Position numbers and translations under genes: made by a program
Shown here: positions 1 to 64,000 of the stretch, one piece after another
Position numbering within the stretch: the stretch's first letter is position 1
How the letters are laid out: every line of letters starts with the position of its first letter
Origin: Haliclystus octoradiatus
Lineage: Eukaryota; Cnidaria; Staurozoa; Stauromedusae; Haliclystidae
Assembly: GCA_916610825.1 (NCBI GenBank)
Contig: OU744446.1
Location: 30,084,445 to 30,148,444, forward strand
Direction of reading: 5' to 3'
DNA: 64,000 nt
The notes under the pieces: generated by a model
Seen by the model: only the letters and a program-made list of their open reading frames with translations
The model's database searches: none
Told to the model about the DNA's origin: nothing

Positions 1-51
1 CCAGATTTTGGGAATATCAGGACGCCAGCGTCAACAATATCTCTATGACAA

Positions 52-555
52 AAGACATTGGACGTCCTCTAGAAAGAAAGTATGTCCGTAGACGTTTCAT
101 TACAACGGCCTTTCTATCTTGCGTGCATCAAACTCGTGATCTTCCTCCTTCCGCCATTTTTGAGGGCGAAGCACACACGATGAAATTGACCTGCTAGAAA
201 ATGTATTTAGTCAGCTTATATCAACCCCAAAACAAAGATCATCAACATCAACAGGTGAATTAAAATCATGCACATTGCCACTATTATTTTTTAAGCAGTA
301 AATACGAAACACGATTTTAATAGAATTTTGTATACTTCATTTTCCTTTATTTTAGATTTGCTACCGCGACCTGAGCAAGAGCAGGATAACATCAGCTGCT
401 TCAAATCAACTCCCATAATAACATATTCAAGATTAATAGGTAAACTAAAATCAGGCATATCGCTACGATATGATTTAATTTTAGTTTTACTAATTTTATT
501 TTCATTTTCTTCAGATTTTAACCGCTCGCGGCAGGCTCTACGGCATGCAATCTGA
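52..555 (+). pseudogene. Left-arm copy of the foldback exon series (frameshifted)
   Basis: This mirrors the exon series of the right arm (9961-10479, minus strand). Exon-like pieces are 52-254, 356-439 and from 515, each bounded by AG acceptors and GT donors. Relative to the right arm a 7-bp deletion near 180-190 shifts the frame and gives an early TAG. The second exon stays open and joins in phase to the third, which stops at TGA 13 codons in. The left arm is therefore the broken copy of the same short gene. Function is unknown. Confidence 0.5.
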
Positions 556-2460
556 GAAAAATTCCCTCTGTTGCTTTTAAAAAACTCTAAATTTCACAAA
601 AATCACAATAAGAGGTAAATAATATTCATATCCATTAGTAGGATTGATTTTCAATGTAATATTTACGAAGTATGATATATATTGAATTGTATTAATTTTA
701 TTCTCATTTTCTTCAGATTTTAACCGCTCGCGGCAGGCTCTACGGCATGTCATCTGAGAAAAATTCCCTCTGTTCCTTTGAATCAACTCTAAATTGAACA
801 AATTTTACAATAAGAGGTAAATAATATTCATATACATTACTTGGATTGATTTTGAATGTAATACGGCATGTCATCTGAGAAAAATTCCCTCTGTTCCTTT
901 GAATCAACTCTAAATTGAACAAATTTCACAATAAGAGGTAAATAATATTCATATCCATTACTTGGATTGATTTTGAATGTAATATTTACGAAGTATGATT
1001 TCTATTGAATTTTACTAATTTTATTCTCATTTTCTTCAGATTTTAACCGCTCGCGGCAGGCTCTACGGCATGTCATCTGAGAAAAATTCCCTCTGTTCCT
1101 TTGAATCAACTCTAAATTGAACAAATTTCACAATAAGAGGTAAATAATATTCATATCCATTACTTGGATTGATTTTGAATGTAATATTTACGAAGTATGA
1201 TTTCTATTGAATTTTACTAATTTTATTCTCATTTTCTTCAGATTTTAACCGCTCGCGGCAGGCTCTACGGCATGTCATCTGAGAAAAATTCCCTCTGTTC
1301 CTTTGAATCAACTCTAAATTGAACAAGTTTCACAATAAGAGGTAAATAATATTCATATCCATTACTTGGATTGATTTTGAATGTAATATTTACGAAGTAT
1401 GATTTCTATTGAATTTTACTAATTTTATTCTCATTTTCTTCAGATTTTAACCGCTCGCGGCAGGCTCTACGGCATGTCATCTGAGAAAAATTCCCTCTGT
1501 TCCTTTGAATCAACTCTAAATTGAACAAATTTCACAATAAGAGGTAAATAATATTCATATCCATTACTTGGATTGATTTTCAATGTAATATTTACGAAGT
1601 ATGATCTCTATTGAATTTTACTAATTTTATTCTCATTTTCTTCAGATTTTAACCATTCGCGGCAGGCTCTACGGCATGTCATCTGAGAAAATTCCCTCTG
1701 TTCCTTTGAATCATCTCTAAATTGAACAAATTTTACAATAAGAGGTAAACAATATTCATATACATTACTTGGATTGATTTTCAATGTAATATTTACGAAG
1801 TATGATTTCTATTGAATTTTACTAATTTTATTCTCATTTTCTTCAGATTTTAACCGCTCGCGGCAGGCTCTACAGCATGTGATCTGAGAGAAGTTCCCTC
1901 TGTTGCTTTGAATCAACTCTAAATTGAACAAATTTTACAATAAGAGGTAAATAATATTCATATACATTACTTGGATTTATTTTGAATGTAATAATTACGA
2001 AATATGATATATATTGAATTTTACTAATTTTATTTTCATTTTCTTCAGATTAACCGCTCGCGGCAGGCTCTACAGCATGTGATCTGAGAGAAGTTCCCTC
2101 TGTTGCTTTGAATCAACTCTAAATTGAACAAATTTTACAAGAAGAGGTAAATAATATTCATATACAATACTTGGATTGATTTTGAATGTAATAATTACGA
2201 AGTATGATTTATATTGAAATTTACTAATTTTATTTTCATTTTCTTCAGATTTTAACCGCTCGCGGCAGGCTCTACGGCATGTCATCTGAGAAAAATTCCC
2301 TCTGTTGCTTTGAATCAACTCCAACTTGAACAAATTTCAAAATAAGAGGTAAATAATATTCATATACATTAATAGGATTGATTTTCGATGTAATATTTAC
2401 GAAGTATGTTTTATATTGAATTTTACTAATTTTATTTTCATTTTCTTCAGGTTTCAACCG
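470..2460 (+). repeat. ~202-bp tandem repeat array, left arm
   Basis: About ten units at ~202-bp spacing (for example 1040, 1242, 1444), plus one truncated unit near 840-900. Each unit holds a ~100-nt block with GC-rich motif CCGCTCGCGGCAGG. The block is preceded by a pyrimidine-rich TTTTCTTCAG and followed by AAGAG/GTAAAT, so every unit looks like an exon with its own splice sites. Minus-strand open frames of up to 87 codons cross units, but they follow from the repeat and are not called as genes. Confidence 0.9.
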
Positions 2461-2752
2461 CCCTCATGATACCAACAATAGGATGCGATGAAACATTTCA
2501 CCTCGACACCACATCATAATATAATGAAAATGATATCAGGACATAATTTCACATGTAAACTAGCTTCATTTTATGTGTGTATTATCCGTAAAGACAAAAA
2601 ATTGATATGCACTTTCATAGTATTGCAAAGTCTTGATTTCTTGAAAATAACACTCTGACACCTTAAACTTAAACGTAAAATGTAAACTTGAAGGTTTTCT
2701 GAATAAATGATGATGATGATGATGACACCGCAACTTGTAGATTTTATTTTGT
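2460..2752. other. Single-copy spacer of the left foldback arm
   Basis: AT-rich sequence without a gene, ending in a short GAT run near 2708. It recurs inverted at about 8745-9030, confirming that both arms share the same internal order. Confidence 0.7.
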
Positions 2753-5620
2753 ACTAAATAGAGTTATATCTATATAGAACCAAAAGTAAGAGGTGCACAT
2801 GGATGATTTTCAGATATATTGCACAAAAAGACATATACTATCATTAAATGGAACATTCATCTTCGTTTGTTTCAATTATATCCTAAAATTTATTGTGTTT
2901 TCATATCATACATAAAAAGTCTTGATTTTCACTTGCACCGCAAATGACAGATTTCGTACTATACTCAAAATTTGTCTCAATAGATCCAAAAGTAAGAGGT
3001 ACACATGGATGATTTTCAGATATATTGCACAAAAAGACATATACTATCATTAAATGGAACATTCATCTTCGTTTGTTTCAATTATATCCTAAAATTTATT
3101 GTGTTTTCATATCATACATAAAAAGTCTTGATTTTCACTTGCACCGCAAATGACAGATTTCGTACTATACTCAAAATTTGTCTCAATAGATCCAAAAGTA
3201 AGAGGTACACATGGATGATTTTCAGATATATTGCACAAAAAGACATATACTATCATTAAATGGAACATTCATCTTCGTTTGTTTCAATTATATCCTAAAA
3301 TTTATTGTGTTTTCATATCATACATGAAAAGTCTTGATTTTCACTTACACCGCAAATGACAGATTTCGTACTATACTCAAAATTTGTCTCAATAGACCCA
3401 AAAGTAAGAGGTACACATGGATGGTTTTCAGATATATTGCACAAAAAGACATATACTATCATTAAATGGAACATTCATCTTCGTTTGTTTCAATTATATC
3501 CTAAAATTTATTGTGTTTTCATATCATACATAAAAAGTCTTGATTTTCACTTGCACCGCAAATGACAGATTTCGTACTATACTCAAAATTTGTCTCAATA
3601 GATCCAAAAGTAAGAGGTACACATGGATGATTTTCAGATATATTGCACAAAAAGACATATACTATCATTAAATGGAACATTCATCTTCGTTTGTTTCAAT
3701 TATATCCTAAAATTTATTGTGTTTTCATATCATACATAAAAAGTCTTGATTTTCACTTGCACCGCAAATGACAGATTTCGTACTATACTCAAAATTTGTC
3801 TCAATAGATCCAAAAGTAAGAGGTACACATGGATGATTTTCAGATATATTGCACAAAAAGACATATACTATCATTAAATGGAACATTCATCTTCGTTTGT
3901 TTCAATTATATCCTAAAATTTATTGTGTTTTCATATCATACATGAAAAGTCTTGATTTTCACTTACACCGCAAATGACAGATTTCGTACTATACTCAAAA
4001 TTTGTCTCAATAGACCCAAAAGTAAGAGGTACACATGGATGGTTTTCAGATATATTGCACAAAAAGACATATACTATCATTAAATGGAACATTCATCTTC
4101 GTTTGTTTCAATTATATCCTAAAATTTATTGTGTTTTCATATCATACATGAAAAGTCTTGATTTTCGCTTACACCGCAAATGACAGATTTCGTACTATAC
4201 TCAAAATTTGTCTCAATAGACCCAAAAGTAAGAGGTACACATGGATGATTTTCAGATATATTGCACAAAAAGACATATACTATCATTAAATGGAACATTC
4301 ATCTTCGTTTGTTTCAATTATATCCTAAAATTTATTGTGTTTTCATATCATACATAAAAAGTCTTGATTTTCACTTGCACCGCAAATGACAGATTTCGTA
4401 CCATACTCAAAATTTGTCTCAATAGATCCAAAAGTAAGAGGTACACATGGATGATTTTCAGATATATTGCACAAAACGACATATACTATCATTAAATGGA
4501 ACATTCATCTTCGTTTGTTTCAATTATATCCTAAAATTTATTGTGTTTTCATATCATACATGAAAAGTCTTGATTTTCACTTACACCGCAAATGACAGAT
4601 TTCGTACTATACTCAAAATTTGTCTCAATAGACCCAAAAGTAAGAGGTACACATGGATGGTTTTCAGATATATTGCACAAAAAGACATATACTATCATTA
4701 AATGGAACATTCATCTTCGTTTGTTTCAATTATATCCTAAAATTTATTGTGTTTTCATATCATACATGAAAAGTCTTGATTTTCGCTTACACCGCAAATG
4801 ACAGATTTCGTACTATACTCAAAATTTGTCTCAATAGACCCAAAAGTAAGAGGTACACATGGATGATTTTCAGATATATTGCACAAAAAGACATATACTA
4901 TCATTAAATGGAACATTCATCTTCGTTTGTTTCAATTATATCCTAAAATTTATTGTGTTTTCATATCATACATAAAAAGTCTTGATTTTCACTTGCACCG
5001 CAAATGACAGATTTCGTACCATACTCAAAATTTGTCTCAATAGATCCAAAAGTAAGAGGTACACATGGATGATTTTCAGATATATTGCACAAAACGACAT
5101 ATACTATCATTAAATGGAACATTCATCTTCGTTTGTTTCAATTATATCCTAAAATTTATTGTGTTTTCATATCATACATGAAAAGTCTTGATTTTCACTT
5201 ACACCGCAAATGACAGATTTCGTACTATACTCAAAATTTGTCTCAATAGACCCAAAAGTAAGAGGTACACATGGATGGTTTTCAGATATATTGCACAAAA
5301 AGACATATACTATCATTAAATGGAACATTCATCTTCGTTTGTTTCAATTATATCCTAAAATTTATTGTGTTTTCATATCATACATGAAAAGTCTTGATTT
5401 TCACTTACACCGCAAATGACAGATTTCGTACTATACTCAAAATTTGTCTCAATAGACCCAAAAGTAAGAGGTACACATAGATGATTTTCAGATATATTGC
5501 ACAAAAAGACATATACTATCATTAAATGGAACATTCAACTTCATTTGTTTCAATTATATCCTAAAATATTTAGTGCTTCCATAATTCATGAAAAGTCTGA
5601 TTTTCACAAACACCGTATTG
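2753..5620 (+). repeat. 206-bp satellite, left arm, with 618-bp higher-order repeat
   Basis: About 14 head-to-tail units of 206 bp. From 3974 onward variant units recur every third monomer: diagnostic changes (TACCATAC, AAAACGAC, GATGGTTTT, TTTTCGCTTACACC) repeat at 618-bp spacing, as seen at 3974, 4592 and 5210. The 69-codon frames at 3356, 3974, 4592 and 5210 are by-products of this periodicity. Confidence 0.93.
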
Positions 5621-5639
5621 TATGATGTAATAATATACA

Positions 5640-5909
5640 ATTCCATGAAATACATGCAACCGACACCTCATGTCTCAAAGCAATTAACCATCTTGCATCA
5701 AAAACAATTTACCAAATTCAGCAAGGTTATGGCGCAAGACCATGGGCAATAGCCACGATTGCGGGATATTTGCTGTTGCAAATGCCATAGCCTTAGCTGA
5801 AGATATTAAACCAGAAACTATTGTCTTTGACAAAGTAAAAATGAGAAGGCACGTAATCCAAATGTTGGAAAACCGAAAAGTGGAAATGTTTCCACATGAG
5901 GTTTTATAA
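5640..5909 (+). pseudogene. Ulp1/C48-like cysteine protease C-terminal fragment
   Basis: The frame 5745-5909 reads GNSHDCGIFAVANAIAL and then a KMRRHVIQMLE stretch before a stop. That matches the C-terminal end of Ulp1/SENP-like peptidases found in several transposons: the DCG with the catalytic Cys, then an MR-H-LE helix. Upstream, the same protein appears to continue in another frame (YQIQQGYG), which implies a frameshift near 5725-5745. The catalytic His and Asp region is absent or decayed. It sits in the core of the foldback element, in the same orientation as the left-arm exons, so it may be the last exon of the original element gene. The motif is short, so confidence is moderate. Confidence 0.5.
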
Positions 5910-6292
5910 TTAATCCAAATATTTGAGTGACCTGATCAAACACAAACTGAATCGTATATTATCACGTCGTCCTTTTCAAAACTACTTGACTATTATTTGA
6001 CCCGGTATTTGGTTTATTTGAACATTTTTCCCTTTGTGGTACTCTACATTAGTGACAGGATACCAGTTATTAGTTCGTTGTATTGCCATCGTCAAGCTAT
6101 TTAGTTGGGCTATTATAGCATATAATGCGGTAAATGATTTATATTTTATTCCTATAAATCATGTACTAATTATTAATATATACTTTGTAATACTTTTTAA
6201 TGTAAAAAACCGAAACCAAGGTATAAAAAAGTATATACATAACTTTTGGGTCTTTTGGCAGTGTAAAATACCCTAAACATCTATTATCCATG
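5910..6292. other. Unassigned core of the foldback element
   Basis: AT-rich and not part of either satellite. An 80-codon frame (6034-6276) shows no recognisable domain. Nothing else was found. Confidence 0.4.
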
Positions 6293-8745
6293 TTAAATTC
6301 GATCATTAATTTTACTATCCTTTGATGACAGAATGAAATATCTCACTTGCCTTGTATAAGAGAATATCAAAACTTTTCGTGTATAATATGAAAACACAAT
6401 AAATTTTAGGATATAATTGAAACAAACGAAGATGAATGTTCCATTTAATGATAGTATATGTCTTTTTGTGCAATATATCTGAAAATCATCCACGTGTACC
6501 TTTTACTTTTGGATCTATTGATACAAATTTTGAGTATAGTACGAAATCTGTCATCTACGGTGTTTGTGAAAATCAGACTTTTCATGTATATTATGGAAGC
6601 ACAAAATATTTTAGGATATAATTGAAACAAATGAAGTTGAATGTTCCATTTAATGATAGTATATGTCTTTTTGTGCAATATATCTGAAAATCATCCATGT
6701 GTACTTCTTACTTTTGGATCTATTGATACAAATTTTGAGTATAGTACGAAATCTGTCATCTACGGTGTTTGTGAAAATCAGACTTTTCATGTATATTATG
6801 GAAGCACAAAATATTTTAGGATATAATTGAAACAAATGAAGTTGAATGTTCCATTTAATGATAGTATATGTCTTTTTGTGCAATATATCTGAAAATCATC
6901 CACGTGTACCTCTTACTTTTGGATCTATTGATACAAATTTTGAGTATAGTACGAAATCTGTCATCTATACGGTGTTTGTGAAAATCAGACTTTTCATGTA
7001 TATTATGGAAGCACAATAAATTTTAGGATATAACTGAAACAAATGAAGTTGAATGTTCCATTTAATGATAGTATATGTCTTTTTGTGCAATATATCTGAA
7101 AATCATCCATGTGTACCTCTTACTTTTGGGTCTATCGCTATAAATTTTGAGTATAGTACGAAATCTGTCATTTGCAGTGTAAGTGAAAATCAAGACTTTT
7201 CATGTATGATATGAAAACACAATAAAATTTAGGATATAATTGAAACAAACGAAGATGAATGTTCCATTTAATGATAGTATATGTCTTTTTGTGCAATATA
7301 TCTGAAAATCATCCATGTGTACCTCTTACTTTTGGATCTATTTATACAAATTTTGAGTATAGTACGAAATCTGTCATTTGCAGTGTAAGTGAAAATAAAG
7401 ACTTTCCATGTATACCATATTGCAACTAAAATAAAATTTTATGATATAATTGAAACAAAAGAAGTTGAATGTTCCATTTAATGATAGTATATGTCTTTTT
7501 GTGCAATATATCTGAAAATCATCCATGTGTACCTCTTACTTTTGGGTCTATCGCTATAAATTTTGAGTATAGTACGAAATCTGTCATTTGCAGTGTAAGT
7601 GAAAATCAAGACTTTTCATGTATGATATGAAAACACAATAAAATTTAGGATATAATTGAAACAAACGAAGATGAATGTTCCATTTAATGATAGTATATGT
7701 CTTTTTGTGCAATATATCTGAAAATCATCCATGTGTACCTCTTACTTTTGGGTCTATCGCTATAAATTTTGAGTATAGTACGAAATCTGTCATTTGCAGT
7801 GTAAGTGAAAATCAAGACTTTTCATGTATGATATGAAAACACAATAAAATTTAGGATATAATTGAAACAAACGAAGATGAATGTTCCATTTAATGATAGT
7901 ATATGTCTTTTTGTGCAATATATCTGAAAATCATCCATGTGTACCTCTTACTTTTGGATCTATTTATACAAATTTTGAGTATAGTACGAAATCTGTCATT
8001 TGCAGTGTAAGTGAAAATAAAGACTTTCCATGTATACCATATTGCAACTAAAATAAAATTTTATGATATAATTGAAACAAAAGAAGTTCAATGTTCCATT
8101 TAATGATAGTATATGTCTTTTTGTGCAATATATCTGAAAATCGTCCACGTGTACCTCTTACTTTTGGATCTATTGATACAGATTTTGAGTATAGTACGAA
8201 ATCTGTCATCTACGGTGTTTGTGAAAATCAGACTTTTCATGTATATTATGGAAGCACAATAAATTTTAGGATATAATTGAAACAAATGAAGATGAATGTT
8301 CCATTTAATGATAGTATATGTCTTTTTGTGCAATATATCTGAAAATCATCCATGTGTACCTCTTACTTTTGGATCTATTGAGACAAATTTTTGAGTATAG
8401 TACGAAATCTGTCATTTGCGGTGTAAGTGAAAATCAAGACTTTTCATGTATGATATGAAAACACAATAAATTTTAGGATCTACGTGTACCTCTTACTTTT
8501 GGATCTATCGCTATAAATTTTGAGTATAGTACGAAATCTGTCATTTGCGGTTAAGTGAAAATCAAGACTTTTCATGTATGATATGAAAACACAATAAATT
8601 TTAGGATATAATTGAAACAAACGAAGATGAATGTTCCATTTAATGATAGTATATGTCTTTTTGTGCAATATATCTGAAAATCATCCATGTGCACCTCTTA
8701 CTTTTGGTTCTATATAGATATAACTCTATTTAGTACAAAATAAAA
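6293..8745 (-). repeat. 206-bp satellite, right arm (inverted)
   Basis: About 12 units of the same 206-bp satellite in opposite orientation. They are more diverged than in the left arm, with a few truncated units (for example the short unit near 8475). The clear triplet periodicity of the left arm is weaker here. Confidence 0.9.
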
Positions 8746-9030
8746 TCTACAAGTTGCGGTGTCATCATCATCATCATCATTTATTCAGAAAACCTTCAAG
8801 TTTAAATTTTACGTTTAAGTTTAAGGTGTCAGAGTGTTTTTTTCAAGAAATTAAGACTTTGTAATACTATGAAAGTGCATATCAATTTTTTGTCTTTACG
8901 GATAATACACACATAAAATGAAGTTAGTTTACATGTGAAATTATGTCCTGAAATCATTTTCATTATATTATTATGTGGTGTCGAGGTGAAATGTTTCATC
9001 GGATTCTATTGTTGGTATCATGAGGGCGGT
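8746..9030. other. Single-copy spacer of the right foldback arm
   Basis: Reverse complement of the left-arm spacer (2460-2752), including the short ATC/GAT run. No gene seen. Confidence 0.7.
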
Positions 9031-10050
9031 TGAAACCTGAAGAAAATGAAAATAAATTAGTAAAATTCAATATAAAAGATACTTCATAATTATTACATTG
9101 AAAATCAATCCTAGTAATGTATATGAATATTATTTACCTCTTATTGTGAAATTTGTTCAATTTAGAGATGATTCAAAGCAACAGAGGGAATTTCTCTCAG
9201 ATCACATGCTGTAGAGCCTGCCGCGAGCGGTTAAAATCTGAAGAAAATGAAAATAAAATTAGTAAAATTCAATATAAATCATACTTCGTAAATATTACAT
9301 TGAAAATCAATCCTTGTAATGTATATGAATATTATTTACCTCTTATTGTGAAATATGTTCAATTTAGAGTTGATTCAAAGCAACAGAGGGAATTTCTCTC
9401 AGATCACATGCTGTAGAGCCTGCCGCGAGCGGTTAAAATCTGAAGAAAATGAAAATAAAATTAGTAAAATTCTATATAAAACATACTTAGTAATTATTAC
9501 ATTCAAAATCAATCCTAGTAATGTATATGAATATTATTTACCTCTCATTGTGAAATTTGTTCAATTTGGAGTTGATTCAAAGCAACAGAGTGAAGTTTTC
9601 TCAGATTGCATGCCGTAGAGCCTGCCGCGAGCGGTTAAAATCTGAAGAAAATGAAAATAAAATCAGTAAAATTCTATATAAAACATACTTAGTAATTATT
9701 ACATTCAAAATCAATCCTAGTAATGTATATGAATATTATTTACCTCTTATTGTGAAATTTGTTCAATTTGGAGTTGATTCAAAGCAACAGAGTGAAGTTT
9801 TCTCAGATTGCATGCCGTAGAGCCTGCCGCGAGCGGTTAAAATCTGAAGAAAATGAAAATAAAATTAGTAAAATTCAATATAAAACATACTTCGTAAATA
9901 TTACATCAAAAATCAATCATATTAATTAATGGATATGAATATTAACTGAGCGAATTTTTCTCAGATGACATGCCGTAGAGCCTGCCGCGAGCGGTTAAAA
10001 TCTGAAGAAAATAAAAATAAAAGTAGTAAAATTTAAATTAAATCATATCG
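9031..10050 (-). repeat. ~202-bp tandem repeat array, right arm
   Basis: About five inverted units of the 202-bp repeat of the left arm. Splice-like boundaries are kept on the minus strand. The 87-codon plus-strand frames at 9153, 9355 and 9557 are successive repeat units read in the same frame, not independent genes. Confidence 0.9.
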
Positions 10051-10479
10051 TAGCGATATGCCTGATTGTAGTTTACCTATTAATCTTGAATATGTTATTA
10101 TGGGAGTTGATTTGAAGCAGCTGATGTTATCCTGCTCTTGCTCAGGTCGCGGTAGCAAATCTAAAATAAAAGGAAAATGAAGTATACAAAATTCTATAAA
10201 AATCGTGTTTCGTATTCACTGCATAAAAAGTAATAGTGGCAATGTGCATGATTTTAATTCACCTGTTGATGTTGATGATCTTCGTTTTGGGGTTGATATA
10301 AGCTGACTAAATACATTTTCTAGCAGGTCAATTTCAATTTTCATCGTGTGTGCTTCGCCCTCGAAGATGGCGGAAGGAGGAAGATCACGAGTTTGATGCA
10401 CGCAAGATAGAAAGGCCGTTGTAATCAAACGTCTACGGACATACTTTCTTTCTAGAGGACGTCCAATGTCTTTTGTCAT
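9961..10479 (-). CDS. Predicted spliced 113-aa protein in the right foldback arm
   Basis: Three minus-strand exons join without a stop: 10479-10263 (217 nt, starts MTKDIGRPLE), 10160-10077 (84 nt) and 10001-9961 (41 nt to TGA). Donors are GTGAAT and GTAAAC; acceptors are TTTATTTTAG and TTTTCTTCAG. Every junction is phase 1, and the total is 342 nt. The product is basic at the N-terminus with a run KRRSSTST; no domain is recognised. The open frame also continues upstream of this ATG, past the arm end to 10626, so the true start is uncertain. The last exon is the first member of the 202-bp repeat array. It may be a relic of the element's own gene. Confidence 0.4.
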
Positions 10480-10562
10480 AAGAGATATTGTTGACGCTGG
10501 CGTCCTGATATTCCCAAAACTCGTCATATGTTTTAGACCAATCAGGAAAGAGATATGGACGA

Positions 10563-10659
10563 TGACGTCATATTTTAAAAATAGTAAAATGACGTAAGGA
10601 AGGAACAGCACTTGATCCATTGACACCCTCCTGCAATGACATCATACAAAATTACGTCA
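10563..10659 (+). promoter_or_regulatory. Cluster of CRE/ATF-like sites upstream of gene A
   Basis: Three TGACGT-type sites: TGACGTCA at 10563, TGACGTAA at 10590 and TTACGTCA at 10652. They sit 30-120 bp upstream of the promoter block shared with gene B and are not seen at the matching place upstream of copy B. A regulatory role is inferred from motif and position only. Confidence 0.35.
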
Positions 10660-10685
10660 TTTTTAATGACCTTTCGAAAAGAGGC

Positions 10686-10780
10686 CACGTGAGCAAGCCA
10701 GAGCCGAAGTTCCGCTTTCGGGATAAAAACTTGACGTTCAAGCATCAAGTAGATATCAGCCATATTACGCAAGTATAGAA
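10686..10780 (+). promoter_or_regulatory. Promoter of cytokine-like gene A
   Basis: This block is conserved with 21026-21118, upstream of copy B. It contains an E-box CACGTG (10686-10691), an ISRE-like AGTTCCGCTTTC (from 10708) and a TATA-like TATAGAA (10774-10780). The spacing between elements is nearly the same in both copies. The ISRE-like site differs by one base from the AGTTTCNNTTTC consensus. Confidence 0.5.
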
Positions 10781-10799
10781 TCAGTTCTTGTGAAACATT

Positions 10800-10884
10800 T
10801 CATCATCATACTGCTCTGTCAACTGTCTGGAGGTACTATATTAAGAAGTCTGAGGTGTACTTTCTGTTCTTAAAGCCGGTGGCG
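10800..10884 (+). other. Non-coding first exon (5' UTR) of gene A
   Basis: The sequence matches 21135-21213 of copy B up to a shared donor (GTGAGTAA, at 10885 in A and 21214 in B). It carries no long open frame and would splice to the acceptor at 11185, 13 nt before the start codon. The transcription start is not known; the left bound is approximate. Confidence 0.5.
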
Positions 10885-11198
10885 GTGAGTAAATTGACTT
10901 TCGTTTCAGTACGCCATGAATTGCAGCACGTAGCACATTGTTAGGCATGTGATGTCGTAATTGTCGTTCTGGCACCGCTTAAGACATGTTCTCATTTGTT
11001 TCAATTTCTCTAAACTTGCGTGTTCTACTACATCATTAATTTAGGCCAGTAGTATTAGCTAGTCCTATATGTAATGATGTAGCCTGCATACTGTACGTGT
11101 ACTTCGTGACGTCTTATTGGTCTATATATAAGCGGGAATTGTGAAAAGACAATTTAAAATATAATATTTAAAATATAATTTTCAGATTTTAAATAACC

Positions 11199-14100
11199 AT
11201 GGCTGACGTTGCAACTGATACTAATGGCATACCCTGCCAACAAAGGCAACAGAACACAGTTGTTTCATTTGACAATATGTGGACGACTCAAGGCAATGCT
11301 AAATTTCAAATTGTGAGTGCTAATCAGGGTGGAGATGGTTCAACTGGCGGGGAACATTATTTACAAGTTGATGAAAATACTGGAAAAGTTTCTGCTAATG
11401 GAATGGGGAATAGCAAATCAAGTGAGTTGGCGCTTCTATTTCATTTGTTTGTTCAAATAAGAAATTGTGACACATGGTAATTGTTCGGTTTGATAATCTG
11501 ATAGTGTAGTATAGTGTAACCCGCTCCAGTGCAAATCAAAGTCGCTAAAAAGGAGGTTAGGGGATTCCTATAAAATTGGAATTGAAGATCACCCTTTGTA
11601 CGTAATAGTATGAAACAGAAATTTGTCAAAGATAGCTGCGAGAAAAAAGAATCCGACATTATTTAACAATGGAGAAAATAAGCATTAAAGATTTGCGGAA
11701 AATATCTGTCACAGTAAATTGCTGGAATGCAGACTTGGTTGCAGATAAGCAGAAATTCTACTTATCAAAACGCTCTTAAATGGGTTAAACTGTAGGCCTA
11801 TAGGCCTTCTTGGAATATGATTGTGAAGCAATTGCCAATTACACATCTTTTTAGGGTCCAAATTTTGAAATTATTTCCAAAAAGGTGTTCCAACCAGACC
11901 TGTATATTATCTGGATTCCTATTTAATGTACTTTTCTTTCAATTTCTTTGTGGAAAGTAGGCTACGTTACATACGTAGACTGGTCTTACATCCATATTAT
12001 ACTACGGTCAAACCTGTTATGACGGTCATCTCTATACAGCGGCCACCAGTCTATAGTGGTCACTCTTGCAATGTCTAAAATATTATTTTCTATTGAATCA
12101 AACCTGTATATAAAGGCCACCTGTCTGTAGTGGTCAATTTATCTACCTCATAGCTGGCTGTTGTATACAAGCTTAATTGTACTCTGCATACTTATTATTG
12201 TGATTCTAGCTAAATTATAGTTCCTTAAACCTTTCTGTTTGCAGCCCTATTTAAAGTGTTCACCATGATGCACATGGGTGGTGCTTCTGGTGCACCAGAA
12301 ATATTATTTATGTTGGAATGGATTGGTGGTGAAGATAGCGGACAAGATGGCCGCATGGTTGCAATTGTTAATAACAGATTAACCTCTATAGTAAGTTTGA
12401 TTATGCAGGCTGAATTTCTCAATTGGTTTGCTAACTACAATTTGTTGCCAATATTTTGAAATTTCTCATTCTTGGATACTACGTTTATTTATTTATATTT
12501 CATATACTTATTTCATGTACAGGCTAGATATTGATTATCATATAACCAAAAGCTGACTTAAACAAATATTCAACCACAGAGCAGTTTTTAATTCCAAAAT
12601 CAAAATGTTGAATTACACAGCACTACCAACACCAATACCATAAAAATGCCATGAAAGTGTTGGCAAAGCACCATGAAAATGTAAAAAAGTGAAAACCACA
12701 AATTTTTTAAGCCATTGAAAAGTTTGAAAAGCTATGCTATGATATTCATGATATCGAGATGTGAAAATGCTTTTAAAATGCCATGAAATTTCAATTTTGT
12801 TAATGGTTTTGGTCAGGGGTGGCACCAGGATTTGCAGAATTGCAGAATTGTGTGTATTTATAGTCCTCCATCATCTGCCTTGAACTTGCAAGAAAATATC
12901 AATCTCTGTCAATCTATTGAGTCTGAAGTATCCGCAACATTTCCATTTTATATGACAGGTGACTTCAATTTACCACTTATTGATTGGACAGTACCTCTTA
13001 GTAAAGGCAACACTGCTCACAATAATTTTGTAGATTGTATATGTCGCAATGGTCTCACACAGCTAATAACTGAACCTACACATGGTACATCCACACTTGA
13101 TCTATTCATTTCAAATCGTCCTACTACAGTTTTAAATTCATCAGTTATAGAACAATTCACTCCAAGCTGCGATCACTCAATGATTGAGATTGATCTTGAT
13201 ATTCAAAATTGTACACATTATAATCCTATCAAAAGATTTAAGACTCCTAACTTCAGAAAAGCAAATTATCAAGAAATATGTCGTGTTTTGTCTTCAATAA
13301 ATTGGAACTCGTTATTTTCTAACTGCATCAATGTTGAACAATACTGGCTAAAGTTGTGCTCTGTTTTTGATAGTATTATTTATGATGATAATTTAGTTCC
13401 AAAATTTAAATGTGGTAGGGTAAGGAAATACCCTGGTTACCCTAAGCATATTCGTCACCTTGCAGAAAAAAAGCGTCAACTATATCATTTATCAAAAGAC
13501 AATCCATCTTTAAAGTCGAGCTATAATAGCGCTGCCAAGATATATGCATTAGCGGTCAAAGAATTTCATCTTCAACTTGAAAATGAGGTTGTTGAAGCTG
13601 ATTCGGTGAAAAAATTCTATTCATTTGTAAATCAAAAATTGAACTCACATCCTAAAATTCCATCACTTCAATGTCCAGATGGATCCCTTACTGATGACAA
13701 TTCAATCAAATCAACTATTCTGAATAATCAATTTGCAAGTGTTTTTACTGTAGACAATGGTGTTATCCCACCGTTTGAAAAGAAAGTTGAATCCAATACA
13801 CAATTGAACTTTATTGAGTTTTCTTATAGTAAAGTTATGAACGTCATCAAAAATCTACCTTCAAAAACATCAAGAACGCCAGATTCCTACCCTGCGTTGT
13901 TCTTAAAATCAATAGCAAATGAAATTGCCATACCACTTGCAATGTTATTTGAAATATCTTTGAAATCTGCTACTCTTCCTGCTGTATGGAAAACAGCTAT
14001 TGTCAGCCCCATTTACAAGAAAGGACCTTCCAGATTAGCAGTAAATTATCGACCGATATCACTAACTTCAGTTATTTGCAAAGTTATGGAGTCTGTTATG

Positions 14101-17100
14101 GCGACAGACATTCTAAAGTATCTCAAAGCTCATAATTTAATCACTAAAGAACAGTTTGGCTTTATTTCTCGGCGTTCAACATGTACGCAATTATTAGCTG
14201 CTTTAAACCAGTGGTATGCTGCTGTAAATGAGCGTATGAAGGTCGATACAGTTTACATTGATTTTAGCAAGGCTTTTGACACTGTCTGTCATAGTAAATT
14301 AATATCAAAATTGAAGGGATATGGCATTAACTATGAACTTTTAAAATGGATAAAATCTTTTTTGACTGGTCGCACCCAACAGGTAGCTGTCGGGGATTCA
14401 ACATCGGGAATCCTCCCTGTAATAAGTGGTGTACCTCAGGGTTCAGTTTTAGGCCCTCTTCTTTTTATTGTCTATATAAATGACATTGTAAGCTGCTTGG
14501 AACTCAACTGTGGTATAAAACTCTTTGCTGATGATGCTAAGATTTCGTTTAAAAGATTTACCACTGACAGTACTCCTCTACATTCTACACTTGAAAACCT
14601 CTCCTCCTGGGCAGAACGCTGGCAACTCAAAATTGCCTAAGAGAAATGCTCTGTACTTTCATTTGGGAAATCATCTATTTCGGATGCTGCGTATCAGTTA
14701 GATGGAAAGGCATTATCACGTTCATCTTCTGTGAAAGATCTTGGAATCCTACTAACTGCAGATCTAAAGTTCACAGAACACTGTTCCATGCTAGCCGCTA
14801 AAGCAAAAAACCGTTCTTTCCTAATCAAGAAATGCTTTTCCTCAAATAACCCGGAGCTGTTAGTGAAAGCGTTCAGAACATACGTCAGACCAATGCTTGA
14901 GTCATCTACGCCAGTCTGGAATCCCTATTTCATCAAGGACATAAATATTTTAGAAAATGTTCAGCGCTCTTTCACAAGATATGTTTGTTTGAAAAATAAT
15001 TCTTACAAACCCTATGTAGATCGTCTTGCCTACCTAAACCTTGAGTCTCTAGAATTACGCCGCCTTAAGTTTGATCTTCACATGGTCTTTAGAATTTTGA
15101 AAAACTTGATTGATTTGGCTCCAGATGAATTTTTCACTATTAAACATTCCAAATATTCCTTGCGTGGACATTCACTGACACTGTACCCAACTAAATCATT
15201 TAACTATGACTGTTGCAAACATTACTTTGCAAATAGAATAATCAAGCCATGGAACTCTCTTCCTGAAGAAGTTATATCGTCTAGTTCTTTACAAACATTC
15301 AAATTTAAACTTAATCACGTTAATTTATCACAGTTCTGTAACTTTTCCTTTGCCTGTTAATTATTTCTGATAACATAGTTTTCTTTATATATATATACTT
15401 TTTTTTTTAAAGGTCACATGTAAGTGAGGATACATTTAAAAATATCCTCCTTTGTTTATTTGCCTGTTAGCCATTGTGCTACAAAATACATACATACAAG
15501 GGGGCTGGCATCCCCGACAGGGGGCTATGCCAAATTTCCATGTTACATAGAAACAATTTGGCAATAGTCTCTAATACTGGAATGGAGCTAATTCCTATTG
15601 TTTTTTACGAAATGTGTTAAAAAATTCCCCGACAGAAAATTTAGTCTTCCCCGATGGGGGGCTGAGCATCCCCGACGGGAGGGCTGTAACCCCCCTGCCC
15701 CCTCTGGTGCCACCCCTGGTTTTGGTGTCAGCAGTGCAGTGTTTGATATTTTTGAATTCGATTAAGTGTCTATTTGACCGGCAGTTGCAGCCATTATGGA
15801 TTCATGAATTCATGAACAGTTCATGAAAATTTGGGGCCATTTAACGTTCATTGACTGTTCATGAACTGTTCATGAACTCCTGAACTTTTTTCGCAGGGGT
15901 AAGCACTTCCGTCGTTTTGAATCATGATTTAAATAATCAAAATCAAAGAAATATTCAAAATTAAAGATCAATTCTCCTACATACAGCATTACTCTGAGTC
16001 AAAATTCCATTTCTCCGTCAAATATATAATTAAAAATTGTCAATATGACAGAATAAGCGATCAAAATATAAACTTTGAAAATGATTCAAGCAAGTTTGTT
16101 TACATTTTAGTGTTTTATTCATCAACAAGCGCCCGATAAAAATTCGTGTGATACCAAGGCGCGCTGTGATTGGGCACACCGTATTTTTGGTTTATGGCAC
16201 ACTTTTTAACCTTGACCAGTTTTATTAGGCCCTCACTGGAGAGCCATGCGGAAATGAGGGCCGTGATAGAATGAGGCTAGGTCAGGGTTAGGTAGAGTTA
16301 GTGTTAGGGTCCGATCACGTGATAACCACCTGGTCGAGTTTAAATACGTTGCTATTTCATCATCTCTCGTCGGCTCCAGAGCCATCTATTTACAAGAGTT
16401 GGGACACGCTTTCATGTGCCGCTATCGTCTCCTATTGGACAGATGCCATTCACGTGATTTTTTGGACGCCATTTTCGTACTTTCGGCACCAGGGTTCTTG
16501 TTCTTTTGGCGCCAGGTTTCCTGTTTTAAGCGAAGCGCGCGGAAAAATACAACTTTTATCAGTGAAAACAAACATAGGCTATTAAATTATTAATTGTTGT
16601 GTTAATAGGCACAACAGTAATCGAAAAAAAAGTATTGTTTACTATTCCAACTGGGGACAAGAATTAGAAAAAGTTGTCTTTGACTGCAAAGAATAAGCGT
16701 AAGAGCGTAAGAGATACTCTTTTAACTCTACAAACTCCTTGTCCATTTAGCAATTCCAATAGCATTGATCTGATTTACTCTTGAGCAATATGCTGATGAG
16801 ATCAATAACATAGTATACATTGAAGTAAATTTGTATTCTAATTTTGAGAGTCCAGCAAATAAATATGGAGAAAGACAACTCATAAATGGTTATATTACTC
16901 TTACTAAACAATCGCAAACCATTTCACAGAGTTCCAAAATGGCTGAAAAAAACACAACATTCTCTTGCACATGCGCACTGCTGTTGAAAACGTGCTCGGG
17001 TCCAGGCCAAAAAACATAAATGGCATCAGTGTCCCAACTCTTGTAAATAGATGGCTCTGGTCGGCTCGGCATAGCTCATTTGGAATGGGTTTGGCCAGAA

Positions 17101-17551
17101 TGCAAGTCATGTTTCAGGGTTGCTGGTTCAAGTTCTCAGGTTTTTCCAAATTTTTAATTTATTTTCATAATTTATGTTCCAAATTGTTTGTAAGTTACTA
17201 TTTGTTCATAAAATGCCTGCGTTGCTTATAATGGCTGCGACTGCCGGTCACATAGTCACAGCATTTTGAATTTGTGTGTCAATTCCAGTGAATTTGTTTA
17301 CATTATTTTGGATATTTTATTTACAGGAAAAGACTCACAGCTATACAAAAATAACTGATGCAGAACCGGAGGTGCTGTTTCGTAAAAAGATCAGGTCTCC
17401 TACTAGTCGTCAATTCCTCTTACAACACGCAGTTAGCGAACATCAGTATATTGGTTTTGATGAAAGTGGGAAAGCTTTAGCTCCATCTGATGTCAACCCC
17501 CGTGAAACAGAATCCTTATTTATCGTTTTGCCATTTTCTAAATTTCGTTAA
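11199..17551 (+). CDS. Beta-trefoil cytokine-like protein A (IL-1/FGF superfamily)
   Basis: Coding exons are 11199-11421, 12245-12390 and 17327-17551, with phases 1 and 0. They sum to 594 nt, or 197 aa. Exon boundaries are CAG/ATTTTAAATAACC upstream of ATG, GTGAGT, GCAG, GTAAGT and TTACAG. The N-terminus (MADVATDTNG) has no signal peptide. Beta-trefoil hallmarks seen are FQIVSANQGG, HYLQVDENTGKVSANG (like the FGF segment before the core strands), LFKVF, MVAIVNN, then VLFRKKI and FLLQHAVSEHQYIGF. The C-terminal third aligns by eye with both IL-1RA/IL-1 and FGF1 endings; the conserved FGF cysteine is absent. It is one of a tandem pair with 25071-30017. A secreted or leaderless signalling role is inferred. 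The last intron holds a hAT-like element and a LINE. Confidence 0.65.
12001..12140. repeat. Dispersed short repeat (ACCTGTTATGACGGTCA type)
   Basis: Two imperfect ~55-bp units with the motif pattern CCTGTNTANANNGGCCACCTGTCT. Related fragments occur near 29370, 45830 and 60050. It lies in an intron of gene A. Origin unknown. Confidence 0.45.
12832..15360 (+). pseudogene. LINE ORF2: endonuclease (partial) and reverse transcriptase
   Basis: The frame is open for 602 codons and then resumes in the same frame after one TAA (14638-14640). The endonuclease remnant shows TGDFN (residues ~42-46) and CDHSMI (~113-118). The RT core shows NYRPISL, DFSKAFDTV, GVPQGSVLGPLLF and the catalytic FADD (565-568). 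After the stop come the thumb-like region (KDLGILLTADLKF) and the C-terminal PWNSLPEEVISS motif usual in these elements. The 5' endonuclease half is missing. One nonsense change and truncation make it non-autonomous. Confidence 0.85.
12832..15489 (+). mobile_element. 5'-truncated CR1/L2-like LINE inserted in the hAT element
   Basis: The body starts inside the endonuclease domain and ends after a 3' UTR with an ATACATACATACA tail, as in CR1/L2-clade elements. It begins ~17 bp inside the left hAT end, so it either landed in a small hAT-derived MITE or was captured by it. It is oriented with the host gene. Confidence 0.8.
15795..15899. mobile_element. TTCATGAA-rich MITE copy
   Basis: Several TTCATGAA palindromes are followed by AACTCCTGAA and a TTTTCGCAGGGG terminus. 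The right end matches 47441-47552; the left terminus is lost. It lies in the last intron of gene A. Confidence 0.55.
16370..17095. repeat. Inverted-repeat element in gene A intron
   Basis: About 16375-16460 recurs inverted at 17000-17090 (shared GAGCCATCTATTTACAAGAG and its complement). The interior has no transposase-like frame. Probably a non-autonomous DNA element; no target duplication was confirmed. Confidence 0.55.
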
Positions 17552-17559
17552 TAACTTCA

Positions 17560-18720
17560 TCAACTGAATAATCTGAGTATGAACAATACTAAAGTATTTT
17601 GTAGGGTATGTTTTCTTCAGTAGCCTATAGCATGCATTAACACAATGCATCTTGATGCCAGTGTTAAAGTAATCACATGAATTACAGATTTGTCCGATTA
17701 GGGAATGTAGCAAATTAGTCTGCATTATAAAAAGTTATTTCCAACTTTTAACAAAGCGTTTATATAGTTATTAGCCAACAAATACATTTTTTAAATTGTC
17801 TTCGCTATTTTTTTCTTAAAGATATGACTGTTTTAGTTATTATTATTTTTATATAAATATAAATAATCAAATATTTATTTTTTTGTAATCTTTCAATGTC
17901 TTATCAGATCAACGAGAGACATATGCAGCAGTGCAGGCACAGTTGCAATAATTTTTGTATTATCTTTAATAATATAATGTACTTTGAGTATACATGTTGG
18001 TATACATTTGAATATGAATTATATTTTATACCTTTATAAAACATATATATTGTCTTTTTGATTGTATTGACAATATTAGGATATCACTTACAAATCCAAT
18101 TTGAATCAGTTTATGCTCTAGTTTCTTCTGTATCTGTGCATCTGTTCCGTGGATATTAATTTGTGCTTAAATACGTCAGTTCCTTCAATCAAACCTAGAA
18201 TACAGAGTTTGTTGTGGTAGTGTGTACCCATGTAGTTTTGATTCGGCACCGCATTTCCAATAATTTTCAATAAGTTATAATTGATCACTCAAATTTGGAA
18301 AAATTTAGCCTTGGAAACAACAAATGTACTATTTCCAATTCCATATAAACACTGATCAGCATATTGTGATATTTGACAAGCGCGCCAACCGCGATTTAGC
18401 AGGAAATAAGCAACCCTTGCAATTTGCATAGCAATCGTTTTCCCCTTTTTATTTGATATTGAGTCAAATAATTCAAACCCATGCAATTCAAAAGCAAATT
18501 TTGTTTTGCATTCACCAAGGTCTTTATGTCCAAGTAAAATCCTGTACAATGCTGTATTCAGTGAAAGATATGGCCTTTATAACTACAAAATAAAATACAT
18601 AAATACAAAACCTGTGTATTGCGGTCAAAAGTCTCTTTTTCATGTTCGAGTTATTCACATGGAAGGCCAACACAACATTGCCTCAAAGATAGTATGATTG
18701 CCTGTTGCGTTAGGACAAAA
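17560..18720. repeat. 3' flank of gene A, duplicated downstream of gene B
   Basis: The part 17900-18075 matches 30025-30195, and 18230-18370 plus 18600-18680 match 35420-35740 and 35800-35860. The duplication unit therefore includes the 3' flank. In copy B the unit is split by the LTR element at 30326-35209. A minus-strand frame shared by both copies ends in the residues STFVVSKAK; no gene is called. Confidence 0.65.
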
Positions 18721-19629
18721 AGCCTATCCATAAGTTAATTACTGTACGTAATTAATTACGTACAAAAACATCAAAAATTACAAACTATACTTACTAACTA
18801 CAAAACTTCTTCAGGACAAACGTTTCCTAGCATGTATATATGATAGAATTTTTGATCCTTATGGTATATGGTTGTATTTTTCTACATTTCTTGAATGTCT
18901 ATTCCTATCTCCACATTTTTGACTCATGGTTACGTAAGTGACCTTGAGTCTATACTGTCATGGTGGAAACGTTTTCATTTCATTTTTGACTAAATCTATT
19001 GTTCTTTTGAAATAACGTTCAACACACTGCTTTGCGTGCTAACAAAGGACGAACAAAAAACGATTGCGCAAGAAACACCATTTTATTGTTAAAAATACAA
19101 TGGGCATGCTGTGTGATTATTCCAAATTTTTAGCCAAATTTTTTTGACAAAAATTTTTTTCCATTGCCCGTCATGATGGCCGACTCGCAGCTTAGCGAGA
19201 TTACAATTGCATTTTTAAATGAAATGTTTTCTAATACTCCTGGATTAGTTTACATCGTTATTATCTCTTCATTGGTAGAACACATGATTATTTTCTTCTT
19301 CTCGTCATTTGAAATGGTTAATGAAAGATTTTAATCGTTCTGTAACATCACTATTTGAGGTGAAACTTCGAAGATAATTATTGTTGTGTTTTGACCATGA
19401 GAACTTTTGAACCGACAATTCATCATTTGGTTGGGGGCTTAGACAAGACAGTATTTATTGTTTGTATTGTTTTCTGAAGTTATTTATTACATCAAACTGC
19501 TAAGCCAGTCGTCATGGTTTTATTTGTTTTATTAAAATGTTTTCATTCTGCTGCGACATCAGCTTAAGAAGAGACAATTTTGCACGTCATTTACAACTCA
19601 CACTGTATTATAAGTAGTGAAAATCACGT
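18721..19629. other. Intergenic AT-rich sequence
   Basis: No gene, tandem repeat or inverted terminus recognised. Confidence 0.4.
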
Positions 19630-19712
19630 CTTCTGCTGTATCTTGGTATGGTGTAGTGGTGAAGCGTTTCATAAGGGGTGCGGGGTCTTGGGTTCAATCC
19701 CATCGGTCTGCC
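19630..19712 (+). repeat. tRNA-like (probable SINE head or tRNA relic)
   Basis: An A-box-like TGGTGTAGTGG and a B-box-like GGTTCAATCC are spaced about as in a tRNA gene. The acceptor and T stems do not pair well, so a functional tRNA is unlikely. Confidence 0.4.
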
Positions 19713-19735
19713 TAACATTATTTTTCTTTTTTTTC

Positions 19736-20310
19736 TTTGATTTATTATGTGGATATATTTTTCTTTGATTTATTATGTGGATATATTTTTCTTTAATTTA
19801 TTATGTGGATATATTTTTCTTTATATTATTATATTATTTGGATATTGTTATAATTTATTTTATTTGATTGAAGTTGATTTTTTTTTTTGATCTGATTTTT
19901 ATATCATTCGATTGGATTGATTTACTTTTTTGAATTTGATTTGATTTAATTTTTCTTTGCATGATGATTTGATTGATTTGATATTCTATTGAGTTTGATT
20001 TCAATTGGTTTATTTTGATTATTATATTATTCACCATGAGTCCGAGCGTAGCGGAGCTATTTTTCTTTATATTATTATATTATTTGGATATTGTTATAAT
20101 TTATTTTATTTGATTGAAGTTGATTTTTTTATTTGATCTGATTTTTATATCATTCGATTGGATTGATTTACTTTTTTGAATTTGATTTGATTTGATTTTT
20201 CTTTGCATGATGATCTGATTAATTTGATATTCTATTGAATTTGATTTCAATTGGTTTATTTTGATTATTATATTATTCACCATGAGTCCGAGCGTAGCGG
20301 AGCTATTTTT
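19736..20310. repeat. Nested tandem repeats: ~32-bp units, then a ~240-bp duplication
   Basis: Three short units (TTATGTGGATATATTTTTCTTT) at 19745-19815 precede a direct duplication: 19816-20060 recurs at 20066-20305, both ending ATGAGTCCGAGCGTAGCGGAGC. The 60- and 104-codon minus frames here come from the AT-rich repeat. Confidence 0.8.
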
Positions 20311-21020
20311 ATATTCGAAGTGGATAATGTTCCGGCTGCCGGAATCCTGATTACTAGCGATAATGTTCCGTGCGTCTTTTGCGCATGCGTTATCTGTTGT
20401 CTGCTTTTCTCTCACATTAGTTCAACATGCTATGGCGACGAACGGTGCTGTTCCTCGACCACGTTAATAACAATTTATATTTTTATTGTTGAACGCTGAA
20501 GTTTCAAAATTCCTATATTTTTCATTGATCAGTAATTCTCACGCACAGGAATAATGAAAACGGCACAGGAGTAATGAAAAACCAACACAACAAATAATAT
20601 TAGAAGCCATGAAGTGAACATAGGAACGATTATGCCAGTAAAATTTTGTGACTGCACAAAAACAATCACGAAAAACGAATATATGTATCTCATTAACAAC
20701 CAACGCGACAGCTACAGTATGTGAAAATAGTGTTGATCGTTCAGAGCTTTGCACGGTTCATTTGAAATGTAAACAAAAAACGGCATGAATAACCTATTCC
20801 TTTGCAGTCGGCCAGGTTTCCTAAACATTCATTCCACTATATAAACCATAGTATTTCTTACACGGTCCAAAATTATCCCAGCAACGCGAGTTACTTATTA
20901 TTGCTAGTATCTGTGTCTCATTCTCAAGTATGTCGTACGTATGGTAGTATATAAGCATGCATATTGCATGCAACTCGAAACCTAGTCACACAATGAATGG
21001 AGGGGAAAAAAATTCGAAAG
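20311..21020. other. Sequence between duplication units
   Basis: Mixed-composition DNA upstream of the copy B promoter. No gene or repeat was recognised. Confidence 0.35.
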
Positions 21021-21025
21021 AAGGC

Positions 21026-21118
21026 CACGTGATCGATCCAGTTAGAGTTACAGTTCCGCTTTCGGGATAAAAACAAGCATCAAGTAGCTGATATCAGCCA
21101 TATCACTCAGGTATAAAA
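21026..21118 (+). promoter_or_regulatory. Promoter of cytokine-like gene B
   Basis: Counterpart of 10686-10780, with CACGTG at 21026, the ISRE-like AGTTCCGCTTTC near 21050 and TATAAAA at 21112-21118. The better TATA box suggests copy B is not silenced at this level. The CRE-like cluster of copy A is not evident. Confidence 0.5.
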
Positions 21119-21134
21119 GCAGTTCTTGCGAAAG

Positions 21135-21213
21135 ATTTCATCATCATACTACTCTGTCAACAGTCTGGAGATGTTTTAAGAATTCTGAAGTGTACTTTAT
21201 CTTCTCAAAGCCG
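21135..21213 (+). other. Non-coding first exon (5' UTR) of gene B
   Basis: Matches the exon upstream of gene A and ends at a GTGAGTAAGT donor (21214). It would splice to the TTTTTAG acceptor 13 nt upstream of ATG 25071, giving a 3.8-kb first intron. Confidence 0.5.
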
Positions 21214-21825
21214 GTGAGTAAGTTGACTTTCGTTTCAGTACGTCATGAATGTCACGTAGCAGAGCAGACATTTTAGTACAGTCATTATATGAAATGACCC
21301 ACCACTAATTGCAACAGAAACTTTTTTGGCAGGGACCTATTGTCAAATTTTATGCTTAACAACATATCGAAATTCTAGAAAAATCTTGTGTCAGCAAACA
21401 TGAAACCGAGGCTAGGTACTTCAAAGAAATTAATTTTAGTATGAATCACTATGTATGAATCGTTCAAAAAAGCAGTCGCACTAAAACGAAACATATCCTG
21501 CAATCTTGTGCGACAAATTTGTATTGATTAACATTATAAATGTATCTATGTAGAAATCCCCAGAACGAGGCTAGCAGGAAAAATCATTTGATCCTATCAT
21601 TTTACCTGCCAGGCGTGTTTTTACGCGCTAATTTGCTATTGAGATGATTCTACTCACTTCAGTCTGTCTATGAAACGTTGAGACTAACATTTACTGTGTA
21701 AGTGTGTATTACTATTGACTGTGTTAATTACTATACAAAATTATTTTGTAACATTATGGAGATTGATTTTTTCTATTTACGATTTAAATTCGGGTAATGT
21801 TTTGCTCGAGACAATAGAGGCATTC

Positions 21826-22493
21826 AGCAAATGCGACGGGTGATATCTAGGACGGGATGTTCAAGAAAAGTACTGGGTCGAGTATAGGAGTATATGTCTG
21901 GTTTCTGGTCTGGTATGCCGGTCGTAAATTAACCTTTAAAAGCTTGAAGTTTGAAAAGGGGAATAAAAAATTATTAAAACAAAAAGAAAGATTTCTTCCT
22001 ATCGAGATGCTAGAAATACTTTGTTGTATTCTTCTAATCAAAAGATGATAAACGATGAAGAAATTATCCAGAAAATGTATAATCCAATAATTAATTTGCT
22101 TAAAAAAAAAATATACAACAGAAGAAAAGCTGCCAGCCCAAAATTCAAAATATTTCTATAAAAAAATGAATTTTATTGTAGTTTACGAAAAGAAGGTCCC
22201 TTTTGACTAAATCATAACACGCTTGGGAACAATTAGGAATTTGTAGCAATTTTTACTTTAACGATTATTTATTGTCTCTTCAGTCGTCATTTTTATTTTT
22301 TCTTCACGTTCTACAAACAGTGAGGCATTTATCAAATAATGTAGTAGTGAATCCCCAAACACGGGATTTTTCCAGGACATCCCCTAGCTGAACGCATGCG
22401 CATTTTCCTAATATGGCATCATTTTAGAAAATCCCGTCCTAGAAATCACGTCCTAGATATGCGACTCCGTCGCATTTGCTTAAGGTCTCTAAT
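21826..22493. repeat. Inverted-repeat element in gene B first intron
   Basis: AGCAAATGCGACGG plus ATATCTAGGACG at 21826-21860 recurs inverted at 22440-22493. The internal open frames on both strands (21847-22048) are short and mirror each other. Probably a MITE; no clear target duplication. Confidence 0.5.
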
Positions 22494-23744
22494 TTCAGCG
22501 AGAGAGTTCCACAAGGGAACAACGCGATTATAAAATGCATTTTTGTAAGTGTTTGTTATTGGAATTAGCGAACACAAAGCTTTATCGAATGACGGCGAGT
22601 TCGTATAATGTGGGTGAATCCTTCACCAGTGTATCGGGCTCTCCGATTTAGTTTAGGCTACTTCTCGGACAGAGTATTTGATTTAAGGAATATCAGTTCA
22701 GCATTACAAAACAAGAGACGTATTTGAATTCAATAACTTTATTAATAACTCATACCAAGGTGTATCTATATGTTACCTTTCTATAGTAGGTGTAGGTGTA
22801 TCCAATACTTTTCATTTTAAAGGGTTTTTTCATCAAGTTATTCATTTTCGACATTAAACTTATTAGGACACAACTCGATATTCATCACTATAAGAGTTTG
22901 ATACATTACACACTTGATTTTTGAGCACCTGAATTAAATCATCACTTTTTCATTAACAGTATCATATATAGTGTGAAGTCTTATTATTTTGCTGATTTAA
23001 ATGTTATACATACACGCTATTGTATACGCTTTTGCAAATGCAACACATTTTATTTCATTGGTTAGCCAAAATGCTCAATTCAAAAGGGCAACAATATCAA
23101 TTACATAAACATAGCAATCTTTCAAATATTTAGTGCGAAAGACCGACCATTTGAGCGGGGAGACTTGAGACAGGATGGGGTGACACGGATCAGGCCTATT
23201 TTCCTGAAATTTATCACATAACTGACAAATTAACTTTTCAGTATCAGACACTACTGCTGTTGCTTTGATTTAGGAAGTTTATTTGATCAAAATTGAGCCA
23301 GCAACAAATAATTTTAGCATTAATAAAGAACATTAACTTTCGACGCACTTGTCATCAGTCTAACTGTAACGGATTTAGCAACTTTATATCCACAAAGTAA
23401 AAATGTCAAATTTAGCACATGTAAATGAAAGCAAACTCATATCTCAACCAAATGCGATTAGTTTCCCATTGGTCGTTGATGCCAAAATGTGCCTTTAATG
23501 TCAACTTTCAAAATGGCAGTTGAAGACTTATTCTAAAATTAATTGAATCAAACGAGGAACCGCAAAATGTATGACGATCATCTAAAGCTAGTAAACTGAA
23601 ATTTCTTGACAATTAGTTATTGTTGCTCTCAGTAATTTAGGAAAACAACACAAAATAAAGTGATATATAGCATATTAGAAGATAATTTACAATGGTAATC
23701 AGGAACCCTCTCATGCCATGTCTCCCTAGGTCTAAGTCTCCCCG
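22494..23744. other. Gene B first-intron sequence
   Basis: No coding or RNA gene seen. Near 23155 a GAGCGGGGAGACTTGAGAC..GGGGTGAC stretch resembles the sub-terminal sequence at 42365, suggesting a relic of the same DNA element family. Confidence 0.35.
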
Positions 23745-23905
23745 GTCTACCCTATAAAAAGCTAAAAAGTAATTAAGTGCATGCCCCTGCGATAGGTGCA
23801 CACCAATGGTATTCTCCATATTTAAAATTTTTAAGTACACGCCCCTGCTATAGGTGCACGCCCGTGAAAGTTTTCATATTTAAGAAGTTTTAAGTGCACG
23901 TCCCT
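23745..23905. repeat. ~60-bp tandem repeat (3 units)
   Basis: Motif AAGTGCATGCCCCTGCGATAGG recurs three times with decay, near 23775, 23835 and 23890. Non-coding. Confidence 0.65.
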
Positions 23906-24779
23906 GTAGATTGTAAAAGCTGAAGACAGATAAATGTTTGGATGCAATCCAAGTAAAACATAAAAAACTATTCCCCTTACACCCGCCATTACAATAGTTA
24001 GATTGCAAAACATTTACCGTACACAAGTATAGAAAGTATAATGTTATCATTTGAATTGATTACAGTATTTTGTGTATGCTATTAAATATTTGTCATTGAT
24101 TATATATTGCTATTGATTATATATATTCTGAGACCTAAATGCGATCAGAATCAAAATCGGGTTCACTCTCGTCACTCTCAGACTAGAGCAGTGTGACGAT
24201 GGTTTGAGGTCGGGTGTTATTATAATATCGAAGTCTCGTACATTCGAAACACTCTTAATCACATTGTTCGCAATACTGTAATCAGATGCAGCTATCTTTA
24301 GATTACTAGTAGAAAATGTGCAACATTTTTCATTAGCAATGCGCAGCTGCCAAGTATCAACCCAACTGTGAAGATTTTGAAGAGTGTATCACAATCTCCG
24401 TTTCGAGAGCAGTAAAACTTACTGCTCTCAAACTTAATTTGTAGATAAAATATTATAACAAAGTATCAATCTGTTATTTTACCTATTCAAACAGCATAAA
24501 CAAATCAGATAGTAAATACAACAATGTTGACACAATTATAATATTTACAATTATAATTTCAAGTAGTATTGCCTAATCTAAGGGTCTACGAAACCTGAGC
24601 CGCGCTTGTTTTCTCCGCGCCACACAGAACGCGTAATGAAGGAGAAACAAGAAAAAACGCACCATTACTTGCCGTTGCCCAAATTGGATAATTGGCAAGC
24701 ATGGTTTTGAGCACATTTGACCACCCTATGACAGCAGCCAGTTCGATCCTGAAAAGTTTATCTTTTTGAACCACCCTAA

Positions 24780-24994
24780 AGCCCCGGCCAAATGAAGCGG
24801 TGTTGTGAAAATGTTGGCTTCATTTGGCCACCCCAGCCAACATTTTCACAACATTTACACAACATTGAACGAAATTTTGATCTAATGTTGTGAAAATGTT
24901 GGCTGGGGTGGCCAAATGAAGCCAACATTTTCACAAAATTGTTGTGAAATTTTATCAAATGTTGGCAAAATGTTGGCTTCATTTGGCCGGGGCT
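24780..24994. mobile_element. Palindromic MITE with TAA duplication (PIF/Harbinger-like)
   Basis: The ends AGCCCCGGCCAAATGAAGC and the exact complement are flanked by TAA (24777-24779 and 24995-24997). Internally TTGGCTTCATTTGGCC and its complement recur, making nested hairpins. A 3-bp TWA duplication suggests PIF/Harbinger; without transposase this stays tentative. Confidence 0.65.
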
Positions 24995-25070
24995 TAATAT
25001 ATTTAAGCTGGAATTTGTAAAATGACTGTAGACATTTGAGCTCTTAATAATTTTTAGATTTTAGATAACC

Positions 25071-28000
25071 ATGGCCGACGTTGCATCTGATACTAATGTC
25101 ATACCCTGCCAACAAAGGCAACATAACACAGTTGTTTTATTTGACGATTTGTGGAAGCCAGGCAATGATAAATTTCAAATTGTGAGTGCTAATCAGGGTG
25201 GAGATGGCCGAAGTGGTGGTGACCATTATTTACAAGTTAATGAAAATACTGGGATAGTTTCTGCTGATGGAATGTGGAACAGCAAATCAAGTGAGTTGGC
25301 GCTTCTATTTTATTTGTTTATTCAAATGACAAAATTGTAACACATGGTAATTGTTTGATTTGATAATCTGATAGTGTAGCACAGTGTAACACGCTCCAGA
25401 CTCGCTAAAAAAAACAATATTAGGGGTTCCAATAATCCAACATCATTTAAACAATGATATTTGTATCATTTTTCACCTATAATTTGCTCAAAATTGATAT
25501 TTCTCTTCTGAAATTAAAAGACTGGAGGCTTGACATCGTTTTCTTATATAATCATGGATTCTCATCTTCAAAAAATATTTTTTATTTTCTTGGGTGTTAT
25601 TTATTATGGAAAACTGACTGGGAAAAGGAAAGGAAATGTGTCTTACCTATAATTTGAAGAATTTCGTAAAAAGCCGTGAACGTGAAGAAAGAAATGAAAC
25701 AAAGAAAGATTTATTTTTTTTGATTGCCTATATTTAAAAGAGCAGATTATTGAATTTATGACAACTTTTTAGAATGTTTCTAACTTTCATTTAGAGAAAT
25801 GGTTAAATTATTTGAAATTTTAGCAGTTGATTTTATGTTTTGGTTTTGGTAGTTTATTGAGAGCTTTCCTTTCTATGCCAGGAATTTAGTTTTTATAGCT
25901 ATAGCAACAATGAACTTGCGAAAATTGGCCCTTGAAGGACGAGGGGATGTATTACGAATGAAATTAGGTTATCTTATGTTTCCACAGTTAAGAATTCCGT
26001 AAAAGTTGAACAAATTGTTTTCAAATTGCAAAAATATTTCGATACACTTCAAAAATATTTGTTTACTGGCTCGGATATTTCTCCTTCAATCCATTTGATT
26101 TATTTTGAACACAACTGAGAAACTGAATAAGAAATGAGTAACTCAATGAAATTGTATATGACTCTACAAATATTCACTGTATTTGCTTTTTATTGCGTGC
26201 TAGTTAATTCCATTTTTAAATAATTATCGGTTATTTGTATTTTCATTAATTTCTTAGCCTGCGTGCAGACTCAAAATAAAACTTCTCTAAACTTCTTTAG
26301 AGAAGTTTTGTTTTGAGTCTGCACGCAGGCTATAATTTCTTGAAATCGACAGGGTTAACCTCGGTTAAGTTAAGCTCGGTTATGGGGAATGGCCTTATCG
26401 ACATAAACCAATCAAATTGCAAGAATATATCGTAGCAAATCCTTGTTATGTTCTAATTACAAATAAATAACAATAGAATCTACATTAACTCACAAGACAC
26501 ATCTACATGATTACAAAAGGGTCATATAAAAATATTACAAACTTGGTTTATTTTTTTCTTCTTTCAATTTATTTGTGCAAACCCTGATATCCATATTATA
26601 CTACTCTACAGACTTATTATTGTGATTCTAGCTCAATTATAGTTCCTTGTACAGACAAGTTTGTTTTCTAAACTTGACTGCTTTCTGTTCGCAGCCCTAT
26701 TTAAAGAGTATATCATCGAATATAAGGGTCCCTCTGGTGCACTAGAAATATTATTCATGTTGGAATGGATTGGTGGCAGAGATAGTGGACAAGATGGCCG
26801 CATGGTTGCAATTGTTGATGACAGACTCACCTCTATAGTAAGTCCAGTTGGCGATGGAACAATAGTTATTTGATGGAGAAGTTGACGCTGAATGGATGAT
26901 GTCGTTGTTTCGCTATTGCGTGTCGTGGTGATGATACTGTTATTATCATTTGCCACCACAACACAAATTTGAAACGATGCATGATTTTAAATAAGCAACG
27001 ACGAAAACATCCAAGAACGCCTAAAACGCAGCATTTGTCATTGTCAACGGATTATACCCCCCACCATCTAACTACCTGAACCGTCCTTCCAATTCTGCAA
27101 AAATTATAAAATAGGGTCTAGGTCAACAATCGCCTGAGACGGACATGGTCTCTGGCAGTCTATACCTTTACAGTCACAGTGTTTTCAATAAAGTGATGGA
27201 AAAACTGTCATGAAATAAATTGTACGCTTAAATTTTGTATACAGTATTCCTATTTATACCAATGATCAATAAAATACGCTTCTGTTCTGCATAATTTTTC
27301 AATGATAAGTGAAATAATTGAAAATTTTCAATTTTAAAACTTACTGTAATCATTTTCAAAGCATTAATACATATACACGAGTCATGGACACGAATCAATT
27401 GGCATATCACGACCCCCTGGAATTTATCAAACACCAATTAATCGTTGCTTCTTGCTTATCTGCAAACATTTTTGTAAAGGTGCCGTAAAACATTAACTTC
27501 ACTGTCTCTATTTGTGATAAAACTTCACTGTCTCTATTTGTGATAAAACTTCACTGTCTCTATTTGTGATAAACACGTGGTAGATGTATTCTTAAATCTT
27601 TAAGGGCAAGGTAGTAAAAGTGGGAGAGCAGTAAATTTACAATAATATTTATTTCAAAATATAATTTACTTGTGCCCTCGGACCAGTTATCACACAGAAG
27701 AAATAATTATACTACTACAAAACCAAGAATAGTTTATCACAAATTATCAGCGACAAATGTTTCTCCGTATCTATTGTCCTTCCATTCTCTGTATTTAATC
27801 TATTCCATGATCTGCTCAATGTAGTTCAATGTTCACATATTGTTCGTAACTTTATAAATTTAAATCTGAATTAATATCGTTACTGCAATCCATATCACCC
27901 ATATATGTTGTAAGATGCAAGTGATACTGCTCATTTACGGTTAGTAAATTTATATAACTTCAAATTTGAAATTTGAAATCGAAGCCTTAATTTAATTGAG

Positions 28001-30017
28001 AACATATTCTATTGCATTTTTTGATTTTGAAAGAAGCAGAAAGTTTTGAAGTGAAAAGTATAACGCACAGGATTTTATTTACTAAATTAGGTACAATTTA
28101 GTTGATCCCAAAGAATGTGGGAGCTGTAGCCATATCCCCCCAAAATATCCAAGAAACATTACTAACCTGAGTATCATAAAGTTGTAAGGTACAACATTTT
28201 TTTTGTCTGAATTAAATTCTTGTCAGAAAATTTTTATAATATTGTAATCTAATGGTTTGTTCACAAATTTGATAAAGTTCTATTCCAAATCTTCTTCCGG
28301 TAATAATGTCTGGTTATAATATTTCCAAATAAAGATCGAATGACAACGCATCTAATTATTGTTATTATTCTTTTCACTTTCATATAAATATATATGTTTT
28401 TGTTTGTTTATTTGAAAAATGAAGCAGGTCATGCATGTACCCCTTTGGTTAATGATGAATCCATTGATATGTGTTTCAAGTATAGTGCATATAAATCGGC
28501 ATCGTGAAAGACGTGATCCCCGCCTTACGTATTACAGACATACAAAGGGAAATAGCGTAAATTTTAAAGTAGATTATAGCCTATAAGATCTGTCGAACAA
28601 ATTGCAACAGAAGCATTTTTCATCAATTCTAGAGTCAAATGTTATGCTTAACAATATATCCAAAGTGTTCCGAAATCTGAGTATGCAAAATGCCTTAATT
28701 TTGCAATTTGATTAATTGCATTCCCAGTAGAAACATGAAAGCGCCGCTGTCAAGTTTCAGTGCTATCATGTGACTTAATTTTGAGGGAATACCATCAGGA
28801 ATAGTAGCCCTACATCATATATAGCTCATATATAGCTGATGATGATGATGATGATGATCATATAATGTACTTAAAATGATTTCTTTACTGTCATTATGTA
28901 TCCAACTTACCAAAACGAGGCTATGCACGAAGATAGACAAATCGATATAGAAAAACAAGAAAAACATATATATACACAGCCAGAAAAATTTTTTATTCAT
29001 TATGCTTGAACATTCCACTAGCAGTATAGATCATATAAATACTTTATTTATCTCATTCAGAAAACACAACTAGATATTTCCATTATACACAATGAACAAT
29101 GTTATTTTTGACAGAAATTGACTATTACGATTTGATGATAGGCCTGCAGAAAAGCATCAGAAAAAGATATCCATTAAAAATGAAAAATAAAATTAAACTA
29201 AAGAAACAATAACTTAATTACTCCTCAATGGTACTTCGTATAGCGTAGACTACTGTTACCCAGTCGTTCATGTTACTAACTTAACCATGGAATGAAAATT
29301 GATCACAGGAACTTCACCTAAAGGTTATGCCCAAAATATTGACTATATCCTATATCCATGTACAATCAAACCTGTTATAACAGTCACCTATATACAGCAA
29401 CCACCTGTCCAAAGAAACTTGACAGCCTCGCTTTCATGTTTCTACTAGAAATGCCATTAATCAAATTGAAATTAAAACATTTTGCCTACTTTGATTTCGG
29501 AACATTTTGGATGTGTTGTTAAGCATAAAATTTGACCCTAAACTTGATGAAAAATGATTCTGTTGCAATTTGTGTGAGGTCATTTTCTATAATGACTACA
29601 CTAAATACTGACTGTTCTTTGAAAAGCGAAAACTTATATCTAGAACCCGCTATTTTATCAAAATACTTTAAGAAAAACAAACTATGTTTGATCGAGGGAT
29701 CAAAACTACGGCCACTCTATACACATCAAATCACTATATAAATTCCAGTGAATTTTTTTACATTATTTTGGTTATTTTAATTGCAGGAAAAGACTCACAG
29801 TTATATAAAAAAAACTGATGCAGAACCAGCGGTTCTTTTTCGTAAAATCACCAGATCCTCTTTTAGTAGCGAATTCCTCTTACAGCACGCAGTTAACAAA
29901 AATCAGTATATTGGTTTTGATGAAAGTGGGAAAGCTTTAGTTCCATCTGACGTCGACCCCAATGAAAGAGAATCATTTCTTATCAATTTTCGAAGTTTTA
30001 TTGTATTATTTTTATAG
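25071..30017 (+). CDS. Beta-trefoil cytokine-like protein B (IL-1/FGF superfamily)
   Basis: Paralogue of 11199-17551. Coding exons are 25071-25290, 26695-26837 and 29787-30017 with the same phases (1, 0). The total is 594 nt and 197 aa, although individual exons differ in length from copy A (-3, -3 and +6 nt). Conserved blocks are FQIVSANQGGDG, HYLQVNENTG, MVAIVDD, VLFRKIT and QYIGFDESGKAL. Differences cluster in the loop after LFK (EYIIEYKGPSG versus VFTMMHMGGASG) and at the C-terminus (IVLPFSKFR in A, replaced by a hydrophobic tail ending FIVLFL in B). No signal peptide. All splice sites are intact and there are no stops, so it is probably functional. Introns contain a MITE (26255-26332). 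Confidence 0.65.
25291..26246. other. Gene B intron between first two coding exons
   Basis: AT-rich; the first ~100 bp still align with the matching intron of copy A. No gene recognised. Confidence 0.4.
26255..26332. mobile_element. Short foldback MITE (TAGCCTGC family, copy 1)
   Basis: A 78-bp near-perfect hairpin with ends TAGCCTGCGTGCAGACT and complement, flanked by an 8-bp duplication TAATTTCT (26247-26254 and 26333-26340). Two relatives lie at 55016 and 58942. It sits in an intron of gene B. Confidence 0.8.
26838..29786. other. Last intron of gene B
   Basis: About 2.9 kb of AT-rich DNA. It holds three copies of a 25-bp direct repeat (27499-27573, unit AAACTTCACTGTCTCTATTTGTGAT-like), a GAT run near 28840 and a dispersed repeat fragment near 29370. 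No coding sequence recognised. Confidence 0.45.
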
Positions 30018-30325
30018 AAATATACTATATTTATTAGATCATTGAGAGACATGAAACACAGTGCAGACACAATTGCAATAATTTGTAATCTTTATTAATA
30101 TAATGTCCTTTGTATACATCTTGTTATACATTTGAATATGAATTATATCCGACACCTTTGAAACATATTGTCTTTTTGATATAATGGTTGCCAATATTTA
30201 TAGGCCGTATCGCCGAGAAATGAAAGTGGACTTTTGTAAACCCGGGTTTTCCATAAATTTCCTTTTAGACGACAGAAAGACCCGGGTTTCGCTAAGTCTG
30301 GTTTGAGAAACCCGGGTTTCATATC

Positions 30326-30529
30326 TGTAAGATTGTATTATAGAGTTTTAAGGACGAAATAAGACAAACGACCAAACATCAAGATAACTTGTGTAACTCT
30401 TTTTATTAATCATATACGTGTTAGTTTTACAACGCTGTGCAATACACTCCGGTGTGCCTAATTTACAACTAAGTGTGATTAGTTTAATGACGTTGTAAAT
30501 ATTAGTATTATTAATTATTATATACTACA
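30326..30529 (-). repeat. 3' LTR of the Gypsy-type element
   Basis: 204 bp, starts TGTAAGATTG and ends ATATACTACA on the plus strand. Matches 35006-35209. Confidence 0.93.
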
Positions 30530-30571
30530 TGCCTCCCCTCGGAGACATAAGTTCATTACCTTTTTTCGTCT

Positions 30572-33500
30572 TTATGGCTGATACCAATTCGGAGTACGAC
30601 GGATACGGGTTGAATTTTGTTGTTGACCTTTGTCTTTATCTTTGTCTTGGTCTATGCCTTGGGCGGGGTCTTGCTGGTAGGGGCGGAGAAATCGTCGGTT
30701 TCGCCACTTGAGGCGGTTTGTTTCTGTCTTTACTAGATAGCTGTGTCGACCTTCATATGCTTCAATTATGCTGGCAACGGTGTCCCACTGTTGTGTTTTC
30801 GGATTTTGTACCAATACTATTGTACCAGGTAATAAATCTTCTAAGGGTTTGGAATGTTGGTCCTTGTAGGCCTTTGCCTTCTGCCGGAGAGTGATAGCTT
30901 TCTTATCAGCAGCGTTGATTTCTTCTCTTATATCTTTACAAAATATTGCGGGTCCAACTGGCAGGCGTGTTCGAGTTGGGCGTCCAAAGAGACGTTGTGC
31001 TGGCGATATTCCATCCTTTTTGGGGGTGTTTCTATACTCTAATAGACCTTCCAAAAATTCCTTTGTATTAATATTTCCTTTAGGCGTGGTTTTCTTTACT
31101 AAAGTCTTCATAGATTTAATTTCTGCTTCAGCAAATCCATTGCTTTGGTGGTTGTATGGGGACGAGGGATCATGCTTTATACCCCACACTTGACAAAATT
31201 TTTTGAAGTCTTGTGACTTGAACTGTGGGCCACCATCAGATTCTAGGTTGACTGCAATGCCAAGTTTAGCGCTCCATTGAGTTATGCGTTCTACGACATC
31301 GTCAGTATTGCTTCCTCCTCTACCAAGGTCATATACTTCTGGCCATCCAGAAAGACGATCAACAATCACCAGATATTCTTTACCAGCATAACTGAAGAGG
31401 TCCATGGCTATAGCTTGACCAGGCCACGTAGGTGCTTCTGCTTGGCAGATTGGCTCTAGAGGCTGACTGGGTTGATTTAGTTGACATGGTTGGCAATGTT
31501 TCACACTTTGAGTGATATCGTTTACCATCTGAGGCCAATACACCGTTTGTCTAGCTCTGCCTAGTGTTCTCTCTATGCCTTGATGAGCCGCATGCAGAAG
31601 TTTTAACATCTCTGGTCTCAACGACATTGGAATGACAATTCTTTGACCATACATGATGAGATCTTCATGCAAAGACAAACTTTCTCGCACATTCCAGAAC
31701 GAATGTAGATCTAAATCTAGGCTGTGCTTGTCAGCCGGAAATCCTTCTTTATTGATTTCTTTCAGCTTAATGTATGCGCTGTCTTTTGAGGCAGCTGCAG
31801 TGACTTTAGATAAATTGACGTCTTTCAATGCTGCATAAGCTGCCACTAGCATGTTTAGAGCGACTTGATTGACTAAAGTATGAATACTTGCACTTTCATC
31901 TTTGTCTTCGTCATTAGGTTCACTTGTTGGATACCTTGAAAATACATCAGCAACAGTGTGTGCTGTTCCAGGACGCCATACAGCAATCGGACAACATCTG
32001 TTGAGCTTTTCCTTCAGGCGGATGATGCGTGGAGTTGTCACTTGATCATAACTCTTGTTGTTGATTATTGATATCAGTGGCTTGTGGTCAGTGACCAACT
32101 GAAAATGGGCACCATGTACAAATAGTTTACATTTTTCAACAGCCCAAACAACAGCTAACAGTTCTATTTCCGTTGCAGAATACCTTGTTTCGGCAGGGAT
32201 CAGCGAACGACTTCCACATTGAAGCAAATACCATTCGTCGGTGTCATGTTCTTGCTGCCAGAGGGCGAATCCAAGGCCACGAGATTGTGCAGCATCCGTC
32301 TCCAATCGTAGCTTTGATCCTGCTCTGTAATGTGTTGATACGCGTGGGGATGTGAGTAGCGAGATTAACTCTTTAAATGCTTCTTGCTGTTCCACTCCCC
32401 AAATAAACACAGTTTTTGGTGACAGGAGTGCATGGAGTGGTTCAGCCAATTCACCTACACGAGAGCTAAAAACATCAAATTGGCGGATCAAACCACAAAA
32501 CGACCTTAAATCTGTTCGATTTGAAGGAGTTGGGAATGATGTAAGGGCTTCTACTAGCTCTTGTGAAATGGTATAGCCTTCTTTACATAGTTGATAACCA
32601 CACCATTGTATACTTGGTTGGGCATAAATAAACTTTTTACTGTTTAGTGTTATACCTGCTGTTCGGCATCTCTCTATTACTGCTCTGACACGTGCATCAT
32701 GCTGAGGACCCGGTTCTTTGTCAAAAATTATAACATCTTCAACAATTTTTTTCACGTTTTCTATGCCTTTGAGGGCTTCATCGCCCCGGCGATTATGTTC
32801 ATCCCCTGCTGATATGAGACCCATGGCATTTCTCAAAAACCTTTTTGGTCCCCAAGGGGTGATAAATGTTGTTAGCGTTTTACTATTTTCGTCCAAGGGT
32901 ACCTGCCAGTATCCATGACGTGCATCTAGGGTGGTAAACACGCCCATCCCGGGTGGGATTTGTAAAACTTCTTCTTTAGGGGTTTTCATCATGTACCCCG
33001 GGCGTTTGACAAACCGATTTAGCTTGGTGAAGTCAACAGTTATTCTAGGTTCATCACACCCTTTCTTTGGAACAATGACCATAGGATGGGACCAATCTGG
33101 CTTTTCTCCTAGAGGGACATCTTCAATTATTCCTTTTAGCATCATTTGATCTAATTGCTTTTTGACTGGCTCTTGCCAATGGAGAGGAATTTGATATGCT
33201 TTATAACATTTTGAAGGAATAGCATCTTCTGTTAGTTCAATGCTCATTGGAGGTCCAGACATGGGTGGGAGAGGGCCATCAGAAGTAAATACATCTGAAA
33301 AGTCTGCTAATATTTTTTGCTTCAGTTGGTCCTGACTTGAATCTTTCGAAGTGGGCACTATGTGGGTTGCTTTGGGAGAGCTTGGGGGTCCCAGGGATAA
33401 TGCTTGTAACGGGACCTTCGGCCATTCTTTAGGAATCAATTTGAGAGCAATACAACCTGCTCTGCTTAATAAAGGATGGGTTACTTCATTCAAAATGTGT

Positions 33501-34888
33501 ACTTTGGCCTTGTACCTATGAGTTTCACGAAATATTTCCAAAATAACATACCCATGGGACTCTAGAGGGGAACCATTTGGTCCCACTAAATGTTCATTTT
33601 CAGGCTTAAAGTCAACATCATTAGCCCCCATTAATTGGTGAAGATCTTGGAGTCCCATTGCGTCACATCCTGCCCCAGTATCAGCTAGCCAATTTATTTG
33701 CTTGCTGTGATTTCTATGGGTGGTTTGCAGTGCAATCAAATTTTCCTGGTGGCTACTTATGTGAGCAATTTCAATACAGTTTTGCGATACTTGTGATTTT
33801 GTAAAGCAAAACTTCTGCAAATGACCCTTTTTCTTGCATTTGTGACACTCTAAATTGATGGCAGGGCAATCTCCTTTTTCATGTTTGGTTCCACATCGGC
33901 CACATGCGTCATTTGCCGTGTTTTTCGCGCCAGTATTTTTCGCGGCTTGAAACTGTTTCGGATGTTTTTGAAACTTCTGTTTTTTGTAGGCGGACATCGC
34001 TCTGTTGGCGTTCACGCTTTTTTCTGTTAATTGATCATCAACATTACGACTTGCCTCGTAATTTTGGCAAATGTCTAAAGTAGCTTTTAAACTTAATTTT
34101 TCAAGCGGTGTTTCGAGTACCCTTTGTCTCATTCCTGAGTCCATTAGGCCTGATATAACACGGTCCCTTAATCGTTCTTCACGATGAATTGCATGGTTTG
34201 GACAATCCTCGGTGGAATATCCACAGTCTTCATCAATTTCCCTCAGTGCGGCGTAATAATTGTTAACGCTTTCCCCCTGTTGTTGATCACGTTGAATAAA
34301 AACGCGTCGGTCTACAAGTGGGTGGCGATGAATTCGCAGATAATCTTTTAATGCCTTAATAATTTCAGCAATATCATCAGTATCTTTTATTTTGATAATT
34401 TCTTGGGTCCACATTTTTGTCCACTCTTCGTTGAGTGTTGATCTTAATAAACCTCGGCGTGCGTTTAAATCACATTCTTGATGTAGTCTCGTAGCAGCAG
34501 CGTAATCATTAAATCTGATTTCCCAGTCACGAAAATCTATCAATTTCATGCCTTCAGGACTTTTAAGTTTCGGCATTGATATACGTTTGGCTGTTTGAAG
34601 ATTTGCTGGTGAATTAGAAGAGCCTTGATGGACATTCGAAGTTGAAGTGCCCATATTCATAGTCTTGAAAGCATTAGTAAGTGACTCACCCTGTGACTTC
34701 ATTGCTTCCGCCAACGCCTTTTGCATTTCTTGCTGTTGAGCCATCATTACTTCTTGCATTTTTGTTTGCTGGTCAGTAACCGATTGTAAGATTAACAGCA
34801 TTGGATCTTTCGAGAAATTAGCTAGTTCTTGTCTGAGTTGAACTACTTCTGCTTCCAAGTCCGCTTTCGTTGGGTTCTTATTAGCCAT
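30572..34888 (-). CDS. Gag-Pol polyprotein of the Gypsy-type element
   Basis: A single 1438-aa frame in Gypsy order. Gag is about 1-320. Two zinc-knuckle-like segments follow (CGRCGTKHEKGDC at 329-341; CHKCKKKGHLQKFC at 348-361). Retropepsin is DTGAG (403-407). The RT shows TTLDARHGYWQVPL (first Asp 655) and then KIVEDVIIF at 714-722. RNase H acidic residues are D865, E907, D934 and D981. The integrase zinc finger is H1099, H1103, C1132 and C1135, and the DD35E core is D1163, D1218 and E1254. Oddity: the RT box normally reading xVDD is VED here, so the first catalytic Asp of the pair is Glu. All other key residues are present, so this copy may have lost RT activity very recently or tolerate the change. 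Confidence 0.93.
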   Translation of the reverse strand: MANKNPTKADLEAEVVQLRQELANFSKDPMLLILQSVTDQQTKMQEVMMAQQQEMQKALAEAMKSQGESLTNAFKTMNMGTSTSNVHQGSSNSPANLQTAKRISMPKLKSPEGMKLIDFRDWEIRFNDYAAATRLHQECDLNARRGLLRSTLNEEWTKMWTQEIIKIKDTDDIAEIIKALKDYLRIHRHPLVDRRVFIQRDQQQGESVNNYYAALREIDEDCGYSTEDCPNHAIHREERLRDRVISGLMDSGMRQRVLETPLEKLSLKATLDICQNYEASRNVDDQLTEKSVNANRAMSAYKKQKFQKHPKQFQAAKNTGAKNTANDACGRCGTKHEKGDCPAINLECHKCKKKGHLQKFCFTKSQVSQNCIEIAHISSHQENLIALQTTHRNHSKQINWLADTGAGCDAMGLQDLHQLMGANDVDFKPENEHLVGPNGSPLESHGYVILEIFRETHRYKAKVHILNEVTHPLLSRAGCIALKLIPKEWPKVPLQALSLGPPSSPKATHIVPTSKDSSQDQLKQKILADFSDVFTSDGPLPPMSGPPMSIELTEDAIPSKCYKAYQIPLHWQEPVKKQLDQMMLKGIIEDVPLGEKPDWSHPMVIVPKKGCDEPRITVDFTKLNRFVKRPGYMMKTPKEEVLQIPPGMGVFTTLDARHGYWQVPLDENSKTLTTFITPWGPKRFLRNAMGLISAGDEHNRRGDEALKGIENVKKIVEDVIIFDKEPGPQHDARVRAVIERCRTAGITLNSKKFIYAQPSIQWCGYQLCKEGYTISQELVEALTSFPTPSNRTDLRSFCGLIRQFDVFSSRVGELAEPLHALLSPKTVFIWGVEQQEAFKELISLLTSPRVSTHYRAGSKLRLETDAAQSRGLGFALWQQEHDTDEWYLLQCGSRSLIPAETRYSATEIELLAVVWAVEKCKLFVHGAHFQLVTDHKPLISIINNKSYDQVTTPRIIRLKEKLNRCCPIAVWRPGTAHTVADVFSRYPTSEPNDEDKDESASIHTLVNQVALNMLVAAYAALKDVNLSKVTAAASKDSAYIKLKEINKEGFPADKHSLDLDLHSFWNVRESLSLHEDLIMYGQRIVIPMSLRPEMLKLLHAAHQGIERTLGRARQTVYWPQMVNDITQSVKHCQPCQLNQPSQPLEPICQAEAPTWPGQAIAMDLFSYAGKEYLVIVDRLSGWPEVYDLGRGGSNTDDVVERITQWSAKLGIAVNLESDGGPQFKSQDFKKFCQVWGIKHDPSSPYNHQSNGFAEAEIKSMKTLVKKTTPKGNINTKEFLEGLLEYRNTPKKDGISPAQRLFGRPTRTRLPVGPAIFCKDIREEINAADKKAITLRQKAKAYKDQHSKPLEDLLPGTIVLVQNPKTQQWDTVASIIEAYEGRHSYLVKTETNRLKWRNRRFLRPYQQDPAQGIDQDKDKDKGQQQNSTRIRRTPNWYQP

Positions 34889-35005
34889 AATAAACCACGA
34901 AATAAATACTGAGTTTTCACTGGATTATAACCATGTAAGTCCGTTTAACATTAATAACAATGATTCAATAAATAACTTTATTTATTGAACTTTATAACTG
35001 CGCCA

Positions 35006-35209
35006 TGTAAGATTGTATTATAGAGTTTTAAGGACGAAATAAGACAAACGACCAAACATCAAGATAACTTGTGTAACTCTTTTTATTAATCATATACGTG
35101 TTAGTTTTACAACGCTGTGCAATACACTCCGGTGTGCCTAATTTACAACTAAGTGTGATTAGTTTAATGACGTTGTAAATATTAGTATTATTAATTATTA
35201 TATACTACA
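35006..35209 (-). repeat. 5' LTR of the Gypsy-type element
   Basis: 204 bp, matching 30326-30529; followed in element orientation by the TGGCGCAGTT primer-binding site. Confidence 0.93.
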
Positions 35210-35389
35210 ATATCCTTACTTTCAAAAGTCCTGATAGAGTCGCTAAGGGCGATCCAGACTCAAATTCACCCGGGTTTCTTAAATCCACTTTTCGTGTAAG
35301 CTTAGCCTTAATATTTTACGGTCAAACTTCAACAAAGTATTTGCTGTTGCGCATCCGAGATCTCTGCGAAAATTGCCCTTATCTGCAGA

Positions 35390-35880
35390 CTGGAGTGTAG
35401 CTAAATGTGCGTCCATGTAATTTTGATTCGGACCCACACTTCCAATAATTTACATGCCTTATAATTGATCACTCCCAGTGATGTATTCTGCGAAAAATAG
35501 TTGGGGAACGTTTCGCAATTCTTATAGGAGCCGAATATAGATGATAATATTACTTGGAACAAGAACATATAAAACTTCACTTTAAATGAAAAAAGTGAGG
35601 GAATGCCGTTCCCCGGAGAAAGTAGTGGGGGACGGCGTTCCCCCACCAAAACATCACTGATCACTCAAATTTGGCAATTTAGCCTTGGAAACAACAAAAG
35701 TACTACTTCCAATTCCATACAAACACCTATCGGCATATCTGGTAAGCACATCAACTACAATCAGCGGGAAATAATTACAAATGGGTTTATAATTACAAAA
35801 CCTGTGTATTGCGGTCTCAAGTCTCTTTTTCGTGTTTGAATTATTCACAGGAAAGGCCAAGACAACATTGCCACCACTCC
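35390..35880. repeat. Distal 3' flank of the gene B duplication unit
   Basis: Matches 18230-18690 downstream of gene A in patches (TGATTCGG.CC.CA, TTAGCCTTGGAAACAACAAA, CCTGTGTATTGCGGTC). Homology ends near 35880, about 95 bp before the NAA20 start codon. The duplication breakpoint therefore lies next to the NAA20 promoter. Confidence 0.6.
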
Positions 35881-35974
35881 AGGTTGAAAAATAAGGTTCT
35901 TATTTTATGCAAAGCAAAGCAACGCAAAAGTTTTATAATTATTTGGAAAAAGAAAGCTTATCATTGTGGTGGAA

Positions 35975-51805
<15,831 letters not shown>

Positions 51806-52305
51806 TCTTAAATTACGATGTTAGACTGTCTATCCAAAAATATTATCGTACGTATTGTTAAGAATAGTAAGGATTTCACAGACATTTCACGGACTTCGAT
51901 ATATACGACATTGAGAAAACATTTCATATTGTTACTTTACTTTGTGAACAGTTTATACAATCTAACTGCTGGTACAGTAATATTCCATAAAAATTTAATT
52001 CGTAAACCATTTCCAATTTGCAAAAAGGTTATTGAACTATATATGCAGTTTGTGTATACAATGATTTTATTTTCCAAATAGTTGATCGTAATATATCAAT
52101 TATGAAGAGCTTATAGGTTGAATGTTATTTGATTAAGTAAATTGCATATGATTAGAAGATATCAAAGAGGTTATTTGCATATATCTACTTCTACAATATA
52201 GTATAGAATATTTGTAATATGTTAAATAATTAATAATAATAATACAGTAGTATGCAAACCATCTAAGGGAGTGCTCAATACAGTGACGTAGAGCTATAAA
52301 GACCA
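51806..52305. other. NAA20 3' flank / probable 3' UTR
   Basis: AT-rich. No clear AATAAA found close to the stop. An 87-codon frame (51818-52081) has no recognised domain. Confidence 0.4.
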
Positions 52306-52460
52306 GTCAAGTTTTACCGTGACTCTGAGTTTCGCGCTTAGAATAAATTCCATCTGAAGAGCGCATAAGAGTGAACTCAGATTCACGGTAAAACTTGACT
52401 AATCTTTGTTTCATTTATCTACAATGTATCATAATTCTACATACCTGTTTATACAGCGAA
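52306..52460. repeat. Inverted-repeat arm / decayed Penelope end (right)
   Basis: Palindromic: AGTCAAGTTTTACCGTGA (52306-) returns inverted at ~52387-52402 around a CTGAAGAGCGC hammerhead fragment. Its outer part complements 50440-50515. Confidence 0.6.
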
Positions 52461-53020
52461 TATTACAAACTATTACAAAATGTCCTGATTCACTGTTCAA
52501 TTGTTTTGCGAAAAACAGTTACATCATTTGGATTGTGCATGAACAATCCGCAAAACTTAATTGCTGCAAGTATACATAAATGACTACGCAGGGACTTTTC
52601 TTGTATCTATTAATATTGAATTGTGTAGAACTAATGTTAATGTTATGATGAATGTTCTTGACATTGTAATGCCTATAATGGTAGTATTGAAGGGATAAAT
52701 TGTTTTCACCGTTACCGCAAGCATAGCCATAACCACCTGGCTTGAACTATATGCTACCGATGTTTTATGCTTTCAAATGTCCTGAAAATGACGTCATTAT
52801 GTGACACAGTTTATTGTGGGCTAGCATACTGTAATGGGACAAACAATCTACTTCATAAGATTTCCTTAGCCTACATACCATCCCCAGGGCTTCCCAGTAA
52901 AGTATTGATTTTGCTGAACAATCTTAGATTAAACGCACGGGTTAGTTTACGGAGACCCTACCGATGAATGTCTTGAACAATTATCGCACTGGCTAGCTTC
53001 CTGAGGCCCTACAGTACCAA
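52461..53020. other. Intergenic sequence 3' of NAA20
   Basis: No gene or repeat recognised. Confidence 0.35.
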
Positions 53021-54595
53021 AGGATTGTAAGATACGAAGACAATAGACGAATAAACACCCGAATAGTATAGTATAACGACTGTAGTATTTACGCTATTAC
53101 CATTTAAATCGAAAGTTAATTTGATTGTCCCGGCCTGAACTAGAGCGCGATTATCGACGCCAACGTAATTATGTGGACTGAACGGAGCCAACGTGCTATC
53201 GAATTTGCCTATTGATTTCAGAAAGTCAAGACCTGCAACGGTTCCTTGAGCACCTGTGTCGCAGACAGCAGGGAAACGACCTAACAGTTTATTGTCTTCC
53301 CTAACATCGACATCAATTGTCGGTAATTTGCCACCATTGGAAGCTTGCATCGATTTAATAACTGATGTGCTCACGGTTTTGGTTTTCTCTAAGGACTTTA
53401 AACGTTTACGGCAAACTTTTGAGTAATGCCCTTTGAGGCCACAGTGGTCACATGTCACGTTTGCGGCAGGGCAGACTGATGTAAAATGCTTAACATAGCC
53501 GCACTTAGAACAAGGGCTTACTGAATTACTTGACTTGGAAGCAGAGTTACTGTCGTCATGCTTCGTTTTCTGTTGACGTTTATTATGATTTTTCTTAGCT
53601 TTGGTAGATTGTACATTACCAATTGTGCTATGTGTGGCGTGGGCTTGTTGACCTAGGGTACTAACAGTGGAAGAAGCGGCTTCTTCGGTTTGTAAAAATT
53701 TGAGAGTGTCCTCTAGGTTTAGCGGGGGAGATTTTGCGATAACTTTGCGTTTTAAATTTTCATCCCTTAAACCTAGTACTAGAACAGCGGTCCGCAGTGC
53801 TTCTGGAGTCACTGCATCTACATTAGCATAGTCACTTTTCTCCATTAAATACGTGTAATATTGATCAATTAACTGGTTTGAGCCTTGAGTGACTGTGAGA
53901 AAGCTTTGCCAGTCGAGGTTAGAGTTGCGCTTAGATCTTAAGTGATCGGTTATCTTTTTCAGTATTAACTTAAGGGAGTCCGTCGTTGAACGTTCGATTT
54001 TGATGACGCGGCGTACCATGTTCAGAAATGCTGGGGAACACAGACCCCAAAAGGTAGCAATTTGCCTATCGTGAGGCTGGGCGTCTAAATCAATAATCGC
54101 GATATAATTCAAAAATACCTCCTGCCAATCCAGGAACTGCTTTAGGTTGATGTCTGCATCTAATGTTGGTGGTGTCTTTATGACAGGTCGGGCAGAGGTC
54201 TGAACGTTGACTTGCTGAGACGTGCTTTCTCGGTTTTCTGGATCAGTGGTGCTTGTGACTACGGTTTTCGGCACAACGGCCGTAACGGCACGCACTTGTC
54301 TCTCGAGGTCATAAAAACTGTTTTCTAATTCAACCAATTGTGGCTCTTCCGGGTCTTCTGCTCCATCTTTGATGGGTTCTTGTACCAACACGGCCAAATG
54401 TGACGCCACATAGCGTTCCAGCGCATCGTGAGCGCGTTTCGTTGTGATCGTCAAATTTTCCCTATCACTTTCAGTTCGTTCTGCTACTTCTGTACTGGTG
54501 AAACTGGTGAGGGATGCCACCAGACGATCTAAGGCTCTTGTCAAATGTCCTTTAAGGCCTGATCGACTGTTTTTCAATAATTTGACATCAGCCAT
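53009..54595 (-). pseudogene. Gag-protease frame fused to LTR by deletion
   Basis: 528 codons. A gag-like helical region (QFLDWQEVFLNY; LDWQSFLTVTQGSNQLIDQYY) is followed by two zinc knuckles, CSKCGYVKHFTSVC (362-375) and CDHCGLKGHYSKVC (382-395). Then comes retropepsin DTGAQG (446-451). Pol is missing: at about residue 510 the frame runs over the deletion junction into the remaining LTR, where its last residues are encoded. It may still produce Gag but cannot reverse-transcribe itself. Confidence 0.88.
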
Positions 54596-54854
54596 CGTGA
54601 CGCAATAAAATTAAACTCTTTGAATAACGTAAAATATTACTGTCCAAATAACAGGATCAACTGCGCCATGTAAGATACGAAGACAATAGACGAATAAACA
54701 CCCGAATAGGTATATCCTGTTGATCTGAATCATGTATTTAATATTACGTACATACGACCTTCTACACTGGTCGTCACTAACACTCTGATTTAAAACTGCG
54801 CAATCATTTAGTTATAAATAACCTTACGCATGCGCATACGATAGATACATTACA
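53026..54854 (-). mobile_element. Internally deleted LTR retrotransposon (gag-protease only)
   Basis: The 5' LTR on the minus strand is complete (54669-54854, 186 bp). The 3' LTR is reduced to its outer ~41 bp (53026-53066). A perfect 5-bp duplication AGGAT flanks both ends (53021-53025, 54855-54859), so the deletion came after, or during, integration. The primer-binding site TGGCGCAGTT matches that of the element at 30326-35209, and both LTRs begin TGTAAGAT, suggesting one lineage. Confidence 0.88.
54669..54854 (-). repeat. Complete LTR of the deleted element
   Basis: Starts TGTAAGATACG and ends ACATTACA (plus strand). Only its first ~41 bp recur at 53026. Confidence 0.85.
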
Positions 54855-55015
54855 AGGATGTCCTAAACATTCACGGGGTTTCTGCCCAAAACAGTTTGTC
54901 GAGGTCTAATTTCCGTCTGGATTATACGCCTGAAGACATATAGCTTGTACTCCAACATCCATTCTCTCTTCTTTGGTGATGTTTAATTTTAGATCGTGTT
55001 GATTGTGGGGTTGAT

Positions 55016-55110
55016 TAGCCTGAGCGCAGACCTTACTTGAAAATCTGACTTCTTCGTTATAGTAAGAATTAAGTAAAATTTCAGTTCAAGTAAGGTCTGC
55101 GCGCAGGCTA
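55016..55110. mobile_element. TAGCCTGC-family MITE, copy 2
   Basis: Ends TAGCCTGAGCGCAGACC and complement, with a 9-bp flanking duplication GGGGTTGAT (55007-55015, 55111-55119). Relative of 26255-26332. Confidence 0.78.
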
Positions 55111-56586
55111 GGGGTTGATTTCCTCTTTGATCAATATTTTGCTATGTTTTTTTTTTATAACATGAAGCTTTGAGTTACAACTAAAATAATGTGTATTTCT
55201 GCACCTTCACACTCATTATTATTATATTGTTTATATATTCTCTGCTATTCACTAACATCCTGAGTATTCGGCGTATATGTTGCCACCCCTGATATATAAT
55301 TATGTATCTATCATTTGAGCGTAGCATTAATGTGAGAACCAATTTTGCTAGCTAGTTTGATTTTTTCTCAAATAAATGAATGTATTGTATGTATATGCGC
55401 ACGAGAAAGCTGCAGGTGTTTTCTGTTTTGTTTACAGTTTGTGATTCAATAAATTGGGTTAATCCACGACAGTTTTGAATTTATAGTAGATTTAAAACGC
55501 ACAAAGAATTCTGAGATATCGCCGAAACTTCCGACGTCGAATTTCGAGAGCGCAGACCATAAAAACAATTCTCCGCTGGACCACCGTCCACCACAACTGT
55601 TAAAGTACATTTATAAATTTGCAGATTGATAATTCCTATGTTCTAATTTATTAATGTTTCTTAATACTCACAATGCACAGCATTTATTTAATTTATATCA
55701 ACCATATTATAAGTTTAGGATCAATATGTAAAATACTCTTTTTTGCCCACAAGCGTTTAATCGGTCTTCTATGTTGTCTGCCAAATGAAAATATATTTCA
55801 TTGTGAAAATGTAGACCGCTTTTCAAATTGATTGTTAGAATATTTTAAAGAAATGTTCGCCATGAATATTTCCTTTCGATTTTCTCAAAGCATGTAGTTT
55901 GTGCTCCAATACAAAAGCAATCACAGCTAAGCTTACAATCAATCAATAACAAATAACTGAAAACCGTGTTAATATTTTCAAATTTGATATCAACTCCCCC
56001 GTCTACGCAGCTGCGTACATGTCCATGGTATCGCGGTAGGCTAGTATCGCGGTACGGAGAATAATCCGGTTGAAATAAAACGAAAATAAGAAATATCATA
56101 AATTATGAATTGGTTTATCTGCTTCCTGCTTCATACTTTCAAATTGAATAGTTTCTAAAATTTTATGATGTTAATGTTCATGTCTGATCATGATGTTACC
56201 TAATGTAATAACAAACCGTGCAGATTGCATTGTCCACTCCGTATATCGGTAGCCGGATACAAAAGCCGGACAAATCACTCACAAAAACAATAAAAATAAA
56301 AATAAGATCTATAGCAATACCCTGATTTTCGATAAATTTGTCATCTTTCACATAATTTAGTACTTGTCTTGCTTTGATAATTTTATAGTTATCACATTTG
56401 GACTAAACGTGTCGGCTTTTCACGGTTTTGTTCTAATGTGCTGTGACCCCCTGGTTTTACGCCTGAAGCGAAACTTTAGGAAACGGGTCACAGAAATTTT
56501 TACCGAAGTATTTTTGTGGGGAAAAGACAGCCGACAGTGAAAATTCACACCGTTTCAAGGTGTGAAGAGATATTTCTTTACCAACG
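55111..56586. other. Upstream region of the membrane protein gene
   Basis: AT-rich, no gene or strong promoter motif recognised. It should contain the promoter and 5' UTR of the gene at 56587. Confidence 0.35.
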
Positions 56587-58760
56587 ATGGGTACAAGAGC
56601 TACTATCGAACTGGATTATGTTGGTGAAATTACATATCTTGCCTGTGTTGTCTACGTGTTGTGCTTTGGAGGCTTGATTTTAGTTTGTCGCAGCGTATTG
56701 TCTGGGATACGGACTAAGTCAAGCAAACACATTGACAAAACTAAACAAATTGATGAAAATGACGACGATATAAAGAGTAAACAAATGGGTGGATTACTAA
56801 GCAAGACTAAGAAAGGTACTAGTCAATCTTTTGATGTTACTACACCGCCATTAGAACATGGAGGTGGATTTCAGGAAGACAGCAACAGTCAAGGGCCGCG
56901 AAGTTTAAAACAAAGAAACAAAATCAAAAATAAGGACAGCAGTACATCAAAAAGTAAGAAAAACATCAAACAAGATAACTTGACATGTGCAAACGAGCTA
57001 CCTGGAAATAAAAGAAGTAATAACAAGAATGAGGAAAAACAAACTTCGTCATCTAGTAGTTCAGATTACGCGAAAGTAAAAGAAGAAAGAAATGTGATGA
57101 CGAAGAGTTTTTCTAGTGACTTAGTTTGTCAAGAAACATATTCGAAAAAAGGACAAAATATTGAATTTAAATCAATTAAAGCCATTTCAGAAGGCAACAT
57201 TCATCATTTATCAGAAAGCACTAAATTTTCAACTGAGATATTTGATAGTTTAAGTGATTATTTCGTGAAACCTTCTGAAGACATCACATGTCCAGATAAA
57301 GAAACCGAAACTATTAGCATTGAAAATCCTCCAGATTTAAAGCAAAGATCTGCAACTTACGATGCTGTTATACCAAACACCAAGCAGATGAAGTCAAATA
57401 TTATCAACAAACCTAAGGTGAGAAAAAGTTTAATACACTATTGTTTTCTTTCTTTCAATTAATTAATAATAGATTTGTTTGTGATTTTGGAATTTCATAA
57501 TTGCGTTATTGTCATTCCAGAATTCAACAAAAATTCCACATGTAATTGAAGTTAATTCAAACGAAAAAGATTGTTCTGTGAGCGAGACGAAAACTCGATG
57601 TGATAACGAATCTCAAACTGTTTCAACTGGTAAACATAAAGAGGAAGAAGTAATAAATAATGATATAACACAACAAAAGATTATAAAGGAGAAAAGTTCA
57701 ACAGTTATAACAACAGAAGATAAACATTTCACAGGTATAATCAATAAAGTTGATCCACTTTTAAAGGAAATTACAGAAATCAAAGTTTATGCTTTGAAAT
57801 TAAGTTGCTGCATCATGGAGACATTATATCGAAATATTAGATATGAACTTGATCAACGTGAAAGAGCTAAACGTAACCGCTTACGATTTGCAAAGGACCT
57901 TGCCAATTCAACAGTTAATGACTCAACAATGGCTGATTTTTTACTTGAAGATGATGCATCTTTACCTAATATTGACTGTACACAAAACAACAACAACAAT
58001 AATACATCAGAAGAAATGAAATGTAAAGACAATGGATGTCATCCTAGAATCGATCTATATGCCGATGTCGTAACGCATCGAGTATTACATCAACTAAGAG
58101 ATCTACCATCACTTGAAAATTATGCAAAGGAAATATTGGATGTTGCGAGAGACTCAGCATTAACAGAAATTTCAAACCAAAAAAAAGACACCCTTGATGA
58201 ACAAGACTCATCACGTCATGACTCGCATGACAATCTATCTGTTCCTGAACAAAATTTAATCAATCGACGTCACAGTGGCTCTTCAGATGATGAAGCAGTT
58301 ACCAATATACGTTTACGACAAAGTCAAAAGAGTACCTTGGAACGTCGACCACTATCAACTTATGCTGAGAGACTTATTGATTTTCTTGATGATGATGATG
58401 ATGATGAACTAAGCGATTTAACATCTGATGGTGACGAGTCAGATTATACCAATGATGATGATGATAATCACTCAGTTGAAACACCACACAAAATTGTTAT
58501 ACCTAATCCAAGAATATCAAAATCTGAGGCAATTGTCAGCAATGAAGAAATGGGATATGGTTCTGATTCTGAATGTAGCAGTACTTTTAGTCAAGGACTT
58601 AGTGCTCCCGTTACTCCATTGAGCCCACCGTTTCAGCCTGAATGGAAGGGGATTAGCCCTAGGCACAGTATTAGCAACAGTCCTAGACGACTGAGTACTG
58701 CTGGCTCAAATATAAGATCTCGTTTAAATAGCAGTGTTGGAATTGATGATTCTACATCAG
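56587..58760 (+). CDS. Single-pass membrane protein of unknown function (5' exons)
   Basis: Two exons, 56587-57417 and 57521-58760, joined in phase 0 (donor GTGAGA, acceptor ATTCCAG), give about 690 residues. Residues ~11-35 form one hydrophobic segment (ITYLACVVYVLCFGGLILV) near the N-terminus. It is followed by Lys/Arg and a long Ser/Lys/Asn-rich, probably disordered region. A conserved-looking helical stretch (KVDPLLKEITEIKVYALKL to RYELDQRERAKR) and a second helix (YADVVTHRVLHQL) precede an acidic tract (DFLDDDDDDELSD, ~565-577) and a Ser/Pro tail. The last exon leaves one base, so at least one more exon follows. The acceptor at 60591 fits that phase. I do not recognise the family. Confidence 0.7.
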
Positions 58761-58941
58761 GTATATTAATACAAATATTTAATTGTAGATATTTATTATT
58801 CAGAGTGAATACTGGGTGTGCGCATGTGAGACTATAGGAGACTCATTGTTAGTTTACTGATAGGGGATATGTTTTCTCTCGACAATCAACAACAAAATCT
58901 TTTTATTCAATTTGGGCTAGCCTTCTGGGAACCAGATTCTC

Positions 58942-59030
58942 TAGCCTGCATGCAGACTAAGACTTATCTTGGCGAAAATATAAACACACACTTTTGTTTA
59001 TATTTTCACTAAGATAGGTTCCCATGATCC
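58942..59030. mobile_element. TAGCCTGC-family MITE, decayed copy 3
   Basis: TAGCCTGCATGCAGACT is followed by a hairpin around TATAAACA..TGTTTATA. The right end is degraded. It lies between the membrane-protein exon and the actin-like exon. Confidence 0.55.
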
Positions 59031-60591
59031 TGCACTTAATGAACAGGGTGTGATAAATAGTTTACACTTCTAGAAACTTTATCACATTATCCTCTAGTTT
59101 TTGTTGAAGTTTGACCTAGAAATCTTAAACATATTAAATATCTCGCATATCTCTATTAAACATATCGAATTTGCTCTAGCCTGAAACTTGAATGTTGGTT
59201 TGCAGGATTCCCATTTTTGTAGGACACTGATAAACAATAATCAACTTACCAACGTAAATTCGAAACACTCAATATGTTGGTCTTGATTTGTACACAGCAC
59301 AAGTCACAAACTAAACCATGGTAAAATATTGGTGTCATCAACCATTTGTGTCTGTTTTAGATGTGTTGTTCAGATCGGATTTTCGCAAAAATTGACTACT
59401 GCCATTGTTTGATTAAACCTTATGATAAATGTTTCAAAAACAATGTGAAAACTATCTAAAAATCCAATTTAATCTGACATCTGTCATACATGAGCAGCAC
59501 TCCTTGATGGAAGTTTATAATATGAACCACTTTTGAAATTACATAAACTATTGAAATACATTTTTATATTTTACTTGCTAGTGTGCAGGGTCTATTAACA
59601 ATTTTGAAAGCCAATTTTTCTTTAGTTCATGATTTTTACAGACAGAAACATGAAATGTTTAGTGTTTTTTCCGTCATAAGTCCTCTAATGGAAAACACAT
59701 TGGTTACTTAGTATTGTAAAAAGAATGAGATACAAAATCGTCACTTTGACTGAATTATTGAATGGGTGATAACCTCACATAAGCAAAAACACAAGAACAA
59801 ATATGAGTATTAATGTGTTCTCTATCTAAAGAAGCGTGCAAAGTTTTTGAGATATGCACTTTAAGATAGTGTCAATTTTTTGTTTATTGGGAGAAACAAG
59901 AAAGTGTTGCATTTTTCAAAATTTTGACAAGCAGACAAGTTGCTAGATTCTGTTGTACCCAACTAGTATTGCTTCAATTTGCAAAGACAGGGCCTTGCAT
60001 TCTTTGTTCAAGAATTGAAGATTGGATATTCTTTTAAAATATTTAAATATACCCTGTATTTAAAGACCACATGTACATAGTGGTTGGTTATTTGTATATC
60101 CCATTACCGTCTGCTGTATTATTCACTAAGTACACTGTACAACATTGTTGCGGATTAACATCAATGGCCCTTAAAATCACTGGCTATAGTTCCAATCAAA
60201 GTGTATTCAATAACAATTTTTATATTTCATAAAATGAATACTGTAGTTACAAATATTTGATAGCTATATGTTTTTTACATTAGAGGGCAAACTCTAAAAC
60301 ATTTATGTTCCTGTCTCTAAATACGAGAAATAACAATGCTGAAACAGTCAATCCGACCATAGGATTTTTAAAATCTCAAACTTGTTATTGTTCAGTCTTT
60401 TCTCTGCTTTATAAAATGTGTCTATTTCTTATTGAAATTCAGCCAAAATTGTCATTATCCAAAGTATCAGTAAATCTCCAGCATTTATACTTTCATGTCT
60501 GAAATCTACAGTATTTGTTTTCATCTTATACAACAATATCAAATACAATATATTAAATATTATGCTGGTTTATCAAATTATTTTATTGTAG
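59031..60591. other. Intron or intergenic gap before the actin-like exon
   Basis: AT-rich; no exon found that would be needed to keep phase between 58760 and 60592. A dispersed repeat fragment lies near 60050. Confidence 0.4.
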
Positions 60592-60593
60592 TG

Positions 60594-63500
60594 ATGGAAT
60601 TAAAAGATACACTTGTGATTGACTTTGGATGTGGAGAAATCCGAGCTGGTTTTGCTGGTCAGAGGTCACCTGCTTGTGTATTCCCTTCATTGGTTGGTTT
60701 ACCACGTCGATTCTCACAGCACATTGGTAGTGATATCAAGCCTAGTTATTTTGGACATAGTGCTGTGGCAAGTGCTGCCAGGTTGCAGCTGGGTAGGTCA
60801 TTTTATTTCAATTATTTGTGTGTGTATGTGTTTATTTGCATTTAATTAAATAGAGTTTGTAATTTACATAATATTAGACCGAGCGGCAAGCGCCACAGAA
60901 CTAAAACGGCAGGTTTCTCCAGGCAACTTGAAAATCACATAAAAATTTGCTAAACAATTTCCTATTTCTTGTTTCAATTAAATTTTATTGTGAACCCTTC
61001 AAAAATTCAATTTATATTTCATGATCCACGGTCAAGTCTTTCTTATCGTTTTGAGAAAATACTGCATGTGAGCTTCATAGTCTTCGATTATTATGTTCTC
61101 CCACGATTTTGCGAATCCATAGAAGCATGAGGAAAACACGAAATGTATGAGTTAAGAGGGCTCTGATTGTGAAATGATTCACAAATTCATCGTTGGTGAG
61201 CTCCACAATAAAATTTTACCAAAACAAGGAATGGGAAAGTATTTATTGTATTTTTATGAACATGTTATGAGAATTTCAAGTTGCCCGGAGAAACCTGCCG
61301 TTTTAGATATGTGGCGTTCAGTCTATATATATGCCTATGTGACAGCTCGTAGCAGAATCAAAGCTTCAAAATATTTTTGGATTTTTTTTCATTTGCTAAT
61401 CTATTGTAGAATTTTCTAGTCTTTCTATATCTTAATTCGTTCTCTGATCAGATGACTCTATCTCATTTTGTTAAATTACAATTAGCTTGTAGAGAAGAGC
61501 TTTAAAAGCACGCAACGGAGAAAGCGAAGCACATTCTCAATCATTCTAGAAAAAAGGACACTGCCACGAGAATTATTATGTTTTAATTTAATGTTGAAGT
61601 TATAAAATGAAAATGCCTTATTTGACCATTTTTCAATAATTTCCCATTTTTGGTCGTCAACTGAGCATATTTTGCGCCGATTGTTGATTCTGATACAAAC
61701 CATCGCATATGGGTTTTGAAATAGAGTTTGTAATTTGCATGCTAGGAATTTCATATTTAACAATTTGCTCAATAATATAAACTAAAAACCTCCCATAGTT
61801 ATTATAACTACTCTTTAATATTATAAAGACAACAGGCTGTCACAAAGTATGGGATCCTGGTAACCTGGCTCCCGGAAGGCCAGCACAAAATCAGAAGGTT
61901 TCCAATTTTATCATGATTATTATCTTATTCAAAAGTTATTATATTTGGATTTTTTATGTTTTGAAATCCATGCATCTTGCTTCAAATTAAGTCAAATTTC
62001 TGAAATTTTAAGATCAATTCTTCAAAACTATGAAGCACTATAAACTCAATCCCAGAAGGTTTACAATCGACCAACACAGTTCCCGGAAGGTCATATGTTA
62101 CTTTTGTGACACCCTGAAAGACAACCACCCTGGTGTTTTCTCGTGATTCCAAACCAAAGCTTAAGTCATCATCATAATTTATTCAGAAATCTGACAATCC
62201 ATTTTTCACATGACTGATTTCAAGTTTTAGATATGATTATTTGAATGTGAAACAGTTGGATTGCTGTCATGTTTTATGACAAGACTAACAGAGAAAAAGA
62301 CAAACTTTAGTTTAGCTCAAACGTTCAAATGAATACAAAAATTTCTTTCTTTAAAATAAAAATAGTAAACACGTACAGTATTCGTTCAGATTAATTTCTT
62401 AGAGAAATACAGAATCGGACTAAAACCCATACATGTTTTCAATTTGTTGTTATCTCAAGTCCAAGATTTCTGAAAGTAAGATTTGAAAGTTTGATTGGTT
62501 GGTGTTGGATTCGGTTAATATATGTAATTAACATATATCATTTCTATGGTTTTTCTAATAAAATTTTATAAATTAAATTATTTCTCTTTATTTCGACGGT
62601 ATATAGGAATAATTTTGTTTGTTTGCTATAGAAAGGTCTCTATTAATGATTATTTATTCCAATTATTTGTTTTTAGACCATCCTCTAAAGACTGACGGCG
62701 GGACAGACTGGAACAATGTATTTTATCTATTTGAGAACACTCTAGAAGAATTAGATGTTCTAGCATGTGAAAGACCTTTACTTCTTTCTTGTTTTTCTGA
62801 ATGTGATTCGAGGGAGAAAGAAAAACTAACAGAGGTAAGAAATACAGACATATGAAAATCCCAATGTTTGGAATATCTTAAACTAGTTTTATCCGTTTAG
62901 ACTTGAACATTGTTAATAGGTATTTTTTCTATTTCAATTCAATCAAAATGATAAGATTCTTAACTCCTATAGTCAAGGAAAATTTCAGGAAAATTTTGGC
63001 CAGTATTTAAAATTTCGAAAATTCTCAGTGTCGTGTGAAATTGAGTTGATATTTTTTTTATTATTAATCCATACCTTGATTATAAAGTTGATAGCTTCTG
63101 TAGTAAATCTTTATCTTGAAACGTGAAAAAAGTTTCTCTGTCCACGTCAGCCTCGAAACCCTGGAGATGCTATTGTCTCGACATATTGTCACAACCCAAT
63201 TGTCTCAAGCTCTACCCTCATGTCTCCGATTATTACGTCACGTTCAAAGACATTAGGAATTGTCACTACTCAATTAATTAATAGAAAGCAAGAAAACGCT
63301 CCAAAAAACAATATTTATTATTGTTACATTTAGATTGTGTTTGAACGTCTCAATTCACCTGGTTTCTATCTCGCCAATCAAAATGTGTTGACTCTAATGT
63401 CAATGGGATTAAAGAATGGTGTCTGTCTCAGTAGTGGATATTCTGCCACTCAATGCAGTCAGATTTATGAGGGATCAATTGTTAGTCACAATATTCAAAC

Positions 63501-63637
63501 ATTGGACGCTGGTGGTGAAGAGATTACCAATCATTTGGGAAGGCTAATTATGGCAAATGGTGGTCATGTGTTTTCATCATCATCAGAGAAACTCATACTT
63601 GAAGAAATAAAAAAATCTTGCGCATATATTGCAACTG
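60594..63637 (+). CDS. Divergent actin-related protein (5' part, continues past window)
   Basis: Exons 60594-60792, 62677-62834 and 63334-63637 (phases 1, 0, 1) give 220 residues that align without a gap to the first ~60% of actin. Subdomain 1 has LVIDFGCGEIRAGFAG, then ACVFPSLVG. The middle has DWNNVFYLFENTL and PLLLSCFSECDSREKEKL, and the third exon IVFERLNSPGFYLANQNVL. The second phosphate loop, DSGDGVT in actin, is SSGYSAT here, and IYEGSIVSHNIQTLDAGGEEIT follows. Loss of the loop aspartates suggests no ATP hydrolysis. It belongs to the actin superfamily, but no ARP class is assigned. The first ATG is only 2 nt after a splice acceptor, so this may be an internal exon of the preceding gene. 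Confidence 0.85.
60880..61322. repeat. Inverted-repeat element in actin-like intron 1
   Basis: AAACGGCAGGTTTCTCCAGG (about 60900) and flanking bases recur inverted near 61280-61310, with GCGCCACAG at the outer edge. No transposase. Probable MITE. Confidence 0.55.
61323..62676. other. Remainder of actin-like intron 1
   Basis: Three short CCCGGAAGG-type repeats occur near 61875, 62050 and 62090. The 96-codon minus frame (61482-61772) has no recognised domain. No further exon is expected, because the actin alignment is continuous across this intron. Confidence 0.4.
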
Positions 63638-64000
63638 GTATGTAGCCTAGGTTTGGTACTTTCTTTGTCGGCTTATCATCATTAAATATTATTTAATATA
63701 GGGGTCACCCTATCCAATATTCAGGGTGTACATTCACCTGACACACCATACAATACTTCAAATTATCAACCCCTTGATTGTTTGCATTGTCTATAACTTC
63801 TCAACCTCCATTCTTCAAGCATTTCGCAATATTATCAATCAATGCAGCAATTTTCTGCAAATCATATGTTATGACCTTTTTAGCTATGTGGAAAAGAGGG
63901 TCAGTTCTGATAAGTTCATACTTATACATCAACTGTTACAATACCCATTTACATTCCATATTTAACAGTCAAAGGCTTCTTATCATTTCGAGGAAATGTA

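Follow-up and report, generated by a model that had tools for sequence, protein, structure and literature searches.

What kind of element carries an array of exons in its inverted repeats, and do these exons act as splice decoys or are they a by-product of repeat expansion? This question is raised by a locus in the staurozoan Haliclystus octoradiatus, located within the window analysed here (the whole stretch of 64,000 nucleotides, positions 30,084,445 to 30,148,444 of contig OU744446.1). An initial annotation had described a foldback element at positions 6 to 10519 and named both options.

The inverted arms of this interval were recovered (6–863 pairs with 10519–9697 at 89%, with longer module and satellite matches beyond), but the extent was not: positions 6–10519 are the inner part of a larger foldback element, which runs from C1:30084340, 105 bp ahead of the window start, to window position 10628 and is bordered by a 9-bp target duplication. 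Its termini are GGGTTGCG at one end and GGGTGTCA at the other. The outermost 105 bp of the left outer domain, including the terminus GGGTTGCGATGGATC, precede the window.

Searching the genome for further copies with these termini, we found both ends in inverted order at 12 loci on seven contigs, with unrelated flanks. Perfect target duplications of 9–10 bp were present at 8 of the 12 loci, versus none of 132 mixed flank pairs. Three two-ended loci (C2a, C2b and C7c) showed no target duplication, and at C11 the sequence matching the duplication was shifted by several bases. Every two-ended locus (12 of 12) combines one L-type with one R-type end, with single changes in C5a and C2a, and in all ten loci that keep the core its orientation starts at the L-type end. 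The element thus belongs to a non-coding family of mobile DNA with at least a dozen copies, a transposon as first proposed. It is a foldback element both in its long inverted arms with a variable number of internal tandem repeats and in its mobility, several copies sharing ends and target duplications. Long inverted repeats and satellites are difficult to assemble, yet the 12 loci on seven contigs with their unrelated flanks and target duplications make an assembly artefact or segmental duplication extremely improbable, and refute it for the family. Transposons of the P superfamily (Galileo) have a P/THAP transposase and shorter target duplications; the length of 9–10 bp thus speaks against this assignment.

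From the outside in, the arms consist of exon 1, the 84-nt exon 2, an array of 202-bp exon/intron modules, a last acceptor and a 206-bp satellite (Table 1). The two leading exons and the satellite inward of the array had been correctly noted in both arms; satellite and module are two distinct repeats. The counts of about ten blocks on the left and five on the right also held, but not the claim that each has its own acceptor and donor: the left array comprises nine modules with their own acceptor and one partial copy without, which begins inside an exon near 862 and has its donor at 938, and the terminal segment opened by the last left acceptor (2451) is without a good donor. This last acceptor was located in 26 of the 27 arm pieces, and in 23 of these 26 an AATAAA lies 3' of it. 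An Rfam search of window positions 1–10700, up to E = 1, found no known RNA.

Table 1. Features of the foldback element, in window positions
Feature	Position	Strand	Remarks
Left outer domain (L-type arm)	1..513	+	
Insertion hot spot	136..153	+	immediately 5' of exon 1 ATG
Left exon 1	180..254	+	ATG to donor; frame broken in this arm
Left exon 2	356..439	+	84 nt, phase 1 open (DLLPRPEQEQDNISCFKSTPIITYSRLI)
Left module array	515..2450	+	
Last left acceptor and terminal segment	2451..2770	+	AATAAA at 2702
Left 206-bp satellite	2774..5615	+	13.8 copies
Core separating the arms	5618..6356	+	
73-aa open stretch	5688..5909	+	likely Ulp1/C48 cysteine protease C-terminus remnant; Pfam PF02902, E = 0.03, below cut-off
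Right 206-bp satellite	6357..8762	-	inverted
Right last acceptor and terminal segment	8763..9036	-	AATAAA 8785-8780, minus strand
Right module array	9037..10001	-	5 modules, outermost partly deleted
Right outer domain (R-type arm)	10002..10628	-	up to true right terminus, inward reading GGGTGTCAATGGATC
Right exon 2	10077..10160	-	84 nt (10160-10077)
Right exon 1	10263..10344	-	frame open, MKIEIDLLENVFSQLISTPKRRSSTST
Target duplication, right copy	10629..10637	.	9 bp, TCCTGCAAT

The left arm contains ten exon starts of acceptor type (the first at 515, the last at 2451) and ten donors, the right arm six exon starts and four GAGGTAA-type donors. Reading inward, these form eight acceptor-to-donor pairs on the left and four on the right, whereas 300 shuffles of each arm averaged 0.03 and 0.00 pairs and the opposite strand had none. 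This agrees with the inward direction initially annotated for both ends. The comparison with shuffled sequence covered 3 of the 27 arm pieces, and strong inward signals were found in all three. Among 148 modules, 125 acceptors and 139 donors were intact, and the acceptor AG was lost in 23 (the 125/23 and 139/9 splits are hand sums, with five anchors without a recognisable donor scored as lost). As sequence features, the modules are thus supported as exon-like units with inward splice signals. A coding role of the young-family modules was rejected, since for each frame of the module exon a stop occurs in 110 or more of 121 modules.

Such an array could be maintained as a splice decoy or poison-exon device, with transcripts of either arm splicing into stop-bearing modules and thereby silencing the element or protecting host transcripts. 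The strong inward signals, the stops in most module exons and the AATAAA beyond the last acceptor would suit such a device, as would nested insertions that concentrate where the promoter would be. In three other copies the hot spot in front of exon 1 holds a different terminal-repeat element, each with a 9-bp duplication (judged by eye). The older relative C7d has an interruption near the hot spot without a clear duplication and was excluded from this count. Most acceptors and donors are intact, and the eight donor columns are less variable than the average column (0.019 versus 0.052), both of which would also be expected from weak selection for splicing. But the exon and intron parts of the module evolve alike (0.049 versus 0.048), modules with a dead acceptor were amplified (9 of 19 in one arm), and the AATAAA tail resembles a retroposon 3' end, the roughly 40 bases around the left signal being common to two other places.

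Array length also changes between near-identical copies. The window and the C10 copies show 5 differences over 4,717 aligned arm bases, and their module arrays differ by 283 bp and their L-type arms by three satellite units. Exact array lengths could be misassembled. Since array length changed in near-identical copies and splice-dead modules were amplified, we favour repeat expansion over a maintained decoy, which we regard as quite unlikely. Judged from these patterns, exon copying is most likely a by-product of repeat growth and not a decoy or working device; of the two options raised initially, it is the by-product that the dead acceptors, the equal exon and intron variation, the stops and the array change support. 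It is also very unlikely that each arm would form a self-contained inward transcription unit, running from a promoter through exons 1 and 2 and an expanding stop-bearing exon array to a poly(A) signal. Were this true, the element would comprise a pair of convergent genes that can both be spliced, the length of the array would tune how frequently transcripts from either end undergo splicing and termination ahead of the core, and a self-silencing or host-protecting device would have been made from a duplicated exon.

Where did the module come from? When exon 2 was aligned with the module exon found in a single older copy, the alignment beat 2000 of 2000 shuffles; aligned directly with the module of the young family, it did not reach significance (166 of 2000 shuffles). 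Exon 2 thus looks related to the module exon, a kinship resting on that one older copy, which suggests a tandem exon duplication in the ancestral gene. In the older copy C10b the module exon is open for 26 codons, given an exon 2-supplied G as in the young family; the exon 2 region of C10b itself is no longer intact. The exon–intron structure and a reading frame that was apparently once open could also point to a Pack-MULE, that is, to exons captured from a host gene. But all exon peptide matches among the best-scored candidates (77 in one search, and 62 in another with the older module peptide) fell in this element family, as did the module matches listed; no host gene fragment was recovered with the exon peptides among the scored candidates, and we consider such a capture highly improbable.

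The core carries the likely C48 remnant, whose other 73 genome matches reach 30–44% identity only. The protease of KI-MULE is linked to C48. In the same genome, MULE-domain matches have C48 matches nearby, and at one locus (L047) MULE, SWIM-like and C48-like ORFs stand in a row (labels assigned by eye). The Phantom subclass is defined by a Phantom transposase with a FLYWCH or SWIM finger, according to the available parts of two accounts (PMC3169594, PMC6446971). No transposase was detected in any copy examined, and no coding partner with these ends was found by end sequence, relaxed end pattern, exon peptides or MULE domain among the best-scoring candidates, a search that a rare partner could escape. 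No MULE match lay near the end matches, the nearest being about 77 kb away on C15 (by eye). C5a, C8a, C7b, C11, C2c, C5c and C5b were rejected as autonomous partners: their extra length is due to insertions into the element, with retroelement-like ORFs or terminal repeats of their own (judged from ORF listings and, for the ends, by eye). The length of C7a is due to satellite. Mutator/MULE elements make 8–11 bp target duplications, in line with the 9 or 10 bp at 8 of 12 loci; neither an encoded transposase nor ends in common with an encoding element were found among the copies seen and the end and MULE matches. Terminal sequences, duplications and the weak remnant in the core fit a non-autonomous Mutator-type foldback element, 'Mutator-type' by resemblance and not as a proven member, since no copy was seen to encode a transposase and no MULE match lay near the end matches.

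By analogy, the element can be placed as resembling Tm1, Muta1 and Tetris, each compared here with the available part of its description. Tm1, a Mutator/Foldback family of root-knot nematodes, likewise makes 9-bp duplications and is mostly non-autonomous. As here, its short terminal motifs are asymmetric, A1 and A2 marking opposite ends, and its arms are composite, with tandem repeats that vary. These repeats are about 14 bp with no exon array in that description, whereas ours are 202 and 206 bp, one being an exon–intron module (PMC3169594). Tetris, a foldback transposon of Drosophila virilis, is likewise built of an outer flanking domain, tandem repeats (about 220 bp), an inner domain and a non-coding middle, and has 8–10 bp duplications, near-identical copies differing in repeat number and repeats that seeded satellite DNA, but neither exon or splice structure nor a C48 remnant in the text available (PMC4079207). 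Muta1, an active MULE of Aedes aegypti (type 2 foldback), likewise has 8–9 bp duplications, a long tandem-repeat TIR, a terminal motif with unpaired positions and numerous non-autonomous derivatives, but encodes a transposase and has 12-bp repeats (PMC5225508). Rehavkus also makes 9-bp duplications and has a minisatellite close to one terminus; it is defined by a transposase with a PHD finger, and in the part of the source at hand its repeat is described only before the 3' TIR (PMC6446971). In KI-MULE, too, a protease is associated with a MULE (PMC8277862, as far as the excerpt goes), whereas our element retains just the 73-aa remnant.

These relatives also bear on whether the repeats might have a role in transposition, either by offering the transposase several binding sites or as a structural spacer, with the splice signals incidental. 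Long TIRs with multiple transposase-binding sites in Galileo (available part of PMC3688188) and the subterminal tandem repeats of Muta1 and Tm1 would speak for this, but the 202-bp unit far exceeds the 9–15 bp repeats described for Muta families. The arms of C7c hold just one and two modules, although this copy has no target duplication and may have become shorter since it inserted. We consider such a role unlikely.

The element is therefore probably a foldback DNA transposon, non-autonomous and of Mutator type (MULE-like); both its arms would derive from the 5' part of a gene, inverted at one end, and its arrays would be a by-product of repeat growth. Given the polarity of the core and the weak remnant, the L-type end may once have been where a transposon gene began, with an Ulp1/C48 protease encoded in the 3' part of that gene. 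The 5' part (promoter, exon 1, exon 2 and tandem exon) would now also be present, inverted, at the other end, so that the spliceable units of both arms point inward as observed. The 202-bp exon-plus-intron unit and the 206-bp unit may have expanded and contracted within the arms by unequal exchange or slippage. For mobility the element would rely on an external transposase recognising its ends and making the observed 9–10 bp duplications. We propose that copying carried the splice sites along with the modules, which is why these still look spliceable.

Foldback elements with tandem-repeat arms are known; what is unusual here is that the repeat is an exon–intron module. The origin of this repeat can be followed back to the duplication of an exon, probably one belonging to the element's own gene, and this offers a concrete path by which exon duplication can lead to repeats in the arms. 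Modules with intact and with dead splice sites coexist in this genome, in some cases within a single array, so that their function can be put to the test.

We searched the assembly (262 Mb, 33 contigs) for further copies of the foldback element at the left edge of the window. The outer 495 bases matched 37 places and the terminal 153 bases 33 places, and 28 tiles of copies were taken for comparison. Alignment of the flanks of genomic copies placed the element's ends 105 bp ahead of the window and at window position 10628 (table), giving a total size of about 10.7 kb. The foldback element initially annotated at 6-10519 is real, but the mobile element is larger, and that span covers only its inner portion. 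TCCTGCAAT is found on both flanks of the window copy. Its inverted arms are confirmed, with about 89% identity across the outer 870 bases and matching that continues inward through the modules (202-bp exon plus intron units) and the satellite.

Other copies with the same termini, as well as target duplications, had been proposed as checks by the initial annotation, and both were found. Twelve loci carry both ends (window, C10, C7a, C7b, C7c, C5a, C5b, C8a, C8b, C2a, C2b and C11, named by contig), and eight of these have perfect target duplications of 9-10 bp, versus none of 132 mixed flank pairs used as control. At C11 we observed a 12-base match with one mismatch, beginning 6 bases inside the right flank; flank comparison revealed no duplication at C2a, C2b and C7c. 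C2c, C2d and C5c have one end together with arm sequence (the end of C5c is cut). Relatives that are either short or older are C11b, C2e, C7d, C7e, C10b and one C15 locus. Between the window copy and C10 we counted 5 differences in 4,717 aligned arm bases, yet the two have different flanks and different target duplications, which suggests that both are products of recent transposition. The element is genuine and was mobile in the recent past.

Each of the 12 loci has one GGGTTGCG-type (L-type) and one GGGTGTCA-type (R-type) end, C5a and C2a deviating by single changes. Ten loci keep the core between the arms, and in all ten it is read from the L-type end. A weakly supported tree was built from 23 of the 27 arm pieces (single arms of single loci), near-identical copies included; in it, arms grouped by end type beyond chance (4 changes, versus 7.8 for shuffles; as few were reached by 2-4 of 500). 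Two groups mixed both arms of one element. Together, these patterns point to an inverted arrangement that predates the majority of copies, the arms having exchanged sequence now and then.

At its outer end, an arm starts with the terminal region, which contains TGACGTCA and a CCAAT-type motif. Exon 1, which has an ATG, and exon 2 come next, and further in lie the 202-bp modules, the last acceptor and the 206-bp satellite. Exons 1 and 2 were readable in 25 of the 27 arm pieces. Three of these (the R-type arms of window, C10 and C5b) have an open exon 1, which reads MKIEIDLLENVFSQLISTPKRRSSTST; in 20 it is 7 bases shorter and runs into a stop, and two differ in other ways. The ATG region of C7d, an older relative, looks similar by eye. 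Exon 2 measures 84 nt in 22 of the 25 and reads exactly DLLPRPEQEQDNISCFKSTPIITYSRLI in 17. The last acceptor was located in 26 arm pieces and is followed after 208-258 bases by AATAAA in 23 of them (missing in C2a_R, C2b_R and C5c). Since the roughly 40 bases around this AATAAA recur at two places elsewhere and resemble the tail of a retroposon, any function of the signal in the arm is uncertain.

The splice signals do point inward from both ends, as annotated. In the three arms analysed out of the 27 pieces, we counted 8 (window left), 4 (window right) and 7 (C8a right) inward acceptor-to-donor pairs, versus shuffle means of 0.03, 0.00 and 0.01 (maxima 2, 1 and 1) and none on the opposite strand. 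In the consensus of the modules, TACTAAT lies about 27 bases ahead of the exon. Summed by hand over 148 module anchors in the 27 arm pieces, the acceptor AG is kept in 125 and the donor GT in 139; AG is intact in all 14 window modules counted.

In the young family (the main copies, including that of the window), exon 2 leaves a G; with this G placed in front, the module exon of the older relative C10b would read DSTARDRLYGMRSEQNTFGGFKSTQK, followed by a stop. Its DNA aligned to exon 2 with a score of 34 (maximum of 2,000 shuffles, 29); the young-family module alone did not stand out, as 166 of 2,000 shuffles reached its score. All 62 assembly matches of the C10b peptide fall within copies of the element family. 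We infer a tandem duplication of one coding exon in the element's own gene, with exon 2 as an early array member and loss of the frame in later modules.

Array size runs from one or two modules in C7c up to about twenty in the right arm of C8a. The left array of the window copy is 283 bp shorter than that of C10, and their L-arm satellites are three units apart. The initial annotation had left open whether the exon array acts as splice decoys or is a by-product of repeat expansion. A splice device is the less likely alternative. Variation in the eight donor columns is 0.019, versus 0.052 for the average column (129 distinct rows), which counts against neutrality, although 61% of module columns vary by 0.02 or less. 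The pyrimidine tract and AG columns are unremarkable (0.043, same rows). However, 9 of 19 modules in the C8a right arm carry a dead AC acceptor, indicating array growth independent of splice competence, and variation is equal between exon and intron columns (0.049 and 0.048; 133 full modules, 111 distinct). A neutral by-product is thus the best reading, being better supported than decoys. The C8a right arm (L016/L017) also gave a hint of a five-module higher-order repeat, with equal-scoring matches 1,011 bp apart.

Coordinates of the element and of related and neighbouring features
Feature	Position	Description
Window copy	C1:30084340 to window 10628	complete element
C10b, older relative	L035 3676-3930, end at C10:6430851	some one and a half modules; one of their exons still open in the phase set by exon 2 of the young family
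C7e, miniature element	C7:25062835-25063084 (L033)	roughly 250 bp, related ends at both sides
Satellite array, 202-bp units	C1:10755494-10763017 (L037, first part)	about 7.5 kb, apart from element copies
L047	C1:10026000-10035999	ORFs 2545-3390, 6231-7376 and 9450-9998: MULE, SWIM-like and C48-like in a row (last two labels by eye)
Long ORFs	window 30572-34924 and 53009-54610	resemble LTR-retrotransposon genes (by eye)
TTTA microsatellite	window 51002-51716	715 bp

A 73-aa open stretch in the core weakly matches the Ulp1/C48 protease (PF02902, E = 0.03, 14.6 bits; cut-off 20.7). Among its 77 genome matches, four are copies of the element; the remaining 73 have 30-44% identity, and some of them lie within open frames of several hundred residues. 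Ten of 85 MULE-domain matches lie, by eye, 3.6 to 7.1 kb from a same-strand C48 match; such proximity, including that in L047, makes a MULE source plausible. Searches by end sequence, relaxed ends and exon peptide, with the best candidates scored, revealed no coding element with the foldback element's ends, and placement as Mutator-type is by resemblance.

Three different terminal-repeat elements are inserted shortly before the ATG of exon 1, at most 18 bases from each other, with 9-bp duplications identified by eye (TGATCTTCC in C11, CTCCTTCCG in C2c, GTGATCTTC in C5c). A fourth insertion, with an 8-bp duplication, is in exon 2 of C5b. For four random insertions in a 545-base stretch, the chance of three so close is about 1%, in a test picked after the pattern was seen. 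Since Mutator-like elements prefer sites in or near genes (PMC6446971), this cluster is circumstantial evidence that the arms may work as promoters.

Units of the separate satellite array on C1 are 83-88% like the start of the element's core, and the C15 locus has a lone 206-bp unit beside core sequence and an L-type-like end. Tetris of Drosophila virilis likewise has foldback arms linked to satellites (PMC4079207). Between them, accounts of Tm1 (PMC3169594), Muta1 (PMC5225508) and Tetris (PMC4079207) and a survey of MULEs (PMC6446971) describe duplications of 8-10 bp as well as asymmetric ends, composite arms and variable repeats; PMC13359780 and PMC8277862 were consulted too. Among the titles and abstract openings listed, from mostly open literature, we found no description of an exon array in foldback arms. 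The kind of element is already known; the repeat of exon modules is what is new.
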